Shown piece after piece: positions 1-64,000 of a stretch of DNA of 64,000 bases (position 1 is the first letter of the stretch; each line of letters opens with the position of its first letter). Source of the stretch: Acidobacteriaceae bacterium (lineage in GTDB: Bacteria > Acidobacteriota > Terriglobia > Terriglobales > Acidobacteriaceae). The notes beneath the pieces were generated by a model. That model was given only the letters and a program-made list of their open reading frames with translations, did no database searches and had not been told where the DNA came from. The translations under genes and the position numbers were made by a program. The DNA is taken from assembly GCA_027307045.1 (NCBI GenBank), contig DAHUXR010000005.1:1-64000 (forward strand), written 5' to 3'.

Positions 1-828
1 CATGACAACTCCATGACCCAAGGGCTTCGCCTTCTGCTCTCGGATAAAAAATGTGTAGCTACGATGGGCGGGCATGATATGTCAAGAAATGAGCCGGCTT
101 ATAAGCAAATCGCAGACCTTTCACGCATCCTTTCCCAGGCAGGCTACCTGATGGCGAGCGGAGGAGGTCCTGGCGCCATGGAAGCCACGCACCTGGGAGC
201 GCTGTTTTCGACAAGACCGGAGGAGGAACACACTGCGGCCATCCGGAACTTGAGCAAGGCGCCAGCGTTGCCCGCCGGGCTCTCCGCCATCGTGGACAAG
301 AACGGACAACCGAACATGGATCTGGTCCGGGCCGCGGACTCCTGGTTCCGCGTGGCTGTGGAGATCGCATCTTCAGTGAAAAATCCTGGGGCCAGCCTAG
401 GAGTTCCAACATGGAAATACGGACACGAACCTTTTACGCCTTTCGCCAGCGCAATCTCGAAATATTTCCAGAACAGCATTCGGGAAGACGGCCTCACCTC
501 GTTCGGCTCGTACGGAATCATTTTTGCTCCCGGCAAAGCAGGCACGATCCAGGAAATTTTTCAGAACGCCACGAATAACTACTATCTCTCCTTCGGCACA
601 TTCACACCCATGATCTTTCTGGTCAAGGAATATTGGACTTCCACCTATCCGGTGATGTCGGTGCTCGGAAAGTTATTTACGGTGGATCAAATGAAGAAAC
701 ATGTGCTGGTGACCGACAGCATTGAGGAAGCCGCGCGCTTCATTATTGGGTCATCCCCAAGGCAGATTCGCTACGCGCACCCGAGCTTTGCGCGCCAGGC
801 TCATGTTCGCGCATCTGACGGGGATTAA
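1..828 (+). CDS. LOG/SLOG-family (TIGR00730-like, 'lysine decarboxylase-like') Rossmann nucleotide-binding protein, possibly 5'-truncated by the window edge
   Basis: ORF 13..828 with SGGGPGAMEA and PGKAGTIQE motifs (variant of PGGxGTxxE). The frame is open to base 1, so the real start may lie upstream. Confidence 0.75.
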   Translation, partial: HDNSMTQGLRLLLSDKKCVATMGGHDMSRNEPAYKQIADLSRILSQAGYLMASGGGPGAMEATHLGALFSTRPEEEHTAAIRNLSKAPALPAGLSAIVDKNGQPNMDLVRAADSWFRVAVEIASSVKNPGASLGVPTWKYGHEPFTPFASAISKYFQNSIREDGLTSFGSYGIIFAPGKAGTIQEIFQNATNNYYLSFGTFTPMIFLVKEYWTSTYPVMSVLGKLFTVDQMKKHVLVTDSIEEAARFIIGSSPRQIRYAHPSFARQAHVRASDGD

Positions 829-1048
829 GTCTACACGGTTGGTCATTGTCCCTCGGCTTTTTAGCACTCTATTCGTGCTGCTGCCAAAGTGCGGTGTTAC
901 CTCACAAATTACTTGCTTCAGATAACCCACAGTACTCATACTGCACTCATATTAATCAGCGTTCCCCAATTTGCTTTGCGTGTTAAGTGCCGGGGCGGTG
1001 ACGACGTAACGGCATAAACGGCGTAGTGCAGGGAAAAGGGGTGACAAG

Positions 1049-1597
1049 GTGATACCTGAATCGAATCCATTGCAGCGGTTTTTCAAGGAAGTAGTTGAAA
1101 GAAATTATGGTGAGATTGGCGTGCGCAGCGCGGAAGTGCACGATTACGTAGCCAATCTGCTCACGGAATTCTGCGAGGCAGAAACTCTCTACAAAATCAA
1201 AAATGCAGACGGCCGTCCGCTGTGCGACGTGGGCGAGATGCTGCTGGAATCAGACCCTGTATACGGTCCGGCTCCGTCCTTTGACCGCGAGCGCCAGGTG
1301 CGCAAGCACATTGGCGATTACTCGCTCTTCTTTACCGGCATGTTCCCGCAGGGCCTGAACAAATATCGCCTGCGCCGCACCCGCATGGAAAGCCTCATCG
1401 ACTTTGTGAAGGCCGGCAAAGAGAGCTATTACATCGTCTCAAAGTTTGAGCACTTTGAGTACGCCAAGGTCGCGCCGCTTTTCCGCAAGATGTCGCATGA
1501 GTTTGAGCACCTTGTGTATGGCCTGAACCAGGTGAAAAACGAGCTGGAAGAAATGCAGCATCCCATCACCCGGCAGACCAATGAATTTTTGATGTAG
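1049..1597 (+). CDS. Conserved hypothetical protein (182 aa)
   Basis: Long ORF with GTG start (GTGATACCTGAA) and upstream AAGG, followed by a terminator-like hairpin. No domain recognised. Confidence 0.7.
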   Translation: MIPESNPLQRFFKEVVERNYGEIGVRSAEVHDYVANLLTEFCEAETLYKIKNADGRPLCDVGEMLLESDPVYGPAPSFDRERQVRKHIGDYSLFFTGMFPQGLNKYRLRRTRMESLIDFVKAGKESYYIVSKFEHFEYAKVAPLFRKMSHEFEHLVYGLNQVKNELEEMQHPITRQTNEFLM

Positions 1598-1622
1598 CTT
1601 CAGAATCGACGTTAAGAAAACA

Positions 1623-1653
1623 GGGCACGCGGCAAGCTTGGCGTGCTCTTTTT
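1623..1653 (+). terminator. Rho-independent terminator
   Basis: GGGCACGC...GCGTGCTC hairpin followed by TTTTTC, just after the 1597 stop. Confidence 0.6.
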
Positions 1654-1674
1654 CATTTTGGTATCGTTTCATGA

Positions 1675-1935
1675 ATGCGCCTGACGTCCTTACTTGGCTT
1701 TATCGCGGGAGCGCTGACCACAGTTTCATTCATCCCGCAGGTGCTGCACGCCTGGCGCAGCAAACGCTGTGACGATCTCTCCTGGGCCATGTTGCTTACT
1801 TTCTCCGCCGGAGTGGTGCTCTGGCTGGTTTATGGCATCCGCCTGTGGGCCATGCCCGTGATCGTTGCCAACGCTGTCACACTTGTTCTGCTGCTGATTA
1901 TCATGGCATTGAAGACCCGTTACGCCTCGCGTTGA
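1675..1935 (+). CDS. SemiSWEET / PQ-loop small sugar transporter
   Basis: 86 aa, three TM segments, PQ motif (TTVSFIPQVLHAWRSK) typical of SemiSWEET/MtN3 proteins. Confidence 0.8.
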   Translation: MRLTSLLGFIAGALTTVSFIPQVLHAWRSKRCDDLSWAMLLTFSAGVVLWLVYGIRLWAMPVIVANAVTLVLLLIIMALKTRYASR

Positions 1936-1992
1936 TTTTTTGTTTTCGCCGCCGCGCCCGCGCACAGCGGCAAAAGTCCGCTAGAATATTGA

Positions 1993-2772
1993 GTGAGCTC
2001 ACACCATTCCATCCTGCTTTTTCTTGCCGCCATGGCGGGTGGAATCGTGAACTCCGTTGCCGGAGGCGGCGGATTTATTGCCTTTCCCTCTCTGCTTTTT
2101 TCCGGCGTGCCCTCCATCAATGCCAATGCCACCGGCACCGTCGCGCTGTGGCCCGGGACGCTGGCTTCCACCGGCGCCTATCGCAAGGCTCTGAGCGCGG
2201 AACTGTTCAAGCGCATCCTGCCCCTGATCATCATCACGTTTCTGGGCAGCATCGTCGGCTCGGTCCTGTTGCTCAAGACCCGGCAAGCGACCTTTGACAA
2301 GATGATTCCCTGGCTGCTTCTGGGTGCCACGTTGTTATTTACCTTCAGCGGCAAAGTCACCTTCTGGATCAACCGCCACCATTCTGAAGGCGGCCCTTCG
2401 ACCATGCGCGTGATCGGCGTTACGCTGTTGCAGGCCTGCGCCGCGGTTTATATCGGATATTTTGGCGCTGGCGTCGGGATTGTGATGCTGGCTCTGCTGG
2501 CGATGATGGGCATTGAAAACATCCATAGCATGAACGGTCTCAAGACCCTGCTGGCCACCTGCGGAAATGCCGTTGCAGTGACGGTATTCATCGTGGCCCG
2601 AGCAGTATTCTGGCCGCAGGCCCTGGTCATGATCTTTGGCGGCGCTCTGGGCGGATATGTGGGAGCCTGGTATGCGCAGAAGATGGACCCAAAAAGCGTG
2701 CGTTACGTTGTGATCACGATCGGCTGCAGCATGACGGCTTATTTCTTCTGGCGCGTGTATCTTCGCGGTTAA
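1993..2772 (+). CDS. TauE/SafE-family sulfite exporter-like membrane permease
   Basis: AGGIVNSVAGGGGFIAFPSLLFSGVPSINANATGTVAL and GYFGAGVGIVMLALL are typical of the family. Confidence 0.88.
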   Translation: MSSHHSILLFLAAMAGGIVNSVAGGGGFIAFPSLLFSGVPSINANATGTVALWPGTLASTGAYRKALSAELFKRILPLIIITFLGSIVGSVLLLKTRQATFDKMIPWLLLGATLLFTFSGKVTFWINRHHSEGGPSTMRVIGVTLLQACAAVYIGYFGAGVGIVMLALLAMMGIENIHSMNGLKTLLATCGNAVAVTVFIVARAVFWPQALVMIFGGALGGYVGAWYAQKMDPKSVRYVVITIGCSMTAYFFWRVYLRG

Positions 2773-2931
2773 GCCGCGCCGAATTTGACCATACCCCCTG
2801 TATCACGTTAAAATTACAAGGTTTGCCACTGGTGGAAATTCCTGCCTGTTGAGCATGGCTGCCGAGCAATCTTACAAGTCAATATAAGTCCTTTCCGGCC
2901 AAGAGCTTTGAAGGGGCAATGGGAGAGAGTT

Positions 2932-3411
2932 ATGTACGCGGTAATTCGCGCCGGTGGAAAGCAATACCGCGTCGCACCCGGCGACGTAGTGAAAATGGAA
3001 AAGCTGCCCGCCGCAGATGGCGACGTGGTTGAATTCAATGACGTTCTCGCCGTGTCCGGCCAGGAAGGCACCATCGGCCCCGGCGCGGGCGCAGTCGTCA
3101 GCGGACAGGTGATGGAAGGCGGCAAGGCCAACAAGATTCTGGTCTTCCACTTCAAGCGCAAAAAGCAATATAAGAAAATTTACGGACATCGCCAGCCCTT
3201 TACCGCGGTAAGGATTACGGAAATCGCTTTTGACGGCGAGCGCTTCACCGCTCCCGACCTTCCGGCCCGCAAGCCCAAAAAGGCAAAGCCAGTATCGGCC
3301 GAAGGCGAAGCCGCTCCGGCAAAGTCGGCAAAGGGCAAGTCCAAATCGAAGCCCAAGCCAAAAGCCAAGAAGAGCACGGCAAAGAAAGCCGCTAAAGGCA
3401 AAAAGAAATAA
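2932..3411 (+). CDS. rplU: 50S ribosomal protein bL21 with long Lys/Ala-rich C-terminal extension
   Basis: MYAVIRAGGKQYRVAPGD...KRKKQYKKIYGHRQPFTAVRI. Start corrected from ORF start 2908 to ATG 2932. Confidence 0.97.
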   Translation: MYAVIRAGGKQYRVAPGDVVKMEKLPAADGDVVEFNDVLAVSGQEGTIGPGAGAVVSGQVMEGGKANKILVFHFKRKKQYKKIYGHRQPFTAVRITEIAFDGERFTAPDLPARKPKKAKPVSAEGEAAPAKSAKGKSKSKPKPKAKKSTAKKAAKGKKK

Positions 3412-3540
3412 AGATTGGCTTCGGACTTCGCGAGTGTCCAGGCCTTTATCTTCAAGATCACGTAAACAGGGCATGATTTCAATCGTGCCGACAATGAATA
3501 TCAAGACTGGGGCTTTTTTCCCTGAGAACAAGGATTTGTT

Positions 3541-3810
3541 ATGGCACACAAAAAAGGTTTAGGCAGTTCCAGAAACGGGCGCGACTCCAACGCGCAACGG
3601 CTAGGCGTAAAAGCGTTCGGCGGACAGCTTGTCCCCGGCGGCACCATCATCGTCCGCCAGCGCGGCACCCGCATTAAGCCCGGCGCAAATGTCGGCCGCG
3701 GCAAGGATGACACTCTTTTCGCCAAGGTCACCGGCACCATCAAGTTCGTGGACAAAGGCGGCTCCGGCCGTTACGTGCTAGTAGAGCCCGCGGAGAGTGC
3801 AAAAGCGTAA
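3541..3810 (+). CDS. rpmA: 50S ribosomal protein bL27
   Basis: [43 protein letters not shown]; directly downstream of rplU. Confidence 0.98.
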
Positions 3811-3834
3811 TCCCCAGAAAAACCAAGAACCACG

Positions 3835-3860
3835 GCCCCGTCAGCAGGCGGGGCTTTTTA
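3835..3860 (+). terminator. Rho-independent terminator after rpmA
   Basis: GCCCCG-tcagcagg-CGGGGC followed by TTTTTA. Confidence 0.85.
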
Positions 3861-3923
3861 TTTCGGTCATTCATTCGGCAGGGTTGGTTCGGATAAGGCC
3901 CAGGGCTACAATCTTTTCGTCGC

Positions 3924-4748
3924 ATGCAGTTTTTCACCCACATCCCGCAGCCGCCTCTCAGGGAGTTTGTTGATCTCTTCTGGTTTTATGATGGCTATTC
4001 CCCCGGGCCGCACAAAAAAGAACGGCTTATGCCTGACGGCTCAATTGAGTTGGTTATCAATCTCAAAGAAAACGAAGCGCGCATTTACGACCGTGAGAAT
4101 CTCGACAAATGTGAGCGGCTCCCAGGAACGCTCGTTTGCGGCCCCCACTCCAGCTTCTTTGTCATCGATACCGCCCAGCAGGCTTCGGTGATCGGCGTTC
4201 ACTTCAAGCCTGGCGGCGCATTTCCATTTCTAAAACTGCCGGCCATTGAGCTGCAGAACCTCCATGTCTCGTTGGAAGATCTGTGGGGACATCAAGCAGG
4301 ATTGCTGCGGGAACGCTTGCTTCAAGCGCAAACGCCGGAAACGAAATTCCAGGTGCTTGAAGAGTGTCTTCTGGCTGAGGCTTTCAGGCCACTGGAGCGG
4401 CACCGCGCCGTCGATCATGCGCTTGCTCTTTTCCGCAACATTCATACCGCGCCCGCCATCGCTGACCTTGCCGACCACATCGGTATCAGCTCGCGCCGCT
4501 TTATTCAGCTTTTCTCCAATGAAGTTGGACTCACGCCCAAGCTATTTGCTCGTGTCCGCCGCTTTCAGAACGTCTTGCTGCAACTACGGAACGCGCGCCG
4601 GATTGACTGGGCTGATCTGGCCTCCCATGCCGGCTATTTCGATCAAGCGCATTTTATCCACGATTTCAAAGACTTTTCCGGCATCAATCCTACAACCTAC
4701 CTGGCGCAGAAGACCGACCACTTAAATCACGTGCCTATTCATCAATAG
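3924..4748 (+). CDS. AraC-family transcriptional regulator (N-terminal sensor-like domain plus C-terminal AraC HTH)
   Basis: C-terminus ...IADLADHIGISSRRFIQLFSNEVGLTPKLFARVRRFQ...GYFDQAHFIHDFKDFSGINPTTYL is a canonical AraC/XylS DNA-binding domain. Confidence 0.92.
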   Translation: MQFFTHIPQPPLREFVDLFWFYDGYSPGPHKKERLMPDGSIELVINLKENEARIYDRENLDKCERLPGTLVCGPHSSFFVIDTAQQASVIGVHFKPGGAFPFLKLPAIELQNLHVSLEDLWGHQAGLLRERLLQAQTPETKFQVLEECLLAEAFRPLERHRAVDHALALFRNIHTAPAIADLADHIGISSRRFIQLFSNEVGLTPKLFARVRRFQNVLLQLRNARRIDWADLASHAGYFDQAHFIHDFKDFSGINPTTYLAQKTDHLNHVPIHQ

Positions 4749-4836
4749 GTCAAATTTTTACAATACTTAGAGCGCGGGTCTTCGGCACAATCAGATTGAG
4801 TCGCGGTGTTTCAATGCTGCGCAAGGAGAGTCACCA

Positions 4837-5301
4837 TTGGCAAAAGCAAAACCAATTCCTGAGGGCTATCACAACGTCACTCCATATCTCGTGGTCAAAG
4901 GCGCAGCGGCGGCAATCGATTTTTACAAGCAAGTCTTTGGCGCCGTGGAGATCATGCGCATGCCGCAGCCGGATGGGCGAGTCGGCCACGCAGAGCTAAA
5001 ATTCGGCGACTCATTCGTCATGCTGGCCGACGAATTTCCAGAAATGGATGTGGTCGGCCCCAAGACGCTGGGGAATTCTCCTGTAGGCCTGCTGCTCTAC
5101 GTCGATGATGTCGATGAGACCGTGGAGCGCGCGGTCGCCCAGGGCGCAACCATCAAGAAGCCGGTGGCTGACCAGTTTTACGGCGATCGCACCGGCACCA
5201 TTGAAGATCCCTGGGGACATAAATGGACCCTGGCGGTCCATCTGGAAGATGTCTCACCGGAAGAGATGCAGCGCCGCATGGCGGCCCTGTCTAAAAAATA
5301 G
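4837..5301 (+). CDS. VOC-family (glyoxalase/PhnB-like) protein
   Basis: [26 protein letters not shown]...[23 protein letters not shown] start with GGAG upstream. Confidence 0.92.
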
Positions 5302-5377
5302 CGGACCAAAGCCCCCGCCGCCTTCCTGGCAGCTGCGGCGAATCCATGCCGTGGCCTGTACAATCAATATAGACAGC

Positions 5378-6517
5378 ATGTTTATTGACGAAGCGATCAT
5401 CAGGATCAAAGGCGGCGACGGTGGCAACGGCTGCATGGCTTTTCGCCGGGAGAAGTTTGTCCCGCGCGGAGGTCCCTCCGGCGGCGACGGCGGCCGCGGC
5501 GGCGACATTGTCATGGAGTCCAGCGAGCGCCATAACACACTCGTCCATTTCCGCTTCAATCCGGAATATAAAGGCGAGCGCGGACGCCACGGTGAAGGCT
5601 CCAACTGCACCGGGCGCGATGGCGAAAGCATTGTCCTGAAAGTCCCGGTAGGGACCATTGTTTATGACAATGAAACCGGTGAGCGCCTGCATGACTTCTC
5701 GCATCCTGACGAGCGCATGGTCGTTGCCCAGGGCGGGCGCGGGGGGCGCGGCAACCAACATTTTGCCACCAGCACGCACCAAGCCCCGCAGGAGCACGAA
5801 CAGGGATTTCCCGGACAAGAGCGCGTTCTTCGCCTTGAACTGAAACTGCTGGCCGATGTCGGCCTTGTGGGCTATCCCAACGTCGGCAAATCAACGCTGG
5901 TTTCTCGCATCTCGGCGGCCAAGCCTAAAATTGCCGACTATCCTTTTACTACTCTGCAACCGAACCTCGGCGTGGTCACGATCGGCGAGTTGCCGGATGA
6001 AGATAGTTACGTCGTGGCCGATATCCCCGGCCTGATTGAAGGCGCTCACACCGGCACTGGATTGGGCATCCAGTTCTTGCGCCATATTGAGCGGACCCGG
6101 GTGCTGGTCCACATGATTGACGTTTCTGACGCCAGCGGGCGCCCTGATCCCGTGGCGGACTTCAAAGTTATTATGGGCGAGCTGAAAAGCTTTGGCGCCG
6201 ATCTGGAAAAGAAACCGATGATCGTGGCGGCATCGAAGATTGACGTGGCCAATCCAGAAAAGCTGGCCAAGCTGGTTAAGCACTGCAAGAAACTCAAGCT
6301 CAAGCTGTACGAAATCTCCGCGGTCACGGGCAAGGGCATTCCGGAACTGAAGTATGCGCTGGGCAAGATGGTGGCCGATATTCGTGCCGGCTCTTATGCT
6401 GCGGAGCATCCTCCGGCGAAAAAGAGGCCTGTCTCCGCTCGCAAAGAGAAGAAGAAATCTGAACGCATGAAGCGCATCTCCAAGCAGCGGGCCTTCAAGC
6501 AAAGGCAGACCCGCTAG
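5378..6517 (+). CDS. obgE: GTPase Obg/CgtA
   Basis: [42 protein letters not shown] plus [19 protein letters not shown]. Start corrected to ATG 5378. Basic C-terminal tail. Confidence 0.98.
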
Positions 6518-6518
6518 C

Positions 6519-7280
6519 ATGAAGATTGCTCTTTTTGGCGGCACCTTTGATCCCGTTCATCTTGGCCATATCGCGGTAGCGCGCGCCGCCGCGGAAAAAT
6601 TCGGACTGGGGCGCGTATACTTTGTTCCGGCTGATCTCCCGCCGCATAAGCAGAAGCGCAAGCTCGCGGATTTCCAGCACCGCTTTGCCATGCTCGCGCT
6701 GGCCACGGCGGATGATCCGCGCTTTGTAGCTTCATTGCTCGATGCGCACACCGGCCAGCCGAACTACTCGATTGATACGGTCCGACGGCTGAAGAGCACG
6801 CTCAAGAAGAGCGACAAGCTCTATTTCCTGATCGGCATTGACGCCTTCAAGGACATTGCCACATGGCGGCAGCCGGAAGAGTTGCTGGCTGAAGTCGAGT
6901 TCATCGTCGTCAGCCGTCCGGGTTATTCGCTGGCGGATGTAGGCCGGGCGCTGCCGGAATCTCTGCGTCCCACGGACTTGATGATGCGCGCCATGCGTCC
7001 GCAGCGTTCTGAAGGAACCATCGCGCTGATGGGCGCAACCATCCATCTGCTGGGCGAGGTACGGGAGAAAGTTTCATCCACACAGATTCGCGCGGCTGCA
7101 ACAAAATCAGTAAAGCAGCTCAGCCGGTATGTGCCGCCGCTGGTGGCTGAATACATCAAGAAAGAGAATCTTTACGTCGAGGCCACAAGCAAGGAAAGTA
7201 CCGGCGCAAGCGCGGACAAAGTGCTATCTTTTCAAGAAGCCCGGCACGGGCACACAAGCAGGAGCCATAAGAACGGATGA
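6519..7280 (+). CDS. nadD: Nicotinate-nucleotide adenylyltransferase
   Basis: MKIALFGGTFDPVHLGHI...VSSTQIR; located between obgE and rsfS. Confidence 0.96.
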   Translation: MKIALFGGTFDPVHLGHIAVARAAAEKFGLGRVYFVPADLPPHKQKRKLADFQHRFAMLALATADDPRFVASLLDAHTGQPNYSIDTVRRLKSTLKKSDKLYFLIGIDAFKDIATWRQPEELLAEVEFIVVSRPGYSLADVGRALPESLRPTDLMMRAMRPQRSEGTIALMGATIHLLGEVREKVSSTQIRAAATKSVKQLSRYVPPLVAEYIKKENLYVEATSKESTGASADKVLSFQEARHGHTSRSHKNG

Positions 7281-7789
7281 GTTTACAGACCAGGCAGCAC
7301 GTTGCACAGGCAGTGAAGGCCATTGAAGGCAAAAAGGGCGAGGATGTTGTCATCCTTGAAATGGATAAAAGCAGCGGAGCGTTTACGGACTATTTTGTCG
7401 TATGCTCTGGCACCAACCCTCGCCAGATCCAGGCGATTGCCGATGACGTGCAAAAGAATCTGTCCGCAGCCGGTCAGCGACCCAACAGCGTTGAAGGTTA
7501 CACCCAGGCCGAGTGGGTGCTTCTGGATTACGTTGACTTTGTCCTGCACATATTCTCTGAGCGGGCGCGCAAATTTTACGATCTGGAACGGCTGTGGAAG
7601 TCGGCGCGAAAATTATCGCCGGCCGACCTGGCGAAAAAGCCAGCACCAAAGAAGCAGGCCACGTCCAGGAAAGAAGCCGCTAAAAAATCTACAGCTAAGA
7701 AGAAAGCTGCTGCTCCCCGAACAGCCGCGCGTAACAAGACTCGCGCTCAAGGTTCAAAATCAAAGAAGAAGTCACGGAAATCGGCGTGA
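7277..7789 (+). CDS. rsfS: Ribosomal silencing factor RsfS with Lys/Ala-rich C-terminal extension
   Basis: DVVILEMDKSSGAFTDYFVVCSGTNPRQIQAIADDV...GYTQAEWVLLDYVDFVLHIFSERARKFYDLERLW. Confidence 0.96.
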   Translation: MSLQTRQHVAQAVKAIEGKKGEDVVILEMDKSSGAFTDYFVVCSGTNPRQIQAIADDVQKNLSAAGQRPNSVEGYTQAEWVLLDYVDFVLHIFSERARKFYDLERLWKSARKLSPADLAKKPAPKKQATSRKEAAKKSTAKKKAAAPRTAARNKTRAQGSKSKKKSRKSA

Positions 7790-8229
7790 AACTGCAGATC
7801 GCCTGGATAGGCAAGACCAAAGAAGTCGCTATTCGCGCGCTGACGGACGAGTACCTGAAGCGCATCTCGCGTTACGTGGGCGCGGAATCGCACGAGATGA
7901 ATAGCGAACAGGCATTGCTTGATCTGGCCGCCGATACCACGGGCCGCACCACGCCTGTTCTTGTTCTGCTGGACGCTCGAGGTCGCCAGTTCACCTCAGA
8001 AGAGTTTGCCAACCTGTTGCGCGACCAGCAGGACCGAGGCACGCAGAACCTATTCTTCGCCGTTGGCCCGGCGGACGGCTTTAGTGACAAGGCACGCGGC
8101 GCAGCTGATCTGGTCCTCTCCTTCGGCAAAATGACGCTGGCGCATGAGTTGGCCCGGGTGGTTTTGCTGGAGCAAATCTACCGGGCATTTACAATCTTAA
8201 AGGGCCATCCGTACCATACCGGCCACTGA
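7786..8229 (+). CDS. rlmH: 23S rRNA (pseudouridine1915-N3)-methyltransferase RlmH
   Basis: MKLQIAWIGKTKEVAIRALTDEYLKRISRY...LVLSFGKMTLAHELARVVLLEQIYRAFTILKGHPYHTGH. Confidence 0.96.
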   Translation: MKLQIAWIGKTKEVAIRALTDEYLKRISRYVGAESHEMNSEQALLDLAADTTGRTTPVLVLLDARGRQFTSEEFANLLRDQQDRGTQNLFFAVGPADGFSDKARGAADLVLSFGKMTLAHELARVVLLEQIYRAFTILKGHPYHTGH

Positions 8230-8246
8230 TTTGCGCGAAAAATGAT

Positions 8247-8783
8247 ATGGGCGACGTTCACCAGGGTCTCATCATCGTAAATACCGGGCCTGGCAAGGGT
8301 AAGACCACCGCGGCCATGGGGACGGCCCTGCGCGCGGTCGGCAACGGTATGAAAGTCCTGATGCTGCAATTCCTGAAGGGCTCATGGCACTATGGGGAAC
8401 TCGATGCCGTAAAAGCCTTTGGCGATAACTTTGTGATGAAGCAGATGGGCCGCGGCTTTGTAAAAGTCGGCGGCGCGGAAACCGATCCGGAAGATGTGCG
8501 GATGGTGGAAGCGGCCTGGCAGGAAGCGCGCGAAGCGATCATGTCCGGCAAATGGGACCTGGTGGTGCTCGACGAGATTAATTACGCCATTACCTATGGC
8601 ATGCTCGATCCGGCCAAGGTGGTGGAGACTCTAAAGCACAAACCCGCGGGGGTACACGTAATCTTGACGGGAAGGAACGCGCATCCGACAATCATTGAGT
8701 TGGCCGATACCGTAACGGAAATGAAGCAGGTTAAACATGCCTATGAAAAAGGCGTAATGGCGCAACGCGGCATCGAATATTGA
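8247..8783 (+). CDS. cobO: Cob(I)yrinic acid a,c-diamide adenosyltransferase (CobO/BtuR type)
   Basis: GLIIVNTGPGKGKTTAAMGTALRAVGNGMKVLMLQFLKG...DLVVLDEINYAITYGML...HVILTGRNAHPTIIELADTVTEM. Confidence 0.95.
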   Translation: MGDVHQGLIIVNTGPGKGKTTAAMGTALRAVGNGMKVLMLQFLKGSWHYGELDAVKAFGDNFVMKQMGRGFVKVGGAETDPEDVRMVEAAWQEAREAIMSGKWDLVVLDEINYAITYGMLDPAKVVETLKHKPAGVHVILTGRNAHPTIIELADTVTEMKQVKHAYEKGVMAQRGIEY

Positions 8784-8812
8784 GTAGCGTCAAATGAAAG
8801 CGAGCAAATAAC

Positions 8813-9664
8813 TTGGCGTGGTTTAAGCGCGAATCCAGTGAGATCCAGGCGACCGACGAGAAGCGTGTGCGCACAGAAGGCCTGTGGGTCAAGTGCGAAG
8901 GTTGCCGGCAGATCATCTGGAAAAAAGAGCTGGAAGACAATCTCAACGTCTGCACCAAGTGCGACTATCACTTCCGCATTGATGCCAGGACGCGAGTCTT
9001 GCTGCTTCTCGATGAGGATGGCATTGAGACGTTCGGCGAAAATCTCGAAGCGGTGGACCCTCTGAATTTTTCCGATACCCGGCCATATAAGCGCCGCTTA
9101 CAGGAAGGACAGCAGAAAACGGGCTTGAAGGATGCCTTGATAGCCGCTACCGGAAAACTGAATGGCAGACCAGTGATTCTCAACGTAATGGAGTTTGGCT
9201 TTATCGGCGGCAGTATGGGCGCGGTCGTGGGAGAGGTAATTACGCGCTCCATTGAACGTGCACACCTTGAACAGAAGCCAATCATAGTCGTATCAGCCTC
9301 CTCTGGCGCGCGCATGCAGGAAGGCGTGATTAGCCTGATGCAGATGGCCAAGATCTCCGCTGCCCTGGCTCGTCTGGATTCAGCGCGAGTACCTTACATT
9401 TCCGTGCTCACAGATCCAACTACAGGCGGCGTGTCGGCCTCTTATGCCATGCTGGGTGATCTCAACATCGCGGAGCCCGGGGCATTGATCGGTTTTGCTG
9501 GGCCGCGCGTTATTGAGCAGACAATCCGGCAGAAATTGCCCGAAGGTTTCCAGACCAGCGAATTTCTGCTGCAACACGGAATGCTGGACGCCGTTGTTCA
9601 TCGCAAGGACATGAAGTCATACATTGCCCGCGCCCTCGATTTCATGGCTCCAAAGGCAGCCTGA
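8813..9664 (+). CDS. accD: Acetyl-CoA carboxylase carboxyltransferase subunit beta
   Basis: Zinc ribbon LWVKCEGCRQIIWKKELEDNLNVCTKCDYHFRI and SGARMQEGVISLMQMAK...TDPTTGGVSASYAMLGD. TTG start. Confidence 0.97.
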   Translation: MAWFKRESSEIQATDEKRVRTEGLWVKCEGCRQIIWKKELEDNLNVCTKCDYHFRIDARTRVLLLLDEDGIETFGENLEAVDPLNFSDTRPYKRRLQEGQQKTGLKDALIAATGKLNGRPVILNVMEFGFIGGSMGAVVGEVITRSIERAHLEQKPIIVVSASSGARMQEGVISLMQMAKISAALARLDSARVPYISVLTDPTTGGVSASYAMLGDLNIAEPGALIGFAGPRVIEQTIRQKLPEGFQTSEFLLQHGMLDAVVHRKDMKSYIARALDFMAPKAA

Positions 9665-9667
9665 GCT

Positions 9668-11023
9668 GTGTCTGCTACTTACGAATCTGCCGTAAACAAT
9701 CTGCTGACGCTGGGCCATGAGCTTGCGTCGAACCGCAAGTTTGATCTCGCCCACATGCGCCGACTGGCGGAAGCGCTGGGAAATCCGCAGCGCAGGCTGC
9801 AGAGCGTCTTGATCGCCGGCACTAACGGCAAAGGATCAACCGCGGCCACGTTGGCCAGTATTGTTCAGACCGCAGGTTATCGTACGGGACTCTACACCTC
9901 GCCTCACCTGCTGCGCGTAAATGAACGAATACAGATCAACCAGGAACCAATCAGCGATGCTGAATTTGCGGTGATCTATGACCGCGTTGAACGTTGCGCG
10001 AGTGAGTTGGTGGAGCGTGGCGAACTGCCATGGCATCCCAGCTTTTTTGAAATGCTGACGGCCATGGCTTTTGAATACTTTGCCAGCGCCGGAGTGGACT
10101 TGGTAGTGCTGGAAGTAGGTTTGGGCGGTCGGCTGGACGCCACCAACATCGTTGATCCTTTGATCTCCGTGATTACCGATATTGATTTTGATCACCAGAA
10201 TTTTCTCGGCAATACGCTGCCGGAAATTGCGCATGAAAAGGCCGGCATCCTGCGTCCGAAAGGGACTGCTGTACTGCTGCCGCAGCATCCAATTGTGAAT
10301 GAGACGCTGGGGAAAGAGCTCATGAGTCGTAATGCCCGCGCCGTGAGCGCTGTGAAACATATGCCTTCAATGGCTCCAGCCGCTGATGATCTAACCACCG
10401 ATACTGCGGTCGGCAACCGGTTCACACTTGCCGTGATGGGCAAAGAAATCAAAGTTGACTTCCCGCTCGCAGGCCGCCACCAGTTGCGTAACCTGGCGCT
10501 TGCCATCACGGCAGCCGAAGAACTCAGTAATTTTGGCTTTCATATCTCGGCGGAAGACATTGAGCAGGGGATTCGCTCCACCACGTGGCCGGCCAGATTT
10601 CAGGTGATTCCTCCCGCAGACGGCTTTCCTGAAGTTGTGCTTGACGTGGCACACAATCCTGCAGGAGCCTGGGCATTGCGCTCAGCCCTCTCTACGTTCT
10701 ATGAAGGCCGTCCGCTCACGTTTATTTTCGGCGCCATGCGTGACAAAGCCATCGGCGAGATTGCCGATATTATTTTTCCGCTGGCTGATTGTGTGATCGC
10801 CACGCATGCGGAAAATCCGCGCGCTGCTTCTCCGCAGCAAATTGCGGAGTTGGGAGCGCACGCGCAGATAGAAATCTTGCAGGCGAACTCTGTGTCGGAA
10901 GCGCTGGAGCGCGCCTGCACCCTGGCCGGAAGCCAAGGCGTGATTGTGATTACGGGCTCCATTTACATTGTTGGTGAAGCTCTGGGCATTCTTGCCCGCA
11001 AACCAGTTCGGCAGGGTGCTTGA
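9668..11023 (+). CDS. folC: Bifunctional folylpolyglutamate/dihydrofolate synthase
   Basis: VLIAGTNGKGSTAATLASI...GLYTSPHLLRVNERIQ...LDVAHNPAGA. Confidence 0.95.
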   Translation: MSATYESAVNNLLTLGHELASNRKFDLAHMRRLAEALGNPQRRLQSVLIAGTNGKGSTAATLASIVQTAGYRTGLYTSPHLLRVNERIQINQEPISDAEFAVIYDRVERCASELVERGELPWHPSFFEMLTAMAFEYFASAGVDLVVLEVGLGGRLDATNIVDPLISVITDIDFDHQNFLGNTLPEIAHEKAGILRPKGTAVLLPQHPIVNETLGKELMSRNARAVSAVKHMPSMAPAADDLTTDTAVGNRFTLAVMGKEIKVDFPLAGRHQLRNLALAITAAEELSNFGFHISAEDIEQGIRSTTWPARFQVIPPADGFPEVVLDVAHNPAGAWALRSALSTFYEGRPLTFIFGAMRDKAIGEIADIIFPLADCVIATHAENPRAASPQQIAELGAHAQIEILQANSVSEALERACTLAGSQGVIVITGSIYIVGEALGILARKPVRQGA

Positions 11024-11026
11024 TCT

Positions 11027-11860
11027 GTGCCAGAGACCACGCAAGCAGACATCAAGCCGCGGGAAGTGACGGGCGGCATTCGCCATCTGGGCTCCCGGCT
11101 GCGTTCTTATTTTGTGTGGACGCCGCTTGTCTGGCTTTACACCGTCGTTCTTGGCTGTGTTTCGCTCGTGGTCTCACTGTTTGATCCCACCGGGGAACGG
11201 CAGCAGAAGATCGCGCGGCTATGGTCGCGGATGATTCTCTGGACCGTCGGCGCCAAGGTGCAGGTGGAGGGCCTGGACAGAATTGATATCTCGAAGCCTC
11301 AGGTTTATGTGGTGAATCACCTTTCGGCGTTCGATATTCCCGTGTTGTATACGCAGTTGCCTTTTCAGTTCAGGATTCTGGCGAAGAAGGAATTGTTCCG
11401 CTACCCATTTATGGGCTGGCACCTGCGCCGCTCCGGACAGATTCCGGTGGTGCTGGAAAATCCCAAAGCTTCCGTGCGGAGCCTGAACCTCGCCGTTGCG
11501 TCCATCCGCAAAGGCAATTCGCTGGTCATTTTCCCCGAAGGGGGCCGTTCGCCTAATGGCCAGTTGCAATCTTTTATGGGTGGCGCGTTTTATGCAGCAG
11601 TGAAAGCGCAGGTGGATGTGGTCCCGATTGTCCTGGTTGGCACGTATGAAATGCTCAAGATGAATTCCTATCACATCAAGCCATGCCCGATTCAAATGGT
11701 CGTGGGTTCGCCGATCTCCACGGTGGGCATGTCCACACGTGATATAGCCAAGATTACTGAGCGGGCGCGGGCCATCATGGGCGATCTCTATTATTCTCGC
11801 TGTTTGGTTCCAGATTTGCGTACAGAGCAACCCGTAACGAACGAACCCACAAAGTTATAG
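11027..11860 (+). CDS. plsC: 1-acyl-sn-glycerol-3-phosphate acyltransferase
   Basis: Acyltransferase motifs VVNHLSAFDIPVLY (HxxxxD-like) and VIFPEGGRSPNG. Confidence 0.9.
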   Translation: MPETTQADIKPREVTGGIRHLGSRLRSYFVWTPLVWLYTVVLGCVSLVVSLFDPTGERQQKIARLWSRMILWTVGAKVQVEGLDRIDISKPQVYVVNHLSAFDIPVLYTQLPFQFRILAKKELFRYPFMGWHLRRSGQIPVVLENPKASVRSLNLAVASIRKGNSLVIFPEGGRSPNGQLQSFMGGAFYAAVKAQVDVVPIVLVGTYEMLKMNSYHIKPCPIQMVVGSPISTVGMSTRDIAKITERARAIMGDLYYSRCLVPDLRTEQPVTNEPTKL

Positions 11861-11892
11861 TGGGACGCAAGTGCAGTTAGAGGCCTAAATTC

Positions 11893-12660
11893 TTGACGGA
11901 TGCTTCAAAAATCGACAGCACAGTGGGATTGAAGCCCAGAATCGCCATACCTGAGCCCTGTTCGTATGACGCTGAATATAGCGGCCGCGCCCTGCCGCCT
12001 TACCTGCGAGCGGTAGAAGCCGCCGGCGGTGAACCGGTTGTTATCCCCTTGCAGAGTACGCCGGAAGAGATTGCCCGGCTTATCACGTCGTGTGCTGCAA
12101 TCCTGCTGCCCGGTAGCAAGGCAGACGTTGATCCGCAAAAATTCAACGCTGCGGCACATGCTAAGACCGCCCCCGCCGATCCACCGCGCGATGCCGCCGA
12201 CGAGCTGCTGCTTCAGGATGCGTACAACCTGCGCAAACCGGTCTTTGGCATTTGCTACGGTCTGCAATCTCTCAATGTCTGGCGGACAGGTTCCTTGATT
12301 CAGGATATTGAGTCCGAGGTGAATCACAGTGCCGGCGCCAAAGTAGAAATCGCACATAAGGTGACTGTGGCTCAAGATTCGCTGCTGGCAAGAGAAATTC
12401 TGAATGGAAAAGATTCGATGCCGGTACCGGTAAATTCCAGCCATCATCAATCGGCAGATGTTGTCGGCGATGGTTTGCGCGCGGTTGCGCACTGCGCTGA
12501 AGACGGCATTATCGAAGCAATTGAAGGGACGGTCCCCGGACACTACGTGCTGGCAGTGCAGTGGCATCCGGAACGGACGTTTAATAGCGATAAGCTTTCC
12601 AACAATTTGTTTCAGGCGTTTGTTAACGCGGCACGCAAATGGAATGGATCGAATTCCTAG
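11893..12660 (+). CDS. Gamma-glutamyl-gamma-aminobutyrate hydrolase family / class I GATase-like (peptidase C26)
   Basis: ILLPGSKADVDPQKF...PVFGICYGLQSLNVWRTGSLIQDI...VNSSHHQSAD...VQWHPE. Confidence 0.9.
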   Translation: MTDASKIDSTVGLKPRIAIPEPCSYDAEYSGRALPPYLRAVEAAGGEPVVIPLQSTPEEIARLITSCAAILLPGSKADVDPQKFNAAAHAKTAPADPPRDAADELLLQDAYNLRKPVFGICYGLQSLNVWRTGSLIQDIESEVNHSAGAKVEIAHKVTVAQDSLLAREILNGKDSMPVPVNSSHHQSADVVGDGLRAVAHCAEDGIIEAIEGTVPGHYVLAVQWHPERTFNSDKLSNNLFQAFVNAARKWNGSNS

Positions 12661-12708
12661 CATGCGCGACCTTGCGCCGATGCCGTATTGTTCCGTATCG
12701 TACTTGCC

Positions 12709-13491
12709 ATGTCGGGAAAAGGGATAGTCTTGTCGCTGGAAGGTCGCGTCGCCGTGGTTACGGGAGGATCGCGCGGAATCGGCGCGGCAATTGTAAGAAT
12801 GTTCACGCAGGCCGGAGCGCGCGTCGTCTTTAATTATCAAAAAGCAAGCAAAGTAGCGGACGACCTTTGCTGGGAATGTGGCGGCACAAAAGTCTGTACT
12901 GCTATCCAGGCGGATCTTTCCTCGGCTGAAGCGGCCAAGCCTTTAATCGATGCAGCGATTCAGAACTTCGGCAAGATCGATATCATAGTAGGCAATCACG
13001 GTGTCTGGCCTCCGCAGGACGCGCCAATTGACCAGATGACAGATGAGCAATGGCGCTCCACCCTCGCTATCAATGTTGACAGCCTTTTTGGACTGGTGAA
13101 ATACGGCGTGGGGCAGATGAAGAGCCAGCGCTCCGGCGGTCATATAGTATTGATCAGTTCCACCGCGGGGCAACGCGGAGAGGCGTTCCACTGTGATTAT
13201 GCAGCCAGCAAAGGAGCCATTATCAGCATGGTGAAAGGGCTCTCCACGGAGCTGGCGCGCGACGGCATTTACGTGAACTGTGTTGCGCCGGGCTGGGTGG
13301 AGACGGATATGGCCGCGCCTGCATTGCATGACGCTGTGATCAGCAAGCGCGTTTACGCCACCATTCCGCTGGGCCGCGCCGGTAAGCCGGAAGAAATTGC
13401 CGCTTCAGTGCTGTTTCTATGTACTTCGCACGCCGGATTTATTACCGGAGAGGTCCTCAACGTGAACGGCGGCGCGGTGCTGGTGGGATGA
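12709..13491 (+). CDS. Short-chain dehydrogenase/reductase (FabG-like)
   Basis: GRVAVVTGGSRGIGAAI...NHGVWPP...YAASKGAIISMVKGLSTELARDGIYVNCVAPGWVETDM. Confidence 0.94.
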   Translation: MSGKGIVLSLEGRVAVVTGGSRGIGAAIVRMFTQAGARVVFNYQKASKVADDLCWECGGTKVCTAIQADLSSAEAAKPLIDAAIQNFGKIDIIVGNHGVWPPQDAPIDQMTDEQWRSTLAINVDSLFGLVKYGVGQMKSQRSGGHIVLISSTAGQRGEAFHCDYAASKGAIISMVKGLSTELARDGIYVNCVAPGWVETDMAAPALHDAVISKRVYATIPLGRAGKPEEIAASVLFLCTSHAGFITGEVLNVNGGAVLVG

Positions 13492-14333
13492 TGGCAAAAG
13501 CAGCAGCTCAGATCGTTCCTGCATCTAAGAAAGTATTATTCCCAATGAGAATTGTTGTTTTTATCTGCCTGTGTGTGGCCAGCCTCTACGGCCAGCAAGA
13601 TACGTCCGCGGAGACGCAAACTAACCAGCAGAAGGCCCGAACACTGGTTGATCAAATGGTTCAGGCGCTGGGGGGCAAGGCATATCTGACGGCTGAGGAT
13701 TACTACGCTGAGGGACGTTCGGGCAGCTTTCACGATGAGTCTCTTGTGGGTTCCACCTTGTTTTATCGATTCTGGAAATGGCCGGACAAGGATCGCATTG
13801 AGATAACCAAGCAACGCGATATCGTACAGCTCTATGTTGGTGACCAGGCTTATGAAATCACCTATAAAGGAATTCGGCCGCTGGATCCGCAAAAGGACGA
13901 AAGACTTCGTCAGGCGATCATCCGCCGCCATTACACGCTGGAAAATGTCCTCCGCAACTGGCTCAAAGAGCCGGGAATCCTTCTGCTGGATGAAGGCCCC
14001 AGCATTTCAGAGGGCCACATGGCGGAAAAGCTCACAATCATCAACTCCAAGGATGAGTCGGTGACGATTCTGGTGGATCCCGAAACACACTTGCCGCTGG
14101 AAAAGCGATTTTCCACCCGCGATCCTCGCTATCGTGAGCGCGATGAAGAAGCATTGATTTATGGTGACTGGAAAGTATTCCAGGGCATCAATACGCCGCG
14201 CATGACAGTCACCAAGCGGAATGGCGAGACCATTTCGCAGCAGATTATCCTGAATATTACCTACAACATCCATCCTGCTGACGTGCTTTTCGATCCCACG
14301 GTGGCCAAAATCAATCCGGTAAAAGAGAAGTAG
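13488..14333 (+). CDS. Secreted LolA-like/outer-membrane lipoprotein-sorting-like hypothetical protein
   Basis: ATG 13488 overlaps the SDR stop; signal-peptide-like N-terminus (MRIVVFICLCVASLYGQQ). The fold assignment is weak. Confidence 0.6.
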   Translation: MMAKAAAQIVPASKKVLFPMRIVVFICLCVASLYGQQDTSAETQTNQQKARTLVDQMVQALGGKAYLTAEDYYAEGRSGSFHDESLVGSTLFYRFWKWPDKDRIEITKQRDIVQLYVGDQAYEITYKGIRPLDPQKDERLRQAIIRRHYTLENVLRNWLKEPGILLLDEGPSISEGHMAEKLTIINSKDESVTILVDPETHLPLEKRFSTRDPRYRERDEEALIYGDWKVFQGINTPRMTVTKRNGETISQQIILNITYNIHPADVLFDPTVAKINPVKEK

Positions 14334-14414
14334 TTCCGCTCTGGCCACGATCTGTTGTAAAAAAACAACATAGGCCCAAGCTCCTGGCGGTGTAATCTGT
14401 TTAGTTGGAATCAC

Positions 14415-15323
14415 TTGCCATTTGAACAGACAGTTCGAGCCCCGGTGGAGTGCAAAGGTATAGGTTTGCATAGCGGGGCCAATGTGACCCTCCGTATCCT
14501 TCCAGCCGCCGCCGGAACGGGTATCGTTTTCCGTCGCAGTGACCTCGACGGCTTTGAGATTGAAGCCATTGGGCGAAATGTGGCCCGCGTGAGTTACGCC
14601 ACCAGTCTGCAAAAAAAAGGCGTCTTGATTTCCACCACAGAGCACCTGCTCTCAGCGTTCATTGGGATTGGCCTCGATAACGCTGTTGTGGAGTTGGATA
14701 ACCTTGAGCTTCCGATTCTTGATGGCAGCGCCAAACCCTTCGTCGACATGGTTCTGCAGGCGGGTTTACGCCAGCAGCGGAAAAAGCGGACTTATCTGCG
14801 CATCAGGCGAGAGATTGAAGTCCGTGAAGGTAACAAGTTTATCGGCGCCTATCCTGCATCGGGATATGCCGTGGCGTACAAAATAAATTTTGCTCCGCCC
14901 ATTGGAGCGCAAGCTTTTGAAATTGATCTTTCACAAGATCTTTATCGCAAAGAGCTGGCCGCGGCCCGCACATTTGGTTTTTTGAGCGAGGAGCAGGCCA
15001 TGAAGAATATGGGCCTGATCCGCGGCGCCTCAGAAGCCAACGTGATTGTGCTGACGGCCAACGGAGTCAAGAATGGCCCTTTGCGCTATGAAGATGAGTT
15101 TGTCCGGCACAAAGTGCTGGACCTGATTGGCGATCTGGCGCTCCTGGGAAAGCAGATTATCGGGCGCATTGTGGCTGACCGTGCCGGGCACGCGATGCAT
15201 ACCGCGTTGGTTTCACGGCTATTGAAAGACCGCTCCCTGTGGGAAGAAACAACTGAAGTGATTCAACCTGAAGATCCTGCTGAAAGCGCGGCTCTACCCA
15301 CGCAACCTGCGCGCGAAATCTAA
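14415..15323 (+). CDS. lpxC: UDP-3-O-acyl-N-acetylglucosamine deacetylase
   Basis: FEQTVRAPVECKGIGLHSGANVTLRILPA...STTEHLLSAFIGIGLDNAVVELDNLELPILDGSAKPFV...VRHKVLDLIGDLALLG...GHAMHTALVSRLL. Confidence 0.97.
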   Translation: MPFEQTVRAPVECKGIGLHSGANVTLRILPAAAGTGIVFRRSDLDGFEIEAIGRNVARVSYATSLQKKGVLISTTEHLLSAFIGIGLDNAVVELDNLELPILDGSAKPFVDMVLQAGLRQQRKKRTYLRIRREIEVREGNKFIGAYPASGYAVAYKINFAPPIGAQAFEIDLSQDLYRKELAAARTFGFLSEEQAMKNMGLIRGASEANVIVLTANGVKNGPLRYEDEFVRHKVLDLIGDLALLGKQIIGRIVADRAGHAMHTALVSRLLKDRSLWEETTEVIQPEDPAESAALPTQPAREI

Positions 15324-15327
15324 GAAC

Positions 15328-16044
15328 CTAAACTGTTGTGGCGTTAATGAACATCGCTCCACCACCCACGGTCAGCGCGCGCTTCTCCAGCCAGATGTCC
15401 AACTCTTTCTTTGCTTCCGCTGACAACACCTGAAAACGAATTCCCGCACGGCCTTCCGGCGTGGACCATGCAATCTCGCCCTTGATGTCCAGCGAACGCT
15501 TGGTGCCGGGCAACTGCAAACGGATCCGAGCAGCACCCCCTTCATCCAGCCGGCGGGAGCACTCTACCGAAATACCGCCGTGGCTGATGTTGGTGATGTT
15601 CAAGGGAAGCTCTGCGCCCTGGTCCACAAGGATTGCTCCTGTCGCCTTGACCAGATGGCGGTGGTAGCGGCGACGCTCTCGCATGATCAACCCCTGCGCA
15701 GCCCGCACGCTGCGCGTCGCGCGATCCAGCGAGATCGGCTTATCCAGAACAAAGTTGGCGCCCATCTCGAAAGCCTGCTGGATGTTGGTTTTGCCGTTCA
15801 CCACGGCAAAAGCGATGCAGCTCTTGTTGGATTTCCCCAGCCTTAGCTCACGCAGAACCAGAGGACCATGAGGCATGTCATCGCAGTCGACCAAAACGGC
15901 GTCATATTTGCGACGCATCAGAATGTGGCGGGCCTGGTCGGCGTTGTTGGAGAGATCCAGGTCGATATTGGCAGCGTCCAGGACTCGACGTATCGTACGA
16001 TGGACTTCAGGGTCATTGCTGAGGAGGAGCGCTTGTAAGGCCAT
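15328..16044 (-). CDS. Degenerate REC-like domain fused to PilZ domain
   Basis: N-terminus like a response-regulator receiver (VLVDCDD...GANFVLDKPIS); C-terminus PilZ-like (RERRRYHRH..., NISHGGISVECSRRL). Confidence 0.8.
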   Translation of the reverse strand: MALQALLLSNDPEVHRTIRRVLDAANIDLDLSNNADQARHILMRRKYDAVLVDCDDMPHGPLVLRELRLGKSNKSCIAFAVVNGKTNIQQAFEMGANFVLDKPISLDRATRSVRAAQGLIMRERRRYHRHLVKATGAILVDQGAELPLNITNISHGGISVECSRRLDEGGAARIRLQLPGTKRSLDIKGEIAWSTPEGRAGIRFQVLSAEAKKELDIWLEKRALTVGGGAMFINATTV

Positions 16045-16148
16045 ATCCGCAAAGGGTATCTAAATCGTCATACTACGGCCAAGTAACCAACGTAACGGGC
16101 CAGCCCTTTACCGGGTGACAATACTTTCGATCTAAGGCTCCAATTCAT

Positions 16149-16643
16149 ATGAAAAAGCTGGTTTACCTATCTCTGGGGTCGAATCTGGGCGACCGCGGAA
16201 AATATCTGCATGAAACGATCTTCCGGTTAGGGGACTTGGGCGTCATCAGGCAGGTTTCGGCTCTTTACGAAACACAGCCCGTCGAGGTGCATGGCGAGCA
16301 GCCTTGGTTCTTGAACTGTGCCTTGGCAATGGAAACTGATCTGATGCCTTTGGAGTTCCTGAGTAGGATGCTAGCCGTCGAGCAATCCATGGGCAGGATT
16401 CGTACGCAACCCAAGGGCCCGCGCACGATTGACATCGACATCCTCTTTTTCGGCAATGATGTATTGGACACGCCCGAACTGACCGTTCCGCATCCCGCCA
16501 TGCATCTTCGGCGTTTTGTTCTGGAACCGCTGGCGGAGATAGCGCCGACGTTGGTCCATCCCGTGCTCAAACGCACAGTGCGGGAATTATTGGGTTCATT
16601 GCCGGCCGATTCGGGTTTAGTGAACAAGCTTCAGCCCAACTAA
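16149..16643 (+). CDS. folK: 2-amino-4-hydroxy-6-hydroxymethyldihydropteridine pyrophosphokinase
   Basis: VYLSLGSNLGDRGKYL...GPRTIDIDILFFGNDVLDTPELTVPHPAMHLRRFVLEPLAEIAP. Confidence 0.97.
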   Translation: MKKLVYLSLGSNLGDRGKYLHETIFRLGDLGVIRQVSALYETQPVEVHGEQPWFLNCALAMETDLMPLEFLSRMLAVEQSMGRIRTQPKGPRTIDIDILFFGNDVLDTPELTVPHPAMHLRRFVLEPLAEIAPTLVHPVLKRTVRELLGSLPADSGLVNKLQPN

Positions 16644-16649
16644 TTTACG

Positions 16650-17285
16650 ATGGGATGCGTGGAAACCGCCGCCATTGCGCAGTTGCTGGAACCCTTCATT
16701 GAGCTCCATGAATCGCGACTCCGTGCTATATCGACATATATCGATCTACTGCTCAAGTGGAATGCGCGCATCAACCTGACCGGGATACGCGAATCCGGTG
16801 AAATTGTGCAACGCCATTTCGGCGAGTCTCTGTTCGCCGCCAAATACCTGCTTGAGCAGCAAATGCCACAGACCGCGATCGACCTGGGATCTGGGGCTGG
16901 TTTTCCCGGAGTTCCTTTCGCCATGCTCGCCCCTGAAGTCCAGGTAACGTTGATTGAGTCGCAGCAGAAGAAGGCAACGTTTTTGAAAGAATTGGTCCAC
17001 GCGCTCGGACTTAAGAACGTAAAAGTTTTTGGCGATCGTGCGGAGAATTATCCAGGCACCGCTGATTTGGTGATGCTGCGTGCAGTTGAGAAGTTCACCC
17101 GGGCTCTGCCCATGGCTGCGCGGCTAGCCAAGGCGGGTGGGCGGATTGCGCTGATGATTGGCTCGCGGCAGACGGAGCCAACCAGAAAATTGAGCTCTGA
17201 TGTGAATTGGGCCAACGGGATAGACGTTCCTTGCGGTACTTCGCGGCAACTGCTGATTGGAACCAAATTCATTAAAGTGGAATGA
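16650..17285 (+). CDS. rsmG: 16S rRNA (guanine527-N7)-methyltransferase RsmG
   Basis: LLKWNARINLTGIRESGEIVQRHFGESLFAAKYL...AIDLGSGAGFPGVPFAMLAPEVQVTLIESQQKKATFLKELV. Confidence 0.96.
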   Translation: MGCVETAAIAQLLEPFIELHESRLRAISTYIDLLLKWNARINLTGIRESGEIVQRHFGESLFAAKYLLEQQMPQTAIDLGSGAGFPGVPFAMLAPEVQVTLIESQQKKATFLKELVHALGLKNVKVFGDRAENYPGTADLVMLRAVEKFTRALPMAARLAKAGGRIALMIGSRQTEPTRKLSSDVNWANGIDVPCGTSRQLLIGTKFIKVE

Positions 17286-17386
17286 CGGCGTGGGTTTAAT
17301 GGATTATTCATCGTTGAATGCTTCAGAAAGAGAACAGTGTTGATTGTAAAGTGGGAAGTAATATGCAGGAACCATTGGGGTAAACA

Positions 17387-17412
17387 GGCACTTCGGGAAA
17401 AGTGCCAATTTT
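17387..17412 (+). terminator. Terminator-like hairpin downstream of rsmG
   Basis: GGCACTT-cgggaa-AAGTGCC followed by AATTTTCG. Confidence 0.45.
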
Positions 17413-17563
17413 CGTCTAAGAGTCCGGTACCTAGAACCATATTAGTAAAAGTGGAGTAAAAAGTTCCTGATCACGCTATTAATTCAACCTATTTAGACCA
17501 ATTTACATTCAATTTTGGCCACAAGTGGTAGATTGTCTCATCGAGACCATCCTAAGTAAATAT

Positions 17564-17579
17564 TGTTCTACGTGGAACA
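17564..17579. promoter_or_regulatory. parS-like centromere site 1
   Basis: TGTTCTACGTGGAACA, near-match to the parS consensus TGTTTCACGTGAAACA, upstream of parA. Confidence 0.88.
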
Positions 17580-17600
17580 ATGTTGCACACCTGCTTTTGA

Positions 17601-17616
17601 TGTTCCACGTAGAACA
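17601..17616. promoter_or_regulatory. parS-like centromere site 2
   Basis: TGTTCCACGTAGAACA, exact reverse complement of site 1, immediately upstream of parA. Confidence 0.88.
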
Positions 17617-17699
17617 AAATGCACCATTTTGCGGCGTTGCGCTTTCCTCGCACGCTCGTCTACATTCAACAGGACGCACCTTTGTCGAGTTTCAACATC

Positions 17700-18581
17700 A
17701 TGGGAATAGTAATCGCTGTTGCGAACCAGAAAGGCGGAGTGGGAAAGACCACGACCGCTATCAATCTTGCAGCATCCTTTGCCGCTGCAGAGGTTCGATC
17801 CCTGCTAGTGGATTGCGATCCCCAAGCTAACTCCACAGGCGGCCTAGGTTTTGCCCGCGATCCAGAGCGAGTTAGCACCTATCACCTACTTACCGCAGAC
17901 GCTTCGGCTGGCCAAGCTGTTATCGCAACGGAATTGGAAGGTCTGAGTCTCATTCCGTCCCACAAAAACCTTATTGGGGCCAACATTGAGCTGGTCGGAG
18001 CAGAAGATAGGGAATTTCGCCTGCGCAATGCGCTGGAATCCATCCGGGGCCAATTTGATTTCATCGTCTTGGATTGTCCGCCTGCATTGGATCTGCTTAC
18101 CCTGAACGCTCTTGTGGCTGCCGATTCCGTGCTGGTTCCCATGCAGGCTGAATACTTTGCGCTGGAAGGCGTGAGCGAGCTGCTGGATACCATTGAGCGG
18201 CTTCGCCAAAGTTTTAATCCCGGGCTAATGATCGAAGGCGTAGTTCTCACCATGTATGACGATCGCACGAACCTGGCCCAGCAGGTAACTCAGGAACTGA
18301 AACGCCATTTTGGCGACAAGCTTCTTGAAACGATCATTCCTCGCAATGTGCGGCTGGCTGAAGCGCCCAGCTACGGCAAACCGGCATTGCTATATGATGT
18401 GCGTTCTAGGGGTGCCGAAAGTTACATACGTCTAGCCAAGGAAATCATGCATCGCAGAATGAACCCGGTCACCGTCGAAGCTCCAGCGACAATCACAGAA
18501 CAAGCCCCAAGCACGGCCCCCGCCGATGAACCCGAAGATTTCTCAAATGGCAATCAACTGAAGCGAGTAAACGAATCATGA
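17700..18581 (+). CDS. parA: Chromosome-partitioning ATPase ParA/Soj
   Basis: MGIVIAVANQKGGVGKTTTAINLAASFAAAEVRSLLVDCDPQANSTGGLG. Start corrected to 17700. Confidence 0.97.
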   Translation: MGIVIAVANQKGGVGKTTTAINLAASFAAAEVRSLLVDCDPQANSTGGLGFARDPERVSTYHLLTADASAGQAVIATELEGLSLIPSHKNLIGANIELVGAEDREFRLRNALESIRGQFDFIVLDCPPALDLLTLNALVAADSVLVPMQAEYFALEGVSELLDTIERLRQSFNPGLMIEGVVLTMYDDRTNLAQQVTQELKRHFGDKLLETIIPRNVRLAEAPSYGKPALLYDVRSRGAESYIRLAKEIMHRRMNPVTVEAPATITEQAPSTAPADEPEDFSNGNQLKRVNES

Positions 18582-19471
18582 TCAATGACAAGCGCAAAGC
18601 CCTGGGACGCGGCCTGGATTCTTTGCTGCCCAGCCGCCCCACGATGTCGCCAATAGCCATGCCGGCCCAAGCCGCTGCGTCTGCCCAGGAAATCTCCATT
18701 GATAGCATTGACCCCAACCCTTACCAGACCCGTCGGCGAATCAATGAAGCTGCGCTGGAGGAACTGGCCGAATCGATCCGGGCAAGCGGCGTAGTCCAGC
18801 CGGTGGTATTGCGGCCGACAGCTAACGGAAGATTCCAGTTGGTTGCAGGCGAACGACGCTGGCACGCTTCAAGACGCGCCGGTAAGGCGACGATCCCGGC
18901 GGTGGTCCGGCAGATCTCTAACGAGCAAGCCATGGAGATCACGATTATTGAAAACCTGCAGCGCGAGGACCTGAATCCGATGGAACAGGCACGAGCTTTC
19001 GAACGGCTGAGCCGAGAATTCAGCTTGACACAGGAGCAGATTGCCAGCCGAACTGGAAAAGATCGAGCAAGCATCGCCAACTTTATCCGCCTGCTGAAAC
19101 TGCCGGAAGATGTTCAGAACGCCTTGGAGACGGGTGCCCTCAGCCTTGGTCACGGCAAGGTTCTGTTGGCCTTGGCCGGATTTCCGGAACACCTGGAACG
19201 CGCCGCTCGCGAAATTATCGAAAAGCAGCTGTCCGTCCGGCAAACGGAAGAACTCGTGGCCAGGCTGCTGAACCCGCACGGGGCGGAACAAAAGCAGGAA
19301 AAGCCGGCGGTCCCAGTGGATCCCAATGTTCGTGAAGCCCAGCGCAGCCTTGAGAGTACTTTGGGCGTCAAGGTTGAAATTCACGACCGCAAAGGCAAAG
19401 GCAAAATAATCCTGAAGTATGGATCGCTGGAAGACTTTGACCGCATCGTGGAAGCGCTGGCTGCAAAGTAA
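18578..19471 (+). CDS. parB: Chromosome-partitioning protein ParB/Spo0J
   Basis: KRKALGRGLDSLLPS...NPYQTRRRINEAALEELAESIRASGVVQPVVLRP...LVAGERRWHASRRAG...TIIENLQREDLNPMEQARAFERL. Confidence 0.97.
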   Translation: MINDKRKALGRGLDSLLPSRPTMSPIAMPAQAAASAQEISIDSIDPNPYQTRRRINEAALEELAESIRASGVVQPVVLRPTANGRFQLVAGERRWHASRRAGKATIPAVVRQISNEQAMEITIIENLQREDLNPMEQARAFERLSREFSLTQEQIASRTGKDRASIANFIRLLKLPEDVQNALETGALSLGHGKVLLALAGFPEHLERAAREIIEKQLSVRQTEELVARLLNPHGAEQKQEKPAVPVDPNVREAQRSLESTLGVKVEIHDRKGKGKIILKYGSLEDFDRIVEALAAK

Positions 19472-19557
19472 AACTATATTGATAAGTATCGATATAGCAG
19501 GGCAATGGTTTTGCCTGCGATAAAAAGCAGGTTTTGTGATGGGTTTCCGCTGCGGTC

Positions 19558-19950
19558 TTAGTGGCGCAGGCCGGTCCAGTTTTCTGAGATCACAATGGAA
19601 TTGCCGGGATTGCCCGGATCGTACTTGATGGAGGTCATCAATCCGGCGCGGCAGGAATGCAGGTCCACCATGTGGCGCAGGCTGCTTACATCCTGCGAAG
19701 CCTCATAGCTGACGCCCGCAACATCGTAGTGATAAATCAATAGCTGCAGCTCCCCGGAACCGTTCATCTGCATTTCATTTACGTCAATCACTGTGCCATC
19801 AGTGATGCGGCCCATCTCGCTAATGCGCATACGGCGTTCACGTTCTTTTTGATCAGGGCTTTTACGCCGGCTCCGGGCCCAGGCGTTTGCGCCAAACAGC
19901 AAGCCGGCGCCGGCAATCGCAATCAGGGAATATAGACGAAGTTCATTCAT
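19558..19950 (-). CDS. Hypothetical membrane-anchored protein (DUF3592-like?)
   Basis: MNELRLYSLIAIAGAGLLFGANAWARSRR single TM followed by a small beta-rich domain. Start likely at the second Met of the 19971 ORF. Confidence 0.55.
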   Translation of the reverse strand: MNELRLYSLIAIAGAGLLFGANAWARSRRKSPDQKERERRMRISEMGRITDGTVIDVNEMQMNGSGELQLLIYHYDVAGVSYEASQDVSSLRHMVDLHSCRAGLMTSIKYDPGNPGNSIVISENWTGLRH

Positions 19951-20209
19951 ACATATAACGTCCTCAAACACCAGGACGTCGGCACATTCTGTAGATGAGT
20001 TTAATCCAACTTCGGCTCACAGAAAATCCGAAGGAACACTTATTCCTGAACCTCAGGTCCTGAAGAGTTTCTGACAATGGCCTACCAGAATCACCCACCC
20101 AGCTGAAAATCACAAGTAACCATAGTTCCATGCGCGCACGCGTGCATAAAATCAATCTTTTCAGGAAAGAAAATGAACTGTGAGTTGCTGTTGACCCTAA
20201 GGGCAGAAA

Positions 20210-21001
20210 TCAATCGCCATCGACTACCGGATTGCTCATGGCGCCAATGCCCTCAATCGAGATCGTTACCTCATCGCCAGCCACCAGAGGGCCGACACCT
20301 GCCGGGGTTCCGGTTAGAACCAGATCGCCAGGAAGCAATGTCATAACCTGGGAAATGAAACGCAGAACAATGTCGACCGGAAAAATAAACGCCAACGTGC
20401 TCTCGGACTGCTTTACCTCGCCGTTTACGCGGCTTTCCACGCGAACGCCTTTCCAGGGATCAATCTCGTCTGTCACAATCGGCCCGACGGGACAAAATGT
20501 GTCAAAGCCTTTGGCCCGGGTCCATTGCGGGTCTTTCTTTTGCAGATCGCGGGCAGTCACGTCATTGGCGGCCGTATAGCCAAAAATGTACGGGTGAACG
20601 TCGTCGTTTGGTTCCAGATTGCGGCATCTTTTCCCGATCACCACCGTCAACTCGCCCTCAAATTCCACCCGCTGAGAAAAGCGCCTGGGCCGGACGATCT
20701 TTTCGCCCGGCGAAATCAGCGAGCTTGGCGGCTTTAAAAAAATCAGCGGCTCTTTCGGAATCTCATTGCCCAGCTCCTTGGCGTGTTCACTGTAGTTGCG
20801 GCCCACGCAAACTATCTTTGAAGGCTCCACGGGATAAAGCAGTTTGGCCGAAGACAATGGCTGCAGAGAGATTTTCTTTGCCTTCGAAAAATCAGGCAGC
20901 ACGCCGCCGGTCATGGTTTGGGTAATTTGCTGAACGCCAGCAACAGTTTCAATCAGCCCAAACTGCGGACCATCAGTAGAAGCAAAGCGGCAATATTTCA
21001 T
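20210..21001 (-). CDS. Fumarylacetoacetate hydrolase-family protein
   Basis: [35 protein letters not shown]...[18 protein letters not shown]...[27 protein letters not shown]. Start corrected to MKYCRF. Confidence 0.95.
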
Positions 21002-21124
21002 CTGGTGAAACGCTCCAAAAAAAACCAGGGACTTCAGGCAACCATTTTTGCGAGGGCAACTGCCCTGCAACGAATGTGCCGGAAATCCCTATATTACGTT
21101 ATGCGTGTTGCGTCGCGAAGCTGT

Positions 21125-21628
21125 TTACAAACCTGCTTGTTTTGCCGCCATGTCGCCAATGACCGGCAGCTTGAACTGCTGATTGCCATAGGCTTTGATC
21201 ATGCAGATGACTACCGCAACCAAGACGCCCAGCCAAACTATCATCATCAGTGGGCCCATGATGAAAAATCCCAGTCCGTGGGTGATGAAGCCCAGGATCG
21301 TTGACAAAATCATTGCGCCAATCCATAGGGCGATCACCCCAACGCTCAAAAATATTGATTGAAACGCGTGGAAGCGCACGAACTTATCATTCTTGTATGG
21401 CTCAATCACAAGAAAAATCAGGCCAGTGATCCAGCCGAAGAGGTAGCTTAAACATGCTGCCACATTGTTCGTCATTCCCGCACTGGGAGCGCCCGCTGAT
21501 GCTTGCGCCGGCGCTGCGGCGGCTCCCGATGTTGTCGTCACGTTTTGGCCTGAAACCGCAGTCCCGCATGCCGCACAAAAGCCCGAACCCGCATTGAGTT
21601 GAGCCCCACACTTTGCACAAAATGCCAT
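21125..21628 (-). CDS. Zinc-ribbon plus DUF4870-like membrane protein
   Basis: MAFCAKCGAQLNAGSGFCAACGT zinc ribbon followed by hydrophobic helices (NNVAACLSYLFGWITGLIFLVIEPYKNDKFVRFHAFQSI). Confidence 0.85.
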   Translation of the reverse strand: MAFCAKCGAQLNAGSGFCAACGTAVSGQNVTTTSGAAAAPAQASAGAPSAGMTNNVAACLSYLFGWITGLIFLVIEPYKNDKFVRFHAFQSIFLSVGVIALWIGAMILSTILGFITHGLGFFIMGPLMMIVWLGVLVAVVICMIKAYGNQQFKLPVIGDMAAKQAGL

Positions 21629-21779
21629 ACCCCTCATCTCCTTCCGAAAGTACTCTTTGAGAGTTTTGTTGCGGTACAGCTTATTACTTCCTGTGCCGGA
21701 ATGAAAGGAAACTAATTGCTTAACTCGGCTAATTTTTCCGCCTTTTTTTAGGGACGATTTACAGGGTTGGTTAGGGCAT

Positions 21780-22916
21780 TTACGCCACTACGCGCGCTTC
21801 GCCCAGCACCACCTTGATGTCCATCCGCTTCTTGCCGCGATAGATGGTAACGGTCACGGTGTCGCCAGACCGATGGTTCTGCATCACGTGGGAAAGGTCC
21901 TGTTGGTCCTCAACGGGTTGGCCTTCAATGGCCACCAGCAAATCGCCGCCAAGCATGATGGGGTAATTTCCCACATAAGCCCGTTCCGTTCCCGCCCGTA
22001 GGCCGGCCCGATCGGCGGCGCTGCCCGGCACCACGTCCACAATCAACAATCCCGAGTCAGCCGCAAGCCCCAGCTGGTTGGCCAGTTCTGGCCCTATTGG
22101 AATAGTCCGGACGCCGAGTTCCGGCCGACGGACCCGTCCCAGATGGACCAGGTCATCCAGTACGGCTTTGGCGGTATTAATAGGGATGGCAAAGCCGATT
22201 CCGGCGCTCTGTTCCACTCCGCCTGTCAAAATCATGGTATTGATGCCAATAACCTGGCCTCGAGCATTCAAAAGGGGGCCGCCGGAGTTGCCCGGATTAA
22301 TGGCGGCATCGGTCTGAATGGCTTCATCAATGAATCCGCGCTGGCCCTTCAGGGAGCGAATGGAACTGATAATGCCTCGCGTCATGGTGCCGCTCAGGCC
22401 AAATGGGTTTCCAATGGCGTAAACTTTCTGTCCCACAACCAGGCTCTTGGAGTCGCCAATTTCAGCCTGGGGCACCTCTTTGTTGGGAATCTGAATCACC
22501 GCCAGGTCATGAACGGGGTCAGTGCCCACAATCTGGGCCTTGTATTTCTTCTTGTCGCTGGTTGTGACTTCGAGCTGCCGAGCGCCTTCCACTACGTGGA
22601 AGTTCGTAAGAATATGCCCTTCCGTATCGATCACAAATCCCGATCCCATGCCCTGCTGTGGCACGGCACCGTAAAAGAAGTCATAGGCTACGGCCGTGGA
22701 AGTGATATTCACCACCGCAGGAAGGGCTTTTTTGTAAACCGCAATATTGTTTTGCTCTTCTGCGTCGTAGTTAGACGGCCCTGCAGCCTCGGTAAGTTCA
22801 ACGTGCGAGGGTCGCGTTACCCAGGTAGGGCCATCAGGCCCGCTCATGCGCGTGGTCACAAAGTAAAAAGTAAGAACCAACAAAAATGCGAGCAGAATTG
22901 GACGTAAGGACTTCAT
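21780..22916 (-). CDS. HtrA/DegP-like trypsin-family serine protease with PDZ (S1C)
   Basis: GSGFVIDTEGHILTNFHVVEGA...HDLAVIQI...QTDAAINPGNSGGPLLNARGQVIGINTMI...PDZ region. Confidence 0.96.
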   Translation of the reverse strand: MKSLRPILLAFLLVLTFYFVTTRMSGPDGPTWVTRPSHVELTEAAGPSNYDAEEQNNIAVYKKALPAVVNITSTAVAYDFFYGAVPQQGMGSGFVIDTEGHILTNFHVVEGARQLEVTTSDKKKYKAQIVGTDPVHDLAVIQIPNKEVPQAEIGDSKSLVVGQKVYAIGNPFGLSGTMTRGIISSIRSLKGQRGFIDEAIQTDAAINPGNSGGPLLNARGQVIGINTMILTGGVEQSAGIGFAIPINTAKAVLDDLVHLGRVRRPELGVRTIPIGPELANQLGLAADSGLLIVDVVPGSAADRAGLRAGTERAYVGNYPIMLGGDLLVAIEGQPVEDQQDLSHVMQNHRSGDTVTVTIYRGKKRMDIKVVLGEARVVA

Positions 22917-22926
22917 ATATCACCTG

Positions 22927-23553
22927 TCAAAAACCGAGCCGCTTGGCCAGGGCTTTTAGTTCAGAATAAATCTGTTGCACCTGATGCCGCGTTTGTTCGA
23001 TGGAGCCGGAGTTGTCGATCACAAAATCCGCGCACCGGGCCTTTTCCTCGTCGGGCATCTGCGCTTTGGCGCGACGCTCAACGTCAGCTCGCGCGGCGTC
23101 TTCGCTGATTCCCGTGCGTTGAGCAAAACGTGTAACCTTCTGCGCTGGTTTACACGTCACCACAATGATCCGGTCAAAGCGATCTTTGACTCCAGCTTCC
23201 AGAATCAATGCCGCTTCCACAATGGCCACGGCGTAGGGATCTTTTTCACCCAGCGATCGCATCCATTGGTCCTGCTGCCGGATCACGGCAGGATGCACAA
23301 TTTTATTTAGCTCTTCAACGCGTCCGCCGTCAAACACCAGCGTAGCCAGCTTGGCGCGGTCCAATTCGCCGGTTGGCTTTAAAATTTCTGGCCCAAAATG
23401 CCGGACCAATTCTTGAAGTACTTCATGGCCTGGACGATAAAGCTCGTGTGCGATGAGGTCTGCATCTACGATGGTCGCGCCCAGGTCGGCGAACATCTTG
23501 GCAACCGTAGACTTGCCGCATGCAACTCCGCCGGTTAGCCCGACACGCAGCAT
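22927..23553 (-). CDS. coaE: Dephospho-CoA kinase
   Basis: MLRVGLTGGVACGKSTVAKMFADLGATIVDADLIAHELYRPG. Confidence 0.97.
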   Translation of the reverse strand: MLRVGLTGGVACGKSTVAKMFADLGATIVDADLIAHELYRPGHEVLQELVRHFGPEILKPTGELDRAKLATLVFDGGRVEELNKIVHPAVIRQQDQWMRSLGEKDPYAVAIVEAALILEAGVKDRFDRIIVVTCKPAQKVTRFAQRTGISEDAARADVERRAKAQMPDEEKARCADFVIDNSGSIEQTRHQVQQIYSELKALAKRLGF

Positions 23554-23556
23554 TGG

Positions 23557-24501
23557 CTAACTCCGCGCCTGCCGCTCTGGCCCGCGACGCATTTTGCACG
23601 CCTTAACTGTATTCGCCATCAGCATGGCGATCGTCAGCGGACCAACTCCGCCCGGCACCGGCGAAATCGCGCCTGCCACAGCCGCCACATGAGGATCAAC
23701 GTCGCCAACTAAAGTCGAGCCTTTTTCGGCAAACGATTTTTCCCGCGCCGGATCGCCGGCAAAAAACTTTTCAAACTGGGCGCGGTCAGTGATCTTGTTA
23801 ATGCCTACGTCGATCACCGCAGCGCCCGGTTTGATAAATTCTTCCGTCACAAAACCGGCCTTGCCGATGGCGGCTACCAGAATGTCCGCCTGCCGCGCAA
23901 TCTGCGCAATATTTTTTGTCTTGGAGTGGCAGACTGTGACGGTGGCGTTATTGTTCAGCAGCAGCATGGCTACCGGCTTGCCAACAATGTCACTTCGCCC
24001 GATCACAACGGCATTGCGGCCTTCAATAGCAATATTGCTGCGGCGCAAAATCTCAATCACGCCAGCCGGAGTGCACGGCACCAGTCCCGGACGCTGCGTG
24101 GAAAGATTGCCCACGTTCACAGGATGAAATCCGTCTACATCCTTTTCCGGCGAGACGGCCAGCAATACTTTTTTGGAATCCACCTGCGGCGGCAAAGGCA
24201 ATTGCACCAGAATGCCATCAATTTCATCGCGATTATTCAACTCATTGACCATCTGCAGCAGTTCAGCCGTGGTTACCGAATCCGGCGGAGTGAGATTTTC
24301 ACTCAACATGCCGAGCTGCTCGCAGGATTTAACCTTGTTACGTACGTAAATCTCTGAGGCTGGATTATGACCCGCCAGGATGACCGCGAGCCCTGGCCGG
24401 ATGCCGGCGGCGCCCAGCTTTTGCACTTCTTCGGCGACTTCCGCCTTGATCTGTGCGGCGATTTTGTTACCGTCAAGGACGGTGGCAGCCATAGTATTCA
24501 T
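23557..24501 (-). CDS. folD: Bifunctional methylenetetrahydrofolate dehydrogenase/methenyltetrahydrofolate cyclohydrolase
   Basis: AVILAGHNPASEIYVRNKVKSCEQLG...DGILVQLPLPPQVD...VIGRSDIVGKPVAMLLLNNNATVTVCHSKT. Confidence 0.97.
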   Translation of the reverse strand: MNTMAATVLDGNKIAAQIKAEVAEEVQKLGAAGIRPGLAVILAGHNPASEIYVRNKVKSCEQLGMLSENLTPPDSVTTAELLQMVNELNNRDEIDGILVQLPLPPQVDSKKVLLAVSPEKDVDGFHPVNVGNLSTQRPGLVPCTPAGVIEILRRSNIAIEGRNAVVIGRSDIVGKPVAMLLLNNNATVTVCHSKTKNIAQIARQADILVAAIGKAGFVTEEFIKPGAAVIDVGINKITDRAQFEKFFAGDPAREKSFAEKGSTLVGDVDPHVAAVAGAISPVPGGVGPLTIAMLMANTVKACKMRRGPERQARS

Positions 24502-24580
24502 GGGAATAATTATCTTAACTACAAAAAATGCAAAGGTACACTCGGAGCGGGCGAATGAAATTGTGCTCTAAAATATAAAG

Positions 24581-24736
24581 ATGATGCTCAAGCAAATCCT
24601 GGACGCGCTGGCATGCCCCGTTCCGTCATGCCGCAAGCCGCTGAAGCTGGCTGAAGATGGTTCTTCGCTGCAATGCACCGCTTGCGGCCGCACTTATCCC
24701 ATTAAGGATGGGATTCCCATGCTGCTGGCTGACTAG
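24581..24736 (+). CDS. Trm112-family small zinc-binding protein (51 aa; not in the supplied ORF track)
   Basis: Manual translation: MMLKQILDALACPVPSCRKPLKLAEDGSSLQCTACGRTYPIKDGIPMLLAD*, typical Trm112/YcaR motif. Confidence 0.88.
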   Translation: MMLKQILDALACPVPSCRKPLKLAEDGSSLQCTACGRTYPIKDGIPMLLAD

Positions 24737-24768
24737 AGCTAATCGAGCGAAATTTTGTTGCTGGGGGA

Positions 24769-25677
24769 CTACGCTACTTCAACCGGCGATTCGATCTTTA
24801 ACGAGCGGAGATACTCCGCGAAATCCGGCCCCAGATCGGGCCGCTTCAGCGCAAATTCGACCGTCGCTTTCAAAAAACCGAGCTTATCACCGGCGTCGTG
24901 GCGCTTGCCTTCAAATGTATATCCGTAAATTTTTTCACCCGCGCTCAGCAGCCCGCGGAGGCCGTCGGTCAGTTGCAATTCCCCGCCAGCCCCTAGCGGA
25001 GTTCGTTCCAGGGTTTCAAAAATTGTTGGCGTAAGAATGTAGCGCCCAATGATGGCCAGGTTTGAAGGCGCTTCTTCCTGCTTGGGTTTCTCCACCATGC
25101 TGCGGACATCGAAAGCCCGGCCGTCAAACTTGCCTTCAATCTTTTGCGCGTCCAGCACACCGTAAGAGGAGATAGCAGGACCATTCACTTCCTGCGTGGC
25201 GATGATCGAACACTGCGATTCTTCAAACACATCCATCATCTGCCGCAGGCACGGTTTTTGTGCGTCAATCACATCGTCCGCCAGCAGCACAGCGAAAGGC
25301 TCATTCCCGACCAGTTCGCGCGCCATCAGAACAGCGTGGCCCAGTCCCATGGCTTCTTTCTGCCGCACATAAGCTACGTGGATCATGTCTGAAATCTGGC
25401 GCACAATGGATAGCAACTCCGTCTTGCCGCGCTCTTCCAGCATTTTTTCCAGCTCATAGCTGACGTCAAAATGATCTTCTATAGCGGTTTTGCCGCGGCC
25501 GGTGACGATAATGATCTGGTCGCACCCTGAGGCCAGTGCCTCTTCCACGCCATATTGGATGATGGGCTTATCCACCAGTGGCAGCATCTCTTTAGGCTGC
25601 GCCTTAGTGGCGGGAAGAAAACGTGTGCCCAGACCGGCAGCGGGAAAAACGGCTTTGCGAACTCTCATCTTCATCAT
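24769..25677 (-). CDS. galU: UTP-glucose-1-phosphate uridylyltransferase
   Basis: VRKAVFPAAGLGTRFLPATKAQPKEMLPLVDKPIIQYGVEEALASGCDQIIIVTGRGKTAIEDHFD. Confidence 0.97.
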   Translation of the reverse strand: MMKMRVRKAVFPAAGLGTRFLPATKAQPKEMLPLVDKPIIQYGVEEALASGCDQIIIVTGRGKTAIEDHFDVSYELEKMLEERGKTELLSIVRQISDMIHVAYVRQKEAMGLGHAVLMARELVGNEPFAVLLADDVIDAQKPCLRQMMDVFEESQCSIIATQEVNGPAISSYGVLDAQKIEGKFDGRAFDVRSMVEKPKQEEAPSNLAIIGRYILTPTIFETLERTPLGAGGELQLTDGLRGLLSAGEKIYGYTFEGKRHDAGDKLGFLKATVEFALKRPDLGPDFAEYLRSLKIESPVEVA

Positions 25678-25758
25678 TGTTTCCTGAGTACCGCATGGTG
25701 AGATGCAGAAATTCTAGCATCTGCTTTCTCGAGTTCGCCCACCAGTTTAAATTTCAGG

Positions 25759-27528
25759 TCACAGCACTTGGCTGTTGTCGCCCATCATCACCTGCCGCAG
25801 CAGCTTGATGGGAGGAAAACCCTGCTTCAGCAGCTCATTGTGGAATTTCTCGAGAGAAAAAGCGGCGCCCATTTTCTTCTTATAGTCCTCGCGTAGCTTC
25901 ATAATTTCCAGCTTGCCCAGAGTGTAATAAAGATAAGTCGGATCAGACGTTCCGCGCTTGGTTTCACGCAGCCCGTTCATGTGGGACTGATAGCCCTCTT
26001 TCTCAAAAAACTCCACGCCCTGATCAAAGGTCATTGTGCCAGTATGCATCTGTATGCCCACGATGAAGCGCGCGTTGCGCAAGAGCGCATCCTGAAGTTG
26101 TCCCAGACGCAGCTTCAGAAAAGCCGTGTCATGGTCCTGATCAACCCCGGCCGTGCGGCCATAGCCTTCGTCGAGCATCATCTGTTCGCTGTAATGGGCC
26201 CAGCCTTCAGCATTGGAACTGCATCCCAGCAGCTTGCGCACCTTTGAGGGCGCGTATGGCACCCACAGAAACTGCGTGTAGTGCCCTGGATAAACCTCAT
26301 GCACAGCCGTGGAGATGATCGTCCCGCGGTTAAAACCAGCCATGTGTTCCTGGATTTGCTGTGGCGTCCAGCTTGGCTCGGGCAGCGTGACGTTGAAGAA
26401 AGCTTCTTTCGCAACTTTCTCAAATGGTCCGGGCGTGTCCATGGACGCGAAAGTAAGAGCGCGCGCAAAGGGCGGCGTCTCCTGAACAATGGGCAGCACT
26501 TCTGATGGCAGCTTAACGATGTGATGCTGGGCCAAAAAATCTTTCAGCCCGCCCAGCGTATCGCGGAAAGTCTGCAAAAGCTTGTCCGGCGCCGGATGAT
26601 CTTTTTCCAGTTCCGCCAGTATCTCCCGCGGGGTTTTGTTGGGATCGAGTTTGGCCGCCGTCTCTTTGAATGCCTGCTGGTTCAAACGCAGATTGGCCAT
26701 GCCGATTTCAAGCAATCGAGTCAGCGGGATATCGACGTCTTCGTCATACAACAGCTTCTTGCTGTAATTGTCCGCGCCAATGCGGAAATCACCATGCGCC
26801 TGGGGTTTCAGATCTTTCTCCATCCACTGGCCATAGCTCTTCAACTCGTCCATTACCTTCTGGTTGGCAGCCTGAAACTCCGCCAGCAGCGCCTGATCTT
26901 TCACATCCTTAAACGCTTCAGGAACATCTTTCTGGAAAAAACTGATCAGGCCGGGAATTTGCTCCAGCGCCACGTCCACGTAAATCGGCGGCGGATTTTT
27001 CAAGTTCTGGCGCGCAGCCAGAAATACCGCCGGAACCTGCTTTTCCCGCGCGATGACAGACTTCAGTCGCTCTGCCGGTGGCGCAAACGTGCGCGCCATG
27101 ATCACAAAGATGGAGTTGGTAATGCCGGAAGAATATAAGTCCGGATTCTTCTCCCACTGGCGGATACTTTCCAGCGAGAGCAGACGCGCGTTGATGTCAT
27201 TCAAAACCAGCGTATGGTCCACCCGCGTCGCAGCTGAAAGCTGCAGCGGATCGATCTTGGCGATCACCTTTTGGAAATTCTTCAGCGTGGCGATCTGCTG
27301 GTCCAGCGATGCCCGGGAATAATCCTCCAGCTGGCTGTCATACTGATGGAATCCTGCTGCCGTAGCCGCAGATGGATTGAACCTGAAGTAGTACTTATCA
27401 AAATATTGGTCCGCCAGCGACGTAAAAACTTTGTCATTATTGGCGCTGTCAGAAGCTGGCATGGCATGATGCTGGGCCTGGACGGCTAAGCCCGCCAACA
27501 GCACGGCAAAGAACGGGATCAATTTCAC
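25759..27528 (-). CDS. DUF885-family secreted protein (putative metallopeptidase-like)
   Basis: Signal peptide; AVHEVYPGHYTQFLWV and EGWAHYSEQMMLDEGYG are diagnostic of DUF885. Confidence 0.93.
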   Translation of the reverse strand: MKLIPFFAVLLAGLAVQAQHHAMPASDSANNDKVFTSLADQYFDKYYFRFNPSAATAAGFHQYDSQLEDYSRASLDQQIATLKNFQKVIAKIDPLQLSAATRVDHTLVLNDINARLLSLESIRQWEKNPDLYSSGITNSIFVIMARTFAPPAERLKSVIAREKQVPAVFLAARQNLKNPPPIYVDVALEQIPGLISFFQKDVPEAFKDVKDQALLAEFQAANQKVMDELKSYGQWMEKDLKPQAHGDFRIGADNYSKKLLYDEDVDIPLTRLLEIGMANLRLNQQAFKETAAKLDPNKTPREILAELEKDHPAPDKLLQTFRDTLGGLKDFLAQHHIVKLPSEVLPIVQETPPFARALTFASMDTPGPFEKVAKEAFFNVTLPEPSWTPQQIQEHMAGFNRGTIISTAVHEVYPGHYTQFLWVPYAPSKVRKLLGCSSNAEGWAHYSEQMMLDEGYGRTAGVDQDHDTAFLKLRLGQLQDALLRNARFIVGIQMHTGTMTFDQGVEFFEKEGYQSHMNGLRETKRGTSDPTYLYYTLGKLEIMKLREDYKKKMGAAFSLEKFHNELLKQGFPPIKLLRQVMMGDNSQVL

Positions 27529-27639
27529 GAGGGGTTCTCCTGCAATCTCAGAATACTTAGACTTGTTGCAACTCGGGCTGTGAGCGCAAAGCTTTTGGAT
27601 GCGAGCATCGGATCGTCTGCTGGCTTTTGCCGCGCGGGG

Positions 27640-28938
27640 CTATTTCTGCTTGTAAACCGTGCCTCCCTTCATCACCATTACCGGATCTTGCAGCAGAGTT
27701 ACGTCTTTGAGTGGATCACCGTTTACAGCAATAATGTCAGCAAAGTTTCCATTCTCAATGGAGCCAATCTTGGACCATCCCAGCAGATCAGCGGCGTTCA
27801 CTGTAGCGGTCTGGATGGCCTGAATCGGCGTCATCCCAATCTGTACATACACGGCAAACTCATGCGCGTTCAATCCGTGAGGATAGACGGCGGCGTCTGT
27901 GCCGAATGCAATCCTTACACCAGCATTAAATGCCTTTTTGATGTTCTGCCGGCTGACGGCTGTTACTTCTTTCATTTTGGTCGCATACATTGCAGGCAGG
28001 CCGATTCTGGCCGCGTTTTCGCGCATCCAATCCGCAAGATACAACGTTGGCACAAGATACGTGCCGTTCTTCTTCATCAGCGCAATTCCAGCGTCGTCAA
28101 TGTAAGAGCCGTGTTCAATGGAATCCACGCCAGCTTCAGTAGCCCAGGCAATGCCCTGCGCGCCGTGCGCGTGCGCTGCAACTTTGCGGCCAAGCCGATG
28201 CGCGTCGGCAACAATGGCTTTCATTTCTTCCAGCGTGTATTGTGACGCGCGCGGATCGTCGCCCTTGGAAAGCACTCCGCCCGTGGCGCAAACTTTGATC
28301 ACGTCAGCGCCATATTTAATGATCTCGCGTACCTTGTGCTGCACGCCTTCCACCCCGTCCGCCGCGCCATCGGACTTGGCGTGCCATTCATACGGCAACA
28401 GGTTCTGGTCGCAGTGGCCGCCGGTAATCGAGAGCGCCGGACCGCTCGCCATGATGCGCGGACCCGGTATCATGCCTTCATTAATGGCATCGCGCAGCGC
28501 GATATCGGTATAGCCCCTCGCTCCAACGTTGCGAACGGTAGTGAAACCGGCTTCCAAGGTGATCCGCGCATTCTTGGCGCCGATAAGCGCTTCTTTAGGA
28601 ATTGAGACCCCCAGCTCCTGGTAGCCAAAATTAGGATCGAAAGTAAGATGCGTGTGGGCATCGATCAATCCGGGCAAAAGCGTGGCATTGGGCAGGTTGA
28701 TTACACGCGCGCCTGCCTGGTTCTCCGATTGCGAGCCACCGCCGCCACTGGAAACGCTGCTGATCTTGTCACCATCAATCACAACAGTTACGTTGTCGAG
28801 CATCCTGCCGGCCTTCACGTCCAGCATGTGGCCAGCATGAATCACCACATGCTGCGATTGCGCGGGCTGCGCGGGTTGTTGAGCAAAAATGGCGCAGGAG
28901 AGGACAAGGGCAGAGAGGAAGAGTTTCAGAGTTTTCAT
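27640..28938 (-). CDS. Amidohydrolase-family secreted metal-dependent hydrolase
   Basis: Signal peptide; [57 protein letters not shown]. Confidence 0.95.
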
Positions 28939-29112
28939 AAAGACGGGCGGATTATAACAGGAGTGAAGACATCAGTTGCGACGAGATCGCAGTCTTCGTT
29001 CGACTTCAATCCCTTCCGCCTAGCACACAAAACCGTATTCACAACGCTCGCGTCAGAGTAGCGACATCAAATATAGGGCGTAGCCAAATGGATGATTTAA
29101 CACCTAGCTTAG

Positions 29113-29826
29113 CTAGCTCACTGCAAAACTAGCTGCCAGTTGTGGCGGCACTCCCAGCTTGATGAATGCCATCCGGCCTTTTGGAGTTACTCTGAGCGCT
29201 CGCGATTCCCGGCAACGACCAAGCCAGCCTTCCTCCAGAAAATGTTGCAACAAGGCCGCGCCTAGTGCCCCGCCTACATGAGGCCGGCGCTCCGTCCAAT
29301 CCAGGCAACGCCGCGCGAGATGCCGCTTACTACGCCGAACCTCTTCAACTTCCAAACCAAGTTCCCTCAGCCAGTCTGCTCCTCTGGCTGTCAGTCGATA
29401 GTTGCGGTCACCTTCGGCGACGATCACGTGCTGTTTTTGCATGGCTTCGCTCAATGCTACGCCCGCGCGTCCGGCCAGATGATCGTAGCAACTCCGGGCC
29501 ATTAGCATGGATTGGTCAGCTTTTGATCGAATATATTCCGCCGTCGGGCGTCTGGTTGAAATTGCTCCCAGAGCCTCCAGCGCATTCGCCACCCGCTGTC
29601 CTGCCAGCTTGTAGTAGCGGCATCGTCCGTCGCGCTGAACAGTAATCAGGCCGCCTTGGCTCAGTTTAGCCAGATGCGCACTGGCGCTCTGCGCGGAGAC
29701 AGAAGCTGCTCGCGCCAGCTCTCCTGCCGGCAGAGATTGCCCTTCCAACAGCGCCAGCAGAATCGCCGTTCTTCCGGGATCGGCCAGCAGATACCCCAGG
29801 CTTGAAATCGCATATTTTTCTTTCAT
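29113..29826 (-). CDS. ArsR-family HTH regulator
   Basis: GRTAILLALLEGQSLPAGELARAASVSAQSASAHLAKLSQGGLITVQRDGRCRYYKLAG. Likely start MKEKYAIS at 29826 rather than 29892. Confidence 0.9.
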   Translation of the reverse strand: MKEKYAISSLGYLLADPGRTAILLALLEGQSLPAGELARAASVSAQSASAHLAKLSQGGLITVQRDGRCRYYKLAGQRVANALEALGAISTRRPTAEYIRSKADQSMLMARSCYDHLAGRAGVALSEAMQKQHVIVAEGDRNYRLTARGADWLRELGLEVEEVRRSKRHLARRCLDWTERRPHVGGALGAALLQHFLEEGWLGRCRESRALRVTPKGRMAFIKLGVPPQLAASFAVS

Positions 29827-29867
29827 AAGTGCACCATGAATTATTCTAGCCGTTAACATCAAGCAAT

Positions 29868-29887
29868 ATTTCATCGCATGGTGAAAT
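29868..29887. promoter_or_regulatory. Palindromic operator-like site 1 in ArsR/MFS divergent promoter
   Basis: ATTTCA-tcgcatgg-TGAAAT inverted repeat. Confidence 0.55.
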
Positions 29888-29914
29888 GTCACAAGCTCAA
29901 TTTATTGATTATCA

Positions 29915-29932
29915 TTTCATCAGCGCATGAAA
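29915..29932. promoter_or_regulatory. Palindromic operator-like site 2 in ArsR/MFS divergent promoter
   Basis: TTTCAT-cagcgc-ATGAAA inverted repeat, same half-site core as site 1. Confidence 0.55.
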
Positions 29933-29966
29933 CATACCCCGTCACCTACCCGCCATACTGCAAGTT

Positions 29967-31373
29967 ATGGATAAACAGAATAAGCAACTGCGCGGTCCGC
30001 TTTTGTGGCTGCTTTGCGCTACCAGTTTTGGCTTTGTCGTGGTGCAGCTTGATGTCACGATTGTGAACGTCGCGCTGCCCCAGATCGGCTCGCATCTTCA
30101 TGCCAGTGTGGCCGGGTTGCAATGGGTTGTGGATGCCTACACTCTCAGCTTTGCGGCGCTGTTAATCTCAGCCGGAGTCATTGGTGATCGCTTTGGCTCG
30201 CGCCGTGTCTATTTTGCCGGCTTTGCCATCTTTACCGTTGCTTCCATCTTCTGTGGCCTGGCTCCGAGCATTGGCGTTCTGATCGCCGCTCGCGCTCTAC
30301 AGGGCGCGGGCGCTGCACTGCTGGTTCCCACCTCGCTGGCGATTCTGACTCATTCATCCACTGAGAATGCCGCTCTCCGCGCGCGCATGGTAGGCCTGTG
30401 GACTGCCGCTGGAGGTGTTTCCATTGCTGCCGGTCCGGTTGCGGGCGGACTGCTGCTGGCGTCATTTGGATGGCGCAGCATTTTCCTGGTCAACATCTTT
30501 CTCTGCTGTGCCGCCATCTTGCTGGTACTTCGCTTTATACCCAGCGATTCACAAACCGCGGAATCTCAACGCCTCGATCCCCTCGGTCAGATGCTCGCCA
30601 TTGTGGCTCTCACAGGCCTCGTCGGCGCCGTCATTGAATGTGGACGCATCGGTCCCGCGCATGCCATCGTAATCGTCGCCGCACTTCTTGGCGTGGTTGC
30701 CATGGCAGCATTTTTGTACGTTGAAAGTCGGGCAGAATCGCCCATGCTTCCGTTGCAATTCTTTCGTCTGCCGGGCTTCAGTGCGGCTGTCGCCTTCGGG
30801 ATCATCGTCAATCTGACGTATTACGGCGCAATTTTTGTAATCAGCCTTTACCTCCAGCAGTCCCGCGGGTACTCAGCTCTCCGCACCGGCATCGCCTTCC
30901 TTCCGCTGACCGCAACTTTCATCATTTCCAATATTCTCTGTGGATGGCTCACCGCCCGGACAGGCCCGCGCACTCCCATGATTCTGGGCGCGATTGTCGG
31001 CACAGCCGGCTATGTACTGCTCTTTCGCCTGAATGGCGATACTTCATTGCTTGAGATGCTGCCGGCATTCGTTCTTATTCCGGGTGGCATGGGTCTAGCC
31101 GTGCCGGCCATGACCACGGCGATTCTTTCCAGCGTCCCGCGCGAGCGCTCCGGAACCGCCTCTGCTGTTCTGAACACGGCGCGCCAGGCCGGAGGCGCCG
31201 CTGGAGTAGCTATCTTTGGCGCTCTGCTGGGCCACGCCCGCGAGAAAATCATTCCCGGCCTGCACACTGCTGCTCTTATCTCCACGGCCTTGCTCATAAC
31301 CGCCGGAATGCTGGCATGGCTGGGGATGAGGGAGCGGAAGAAGCCGCTCAAGGAATTCCAACTGGCACAATAG
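29967..31373 (+). CDS. MFS transporter, DHA2 (EmrB/QacA-like) family
   Basis: VVQLDVTIVNVALPQIGSHL...LQWVVDAYTLSFAALLISAGVIGDRFGSRRVY; about 14 TM segments. Confidence 0.95.
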   Translation: MDKQNKQLRGPLLWLLCATSFGFVVVQLDVTIVNVALPQIGSHLHASVAGLQWVVDAYTLSFAALLISAGVIGDRFGSRRVYFAGFAIFTVASIFCGLAPSIGVLIAARALQGAGAALLVPTSLAILTHSSTENAALRARMVGLWTAAGGVSIAAGPVAGGLLLASFGWRSIFLVNIFLCCAAILLVLRFIPSDSQTAESQRLDPLGQMLAIVALTGLVGAVIECGRIGPAHAIVIVAALLGVVAMAAFLYVESRAESPMLPLQFFRLPGFSAAVAFGIIVNLTYYGAIFVISLYLQQSRGYSALRTGIAFLPLTATFIISNILCGWLTARTGPRTPMILGAIVGTAGYVLLFRLNGDTSLLEMLPAFVLIPGGMGLAVPAMTTAILSSVPRERSGTASAVLNTARQAGGAAGVAIFGALLGHAREKIIPGLHTAALISTALLITAGMLAWLGMRERKKPLKEFQLAQ

Positions 31374-31431
31374 TATTTTGGTTGGCCTCTCTTCTTGACA
31401 GAGTTGATACTATTCTGGACAGACCTCTGAG

Positions 31432-31875
31432 ATGACTACCGAACCTGAACAACCCGAAACCTTAAATGCTGACAAATGGATGTCTAAGGGGGATGCTGCT
31501 CGCGCCCGGGGCGTGTCCCGCCAGGCCATTTGGGAACTGGTGAACCGGGGACGATTAACCACCTACCGGTTCAAAGGCAGGGTTTATGTCTCCCGTGCAG
31601 AAGTACTAGGCTTCGCGCCTCGGCCTAGAGGGCTGAAGGAATCGGGCTACGTCAGGGTAAAAACCGTTCGCCCAAAAGAGAAAAAGCTTGATCCTGCCAA
31701 GTGGATTTACATCGTTGAGGCCGCGCGGGAAACGGGCCTGCCTCGGCTGGCGATTGTCGATCTGGTCAGGCGAGGCCGCGTAAGAAAGATCGTGAGCGCG
31801 GGCAAGACGTTCGTAGCGCGTGCCGGACTTGAAGAGTTTATGAGGCGGAAAAGCGCGCTTACGAAAAAGAAGTAG
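31432..31875 (+). CDS. Protein with two tandem excisionase/MerR-like HTH domains
   Basis: Internal repeat KWMSKGDAARARGVSRQAIWELVNRGRLTTYRFKGRVYVSRAEVLGF / KWIYIVEAARETGLPRLAIVDLVRRGRVRKIVSAGKTFVARAGLEEF. Confidence 0.8.
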   Translation: MTTEPEQPETLNADKWMSKGDAARARGVSRQAIWELVNRGRLTTYRFKGRVYVSRAEVLGFAPRPRGLKESGYVRVKTVRPKEKKLDPAKWIYIVEAARETGLPRLAIVDLVRRGRVRKIVSAGKTFVARAGLEEFMRRKSALTKKK

Positions 31876-31944
31876 CCAGCGGATGGCTTCCAGTCACGAC
31901 CGTCAACAACGCTTCGCTGAACTTTCAATACCGTTTAGAAAAGA

Positions 31945-31972
31945 AAAAGCTCCCGAAGCACGGGAGCTTTTC
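31945..31972. terminator. Bidirectional terminator between HTH protein gene and gyrA
   Basis: AAAGCTCCCG-aagca-CGGGAGCTTT with flanking A and T tracts. Confidence 0.8.
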
Positions 31973-31990
31973 ATCTATTCGCGCTTCGAC

Positions 31991-34615
31991 TTACTGCAAC
32001 AACGTCCCGTTCGTATCTTCTTCAGCTTTTTCTTGCAGCACAACCGCTGACGCAACGCGGTCGCCTTCTTCAAGATGCAGCAGGCGCACGCCCTGCGTGG
32101 AGCGACCGGCTTCGCGGATGGTCTTGGTGTCAATACGGATAATCTTGCCGAACTGGCTGATCAGCATGGCTTCAGACGATTCGTCCACCAGCATGATTCC
32201 CACCACGTTGCCGTTCTTCGCTGTGGTCTTTACGTTGATCACGCCTTTACCCCCGCGTGACTGCAACCGGTATTCCTCCACCGGCGTGCGCTTGCCATAG
32301 CCTTGCTCGGTCACGCTCAGGATCAGGCTGGGCAGCGTCTCTTCTGTGGCTTTGCCGTCTTTGTCTTTGCCGTTCGTCTTCTTGAGCTCCTTCGGAGTGA
32401 CCGCCATGCCTACGATGTAATCATTCTTGTCCAGGTCCATGCCGCGAACGCCGTAAGCTGGCCGTCCCATGGAGCGCACATCTTCTTCATCAAAGCGGAT
32501 CGCCTGGCCCTCATGCGATGCCAGGAAGACAATCTGGTTACCGTCGGTCAGGCGCACCGCTACCAGTTCATCGTCTTTATCGATCCCGATGGCGATAATC
32601 CCGCGTGACATCACGTTGGAGAAGTCTTTTACCGGAGTCTTCTTGACCGTGCCTTTGCGTGTGGTAAAGAAGATGTAGCGGTTTTCTTCTTCCAGGTTCC
32701 GGACTTCCAGCAGCGTGCGCACGGTCTCGCCCGGCTGCAAAGCCACCAGGTTGCCGATGTGTTTGCCCTTGCCCGCAGCGCCCACGTCCGGCACTTCATA
32801 TACCTTGAGCCAGTAAACGCGCCCGGTGTTGGTAAACACCAGCAGATAGGAATGCGTGGATGCGCTGAAGAGATATTCGACAAAATCTTCTTCGCGCGTT
32901 TTCATGCCGGTGCGGCCTGTGCCGCCGCGCCGTTGCTGGCGATAGGTGGATTGCGGCGTGCGCTTGAGATATCCGCTGTGTGAGACCGTCACGATCACCT
33001 GCTCATCGGCGATCAGGTCTTCCAACGTGATTTCCGTTGATTCGTCAGTGATCTCGGTGCGGCGCTTGTCACCGAACTGCTCTTTTACTTCTTCCAGTTC
33101 TTTCACGATTACGCCACGCAGTTTCTTGTCAGAAGCCAGGATTGATTCCAACTCGGCAATTTTTCCGCGAATCTCTTCCAGCTCTTTCAGAATTTCTTCG
33201 GTAGAGAGCCGTGTCAGTCGATAAAGTTGCAATTCCAAGATTGCATCGGCCTGTCGCGGCGAAAGCTTCCCTTCCGCTCCGCCAACTTTTGCCTGAATCG
33301 CCTTGTCTACGATCTTGAACTTCGCCGCCAGCAAATTCTCTTTCGCTTCTGCTCGTGATCCCGACCCGCGGATGATCTTGATGACCGCGTCCATATTGTC
33401 CAGCGCGATTTTGTAGCCTTCTAAAATGTGTTCGCGCTCGCGGGCTTTTTCCAGCAGGTAAACCGTGCGCCGCCGCACCACGTCCACGCGGTGGTCAATG
33501 AAGTGCTGGATCGCCTGCACCAGCCCCATCTCTTTGGGCTGGCCGTTCACCACGGCCAGGAAAATCATGCTGAAGCTTTCCTGCATCTGCGTGTGCTTGA
33601 AAAGCTGGTTCAGGATGATCTGCGCTTCGGCGCCGCGCTTTAGTTCAACAACGATGCGCATTCCATCGCGGCCAGATTCATCGCGCACGTCAGAGATATC
33701 GTCGATGACTTTGTCGTTCACCAGTTGCGCAATGCGCTCCACGATCTTGGCTTTGTTTACCTGGTAAGGAATTTCCCTCACGATGATCGCTTTGCGTCCC
33801 TGGTTCAGGTCTTCGATAGCGGCTTTGGCGCGCATCACAAACTTGCCGCGGCCATGCGTGTAAGCGGCTTCAATCCCGCTGCGTCCGTAAATGTAAGCGC
33901 CTGTCGGGAAGTCCGGGCCTTTTACGATCTTCAAAATTTCTGGGAGCTTGGTTGCCGGATTGTTCACCAGCGTAATGGCCGCTTCCACAATTTCCGTGAG
34001 GTTGTGCGGGGGAATGTTCGTCGCCATGCCCACGGCAATTCCGTTCGAGCCATTCACCAGCAAGTTCGGAATCCGCGTCGGCAGCACTGTTGGCTCGACC
34101 GTTGACTCGTCATAATTCGGCACAAAGTCGACGGTTTCTTTATCGATGTCCTCCATCAACGAGCCGGCAATGCGCTGCAGGCGGCACTCTGTGTATCGCA
34201 TTGCTGCCGGAGGATCATTATCCACCGACCCGAAATTTCCCTGGCCATCGATCAGCGGATAGCGCAGTGAAAAATCCTGCGCCATGCGTACCAGCGTGTC
34301 ATAGATCGCTGAATCGCCATGTGGATGGTAGAGACCCATGGCTTGTCCCACTACCTTGGCGCACTTGGTGTACTTCTTGTTGTACTGCAGGCCCATCTCC
34401 TGCATCGTGTATAGAACGCGCCGGTGCACCGGCTTGAGTCCATCACGCACGTCAGGCAGCGCGCGGCCAATGATGACTGACATTGAGTAGTCGAGATACG
34501 AGCGCCGCATCTCCTCTTCAATGTTGATTGGCTGTATGTTCCCCCCCTGGCCGGTGGGGCCGTCGCCGCCCGGAGGTGGCGTCAGGGGGAGTTGCGGATT
34601 CTGTTCATCTGCCAT
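31991..34615 (-). CDS. gyrA: DNA gyrase subunit A
   Basis: [43 protein letters not shown]...[36 protein letters not shown]-terminal [13 protein letters not shown] GyrA-box-like motif. Confidence 0.98.
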
Positions 34616-34911
34616 GTTTTTCTCTCATTCAGGAAAGGCGAATTCTACGCACGCGGCAACAATTCCCGCACACCCCGCGATCACGCCGAAATGTGGGCTA
34701 AATAGCTGCATTTACAGGAAGTTATGTGTTAGAGGAATACAGGAAATTATAACACAGAAGGGCGCGAATTTGGCAGGACTTGGATGCATCGCGGAACAAG
34801 GCAGAATGGCAGCGAAGAAAATTTGGTAATTGGAGAATTTTGTAATTTGGTAAATGAAAACCTGCGGCTTAAACCGCTGCGTTTTGAAATTATCCGATTA
34901 CCAAGTCTCAC

Positions 34912-35667
34912 CTAATTCAGCTTCATCACCACGCCGCGGTCGTCATTGGCCTTGAGCGTGGCCGCAGAATCAATCTCATCCATCTGGATCCTTTTGAGTA
35001 CCTTGCTGGAAAAGTCAAATAGCGTTCCACCCATAATGGCATAGTTTTTAGTCTCAAGCTGGTGGCCATCTTTAAAAATGAAAACAGTTGCGGGTGTTTT
35101 ATCTTCTACTGTCGGCACTGGCGCTTGAATTTCGTCCTCGCTCAGTTGAGATTGCCTTTCCGATGGTTTTTCTTCCTGCGGTTGTTGACGGCGACGCTCG
35201 CGAGAATCTGTATAGTGTTCACCGTAACGGCTATCGGCCTCGCGATTCATAGCATCGCGGGCGCCTTGCAGGTAGGCCGCACGCAATTCATCGTCACTGC
35301 GCTCATTGGAAGCCTGCTGCTGTGCCGGCGCTGGATCGGCAGAATTCTCAGGGACGTAAGGATCGGCAGCCGAAGGATAGCTTTCATCGCTGTAGTACGG
35401 ATAGAAAACCGGTATTGGCAAAAACACCTGGCGATGCGACCGGGGATTTCCAAACCGGCGAAGAGGACCATGGATACGGATTGATCGTTGTGGATGCACG
35501 CCAAACGGAAGCTGCGTAGGAGAAACTACGCTGGCGGGCACTCCATGCTGGCGGCCATCCGCGGTCGGGGACACGACCGACGCCGGCGCTCCATGGCTGA
35601 AAGTCTGCGCTTGAGACACTTGCAGGGCGAAGGCCAAAAAAGGAACGATCAAGAGTCGTTGAGACAT
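34912..35667 (-). CDS. Secreted hypothetical protein with duplicated GxPASVVSPT motif
   Basis: Signal peptide (LLIVPFLAFALQVSQAQ); GAPASVVSPTADGRQHGVPASVVSPT; low-complexity Q/E-rich middle. Confidence 0.65.
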   Translation of the reverse strand: MSQRLLIVPFLAFALQVSQAQTFSHGAPASVVSPTADGRQHGVPASVVSPTQLPFGVHPQRSIRIHGPLRRFGNPRSHRQVFLPIPVFYPYYSDESYPSAADPYVPENSADPAPAQQQASNERSDDELRAAYLQGARDAMNREADSRYGEHYTDSRERRRQQPQEEKPSERQSQLSEDEIQAPVPTVEDKTPATVFIFKDGHQLETKNYAIMGGTLFDFSSKVLKRIQMDEIDSAATLKANDDRGVVMKLN

Positions 35668-35729
35668 AAGGCTCCTGCTTGGAGTACCAACCTGAAGCTA
35701 CTTCAATCATAAACCCAGGGGACCAGCAT

Positions 35730-36866
35730 TTACACTGGATTTCGCACCCAGGTAATGAGCGCCATCACGGTCAGAACGGCGCGAAAGACAAAACATGCGC
35801 CCAAAATCAAGGCGATTGGCCGCCGGAAGCGGGTTTCCAGAAAGTCCGCAGCCAGACCGCCAACAAATATAAACACAAAACTTAACCCTAAAGTTGCGTC
35901 CCAGACGCGGATGGCAGGTACCAGGCTAAACAGCAGCACCGCGGCCAGGCCGGTCAGCAAAGGAGCGGTATTGCCAAAATAGCGTGTTCTGGCCCAGCTT
36001 CCGTAGGCTGTGAGCGCCGCAATGAATAGAAAAACCAGCACATAGCCGTCGGTATGCCCAGACAACGCGAAGGCCAGATTACTTAAAGCTTCCAGCGTGG
36101 GCTTGTGCGCCAGAAGCGGCTTGATGCCTAATCCAAAGCTGCCGGTGAGCCAATAAATGACTGCCCACACCGCACAGCCGATGCCCGACGCACTGGCCAG
36201 AACTATGAACGCCCTTTGCCGGCAACCTGGCGCAAGGTACATCATGTAACCAAAAGCCAACAGCACCAGAGTGATGGACCACCACGCAGTCGCCAGCGCA
36301 AAGCCAATGGATAGGCCCAGGATGATAATGCGGGGCACCCATTTTTTTGGTGGAGCGTAAAGCGTGTGTGCCACGCCAATCGCCGTATAAATCAGTCCCA
36401 GGCTGCTCCACGCCAGAATGATTTCCGGACCAATATTGCTGCTGACGGTAATCATTGCGGGCGAGGTGCAATAGAGCGCCAGCGCAACGTATCCGCCGTC
36501 GTCATCAAACAGACGGCGCGCCACCCACCAGAGCGCTGCCCCCAGCCACACCCCAAAAACAATGAATGGCAGCCGCAGCATCCACGGACGCGGAACGGCT
36601 AGCGCGGCGCTTATTGAGGGATTTGCGATTTTTCTGGCTAGCGTAATGAGCCGCACCGGCAAAGCGGCCACCCATCCGGTAAATGGAGAGGGGTTGACGG
36701 CTTTTTCGCTTTTGCCTATCAGTCCGGCGGCGATGTAGCGGTATTCCAGGTCAGAAAGCTTGCGACTGTTTGCCACCCAAAGGCATTGCACCACAAACGC
36801 CAGCAGCATGAGCCCGGCAAATACCTGCGGCCTGCCAACCCTGAATTCTCTGATCACCTGGAGCAT
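35730..36866 (-). CDS. Multi-spanning membrane protein (possibly GT39/ArnT-like)
   Basis: Many TM segments, family-like layout but no conclusive motif. Confidence 0.6.
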   Translation of the reverse strand: MLQVIREFRVGRPQVFAGLMLLAFVVQCLWVANSRKLSDLEYRYIAAGLIGKSEKAVNPSPFTGWVAALPVRLITLARKIANPSISAALAVPRPWMLRLPFIVFGVWLGAALWWVARRLFDDDGGYVALALYCTSPAMITVSSNIGPEIILAWSSLGLIYTAIGVAHTLYAPPKKWVPRIIILGLSIGFALATAWWSITLVLLAFGYMMYLAPGCRQRAFIVLASASGIGCAVWAVIYWLTGSFGLGIKPLLAHKPTLEALSNLAFALSGHTDGYVLVFLFIAALTAYGSWARTRYFGNTAPLLTGLAAVLLFSLVPAIRVWDATLGLSFVFIFVGGLAADFLETRFRRPIALILGACFVFRAVLTVMALITWVRNPV

Positions 36867-36980
36867 GAATTCACAGTTGTATCATGCTCAGAGTGGTTAG
36901 CGGTTTGTCTGCCAAAAAATGAGCAGCGGTTGTTTTCTTAGTCTCTGATACATTCGTTGTGATTTTTTGCGGGGAGCGCC

Positions 36981-37925
36981 ATGGAAACGGAAACCAACGG
37001 GAACTCGTCTACTCGCATCCTGAAACAAATTTTTTATAACGACCGGGGCCTACGCGCTGGTTGGCGGCTGCTGATCTATGTTGGGATGATTCTTGCCCTC
37101 GGCTTAGGAGCACGCCTAATTACGAGACGCGCGGCTTCGGGCGCAAGGAACGCGCCATCATCTGATTTCGCTCGCGCGATCTTAGAGGCAATCGGCGAAC
37201 TGATTTTATTTCTCGTGCTTTTGTTCCTGGCATGGATCATGAGCAAGATTGAACGCCGTAAAGTAGGCGAATATGGCCTGCCTTTGCAACGATCGGCCGT
37301 TGCGGGTTTTATTCGAGGATATTTCTTGTGGGGATTCCTGCCTCTCGCTATTTTGCTGTCGATTCTGCGGATACTGCATGGTTTTTATTTTGGCGATGTG
37401 AGTCCTCTAAATTCCCAGATACTCGGCTGGGCCGTCGTCTGGTTTCTTTTCTTTTTGCTGGTGGGGCTTTTTGAAGAGTACTCACTTCGCGGCTATCTGC
37501 TTTACACTCTCGCGGATGGCATTGGCTTCTGGCCTGCCGCCATTATCCAGGCGATATTGTTCGCCCGAGCGCACATGGGCAATGGCGGTGAAACAAGAAT
37601 TGGAATTATCGCTACGGGGGTCTTTGCCATGTTTGCAGCGGCCACGCTTTGGCGTACCGGAAATCTATGGCTTGCCGTGGGTGCTCACGCTGGCTGGGAC
37701 TGGGGACAGTCATTTTTCTTTGGCGTGAATGACAGTGGTGTTCAGATGCCCGGCCACCTTTTCAATCCCCGTCCGACTCAGGGGCCTGACTGGCTCACCG
37801 GCGGCAGCGTGGGACCTGAAGGTAGTGTAGTGACGCTGATCCTGTGGGTGCTTATGGCGGTTCTCTTTCTTTGGCTTCACCGCAAGCGGCATGAGCCGGC
37901 ACTGGTGATAACAATGGAGAGATGA
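36981..37925 (+). CDS. CPBP-family intramembrane metalloprotease (Abi/CAAX protease-like)
   Basis: FEEYSLRGYLLYTL (EExxxR), ILFARAHMGNGG, LWLAVGAHAGWDWGQSFFFG motifs. Confidence 0.92.
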   Translation: METETNGNSSTRILKQIFYNDRGLRAGWRLLIYVGMILALGLGARLITRRAASGARNAPSSDFARAILEAIGELILFLVLLFLAWIMSKIERRKVGEYGLPLQRSAVAGFIRGYFLWGFLPLAILLSILRILHGFYFGDVSPLNSQILGWAVVWFLFFLLVGLFEEYSLRGYLLYTLADGIGFWPAAIIQAILFARAHMGNGGETRIGIIATGVFAMFAAATLWRTGNLWLAVGAHAGWDWGQSFFFGVNDSGVQMPGHLFNPRPTQGPDWLTGGSVGPEGSVVTLILWVLMAVLFLWLHRKRHEPALVITMER

Positions 37926-37938
37926 TTAGCTGCGAGCT

Positions 37939-39123
37939 CTACTGCCCCGGTCCGCCATACCTTACGGCGCCGAATCCCGTGTGATTGAGAATGTCATAGT
38001 AGTTCACCTTGGTGGCGCCAGTGGATTGCAGGTCACGGTAGAAGCAGAGCCATGCTGCGGCGTCCACATCGCACAGCGTCTCCATTCGCGCAGCGCCGGT
38101 ATTCGACGGAAATTGTCCCGTGCCCATCTGCGTCTTCGGCGGGATTCCGTTATCTGACGCCACCTCTCCGTACCACTGGATCTGTGCTGTTTTGGTGAAC
38201 TGTCCGTTCCATTCCGTGTCTTTGAAGTATCCCAGCCACTGATCGTTGAACCAACCCCACCAGGCGTTCTCAAAATGCACCCAGCCGATATATACGTCTG
38301 CCCCCACGAGCGCAGAGAGGTCCATGTAAGGAGAATATGTGCTGCTGTACTGGTTCCAGCCACATAGATCTCCGCTGTGGCTGTAGCAGGTTTCGCCGCC
38401 GTTGATCCAGTGATAGACAAACAGATGTGGGTGGCTGTCGCCGAACTGGTCCTGGGAGACGCTGAACCCCATCTCAACGTCGTCGAGACTTCCGCCTGCG
38501 GAGCCCGCTCCCATCACAGCTATTTCACCGATGGAGTGTCCGTCACCGCCGGTATTAACTACTGTCGGGTTCTCAATGGTGTAGGTCATGCCGCCACCAT
38601 CGGCCACGCGCTGCTCTGACGCGCTTCCGTAATAAAAGCAGCTGGAAAACCAAGGCACACCATCACACGGTGGATCGTCGGCGCCACTAGGCGAATTCTC
38701 TCGAGGCTGCGTGTACCGTCTTTCACGTTTCCAATAAACCTGATCAAACGGAAGCAGCAGATGATTAACCAGATCGCGCGGCAGCGGATGTGCCGGACCT
38801 GGGGCTGCGTAGCTGCCGAGCATTGGATTGCCTTTGATGAAATGCCGCTTTTCCGGCTCGCCCGTTATGGGAACTTCACCTTCAGGACAGACCGGCTTCA
38901 GTTTTCGCGCCGGGCGGATCTCCTGTTCTTTTCCTCTGTACGGCCGTAAGCTGGGAAGTACCGCGCGTGGCGGTTTTAGATCAGCTTCGCGTTTAACGCA
39001 CTTTACCCGCTCCTGCTCCGTTTGTGACTGAGCAGGTTTTGCGGTCAAAAGAATGATGGTGCATGACACGAGAGCGTTGAGAAAACAGAACAGCTTTCTA
39101 CTCTGCATGGCGGCTTTCTCCAT
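37939..39123 (-). CDS. Secreted neprosin-like protein (putative glutamic endopeptidase, G3-like)
   Basis: Signal peptide, Pro/Lys-rich pro-region, then a neprosin-like C-terminal domain: DDVEMGFSVSQDQFGDSHPHLFVYHWINGGETCYSHSGDLCGW...VHFENAWWGWFNDQWLGYF...AQIQWYGEVAS. Confidence 0.7.
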   Translation of the reverse strand: MEKAAMQSRKLFCFLNALVSCTIILLTAKPAQSQTEQERVKCVKREADLKPPRAVLPSLRPYRGKEQEIRPARKLKPVCPEGEVPITGEPEKRHFIKGNPMLGSYAAPGPAHPLPRDLVNHLLLPFDQVYWKRERRYTQPRENSPSGADDPPCDGVPWFSSCFYYGSASEQRVADGGGMTYTIENPTVVNTGGDGHSIGEIAVMGAGSAGGSLDDVEMGFSVSQDQFGDSHPHLFVYHWINGGETCYSHSGDLCGWNQYSSTYSPYMDLSALVGADVYIGWVHFENAWWGWFNDQWLGYFKDTEWNGQFTKTAQIQWYGEVASDNGIPPKTQMGTGQFPSNTGAARMETLCDVDAAAWLCFYRDLQSTGATKVNYYDILNHTGFGAVRYGGPGQ

Positions 39124-39280
39124 GGACTTAGATTCAGCGATTCACGAGGGAAAGCGCAGGGCAATCCGAACGCAATTTTCTATGTGAAATGCCTGCATGA
39201 GTAGTGTTCCCAAAGCGCAATTCATTACAAGAAAATTTGCCGTCTGTGGAAAGATTTCCCCTCGACCTTGAGGTGACAGA

Positions 39281-41932
<2,652 letters not shown>

Positions 41933-42296
41933 CTATTTCAGACCTCTTCTAAATCAGCCTGAATAACTCTCAAGTTACTGTAAATTCAATGGCTTAGTGG
42001 ATGTGCGCCGTAGTTTTTATTGTATCACAACCGGAGTTGAAGCGCGGGTTCTTGAAGGGCGCCAAAATACCTTCTGGAGTGAGGTATTCAGAGCGCACAA
42101 TTCTGGAGCGACTGTGCCTTTGGATGAAGAGCATCTTGCAGCGGCGCCTCCATCGGCCGCCGTGAGCGAAGTAGACAGGTTGGAAAGTTTTAAGAATTTT
42201 AAGAATTCTGTGGAAAATGTTACCTTTCAGGGTTCCCCGTCGCCCAGTTCCCGAAACCGCCTTGCAAAGCCTCTTCCTTGGCCCCTCTGTACCACG

Positions 42297-42340
42297 GGTT
42301 ACCAAAGTAACCTGAAATCAATGGGTTACAGGTACTTTGG
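42297..42340. other. Overlapping, mutually exclusive hairpins in gyrB-upstream intergenic region
   Basis: GGTTAC-caaa-GTAACC (42297-42312) overlaps CCAAAGTAACCTG...CAGGTACTTTGG (42302-42340). Confidence 0.45.
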
Positions 42341-42551
42341 GCCACTCACCTTAGTACCCTTACGGGGCGCAATTCTTGGGCCGCTAGGAGGAATGAATCG
42401 GCCCAAAAAACTTTCTCAAATAGTACTAATAAAGCATTGAAAAATCAGGGATGAAATGTATACTCAACCCGCGTTTCAGAGTACCCGGAATGCACACCAA
42501 GGACCAAGTTTTACCCAAAAGATTTCAAAAGAAAAAACAGGAGAGATCCCC

Positions 42552-42701
42552 ATGAAAGCGCTTCTTCGTTCGTCAATCTTCGCTCTTTTCGTCTTCGCAG
42601 GTTATGCGGCAGTTGCCACCGATATCAGCAAACCACACTCAAATGCTCAGTTTCCTCAACCGCAGTGTCCGCCTCGTGCTCTTTGCGCGATCGGAAAGTA
42701 A
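42552..42701 (+). CDS. Small secreted peptide (49 aa)
   Basis: MKALLRSSIFALFVFAGYAAVATDISKPHSNAQFPQPQCPPRALCAIGK; signal-peptide-like N-terminus, AGGAGAG upstream. Lies within the longer in-frame ORF 42456. Confidence 0.55.
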   Translation: MKALLRSSIFALFVFAGYAAVATDISKPHSNAQFPQPQCPPRALCAIGK

Positions 42702-42879
42702 CACCCACTAGGGCTTCCGGGTTTGCGCCTTAAGGGGGTAGCCCATTTGTTTCAGGGGCTTACCCCATTGCAAACTCTTGACGGTGTTTACTTAAAGGTA
42801 AATTGTACTTTGGTGTCGCGGAGAAGGCTTGCTCGGGCCTCTTGGGAGATAGTATGCTTTGCGCTCCCTTGGAGGAAAC

Positions 42880-43728
42880 GTGCAAATCTCCCAAACTCAA
42901 CTGGTTCTCATCGCGCTTGCCATAGTAGCTGTCGGCGTACAAGTTTTTATTCTCCGCGTCCTCAAACAGCGGAAGCTGCGTTCCGAATTTCCCGTCTTTT
43001 CCCGCTACTTAGTTTTTTGCATTGGCGGCTCTGCCATCACCCTGATTCCATTTGTGGTCTACTGCCCGCAATACTTCTATGTGTACTGGGCTCTTACCGC
43101 AGTGACGATGGTGCTGGAGTTTGGTGTTCTGTATGAACTGCTGGTGAACGCCCTCAAGCCGTATTCTGCTCTCATTGACCTGGGCAAAATGCTGTTCCGG
43201 TGGGCCGCAGTTTTCCTGATTCTGGCAGCCTTGCTCACCGCATTCGCCACCACGGGTTCTGGCAATAACAAGCTGGTTGCTGCGTCAGAGCTGTTGCAGC
43301 GCACCGTTCGCCTGATGCAGTGCGGTCTCTTGCTGCTGTTCTTCGGGCTGGAAAAGCGTCTCGGTCTTTCATGGCGCACGCACAGCATGAGTATCGCGAT
43401 GGGTCTGGGCATCTATGCAGGAGTGGACCTCAGCACCACTTACTTGATTGACCGTTTGCCAGCATTGGCCGGCACTTTCCAGATCCTTACGAACCTTGTC
43501 TATCTTGGAGCTACGTCGCTCTGGGCTTATAGCCTGGCCAAGCCGGAGCCCGTGCGCGGCAACGTGCTGGATTCGCCTCGCCGACTTATCTTCCAGCGCT
43601 GGAATGAAGCGCTTTTGACTCACACCGTCCGCGGCGAAATGGCCTTTGCCGGAAGCGGAATGGAATCATTCCTTCCCGGCGTGGAACAAACCGTGGAACG
43701 CGTCCTGGCTCGCAAGATCATCCAGTAA
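42880..43728 (+). CDS. Uncharacterised integral membrane protein (about 7 TM)
   Basis: GTG start with GGAGGAAAC RBS; hydrophobic helices throughout. Located between gyrB and dnaN. Confidence 0.75.
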   Translation: MQISQTQLVLIALAIVAVGVQVFILRVLKQRKLRSEFPVFSRYLVFCIGGSAITLIPFVVYCPQYFYVYWALTAVTMVLEFGVLYELLVNALKPYSALIDLGKMLFRWAAVFLILAALLTAFATTGSGNNKLVAASELLQRTVRLMQCGLLLLFFGLEKRLGLSWRTHSMSIAMGLGIYAGVDLSTTYLIDRLPALAGTFQILTNLVYLGATSLWAYSLAKPEPVRGNVLDSPRRLIFQRWNEALLTHTVRGEMAFAGSGMESFLPGVEQTVERVLARKIIQ

Positions 43729-43745
43729 GAAAATTGTCTCCAAGA

Positions 43746-43785
43746 AACTACAGGCCGGACATTTTGTCCGGCCTGTAGTTATTTT
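43746..43785. terminator. Strong bidirectional terminator between membrane-protein gene and dnaN
   Basis: Perfect 16-bp stem AACTACAGGCCGGACA-ttt-TGTCCGGCCTGTAGTT followed by ATTTT. Confidence 0.88.
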
Positions 43786-43804
43786 GCTGTACTTTTTCGG
43801 AAAC

Positions 43805-44923
43805 TCAGATCCGCATCGGCATCACGATATAACGGTAACGATACTCGCTGTCCGCAGCCTCGTCTGGACGCAATTGGCCGGCTGTCTGAGCGTCCTTGAA
43901 TTCAAAGCGAACGTCGCCGGAGCCGACCACCTTCAGGAATTCCAGCAGGTACTGTGAATTGAATCCGATCACCATCGGATCACCGGTATAAGCAGTCTCG
44001 ATTGAATCTTCAGATTCGCCGGTCTCTGTGTTGGAAGATGAAACTTTTAATTCGTTCTTCTCCACGCGCATGCGGATAGCGTTGGAGCGTTCATCGGCAA
44101 ATTGCGCGACGCGCTGTATTGCTGCTGAAAGCTCGTCGCAATGAACGGTCACGAATTTGTTGTTCTCGCGCGGAAGTACCGCTTCGTAATTAGGGAACTG
44201 CCCGGTAAGCTGGCGAGAGGTCAGCAGCCGGCCGCCGATACGGAAAAAGAGCGTCGATTCGTCTTTGGCAAACTCAACCGTCTGCGTATCCGTGCTGTTG
44301 AGCAACGTACTTAGCTCAGCCATGGCCTTTTTGGGTACCAGGACTTTCAATTCCCCACTCACGGGCAGCTTGGTGCCGCCGTGTTCGATGTGGGCCAGCC
44401 TATGGCCGTCTGTGGCGATCATGGTCAGCGATTCCGGCTTGAGCACCAGGAGCGCGCCGTTCAACGTGTAGCGCGATTCTTCATTGGATATTGAGAAAAT
44501 GGTCCGGCCAATCAACTGGCGCAATACCTGTGCCGGAAGCTGAAGCGCTGATTCAGCGGGGAACAGCGGCAGTGCGGGAAAATTCGCCCGTGCCATGCCA
44601 ACCATCTTGGTATTCGACCGTCCGCTGCGGATCTGTACCCAGTGATTTTCCAGCAGCTTGATGCTGATGTCGCCATCCGCCAGCAGCTTTACGTAGTCAT
44701 AAAGTTTGCGCGCTGGTATGGTGCACGAACCTTCTTTTTTTACCTTTGCGGGGCAAGACGTGCGCAGGCTCAGATCAAGGTCCGTTGCGGTAATTGACAG
44801 CTTGTCGCCGCCCGCTTCAAAAAGAAAGTTGGAAAGAATGGGGATGGTGGTCTTGCGCTCCACCACGCCCTGTGTTGCCGTGAGTTCCTTCAACAGATCG
44901 TTTTTGCTGACGCTGATTTCCAT
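43805..44923 (-). CDS. dnaN: DNA polymerase III subunit beta (sliding clamp)
   Basis: MEISVSKNDLLKELTATQGVVERKTTIPILSNFLFEA...; C-terminal YIVMPMRI. Start corrected to 44923. Confidence 0.97.
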   Translation of the reverse strand: MEISVSKNDLLKELTATQGVVERKTTIPILSNFLFEAGGDKLSITATDLDLSLRTSCPAKVKKEGSCTIPARKLYDYVKLLADGDISIKLLENHWVQIRSGRSNTKMVGMARANFPALPLFPAESALQLPAQVLRQLIGRTIFSISNEESRYTLNGALLVLKPESLTMIATDGHRLAHIEHGGTKLPVSGELKVLVPKKAMAELSTLLNSTDTQTVEFAKDESTLFFRIGGRLLTSRQLTGQFPNYEAVLPRENNKFVTVHCDELSAAIQRVAQFADERSNAIRMRVEKNELKVSSSNTETGESEDSIETAYTGDPMVIGFNSQYLLEFLKVVGSGDVRFEFKDAQTAGQLRPDEAADSEYRYRYIVMPMRI

Positions 44924-45131
44924 CGTAGTTCCCACCTCAGTGCCCACGGCGGAAGGCATAATCTTTGGCCCCCTGAATAAATTCTAAATGCTGTACACAA
45001 AATGTCACTTCATGCAGGATACAGCAAATCCCGCTAAAAGCGGCTCTGCCGTTGCCACTCGCGCTTCTGTTCTGCGGCTGTCATTCTAATCTTTTCATTT
45101 TGGTCTTTGGTGGAAAATCGCTGCCCCAGAA

Positions 45132-45151
45132 TGTGGAGAACCTGTGGATTT
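45132..45151. promoter_or_regulatory. Tandem DnaA-box-like sequences in dnaN-dnaA intergenic region
   Basis: TGTGGAGAA (45132) and TGTGGATTT (45143), 11 bp apart, near-matches to TGTGNATAA. Confidence 0.4.
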
Positions 45152-45298
45152 TCTGCACTAAACTTACTGCAAACAGCTGGAACTTGCCGATGTTGACGCG
45201 AGCCCGATGGCTGTATTCCTAAAATCTCCCTCGCCCCTCGCATCTTGAGCAAGAAAAGGGAAATGTCTTGCATGCTCGGCTCAGGAAAAGCGCTATCG

Positions 45299-45319
45299 TT
45301 AGGGACAATTTGTCCCTAA
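45299..45319. promoter_or_regulatory. Perfect 21-bp palindrome downstream of dnaA
   Basis: TTAGGGACAA-T-TTGTCCCTAA. Confidence 0.55.
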
Positions 45320-45347
45320 TCGACAAAGAGGGATTGAACGTCAACTC

Positions 45348-46742
45348 CTAGCTATTCAACGTTTCGGTTAGTTTATTCAGCAGCCGGTTTAGGTCCTTGT
45401 CCGCCTGCCGCTGTTCCTCAATCTTGTCGATCGAATGCATGACGGTAGTGTGATGCTTGCCGCCAAACTGCCTGCCAATTTCCGGCAATGACGCTTCCGT
45501 CATCTGTTTGGCCAGATACATGGCAATCTGCCGCGGAAACACGATTGCGCGAGAGTTGCTCTTGGCTTTGATCTCAATCACGCGCAGGCCAAACTGCTCT
45601 GCCACCGCTTTCTGGATTGCATCAATAGTGATCTTGCGCGCCTGTGAGTCGATGAAATTCTTCAGCACCTGTTGTGCCGTGATCAGGCTGATTTCAGCGC
45701 CGGTCAGTGAGCAATAGGCAATCAGGCGGATCAACGCGCCTTCCAGCTCGCGCACGTTTGTCCGTACGTTGGAAGCGATGTACAACGCAAGATCTGTCGA
45801 GAGAACGACACGCTCCGACTCTGCTTTCTTCTGCAGGATCGCAACTTTGGTTTCCAGATCGGGCGGCTGAATGTCCGCAATCAGGCCCCATTCAAAGCGC
45901 GAGCGCAAGCGGTCTTCAATTTCCGGCAGCTCCTTCGGCGGACGATCGCTGGCAATCACGATCTGCTTCATGGACTCGTGCAGCGCGTTGAACGTATGGA
46001 AAAATTCTTCCTGCGTGCGCTCTTTCTGCGCCAGGAACTGAATGTCATCAATCAGCAGCACGTCCACGTTGCGGAACTTATCGCGGAAGCTGATCATTTT
46101 GTCGTAGCGCAGCGAATTAATCATCTCATTGGTGAATTTTTCACTCGAGATGTAGCAGATGGAAGCCTGTGGCTGGCGCCGTTTTACTTCATGACCAATG
46201 GCCTGCATCAAATGGGTTTTACCCATGCCTACGCCGCCATAAAGGAATAGCGGATTGTAAGCCTTGGACGGGCGCTCCGCCACGGCCTGTGACGCTGCAT
46301 GCGCGAACTGGTTACCCGCGCCGATCACAAATGCGCCAAACGTGTACTTGGGGCTGAGCTGCGCCGCGGAATCCCAGTCGAAGCGCTGCTGTCTGGAGGC
46401 GGAGGGCGCCGATGTGCCGCTGGCTGAAACCGGAGCGAACCCTCCATCGGAACGGACCGGAGGCACTGTGGGATCTTCTTCCGCGGTAACGAACTTTACG
46501 TCCTGATATTCAGGAGCCAGCGTGTCCATGGCTTCCTGGATCAGGTCACCGAATTTTTCTCCCAGCTGACGAAACTCCGGGTTCGGCACCCGGACAAAAA
46601 TTATGTTGCCGTTGATGTGGCTGAACCGCGTGGGCTTGAGCCATGTGTCATAGGAATGGCGAGTGATCTTTTTTTCCAGTGCTCCAAGTATTCGGAGCCA
46701 TGGATTCGCAGTTGCGGTAATTGTCGCAGCGGGTAATGACAT
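45348..46742 (-). CDS. dnaA: Chromosomal replication initiator protein DnaA
   Basis: FLYGGVGMGKTHLMQAIGHEV...VLLIDDIQFLAQKERTQEEFFHTFNALHESMKQIVIASDRPPKELPEIEDRLRSRFEWGL...IGRQFGGKHHTTVMHSIDKIEE. Likely start MSLPAATI at 46742, not 47027. Confidence 0.97.
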   Translation of the reverse strand: MSLPAATITATANPWLRILGALEKKITRHSYDTWLKPTRFSHINGNIIFVRVPNPEFRQLGEKFGDLIQEAMDTLAPEYQDVKFVTAEEDPTVPPVRSDGGFAPVSASGTSAPSASRQQRFDWDSAAQLSPKYTFGAFVIGAGNQFAHAASQAVAERPSKAYNPLFLYGGVGMGKTHLMQAIGHEVKRRQPQASICYISSEKFTNEMINSLRYDKMISFRDKFRNVDVLLIDDIQFLAQKERTQEEFFHTFNALHESMKQIVIASDRPPKELPEIEDRLRSRFEWGLIADIQPPDLETKVAILQKKAESERVVLSTDLALYIASNVRTNVRELEGALIRLIAYCSLTGAEISLITAQQVLKNFIDSQARKITIDAIQKAVAEQFGLRVIEIKAKSNSRAIVFPRQIAMYLAKQMTEASLPEIGRQFGGKHHTTVMHSIDKIEEQRQADKDLNRLLNKLTETLNS

Positions 46743-47304
46743 TCTTGGGATGGTTCCTATGTTGTGAGCCGGCCAGGGCTCGTGGTTAAACTCGAAGAAA
46801 CTTGATCTAGTTGTGCAAGGGCGAAGCAGAAGTGTTGAACACTTCGTTGTGCAACAATTTTTTTTTCGACTGGTGGGCATACTAGCACGAAGTTCACCCG
46901 CTGGAAATGCATACGCCAGACTTTTTTTTGCGATCACCAAATTTCTTCTGAACATCGCTTGTAGTTTTGCCGTGCCGCAATTTTGTAATTGCAGCAAGCG
47001 TGGTGCAAGATTCAATTCTGTTGTCACGCTTGCTAAGTGATAGCGGTGTTCCTGTCGCGTGCCACATGAGAAATTGTCTGGCGAGAATTGCAGCCGAGCG
47101 GTTTGCCGCCAGAAGAATTTAAACGATCAGCGGAATGGCGAAAAATGTCACTTCGCACCCTAGCTGCATAGGAGTCAACAAGGAAAATAACTCGTACCAA
47201 CCCCCTTCTGCTCACCGGTTGCTCAAAGTGGCACGAAAGGCCAGAATTCCTTTATACTTATCGTTTGCCCAGCAAACAATCCCGAGTAGGAGTTCCACAA
47301 GTCA
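46743..47304. other. Candidate origin-proximal dnaA-rpmH divergent intergenic region
   Basis: About 560 bp between divergently transcribed dnaA and rpmH with T8-T10 tracts. Gene context matches known oriC arrangements, but no clear DnaA-box cluster was seen here. Confidence 0.45.
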
Positions 47305-47460
47305 ATGCCCAAGCGCACTTTTCAACCCAACCGCCGCCGTCGTTCCAAGGTGCACGGTTTTCGCACACGAATGAAAACAAAGAGCGGAAGGGCGGTCCTC
47401 TCCCGCCGCCGCGCTAAAGGACGCAAGCGCGTTTCCGTGAAGCCTGGCTTCCGGGAATAG
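47305..47460 (+). CDS. rpmH: 50S ribosomal protein bL34 (51 aa; not in the supplied ORF track)
   Basis: Manual translation: [51 protein letters not shown]. Confidence 0.97.
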
Positions 47461-47471
47461 TTTTACCCGCA

Positions 47472-47876
47472 ATGTCCATTCTGCCTGCCAGACCAGCCGT
47501 GAAAGAAACTTCTAACAAAGTGTCGCAAGGTTTCCCCCGGGAAGCGCGATTGTTGAAGCATGCTGACTTTCAAGTGGTCTACAAACAGGGCAGGAAGCAT
47601 TTCTCCGGAAACATGACGGCTTTTTACCGCGAGAACCAGGATACCGTGGGTCCACGTGTAGGCTTCACTGTGGGCAAGGTGCTGGGTGGCGCCGTGGACC
47701 GCAACCGCATTCGTCGGCGCATGCGCTCGGCGGTGCGAAACCACTTTAGAGAACTCGCCCGTCCACTGGATCTGGTGTTACATCCGCGCAAGAGCGTGCT
47801 GACTTTGGAGTTTTCCCAACTGGATGCAGAGGTTATGCAAGTATTTGCCGCCGTGCAACGAGGTCGTGGACGATGA
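47472..47876 (+). CDS. rnpA: Ribonuclease P protein component
   Basis: [23 protein letters not shown]...[30 protein letters not shown]. Confidence 0.95.
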
Positions 47877-48139
47877 AGACCCTGGCCAAGTTTTGCTTGT
47901 GGTTTTACAAGGGCGCCATTTCTCCGCACCTGCCGGTCGCCTGCCGATTCGTACCTAGTTGTTCAGAATACGCAGCAGAAGCCGTCGCAAAGCGCGGTCT
48001 GCTCCATGGATCGGCTTTAGGGCTTTGGCGGATACTGCGTTGCAATCCCTTCGCGCGAGGGGGCTATGATCCTGTTCCGGCAAAGAAAGCCACAAAGGCA
48101 ATGGCGGCCGAGCGGCCACAAGCAGGGCAGAAGAGCTAG
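47873..48139 (+). CDS. yidD: Membrane protein insertion efficiency factor YidD
   Basis: [66 protein letters not shown]. Confidence 0.96.
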
Positions 48140-48155
48140 CAAGGGTTCAACAATC

Positions 48156-48383
48156 GTGAAAGCGGGCTGGGCGAAGCGATACGACTTGATGAAAAAGCGC
48201 CAAGTCAGGAACTGGGAGTCAAAGGCACAACAGACTACTTTTGATCCAGAAGCCCCGGCGTTTTGGAGCGAAGAGACAAGATTGATCGAGTGGCAAGGCG
48301 CGAGCGTCGCCGAGCTACAGGAACACAACAGGCTACTTTTGGAAGACATGCTCCAGCGGTTTGGAGCGAATCGACAGGAATAG
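48156..48383 (+). CDS. Small hypothetical protein between yidD and yidC
   Basis: In-frame GTG at 48156 within ORF 48066..48383; same strand, tightly packed. No family recognised. Confidence 0.4.
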   Translation: MKAGWAKRYDLMKKRQVRNWESKAQQTTFDPEAPAFWSEETRLIEWQGASVAELQEHNRLLLEDMLQRFGANRQE

Positions 48384-48392
48384 AAGAAATCA

Positions 48393-50201
48393 TTGACTGA
48401 ATATCGCAATCCGCAGAACGAACCTGGCTCAGACAAGCGAATGCTTCTGGCCCTGGTAGCAGTATTCGTGGTGCTTGGCGTGATGCAGTACTTCATGCCG
48501 AAGCCCAAGACCCCGCCGGCCAAAGACCAGGCACAACAGCAGCCGCAGCAGGCCCAGCAGACGCCCAGTCCGGTGGCGGCGCCTACAACATCCTCGACCC
48601 CGGTCTCGCCCAGGTCTCCTGCAGCGGCGGTAAAAGCTCCCGTGAAGACGGCGGCCAGTGAGACGGAATCGATTTTAGAAACTCCGACATATCGCATCAC
48701 CTTCACGAACCGCGGCGCCAGCGTGAAGTCCTGGCTGCTTACGGAAAAAGAAAAGCTCAAGGATGGCAAGGAAAAGTACAGGTACACAGACGATAACGGC
48801 AAACCCTTTGAACTGGTGAATCCGACAGTGGCCGGTCAGCTGGGGAACCCGCTTTCATTTTTTGCCTATGATAAAGACCTTGAGAAAAAGCTGAATGAGT
48901 CTCTTTATGTCGGGGGCGGGGCAAGCGGCCCAACATCCGGCGCGCTGAGGTATGAGTTCTCAGATGGCGACGTCACGGTACGTAAGACGTTTCGTCCCGA
49001 TAAGAACAACATCCTTAGCGTTGAAACTGAAGTTCTGCGAAACGGTCAGCGAGTTGCAGCGTATCCCAAATGGGCGAGCGGTCTGGGTGATCAGATGGCG
49101 CCGGCTTCCTACACTAAGAGCCGGGTTGATTACCAGCAGGGCTCAACGCTGGAACGCAAGGACCCGACTTCGGGTGGAATTATAAGAAGCAAGAAATGGA
49201 TTGTTGGTGGAGACACGGTACCGGGCCCGTTGGATTGGGCCGCCACCGCCGATCAGTATTTTGCCGTCGCTTTTCTGCCGGACAGTCCTAAAGATTCAAC
49301 GTTGGTCACGTTGAACTCTCAGGCAGAAGTGCCTAAGAACCCTGACAAGCCCACTGAAGGTAACGACAAGGCCAACGTTGTTGGGCTGGCTTTTGGAAAT
49401 ACCGGAGGCCCAACGCGTGTTCGTGTATTTGCCGGCGCCAAAGCGGTGGACGTGCTTGAAAGTATCCAGAGCCACCCCGGCGGCCCGGACCTGCGCGGCA
49501 TTTATGACTTCGGCACCTTCAGCTTTATTGCTCGCCCGCTTTTCCTGTGGCTGAAATGGACATACACAAACTGGATCAACAACTGGGGCTGGGCCATCGC
49601 ATTTCTGACCCTGGTTATAACCATGGCGCTGCTGCCTCTGCGCATATCCAGCATGAAATCATCACTGCGGATGCAGAGAATCCAGCCGCAGATGAAGTCC
49701 ATCCAGGAGAAATACAAGCGCTATAGCCTGACCGATCCGCGCCGCGCGGACATGCAGAAGGAAATGCAGGCGCTCTACAAGAAAGAAGGCGTAAATCCAG
49801 TGGGCGGCTGCTTCCCTCTGCTGCTGCAATTGCCTTTCCTCTACGCGTTTTACGCCATGCTGAACAACGCTATTGAACTGCGCCAGGCGAACTGGCTTTG
49901 GGTACACGATCTCTCCATGCCGGATCCGTGGCATCTGCTGCCGATCATTATCATTGTGGCGATGTTTGTGCAGCAAAAGAACGCGCCGCAAGGCGGAATG
50001 GACCCGGCGCAGCAGAAGATCATGGCATTTATGGGCCCACTGATGTTCGGAGCTTTCAGCTGGAGCATGCCAGCCGGACTTTCTATTTATCTGGCGCTCA
50101 GCACGCTGCTGGGTTGGGCGCAGCAAATATTCATCAATCGCTCTGAGTTGGGCCAGCAGGTCAAAAAAACTATTGAAAAGCGTAATGCGCGCAAACGCTA
50201 A
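48393..50201 (+). CDS. yidC: Membrane protein insertase YidC
   Basis: MLLALVAVFVVLGVMQYFMPKPK...large periplasmic domain...MKSSLRMQRIQPQMKSIQEKYK...NPVGGCFPLLLQLPFLYAFYAML. TTG start. Confidence 0.97.
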   Translation: MTEYRNPQNEPGSDKRMLLALVAVFVVLGVMQYFMPKPKTPPAKDQAQQQPQQAQQTPSPVAAPTTSSTPVSPRSPAAAVKAPVKTAASETESILETPTYRITFTNRGASVKSWLLTEKEKLKDGKEKYRYTDDNGKPFELVNPTVAGQLGNPLSFFAYDKDLEKKLNESLYVGGGASGPTSGALRYEFSDGDVTVRKTFRPDKNNILSVETEVLRNGQRVAAYPKWASGLGDQMAPASYTKSRVDYQQGSTLERKDPTSGGIIRSKKWIVGGDTVPGPLDWAATADQYFAVAFLPDSPKDSTLVTLNSQAEVPKNPDKPTEGNDKANVVGLAFGNTGGPTRVRVFAGAKAVDVLESIQSHPGGPDLRGIYDFGTFSFIARPLFLWLKWTYTNWINNWGWAIAFLTLVITMALLPLRISSMKSSLRMQRIQPQMKSIQEKYKRYSLTDPRRADMQKEMQALYKKEGVNPVGGCFPLLLQLPFLYAFYAMLNNAIELRQANWLWVHDLSMPDPWHLLPIIIIVAMFVQQKNAPQGGMDPAQQKIMAFMGPLMFGAFSWSMPAGLSIYLALSTLLGWAQQIFINRSELGQQVKKTIEKRNARKR

Positions 50202-50243
50202 AGCGGTAAAGCTGTAAAATTCCCCGGGGAGTTTGAACGACAA

Positions 50244-50756
50244 ATGCTGCAGGACAAAGTCGCAACCGCAAAGAAGATCGATGCATTCCTGAAGAGCATT
50301 ATTTCTTCAGGCGCGTTCAAATTGAAGTACCGCATCACGGTGAATCCTCCTATTGCTCCAGACGCGGAGACGCCTGACATCCTTGTGGAATTTGCCGGCC
50401 CTGACAGCCAACTGCTGCTGGAGCGAGGCGGAGAAGTTTTGCGCTCTTTCGAAGTTCTGACCCACGAATCGCTCCATCTTCATGCTGAAGACCATGACAA
50501 AGTCAGTTTTGACTGCAAAGGCTACCGCGCTGCCCGCCAGCAGGAATTGAAGTTGGCGGCTCAGGTCGCCGCCGATCGGGTATTGCAGAGCGGAGTGCCT
50601 TATTCTTTTGCGCCGATGTCATCGCGCGAGCGCCGCCTGATTCATCTGGCGTTCCGCGACCACGCTTCCCTGGCCACCCAGAGCGAAGGCGAAGGCGGAC
50701 GCCGGTATGTGGTGCTTTATCCGAAAGACTACAAGCCCGCGCGGCCGCGCCGCTAA
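50244..50756 (+). CDS. jag: Jag/KhpB-like KH-R3H RNA-binding protein
   Basis: C-terminal R3H motif SSRERRLIHLAFRDHASLATQSEGEGGRRYVVLYPKD; directly downstream of yidC. Confidence 0.88.
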   Translation: MLQDKVATAKKIDAFLKSIISSGAFKLKYRITVNPPIAPDAETPDILVEFAGPDSQLLLERGGEVLRSFEVLTHESLHLHAEDHDKVSFDCKGYRAARQQELKLAAQVAADRVLQSGVPYSFAPMSSRERRLIHLAFRDHASLATQSEGEGGRRYVVLYPKDYKPARPRR

Positions 50757-50914
50757 CAATCTTCATCTTTAAATCAAGCCCACATCCAATGGCATTCAGC
50801 TATGATGTGCGTGGAATCGCCCGCCGAAGCGCATTTTTCTCAGGTAGTTATTGAAGAATGGCTTGACGGCGTTGGATCGGTTTGAAAACCAAGTGACAGG
50901 AAAATAAGAATCTT

Positions 50915-51754
50915 ATGTCTACGACCGTGACGATGATCGGTGATGTTCCCATCTTTGGATTGCTTGACGACGAAGAACGCGAAGCTCTGGCCCAACTAAT
51001 GGACTGCCGCGATTTCAAGGCAGGTGAAACCATTTTCCATTATGGCGACGCCGGCGGCGAGATTTTTATCCTGCGCTCCGGACGGGTTGAGCTTTTCATT
51101 GAAAGCACGGAAGGGCAAAAAATTGTTCTCTCAGAAAATGAGATGGGCGACGTGATCGGGGAGCTTTCATTCCTGGATGGCGGCGCGCGCACAGGCACCG
51201 CCGTGACCAGTGAACCGACTGAAATGCTGGTCATGCATCGCGACCGGCTGTTGGAGTTTATCGATAAGCATCCACACGCGGCCATGGACTTGCTAACCGC
51301 CGTGGGACGCCGCCTCCGCGCCACCGACGAGCTTTTGCGCACGCAGGTTTCCCGCAACCCCAACCTGGAAGAAGAAGAACGTCTGACTTTTGGTCAGCGC
51401 ATCGCGGACAAAGTAGCCGCTTTCGGCGGTTCGTGGACTTTTATCATCATCTTCGGGGTCATTCTTGGCATCTGGGTCATTCTGAATTCGACGGCGCTGC
51501 TCCGAGACCACTTTGATCCCTATCCGTATATTCTGCTGAACTTATTTTTGTCGATGATTGCATCCGTGCAGGCCCCTGTGATCATGATGTCGCAGAATCG
51601 CTTATCGTCGAAGGACCGATTAAAGTCAGACTTGGATTTTGCGGTGAACTTGAAAGCAGAGTTGGAAGTGGCCCATCTCCATCGCAAAGTTGACCATATT
51701 TATGAGCGGCTTGAAGACCATTTTGCCCGGCTGGAGCGGAAAGGCAGCAATTAG
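50915..51754 (+). CDS. Cyclic-nucleotide-binding domain fused to DUF1003 membrane domain
   Basis: CNB domain (IFHYGDAGGEIFILRSGRVELF...IGELSFLDGGARTGTAV) followed by DUF1003 (GQRIADKVAAFGGSWTFIIIFGVILGIWVILNS...DPYPYILLNLFLSMIASVQAPVIMMSQNR). Confidence 0.92.
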   Translation: MSTTVTMIGDVPIFGLLDDEEREALAQLMDCRDFKAGETIFHYGDAGGEIFILRSGRVELFIESTEGQKIVLSENEMGDVIGELSFLDGGARTGTAVTSEPTEMLVMHRDRLLEFIDKHPHAAMDLLTAVGRRLRATDELLRTQVSRNPNLEEEERLTFGQRIADKVAAFGGSWTFIIIFGVILGIWVILNSTALLRDHFDPYPYILLNLFLSMIASVQAPVIMMSQNRLSSKDRLKSDLDFAVNLKAELEVAHLHRKVDHIYERLEDHFARLERKGSN

Positions 51755-51765
51755 CAATTGGCATA

Positions 51766-51918
51766 TAGCTTTTTTCTGAAATCCCGACCCCGCGTTCTTT
51801 GCGGGTGAGGGATCGCTACCGTTCACGTGCTTTTTAGTGGATGCTAAAATCGGCTTTCCCGCAAGCCCTTGTTAGCGATAGCGATCTCTCGCTACGCTCG
51901 AGATTTCAGAAAAAGCTA
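51766..51918. repeat. MITE/REP-like imperfect inverted-repeat element
   Basis: Terminal arms TAGCTTTTTTCTGAAATC (51766-51783) and GATTTCAGAAAAAGCTA (51902-51918); additional complementary inner segments (GAGGGATCGCTACC vs GCGATAGCGATCTCTC). Confidence 0.6.
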
Positions 51919-51929
51919 ATCACTTCTGC

Positions 51930-53288
51930 ATGAACCTCGACGACACCATCGTCGCAATTGCCACGCCGCCGGGCCGCGGAGGCATCGGCGTAGTCCGCCT
52001 GGCCGGCCCTGAAGCACGTGCGATTGCCGGCCCAATGCTGCGGCTGAAGCGTGAGCTTGCCGCGGGCCGCGCCGTGTTTGGCGAAGTGATTGAGCCTGCC
52101 ACCGGTGAACGCATCGACGAGGCGGTTGTCACGTTCTTTGCCAAACCTCACTCTTACACTGCAGACGACGTGATAGAAATTTCCGCCCATGGCGCACCCG
52201 TGGTTTTGCGACATATTGTTGAACTGGCCACAAGCCGGGGTTCCCGGCTGGCCGAGCCCGGCGAGTTCACCATGCGAGCATTCCTCAACGGCCGCATCGA
52301 TCTCACACAGGCCGAGGCGGTCCGCGACCTGATTGAGTCGCAGACGCTGTATCAGGCAAAAGTCGCGGCGCAGCAGCTGGAAGGATCGCTTTCACGCAGG
52401 TTGCAGCCGATCAAGCGCAAGCTGGTGGAATTGGTGGCAGTGATGGAAGCCGGTATCGACTTTGCCGAAGACGATGTTTCGGTGCTGCCGGCCGCTGAGA
52501 TTCTGTCCCGGCTGGAAGAAGTGCAGGTTCCGCTCGAACAGCTGCGTGCGTCGTTTGCTTACGGCAAGATCGTGCATGAAGGCCTCACGCTGGCTATCGT
52601 GGGGCGGCCAAACGTGGGCAAGTCAAGTCTGTTCAATCGGCTGGTGGAGCGCGAGCGCGCCATCGTGACGGCCACACCCGGCACCACGCGCGATCTGGTC
52701 ACTGAAACCGTCGCCCTGGGCGGAATTCCCATCAAGCTCGTCGATACGGCCGGCATTCGACACTCCACGGACGAAGCGGAGAGCATCGGAGTCCGCAAAT
52801 CGTATGAAGCGCTGAGCGAGGCTGATCTGGTGCTGGTGGTGCTTGATAGCACGCAGGCACTTTCTGCGGAAGATCGCGAGCTATTGGATGTCAGCGCCAA
52901 GCGCCGCGCGCTGGCCGTAGCGAACAAGTCTGATCTTGCACCTGATGGCCAGCCCGCGCTGACCGAAATGAAGGTATTCAGCACGTCGGCCATAACCGGC
53001 GCGGGCATTGACGAGCTTCGTGCGGCGATCCTGGAAGAAGTCGCGGGCCACTCCGTGCGCGGCGAGCAGGAAACCGGCTTTCTAACAAATATCCGCCACC
53101 AGCGGCTGGTGGAAGAATCGCTCAGCTGCATTGAAGCTGCATGCCAGGCCGTGAAGCGAAGTATTCCGCATGAAATGATCATGCTGGATCTCTATGGCGC
53201 GCTGCGTCCGCTGGACGCCATCACTGGCGAGACGACGACGGACGACATATTGAACCTGATCTTTAGCAGGTTTTGTATTGGGAAATGA
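51930..53288 (+). CDS. mnmE: tRNA modification GTPase MnmE
   Basis: [26 protein letters not shown]...[12 protein letters not shown]...[18 protein letters not shown]-terminal FCIGK. Confidence 0.98.
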
Positions 53289-53292
53289 CCAC

Positions 53293-54387
53293 CTATTCGT
53301 AAGCCAGCGCTTGTATGGGATCCTGCCGCGCCGCCAGAATTCCCGGATAAAGAGCCCCGAGCATAGCAGCTCCCATTGCGATCCCACCCGCGATGGGCCA
53401 CCATTCCGGAACAATTGCCTGGGGCAGAGATGCAGGCACCAAGTTGGCCAAAAGCCATCGGCTCAGGAAACTGAACAAAATTCCCAGAACGCTTCCACCC
53501 ACACCAAAACAAAACGCTTCCATCAGGATGATCCTGATGATCAACAGCTTTGAAGCTCCCAAGGATTTCAAAATACCGATTTCCCGGGTGCGTTGCTGTA
53601 CAGCCATATACATGGAAAGTGATGCCACGGCAGCGCCTATCAAGACCGCAACACCAATAATTACGTTCAGCAGAGGGCGCAGAAACGGCACGTTGTCTAC
53701 ATTCGTCAACGATACAAGCTCTGCCACGGAATAGATGTTGTAGTCAGGAAGCAGTGTCTTAATGGAATCGATAACGGCTGGAGTATTCGCTGGATCGTCA
53801 AGCTTGAGATATATCTGGGCAACTTTGCCGGCGCTTCCATCGAGATCCTGCAAAGTTGATAAGGGCAGAAAAATGTGGGCGAGTTTGCCCGGCTCAACTA
53901 TTCCCGCCACGTTCCATTCACGATTCAGCAGGCTAACTTTGCTCCCCGCATGAACGTGCGCCTGTTGAGCGTAGTACGTGTCAAACAAAATGTCGTCGGG
54001 TTTTACGAATGAATGCCCTTCTCTGAACACAAATTTACCGCTCATGCGTTCAAAGTCCGCCAAGTCTATCCCCGAAACAGTTGTCCACCCGGAAACCAGG
54101 TGGCTGGCTACGCCCGTCCCAAATTTTACGTGCGGGAGTTCTTCCAGTTTTTGGATGAGCTTTACCGGCAAATTAGAGAGACCAACCGTGCCAACGCGAG
54201 AGTCGGGAGACCGTACGATGATGTCGGCGCCAATGCCCCTGGTACGCTGCGAAGAATCCTCGACGAAGCCATGGCTTAGTCCGACAAGCGTCAACATCAG
54301 CGTTACTGGAATGGCAATCAACAGAACGCTCAGGAAGGTGCGGATCGGGCGCTGGGTCAAGTTTGCAAGAATAAGCTTATTGATCAC
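53293..54387 (-). CDS. ABC transporter permease (FtsX/MacB-like)
   Basis: RPIRTFLSVLLIAIPVTLMLTLVGLSHG...AVQQRTREIGILKSLGASKLLIIRIILMEAFCFG...LYPGILAARQDPIQALAYE. Confidence 0.93.
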   Translation of the reverse strand: MINKLILANLTQRPIRTFLSVLLIAIPVTLMLTLVGLSHGFVEDSSQRTRGIGADIIVRSPDSRVGTVGLSNLPVKLIQKLEELPHVKFGTGVASHLVSGWTTVSGIDLADFERMSGKFVFREGHSFVKPDDILFDTYYAQQAHVHAGSKVSLLNREWNVAGIVEPGKLAHIFLPLSTLQDLDGSAGKVAQIYLKLDDPANTPAVIDSIKTLLPDYNIYSVAELVSLTNVDNVPFLRPLLNVIIGVAVLIGAAVASLSMYMAVQQRTREIGILKSLGASKLLIIRIILMEAFCFGVGGSVLGILFSFLSRWLLANLVPASLPQAIVPEWWPIAGGIAMGAAMLGALYPGILAARQDPIQALAYE

Positions 54388-54414
54388 GCTAGTGAGAATA
54401 GCAAAGCCGAGAAA

Positions 54415-55086
54415 TTACAACTGCGTGGCGCTGACGTTCAGAATTCCCTGTATCTCTCCCGGATCGTCGCGCCCTTTTTGAAAGGTGACTCCGGGCAGCT
54501 TGGCGTAAGTATTCGCCAGCCGAATTTCTTTTACTTCAAAAAACCGTGTGCCATCGCGGCCGATGCGTTCATCATACGTTACGCCGGTCAGATAATACGG
54601 ATGCCCGCGCCACAGCATCAGCGTTACCTGCTGCAACTTTAAGCCGGCAATCACGGAATCAATGCTAATCGGCGGTCCGGGAGTGAATTGGATTTCCAGT
54701 CGAACGTGACGGCCATCATCTAAAACAAAGTCATGGTTCACCACCAGTTTCAGAGCGTCGATGCTTGGCGTGTCGTCCACGCACAGCTCGCCGCCATTCA
54801 GGCGCATGACCCAGAAACTCTGATCCAGTTGAACATTCTGCCGTTGAAGCATGGTCTCAATACCCGCAGCCACGGCCCAGTTTTCACAGCTCTGTTTGGC
54901 GGTATTCAGCTTAGTCTCTGGGGAAAGGTCGGCGGTCTGGTCAGGTTTAAGGAAATACTGTTGGCCTTGTTTCTGGTCGGCGGCTCGCAGTGAGAGCGCG
55001 ATGAGCAAAAAAAAGACAGCGAAATGTGGTCTGCCTCGCATGGATAACTGCCAGTGTAAGCCGATTCGGCGGCGTTGATCACGCAA
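54415..55086 (-). CDS. Secreted hypothetical protein, possible papain/C39-like cysteine-peptidase fold
   Basis: Signal peptide-like segment; QSCENWAVAAGIETMLQ (candidate catalytic Cys) and LWRGHPYYLTGVTYDE (candidate catalytic His). Confidence 0.55.
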   Translation of the reverse strand: MRDQRRRIGLHWQLSMRGRPHFAVFFLLIALSLRAADQKQGQQYFLKPDQTADLSPETKLNTAKQSCENWAVAAGIETMLQRQNVQLDQSFWVMRLNGGELCVDDTPSIDALKLVVNHDFVLDDGRHVRLEIQFTPGPPISIDSVIAGLKLQQVTLMLWRGHPYYLTGVTYDERIGRDGTRFFEVKEIRLANTYAKLPGVTFQKGRDDPGEIQGILNVSATQL

Positions 55087-55101
55087 GATTTGCGCGCGTT
55101 C

Positions 55102-55686
55102 TTACTTTGCCAATGCGGCCATGGCTTTCCGAAACAGCGAGTCGAAACTCTGTCCGGAGACATCGCCCAGTTTGGCCAGCGCCCGCTCCGCCATGGGTCG
55201 CTGATAACCGAGGTTAACCAGCGCGGAGACCACGTCGTCTTCCACCGGCGAAGCCGCAGTAACCGTATCGGCCGGAACGCCAAACGCATCCAGCTTGTCA
55301 CGCAATTCCAGCACCATGCGCTCAGCGGTTTTTTTGCCAATACCAGGAACGCGCGTAAGCGCGGCCACATTGTTGCCCTTGATGGCGGCTATCATCGCGT
55401 CCACGGGCATGCCGCTCAGAATAGTGATGGCCAGCTTGGGGCCAATCCCGCTTACGCTTAATAGCTTTTCAAAGAGTTGTTTCTCTCCAGCGCGCAAGAA
55501 TCCGAAAAGCGCCAGCGCGTCTTCGCGCACGTGCGTATGGATAAAAAAAGAGACCTCAACACTCAATGCCGGCAGTTCGGAAAAAGTTGGGACGCTGATG
55601 GTTACGTCATAGCCCACGCCGCCAGCGTCGACAATCGCCTGGTTCGGATGTTTCGAAATGAGCCGTCCGCGCAGATGTGCGATCAT
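55102..55686 (-). CDS. ruvA: Holliday junction DNA helicase subunit RuvA
   Basis: MIAHLRGRLISKHPNQAIVDAGGVGYDVTISVPTFSELP...LLSVSGIGPKLAITILSGM...LTRVPGIGKKTAERMVLELRDKL. Confidence 0.97.
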   Translation of the reverse strand: MIAHLRGRLISKHPNQAIVDAGGVGYDVTISVPTFSELPALSVEVSFFIHTHVREDALALFGFLRAGEKQLFEKLLSVSGIGPKLAITILSGMPVDAMIAAIKGNNVAALTRVPGIGKKTAERMVLELRDKLDAFGVPADTVTAASPVEDDVVSALVNLGYQRPMAERALAKLGDVSGQSFDSLFRKAMAALAK

Positions 55687-55843
55687 TTTTTTTGTCGCTG
55701 CGCTCCCAACCGCTCAGCGCCTTTGTTATCGACTGCATTACTCCGCGCCTGATACAACGCGCTCGGCACGCGAGTCGGCCTCGCGCGGCGATTGCTGGTT
55801 AGAGTGTTCCGTGCATCATCAATGTCGCGGGCAAGATCCAACC

Positions 55844-56587
55844 TTAACTCCTGCGCTTGTAAAAAATGTTGAACTGAAATCCCGGATTCGGCGGAAACAA
55901 CACTGCAACTTTTTTCAGGCGCTCCGCCAACGCCGACGGCGCCAGCAGCGGATAATCACGTTCGCGCAGCTCGTAGTAGTCCACGTCCAGACAGAGCGAA
56001 AGCAGGTAAATGGCAATGGAATCGCAAAACGCGGCGGCCAGATAATCTGACTTGGCCTTTTCGTCCACCCTGCCGGAACCGCTGGTTTGAGCCATTTTGC
56101 GAAATTCATGCGCGTCCAGGCTGGTTTCACCGCGGACATTGGCTTGCGCCTGTGACCACACCAACTCCCCGAATTCCGGTGACATGCCTGCTTTGTCCAC
56201 AAACGCGTGGCCTACATTGATATAAAACTCAAACGCAATGGCAAATCGTTCATCGAGTAGGCGAGTGGAGATGAAGACGCACTGTGAGTTGCCGGAATCA
56301 ATATTGCGATGGCAGATCGCCCCTTCCGGCGGTGCGCCATCAAAGCGCTCTGCAACCAGTGTTTTGTCGCCATCGCTGATGGTCAGGGGCACAAAGTAAA
56401 ACGCCTTGCGCTCCAGCGCGGCAGCAATCGGGCGCGGCACGGCGCCGATGATCCGCTCCAGATCGTCGGAAGGAAGCATGACCTCGCCCGAGGTGGTATA
56501 GCAGATACCGTTGGGTGCCTGGTTGACTCGCGCGTCGCGAATAATCTCCTGCGCGGTGCGGAGTTGCGCATTGACTGCCTGACTCAC
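55844..56587 (-). CDS. Conserved hypothetical protein (247 aa)
   Basis: Long, well-formed ORF; no family recognised. Confidence 0.65.
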   Translation of the reverse strand: MSQAVNAQLRTAQEIIRDARVNQAPNGICYTTSGEVMLPSDDLERIIGAVPRPIAAALERKAFYFVPLTISDGDKTLVAERFDGAPPEGAICHRNIDSGNSQCVFISTRLLDERFAIAFEFYINVGHAFVDKAGMSPEFGELVWSQAQANVRGETSLDAHEFRKMAQTSGSGRVDEKAKSDYLAAAFCDSIAIYLLSLCLDVDYYELRERDYPLLAPSALAERLKKVAVLFPPNPGFQFNIFYKRRS

Positions 56588-56635
56588 GCTATTATTCTAA
56601 CGTACACTTGATTTATCGGAAGCAATAGGTCCTTT

Positions 56636-56866
56636 ATGAAGAAATTCTTTTTGAGTGCCGGGATTGGCCTTGCCACGGGCGTGATCACCTTCTTTCTCTC
56701 CGTGGCATTCCTGTGCTTTGTCCTGCTGGCGCTCCGGGCGGCAAGCCACACAACTCCGGACATGACTCTGGCTTACAAAGCCGCTGCCCCGGTGGCGATC
56801 CTTGGCGCGATTTGCGGCTTTACCATCGCGCTGATTCGCGTTGGCCGGCCTCGGGCTGCCCGCTAG
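56636..56866 (+). CDS. Small two-TM membrane protein
   Basis: MKKFFLSAGIGLATGVITFFLSVAFLCFVLLALRAA...VAILGAICGFTIALIRVGRP. Confidence 0.6.
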   Translation: MKKFFLSAGIGLATGVITFFLSVAFLCFVLLALRAASHTTPDMTLAYKAAAPVAILGAICGFTIALIRVGRPRAAR

Positions 56867-56963
56867 CAACTCAACAAATCTTCACCAAGCAATGTTTGAC
56901 CCAGCGCCACGCTCCGTTTAGACTTCTCTGCCCACCACTCTGGCCGATCTTCAAGGAGAAATA

Positions 56964-58709
56964 ATGCCAATCGTCAAGCGCCTTATCTCGTTTATTGCGG
57001 TACTCTCGCTGGCCGTCGCGTTGAATTGCAGCGCCCAGGAGAAAGTTGATCTGGAAGCGATCAGCAAGATCCGCTATGAGGGCTTTCATAACTCCAAGAT
57101 CATGGAGATTGCCAGTGGATTGATGGACCAGATTGGCGCGCGCCTGACCGGCTCTCCCAACATGCACAAGGCGAATGAATGGACCCGAGACAAGCTGAAG
57201 GAGTTTGGGCTGGTCAACTCGCATCTTGAGCCGTGGGGGCCTTTTGGCCGTGGCTGGGCCAATGAATATGTGAATGTCCGAATGGTTTCCCCGGATACTG
57301 CGCCGCTCATTGCGTATGCCAAGGCATGGACGCCAGGCACGAATGGCGTAGTCCGCGGCAGCGTGATTCGTGTGAATATCCGCGGGCCGCAGGACATTGC
57401 GAAATACAAAGGCAAGCTGGCGGGTAAAATCGTCCTTTTCGGAGACGATCCTGAAGTCAAGCCTTCCGTAGAGCCCCTTTCAGAACGGCTGAATGAGAAG
57501 TCGCTGGCGGATATAGCGAATTACCAGATTCCCAGTGAGCGGAATGAAGCCCGCTTCCGTGAATTTCTCCAGCGCGCACGCCTGCAACGGCAGCTCAATA
57601 AATTTTTCGACGAAGAAAAGCCTCTTGCGGTGATCGACCATGGGCGTGGCGCGCTTGGCGGCGGGACAGTATTCGTACTGCAGGGCGGCTCGTACAAAGT
57701 GGGGCAGACCGTCGGAACGCCACAGATTGTGCTGGCGACCGAGCATTGGACGCGCATTGCGCGCATCCTGGCGGCCAAGAAGGACGTTGAACTGGAGCTC
57801 AACGTAAAAAACAATTTCTATGACGGGCCGGAAGCGATGACGCAGAATGATACCATCGCGGAAATCCCCGGCACCGACAAGAAAGATGAAGTGGTAATGC
57901 TGGGCGCGCATCTTGATTCCTGGCACAGCGGCACCGGCGCCACGGACAACGGCGCAGGATCAATCGTAATGATGGAAGCTGTGCGCATCCTCAAAGCGCT
58001 GGATCTCAAGCCACGCCGCACGATTCGCATTGGCCTGTGGAGCGGTGAAGAGCAAGGCTTGCTAGGCTCAGAGTGGTACGTTCAGCACCACTTCGGTTCG
58101 CGGCCGGAGTCAAAAGATCCAGATCGCAAAGGCGATCCCTCAGTCCGCCGTCGTGAAAATGGCCCCATGTCCATCAAGCCGGAACAGGCAAAAGTTTCCG
58201 TCTATTTCAACGTGGACAACGGCTCAGGCAAGATTCGCGGCGTCTTTATGCAGGAAAACGCCGCGGTGGAACCGATCTTTGAAGCCTGGATGAAGCCCTT
58301 CCATGATCTGGGCATGGATACGCTGACCATGCGCAATACCGGCGGCACTGACCATCTGTCTTTCGATGCGGTCGGCATCCCCGGATTCCAGTTCATACAG
58401 GATCCGCTGGATTATGACACGCGCACGCACCATTCCAACATGGACGTCTATGACCGTCTGCAGCCCGAAGACCTGAAGCAGATGGCGGTGATCGTGGCGT
58501 CATTTGTTTATATGGCGGCACAGCGTGACCAGATGTTCCCGCGCAAACCGATTGAGAAGGAATTGCCGCCGCCTCCTCCTGTTGAAGATGATGAGAATGC
58601 GGTTCCCGCGTCTCCCGTAACCAATCCTGCGGTGGCCGATCGTCCGCAACAACCGAAGCCGGCGGAGCAAAGACCGCAAGCGCAGCCGAGCCCAACACCA
58701 AAGCCGTAA
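56964..58709 (+). CDS. M28-family zinc peptidase, secreted
   Basis: Signal peptide; MLGAHLDSWHSGTGATDNGAGSIVMMEA, LWSGEEQGLLGSEWYV, TDHLSFDAVGIPGFQF; Pro-rich C-terminal tail. Confidence 0.95.
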   Translation: MPIVKRLISFIAVLSLAVALNCSAQEKVDLEAISKIRYEGFHNSKIMEIASGLMDQIGARLTGSPNMHKANEWTRDKLKEFGLVNSHLEPWGPFGRGWANEYVNVRMVSPDTAPLIAYAKAWTPGTNGVVRGSVIRVNIRGPQDIAKYKGKLAGKIVLFGDDPEVKPSVEPLSERLNEKSLADIANYQIPSERNEARFREFLQRARLQRQLNKFFDEEKPLAVIDHGRGALGGGTVFVLQGGSYKVGQTVGTPQIVLATEHWTRIARILAAKKDVELELNVKNNFYDGPEAMTQNDTIAEIPGTDKKDEVVMLGAHLDSWHSGTGATDNGAGSIVMMEAVRILKALDLKPRRTIRIGLWSGEEQGLLGSEWYVQHHFGSRPESKDPDRKGDPSVRRRENGPMSIKPEQAKVSVYFNVDNGSGKIRGVFMQENAAVEPIFEAWMKPFHDLGMDTLTMRNTGGTDHLSFDAVGIPGFQFIQDPLDYDTRTHHSNMDVYDRLQPEDLKQMAVIVASFVYMAAQRDQMFPRKPIEKELPPPPPVEDDENAVPASPVTNPAVADRPQQPKPAEQRPQAQPSPTPKP

Positions 58710-58783
58710 ACGTCGCGATAAAGCTTCCTCGCGGAGGCAAGGCTTGGAATAACGGCGATTGACGAGACTCGAAAATCTCAGAG

Positions 58784-58815
58784 GTAGAGACGTAGCATGG
58801 CTATGTCTCCTGACG
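58784..58815. repeat. Short REP-like palindrome
   Basis: AGAGACGTAGCATGGCTATGTCTCC: AGACGTAGC/GCTATGTCT imperfect inverted repeat in noncoding DNA. Confidence 0.35.
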
Positions 58816-59394
58816 GCGAGAACCGGCTCTTTGAGAAGACCACCCGAGGACCCCGCCATCCTGAGCCGAACCCACGCAAAATCTGGCCTGATCAGACACG
58901 TCGGTTTGGAGGCGAAGGATCGGCTCCGCTGCTCTCGGGGTTTAAATAAGCCCTGACCTCACAAAGCTTTGGCCAGAAGCTAGCAGCCAGCGGCTAGTAG
59001 CTGATTTGTCAAGGAACATTTCTTTCATCCGCCTGAGCGGCATCAATTTACAATCTTTGGCAATCTCGGCGATCCTGGCAATCCAAAATTACCGTTCAGT
59101 TAGCTGGTCGAACCCTCCCCACCCCTCCCCGGGTATCCCACGGTATCCCAGTTTGGCGTAGGTTTGTCCCACCGTTGGATCCTGAATACCAACCCCCAGA
59201 TCGGCTTGGCCATCAGTGATGATTTTCCAACTTTACAGACAGCTATAGGGCATCCTAGCGCACTCCGTTTTACGAATCAATAGCGAAATAGGCCATTGTT
59301 CTTTTTCGCGTGAAAGTTACTACGGGTATTCGCTCCCGGGAGAAGGCGGACGAGAACGCTTGGCAGGACTAATTTCTCGCCCGTTAACTCACCT

Positions 59395-59865
59395 TCAGAA
59401 TTCCGTCTCCGCAACTCGCTTCAGAAGGCGGATAAGCATGTCACGATCTGCTTGCGTTAATTCCTGTCGCAGCTTATCGTCGGCAGCGCGCCGAATTTTG
59501 ATTAGGTTCTCTCTGTATTTGTTGCCTTTAGCGGTCAGTTGCGCCACCAGAGCCTTACCTGACGGCGCTTTCCTTTCCGACAACAGTCCTTCCTCAACCA
59601 TGGTTTTGATGGATCGGTGTACAACGGTCCTATCGAAGCCCAGCATCTTCGCAATCTGGTTCTGGTTAAGCCCCACACCGCCTCGGAGGGTGTTCAGGAT
59701 GAACCCGCGCGTGGCTGAACACTGCGTTTTTCTTTCGAGCCGCTTCCCAACCGAGAAATATGCGGCGGCAATATGGGCCAGCACAGAGTCTCGCAGGATG
59801 TCTTCAGGAATTGACTTGCCTTCAATCACAGGAATGTCACCGTCGATTCCAGGGGCCTGCGCCAC
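59395..59865 (-). CDS. MarR-family transcriptional regulator
   Basis: GGVGLNQNQIAKMLGFDRTVVHRSIKTMVEEGLLSERKAPSGKALVAQLTAKGNKYRENL. Overlaps the end of the upstream nitroreductase gene. Confidence 0.93.
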   Translation of the reverse strand: MAQAPGIDGDIPVIEGKSIPEDILRDSVLAHIAAAYFSVGKRLERKTQCSATRGFILNTLRGGVGLNQNQIAKMLGFDRTVVHRSIKTMVEEGLLSERKAPSGKALVAQLTAKGNKYRENLIKIRRAADDKLRQELTQADRDMLIRLLKRVAETEF

Positions 59866-60536
59866 TGTGGCTGCTCCACGCGACTGGCGGACTTTTTTCC
59901 GACGGCAATCACCATGACTATCTCCTGCTGTTTTGGCGAAAGCCTAAGCAATTTTGAGAGCCGGCAGTGGTCAAAACCTTCCATGGGACACGTGTTAAGC
60001 CCCAAAGCCTCAGCCGCAATCATCAGGTTCTCACAGGCCAGGGCTGTACTCTTCGTCGCCCACTTTAACAAGTCATGCCGGAACAATGGCGGCATCCCGA
60101 TAGCCTTCCACAAATTCACCAGTCGAAAAATCGTCCATTTGACTGCGGCGAAAATACCGAACGGTCCTGGCATAAACAGGATCCGTCCGATCTTTGCCGT
60201 CCGCTCGTAGTCTCGGATTTTGTCGTCGCTGAAGCCGCTCGTACGCATCCACTCCAACTGGGCTTGCGAGGTCGCTGCCAGCGAGCCTATATCGGCCACG
60301 GCAATAACCAGCGCGGAAGCGGTACGCGCCGGAGATTGGTTGAAGCATAATCTAGCGGTCGTTTCCCTCATCGCAGGTGAATCCACCCAATAGAGGTGAT
60401 AAGGCTGGGCGTTGAAACTTGAAGGGGCCAATCGGGCAGCGTCGAGTAGCTGTTCACGCTGCTCCTCTGAGATCGTCGCCGGATCGAACATTTTGACCGC
60501 TCTGCGTTTTGAAATCGCCTGTAAAAATTCGCTCAT
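59826..60536 (-). CDS. Nitroreductase-family protein
   Basis: MSEFLQAISKRRAVKMFDPATISEEQREQLLDAARLAPSSFNAQPYHLYWVD. Start corrected from 60899 to 60536. Confidence 0.93.
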   Translation of the reverse strand: MSEFLQAISKRRAVKMFDPATISEEQREQLLDAARLAPSSFNAQPYHLYWVDSPAMRETTARLCFNQSPARTASALVIAVADIGSLAATSQAQLEWMRTSGFSDDKIRDYERTAKIGRILFMPGPFGIFAAVKWTIFRLVNLWKAIGMPPLFRHDLLKWATKSTALACENLMIAAEALGLNTCPMEGFDHCRLSKLLRLSPKQQEIVMVIAVGKKSASRVEQPQWRRPLESTVTFL

Positions 60537-60546
60537 AACTCCCTCC

Positions 60547-60586
60547 ATGTTGCTATTGCAACATAGTGGTGTTGCAATAGCAACAT
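60547..60586. promoter_or_regulatory. Double MarR-type operator
   Basis: Perfect 17-bp inverted repeat ATGTTGCTATTGCAACA-tagtgg-TGTTGCAATAGCAACAT. Each arm contains its own palindrome TGTTGC-N4-GCAACA. Confidence 0.85.
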
Positions 60587-60950
60587 AAAAAAGAGACTCC
60601 CTCTGGTTTCGTCCCCGAACGCGAAAAATAGGCCCGGCTCCCATTAACCCAAGCGCGGTCACGTCTACACGCGGCCCATCTGTGTACTGCCTCTTTACCT
60701 GAGCCAGGCTTTTAAGCAGTAATAGCCAAAATCTAACTTCCGGTAGAAATGCAGAAACCGTGTCTCTGCCGGAGTTCATCTTTTCCACGGGGCTGGATAC
60801 ATAAACCGGAGCGAGAAATTTATCTGAAACTCTGCGAACTGAGTTCGAGGCAGTAAAAAATTTCACGCAATTTCTATGTCGTTTAAATTCGCCGGTCATA
60901 GTCGCTACCTAAACTTTCTGCGATGTTGATTCCAATGCGCGGAGGAAATT

Positions 60951-62873
60951 ATGCATTTTAGTGACACAAGAAAAGGGCGAGCGAAGACCATTGCTTGCGC
61001 GTCCATCCTGGCCTTGTCGGTTTTCGGTCTTGGGTCATCGGCCCAGGCCCAAGCCGATCCGGATAAAGCAGTCGATTCAATCAAGACTGAAACGCCGATC
61101 AAACACGTCATTATCATCGTTGGCGAGAACCGTAGCTTCGATCACCTTTTCGCCACGTTTGAGCCAAAAAACCGGGATGAGAAGGTGTTGAACCTTTTGT
61201 CCGAGCGCATCATCAATCAGGATGGCTCGCCGGGCCCGAATTTTGCGAAGGCGCATCAATTCAAGATCGTGTCTGCCCCCAATGGCGGCACATTCTTCAG
61301 CAGCGCGGGTCTGGCACAAAAACAACTCTACGCGACGTTACCGGCGCCCGACGTGGCCGGCGTTGGCGCGGTGTCACCCTATCTTCCCGTTTTGAGCATC
61401 CCCGGCGGAGACCCCGGTCTGCCACCCGCGGACCAATTCCTGTTCGGCACCGGAGGCACGGGTTTAGGTTTCACGCTGGGCCCGGACACACGGATTACGA
61501 ACGTAAACAACCTGCCTCCAGGTCCGTTCCAGATGACCGGCCCTACTATGCCGTTTGACGCCTTCACGGGCGACACCATCCATCAGTATTTCCAGATGGT
61601 CCAGCAGATGGATTGCGCCATTGACAAGGAACACGTATCCAGGCGCAACCCGACCGGCTGTCTCCATGACTTGCAGTCGGCGATTACGACGACCTTCAGC
61701 ACGCCACCCACGGGGACGCCGCATGACACCGGCCAGACGATGGCGTTCTTTAATATGCAGAACGGCGATGCGCCCGTCTTTAAATCGCTCGCGGACAAAT
61801 ACACCATGAGCGACAATTATCACCAGCCCGTGATGGGCGGCACCGGTCCGGATAGCCAGCCCCTCGGTTTTGCTGACCAGGTGTTCTTCAGCGATGGCCA
61901 TGGCAATCCTGCAACACCGGCGGCCGCCAACATCTACAATCCCGATCCGCAAGCTGGAACGCTCAATCTCTATACCAAACGCGCGCAGTGGTTCAATTGT
62001 TCTGACGTGAACCAGCCCGGCATTGCCGCAATCACCAATTACCTGAACGCGCTGCCGTATGCCGTGCAGACAAAGTGCGGCCCGGGCCAGTTTTGGCAGG
62101 CTGTGAATGTCAACCCGGCCTTTACGCCTAAAGGAGCAGTGCAGGGCGGTCTGGTGGTTCCGCAGACGCTGCAGCGGAGCATCGGCGACGTGCTGAGCGC
62201 GAACAATATTCCCTGGAAATATTATGGGGGCGGCTTCAATGCTGATGGAACCAGCAGCCCATTCAATGGCAGCTACTGCAATATCTGCAACCCGTTTGAG
62301 TATGAAGCTGGCTATCCCAGCATGGTGGCAGATCACATGCGTGACGTTACTGATCTTTTCACCGATCTCACAAACGGCACTCTCCCCGCAGTCTCCTATG
62401 TGAAGCCGGACGGCCTCATGGACGGCCATCCCGCTTCCTCAAAGTGGAGCCTGTTTGAGGCCTTCGCTCAGAACATTGTTGAACTCGCGCAAAGCAACCC
62501 GGAGCAATGGCGTGAAACTGCGATCTTTATCACCGTGGACGAGGGCGGCGGTTACTATGACTCCGGCTTCATCCAGCCGGTTGATTTCTTCGGGACAGGC
62601 CCACGCATTCCTATGATCGCCGTATCTCCCTTCTCCACCGGCGGCCATATCAGCCACGTCTATAACGAGCATTCGTCCTTCGTGAAATTCGTGGAACGGA
62701 ACTGGATGCTCAATACCACGCTCAGCACTCGCAGCCGCGACAATCTGCCCAATCCGCGCATGGGTGACGACGACAATCAATACGTTCCACGCAACATGCC
62801 GGCCATCGGGGACTTGTTTGACTTGTTCGACTTTGATCGTCACGACCATGACGGCGGTCATGATCGTGATTAG
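60951..62873 (+). CDS. Secreted phosphoesterase-family protein (phospholipase C / acid phosphatase AcpA-like)
   Basis: Signal peptide; IKHVIIIVGENRSFDHLFATFEPK, AIFITVDEGGGYYD, EHSSFVKFVERNW; GGAGG RBS. Confidence 0.93.
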   Translation: MHFSDTRKGRAKTIACASILALSVFGLGSSAQAQADPDKAVDSIKTETPIKHVIIIVGENRSFDHLFATFEPKNRDEKVLNLLSERIINQDGSPGPNFAKAHQFKIVSAPNGGTFFSSAGLAQKQLYATLPAPDVAGVGAVSPYLPVLSIPGGDPGLPPADQFLFGTGGTGLGFTLGPDTRITNVNNLPPGPFQMTGPTMPFDAFTGDTIHQYFQMVQQMDCAIDKEHVSRRNPTGCLHDLQSAITTTFSTPPTGTPHDTGQTMAFFNMQNGDAPVFKSLADKYTMSDNYHQPVMGGTGPDSQPLGFADQVFFSDGHGNPATPAAANIYNPDPQAGTLNLYTKRAQWFNCSDVNQPGIAAITNYLNALPYAVQTKCGPGQFWQAVNVNPAFTPKGAVQGGLVVPQTLQRSIGDVLSANNIPWKYYGGGFNADGTSSPFNGSYCNICNPFEYEAGYPSMVADHMRDVTDLFTDLTNGTLPAVSYVKPDGLMDGHPASSKWSLFEAFAQNIVELAQSNPEQWRETAIFITVDEGGGYYDSGFIQPVDFFGTGPRIPMIAVSPFSTGGHISHVYNEHSSFVKFVERNWMLNTTLSTRSRDNLPNPRMGDDDNQYVPRNMPAIGDLFDLFDFDRHDHDGGHDRD

Positions 62874-62910
62874 GAATCATGCCGGAAGCCCACGATGAAC
62901 TACCGTCGAT

Positions 62911-62950
62911 GGAAGGCCCTTGGTCGTTTTTACGGCTAAGGGCCTTTTAG
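62911..62950 (+). terminator. Terminator after phosphoesterase gene
   Basis: AAGGCCCTT...AAGGGCCTTTTAG hairpin. Confidence 0.65.
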
Positions 62951-63038
62951 ATTTTGGAGACCAGTCTGCCCGTGAAAGCTGCTTTCAGATGCCCCCGATT
63001 TTTCTCCGTTTCCGCGTTGCTTGAATAGTCTTTCTTTT

Positions 63039-63062
63039 CTCCGTGCCTCCGTGTCTCCGTGG
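63039..63062. repeat. Three tandem octamers CTCCGTGN
   Basis: CTCCGTGC CTCCGTGT CTCCGTGG. Confidence 0.6.
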
Positions 63063-63136
63063 TGAGACTTGGGTTTCCCATCTCGGCGATTTCCTCATTT
63101 TCCTTTTCCGCCCAAACACGCGATACTTGATCTAAC

Positions 63137-64000
63137 GTGGTCGATATCCTTCACAAGCTCAATCCCCAGCAGCGCGCAGCGGTGGAAGCCGTTGACGGGC
63201 CGCTGCTTATTCTGGCCGGTGCGGGCAGCGGCAAGACCCGTGTGATTACCTATCGCATCGTTCATCTGATTGAAAATAAGGGAGTTGAGCCGGATTCCAT
63301 CCTGGCCGTTACGTTCACGAACAAAGCTTCGGCGGAAATGGCGGAGCGCGTTGGCGGCATGCTGGGCGGCAGAACGCTACGCAAACCGCTGATCGCCACG
63401 TTCCACTCTTTCTGCGTTCGCGTACTGCGTCGCGACATAGAAGAGCTGAAAATAGGAGGCGCGGGCTACAAAAAAGATTTCGCCATCTATGACGAATCTG
63501 ACCAGCAGGCCGTAGTCAAGGGCGTGATGCGGCGGCTGGGCTTGGATGACAAACAGCTTAAGCCGAGCGCGGTGCTCTCACGGATCTCGTGGGCCAAGAA
63601 CCACATGCTCGATCCGCAGGAGCTGTATCTGCAATCCGCCGATCCGATCACGGAAAAAGTGGCGCACGTTTTTGAGGAGTATCGCAAGGAACTGCGCAAG
63701 TCGAACGCGCTGGACTTTGACGATCTGCTGTTGGAGACGGTGCGGCTGTTGAAATCATCGGCCGCCGTGCGTGAGCGCTACCAGCGGCGATACCAGTACA
63801 TGCTGATCGACGAATACCAGGACACGAACCGTCCGCAGTATGAGCTGATCAAGCTGCTGGCCGGGCCGGACCACAATGTCTGCGTGGTGGGCGATGAAGA
63901 CCAGTCAATTTATTCCTGGCGCGGCGCGGACATTCGCAACATCCTGGAATTCGAAAAAGACTTTCCGGAAGCGCGGATTATCCGGCTGGAACAGAATTAC
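63137..64000 (+). CDS. UvrD/PcrA-family superfamily 1 helicase, truncated at window edge (not in the ORF track)
   Basis: Manual translation from GTG: VVDILHKLNPQQRAAVEAVDGPLLILAGAGSGKTRVITYRI...TFTNKASAEMAERV...MLIDEYQDTNRPQYELIKLLA...VVGDEDQSIYSWRGADIRNIL; open to base 64000. Confidence 0.96.
   Translation, partial: MVDILHKLNPQQRAAVEAVDGPLLILAGAGSGKTRVITYRIVHLIENKGVEPDSILAVTFTNKASAEMAERVGGMLGGRTLRKPLIATFHSFCVRVLRRDIEELKIGGAGYKKDFAIYDESDQQAVVKGVMRRLGLDDKQLKPSAVLSRISWAKNHMLDPQELYLQSADPITEKVAHVFEEYRKELRKSNALDFDDLLLETVRLLKSSAAVRERYQRRYQYMLIDEYQDTNRPQYELIKLLAGPDHNVCVVGDEDQSIYSWRGADIRNILEFEKDFPEARIIRLEQNY

Follow-up and report, generated by a model that had tools for sequence, protein, structure and literature searches.

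Neprosin is a protein-cutting enzyme of pitcher plants and one of the glutamic peptidases, a catalytic class that, to our knowledge, has received less study than most. Whether a bacterial protein of this kind works as neprosin does is the question raised by a 394-codon open reading frame (ORF; positions 37939-39123, minus strand) in the 64,000-nucleotide stretch of Acidobacteriaceae DNA analysed here, which we call the window. A sequence-only reading had recognized in this ORF a secreted neprosin-like glutamic peptidase and had quoted three motifs, DDVEMGFSVSQDQFGDSHPHLFVYHW, FENAWWGWFNDQWLGYF and IQWYGEVAS, all of which are indeed present.

The gene and its family

Judged from its sequence, the ORF is a real gene. 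Homologues are found in other Acidobacteriota at 70-76% identity and, when close relatives are compared over the catalytic domain, third codon positions show about 2.5-5 times more differences than first and second positions (we give differences by codon position alone, because dS is saturated); the homologues, the codon-position pattern and the profile match described below rule out a chance ORF or an artefact. The reading frame proposed earlier stands, but its start probably lies 15 bases further downstream. A Shine-Dalgarno-like GGAG, with which the first ATG (39123) overlaps, is found 9 nt before the second ATG at 39108 (GGAGAAAGCCGCC-ATG), and the start of the relative L001 has the same layout (GGAGGCCGCCA-ATG). 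Because the GGAG spacing matches that of L001, the ATG at 39108 is probably the true start, giving a protein of 389 amino acids with MQSRKLF at its N-terminus. Residue numbers throughout are counted from the ATG at 39123, as in the earlier reading. The main features are:

37939..39108, minus strand: coding sequence of a neprosin-family secreted protein (start from the GGAG and the match to the L001 start, family from PF03080)
39022..39108, minus strand: putative signal peptide, residues 6-34, MQSRKLFCFLNALVSCTIILLTAKPAQSQ (read from the sequence)
38671..39021, minus strand: basic pro-domain and linker, residues 35-151 (from pI, faster evolution and the structural model)
37942..38670, minus strand: neprosin-type catalytic domain, residues 152-394 (from PF03080, AlphaFold and Foldseek)

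The putative signal peptide has, by eye, a basic N-end, a hydrophobic core and A-Q-S before the break, and equivalent signal sequences are present in L001 and two further relatives, L002 and L003. We rejected a lipoprotein (LVSC, residues 17-20), since this motif lies inside the hydrophobic stretch and the relatives do not have it.

The family, assigned by eye in the earlier reading, was correct: none of the three outcomes named there as refuting it (no PF03080 match, no neprosin fold in structure prediction, glutamates that do not align with the catalytic pair) was obtained. The PF03080 (Neprosin) model aligned nearly end to end (positions 4-214 of 214) with residues 196-392 at E=7.5e-17 and 61.8 bits, against a cut-off of 22 bits, and was the only family returned by a Pfam scan of the protein. 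Sequence searches of the PDB found neprosin at 3.7e-7 with the single window protein, at 5.5e-14 with a five-member profile and at 1.7e-27 with a 15-member clade profile; nothing but neprosin matched either profile. NCBIfam and PADLOC scans, searches of viral contigs and phages, and Rfam, promoter and terminator scans gave nothing useful, while a viral fold library returned mostly weak jelly-roll matches, with a strawberry mottle virus polyprotein at rank 12.

AlphaFold2 models, for which alignments of gathered homologue sequences served as input, were of moderate confidence (pLDDT 70-73): pLDDT was 70.5 and pTM 0.77 for the zymogen (residues 35-394), and 73.0 and 0.77, respectively, for the catalytic domain (residues 149-394). 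With both models the five best Foldseek matches in the PDB were all neprosin (7zvb, 7zvc, 7zu8, 7zva, 9qr8), which points to the neprosin beta-sandwich as the predicted fold. Neprosin was matched at E=7e-14 (TM 0.74 on target) by the zymogen model and at E=6e-12 (TM 0.68-0.75) by the catalytic-domain model, with the next fold at 5e-5 and 2e-5, respectively; these second-rank matches, GH16 glucanases and galectins, were 6-8 orders of magnitude weaker. Because the profile, the fold and the catalytic dyad (below) agree, we conclude that the window protein belongs to the neprosin family (PF03080; MEROPS G3), and this conclusion is unaffected by the two missing active-site residues described below. 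Eqolisins (SCP-B, 1s2b; MEROPS G1) are acid glutamic peptidases too and show a distant beta-sandwich likeness (E=1.3e-4), but they, including the bacterial glutamic peptidase (PMC3009609), have a Glu-Gln dyad and no detected sequence similarity to the window protein. An eqolisin identity was rejected, since both dyad positions of the window protein are Glu and SCP-B is only a weak fold match.

Conserved catalytic residues and replaced cleft residues

The comparison covered 31 catalytic domains, of which 25 are of the window type and six canonical, these last being plant neprosin and five bacterial neprosins (L010 and L026-L029). The plant sequence was taken from printed alignments, and its numbering agrees with 22 of 23 published residues, the exception being position 206, Tyr in PMC9343461 and Phe in the chain. 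The sequence-only reading had noted candidates for both essential glutamates, and they do align with the catalytic pair: MAFFT, hhalign, the PDB profile search and a canonical-only HMM agree that E217 is E188 and E320 is E297. The register was the same when the clade profile was aligned by hhalign to the canonical one (prob 99.8%, E=4e-28), and again when the PDB chain was searched with the clade HMM and the window protein with the canonical-only HMM. Counterparts of E188, E297, Y136 and Y220 are invariant in all 25 clade members and all six canonical domains. A phmmer alignment in which Tyr136 appeared to be lost was rejected, as the multiple alignment and hhalign both give Tyr165, invariant in every domain.

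38473..38475, minus strand: Glu217, counterpart of catalytic Glu188 (invariant in 31/31 aligned domains)
38164..38166, minus strand: Glu320, counterpart of catalytic Glu297 (invariant in 31/31)
38629..38631, minus strand: Tyr165, counterpart of neprosin Tyr136, which positions E297 and binds substrate (invariant in 31/31)

A maximum-likelihood tree of the 31 domains separated the window-type from the canonical group with support 100/100. The window-type members, whose catalytic domains diverge to about 30% identity, come from Acidobacteriota (four proteins), a Methylococcaceae bin (one, at 50% identity) and, in large part, Catenulispora and other Actinomycetes, with one member on a Streptantibioticus megaplasmid. 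Of the 205 columns without gaps, 19 show no variation within either group. At 16 of these the two groups have the same residue, and the other three are clean switches: F169 to H196, Q173 to E200 and T210 to W239. These switches, and the second residue of the oxyanion hole, are located as follows:

38536..38538, minus strand: His196, at neprosin Phe169 of the S3 subsite (His in 25/25 of the clade)
38524..38526, minus strand: Glu200, at neprosin Gln173 of the oxyanion hole (all 25 clade members have Glu, all six canonical domains Gln)
38518..38520, minus strand: Ala202, at neprosin Trp175 of the oxyanion hole (all 25 clade members have Ala or Ser, all six canonical domains Trp)
38407..38409, minus strand: Trp239, at neprosin Thr210 (all 25 clade members have Trp, all six canonical domains Thr)

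Elsewhere in the clade, Y194 is replaced by Ser, Ala or Asp (Ser in the window protein), Y214 is absent, and H134 is Phe or Tyr (Phe163 in the window protein), with Y136 kept; the S1 residues L171 (Ile/Leu) and Y208 (Tyr/Phe) are also kept. Altogether, nine positions invariant in the canonical group are fully replaced in the clade, and five of these nine belong to the set of 16 residues that the structural study (PMC9343461) lists for the cleft (hypergeometric p=1.6e-4, a value that ignores the shared ancestry of the sequences). The window protein has about 22% identity to the Nepenthes enzyme (7zu8, 7zva, 7zvb, 7zvc; PF03080 and PF14365) and a first hairpin shorter by 3 residues; the beta-sandwich, both glutamates and both tyrosines are common to the two.

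Canonical bacterial neprosins are, like the window protein, bacterial, secreted members of PF03080 with a Glu dyad. Unlike it, L010 and L026-L029 keep nearly all of the residues in question, F169, Q173, W175, Y194 and Y214 among them, as well as H134 in four of the five. The existence of these proteins makes the replacements a property of the clade rather than a bacterial one; on this comparison of sequences, the window protein is not a canonical neprosin. Neither Q173 nor W175 is present in any of the 25 clade members. In plant neprosin both residues are proposed to form the oxyanion hole, and Q173A and W175A are totally inactive, while H134A, Y136A and Y214A each lose about 80% of activity (PMC9343461). 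The clade, therefore, would seem either to have rebuilt its active site or to have lost peptidase activity, and the invariant dyad favours a rebuilt site.

Pro-domain, proposed mechanism and alternatives

The sequence-only reading had also proposed a propeptide. In its favour, the pI of the pro-domain is 9.55 versus 4.33 for the catalytic domain, and identity to L001 is 63% in the pro-domain versus 82% in the catalytic domain, indicating faster evolution of the former. Plant neprosin, also a secreted zymogen with a basic pro-domain and an acidic catalytic domain, has pI values of 9.5 and 4.3, on which its acid-switch model rests (PMC9343461). The basic/acidic split is also present in L001, L002 and L003; the pro-domain of another relative, L012, has a pI of 5.67, and in Catenulispora members the pro-domain is missing altogether. 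What the proposal did not gain was a family match: Neprosin_AP (PF14365) does not match the pro-domains of the window protein, L001 or L003, though it matches those of the canonical L010, L026 and L027. Pro-domain profiles aligned over the CPxGxVPI motif only (CPxGx(I/V)PI when the plant enzyme is included), and a search of the PDB with the pro-domain profile gave nothing useful. In the AlphaFold2 model residues about 44-88 are confident and residues about 94-148 disordered. Two features of the pro-domain have putative counterparts in neprosin:

38866..38889, minus strand: CPEGEVPI motif, residues 79-86 (counterpart of CPKGSIPI of the neprosin pro-domain)
38833..38835, minus strand: Lys97 of KGNP, candidate counterpart of the neprosin Lys118 plug

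KGNP is invariant in all five pro-domain-bearing relatives, and its lysine, 17-18 residues after the Cys (20 for K118 of neprosin), could plug the cleft as K118 does.

We consider it likely that the window protein is the zymogen of a glutamic endopeptidase, secreted, activated by acid and belonging to a divergent bacterial clade of the neprosin family, its activity being a prediction. The family, predicted fold, aligned dyad, pI split and coordinated replacement of cleft residues are results of the analysis, and the following steps would build on them. After Sec export, the basic pro-domain would clamp the acidic catalytic domain by charge, with Lys97 of KGNP plugging the cleft; at acid pH the pro-domain would be released and then cut off. 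By homology, Glu320 would act as the base that activates water, and Glu217, protonated, as the acid that holds the scissile carbonyl. A rebuilt oxyanion hole may consist of Glu200, which would be protonated at acid pH, together with His196 and perhaps Trp239.

The main rival, given the loss of two residues essential in the plant enzyme, is that catalysis has been lost and the neprosin fold now serves as a secreted binding protein or inhibitor. Besides the replaced oxyanion hole, this reading can draw on the second-rank fold matches, since the fold is common to lectins and beta-glucanases, and on the bacterial Ig-like repeats at the C-terminus of L012. We find it doubtful, however. The two glutamates and the counterparts of Tyr136 and Tyr220 do not vary in any of the three phyla, although most of the domain has diverged to about 30% identity; the substitutes are fixed to single residues (His, Glu, Trp) rather than drifting; zymogen-type electrostatics of the pro-domain are kept in four of five cases; and the GH16 and galectin matches fall 6-8 orders of magnitude below neprosin.

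Still less probable, in our view, is an ordinary neprosin-like prolyl endopeptidase with plant chemistry and post-proline specificity, to which the cleft changes would be neutral. The fold and dyad are the same, the S1 residues L171 and Y208 are kept, and 'neprosin family prolyl endopeptidase' is the name that bacterial PF03080 proteins have in RefSeq (for example, WP_041558016.1 on Novosphingobium plasmids). Q173 and W175, however, neither of which neprosin can exchange for alanine and stay active, have given way to other residues throughout the clade, which makes it less likely that the protein works exactly like neprosin, and canonical bacterial neprosins retain the residues in question, so that the change is specific to the clade. 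The post-proline cleavage suggested earlier is not supported as stated: with F169, Q192 and Y194 of S3 and W175 of S3' all changed, and Y214 gone, proline specificity should not be assumed, and the substrate preference is probably different from that of neprosin. A Glu-dependent hydrolase acting on glycosylated protein rather than plain peptides, like HC7 of Bacillus cereus, a di-glutamate mucinase (PMC13003899), is highly improbable: HC7 (8pn3), also bacterial, with di-glutamate catalysis and a loosely similar beta-sandwich, is among the fold matches of the catalytic domain (E=9.6e-5, TMq 0.51), but this match is far weaker than that of neprosin and no better than those of GH16 enzymes, HC7 was not matched in the PDB sequence searches and has no sequence similarity to the window protein, and it is glycan-dependent and carries a carbohydrate-binding module, which the window protein lacks.

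Returning to the acid-activated glutamic endopeptidase, we tentatively suggest, at somewhat less than even chances, that the clade may represent a second catalytic design in the neprosin fold, in which the dyad is kept and an invariant His196-Glu200 pair, with Trp239, replaces the Gln/Trp hole.

Genomic setting, distribution and significance

The window covers an origin region (dnaA, dnaN, gyrB, gyrA, yidC), in which the neprosin gene is flanked by gyrB and a gene for a CAAX-protease (Rce1-like). The interval between them (36981-39281) is a variable slot in the genus: the flanking genes are kept in same-genus relatives, and the slot is empty in L044, L045 and L049 (61-201 bp). In two others it is occupied by genes unrelated to neprosin: by eye, L043, which is closely related (PMT 94% and gyrB 98% identical), has one that encodes a short protein like a zinc ribbon, and L048 has one resembling DUF4349 proteins. 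The closest homologues are at unrelated loci, and the neprosin family is rare, being found in 2 of 150 relatives, in 1 of the 396 genomes sampled across the phylum and, by protein, in 3 of 300 in the bacterial family, all counts including the window's own genome. The neprosin gene is a lineage-specific insertion. Its GC (0.560) and GC3 (0.625) are like those of its neighbours, and gain by horizontal transfer, either old or from a source too similar to stand out, fits the data. Contamination was ruled out, as gyrB and the CAAX-protease gene flank the neprosin gene directly and the contig also has gyrA, dnaN, dnaA and yidC.

Several other loci add to the picture of the family. L010 (1480-2847; genome G070) is a canonical neprosin with QxW, both glutamates and a Neprosin_AP match; its genus is a different one from that of the window but belongs to the same bacterial family, which thus has neprosins of both types. 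In L012 (979-2853) a window-type neprosin is followed in the same ORF by the Ig-like repeats, which suggests a cell-surface form. At Catenulispora loci (L004, L007 and others) window-type neprosins that lack a pro-domain stand in tandem pairs, and some of these genomes have a third copy at another place. On the conjugative plasmid Lpl of Novosphingobium sp. PP1Y (L054, 80244-81497), a bacterial neprosin lies near an IS21 transposase; such a plasmid is a plausible vehicle for the spread of neprosins.

Bacterial neprosins are not new: they are already annotated in RefSeq, and DUF239 has been described as a plant and bacterial family (PMC4768671). Neprosin orthologues have, however, been called plant-restricted, and Gln173 and Trp175 indispensable (PMC9343461); the window protein and its relatives contradict the stated plant restriction. 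A literature search of papers outside subscription returned no description of the active-site variant, no paper joining neprosin with Acidobacteria and none using the RefSeq product name; the altered active site thus looks undescribed.

With 25 proteins from three phyla that keep the Glu pair and have neither Gln173 nor Trp175, the clade is a natural experiment on these two residues. If its members are inactive, they form a clean loss-of-function branch. If they are active, the mechanism of neprosin needs revision, and soil bacteria are a new source of acid proteases; a second design, if true, would mean an active site of three glutamates, distinct in pH profile and in substrate specificity. 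In bacteria, then, this rare class of enzymes may exist in a version that is wired differently.
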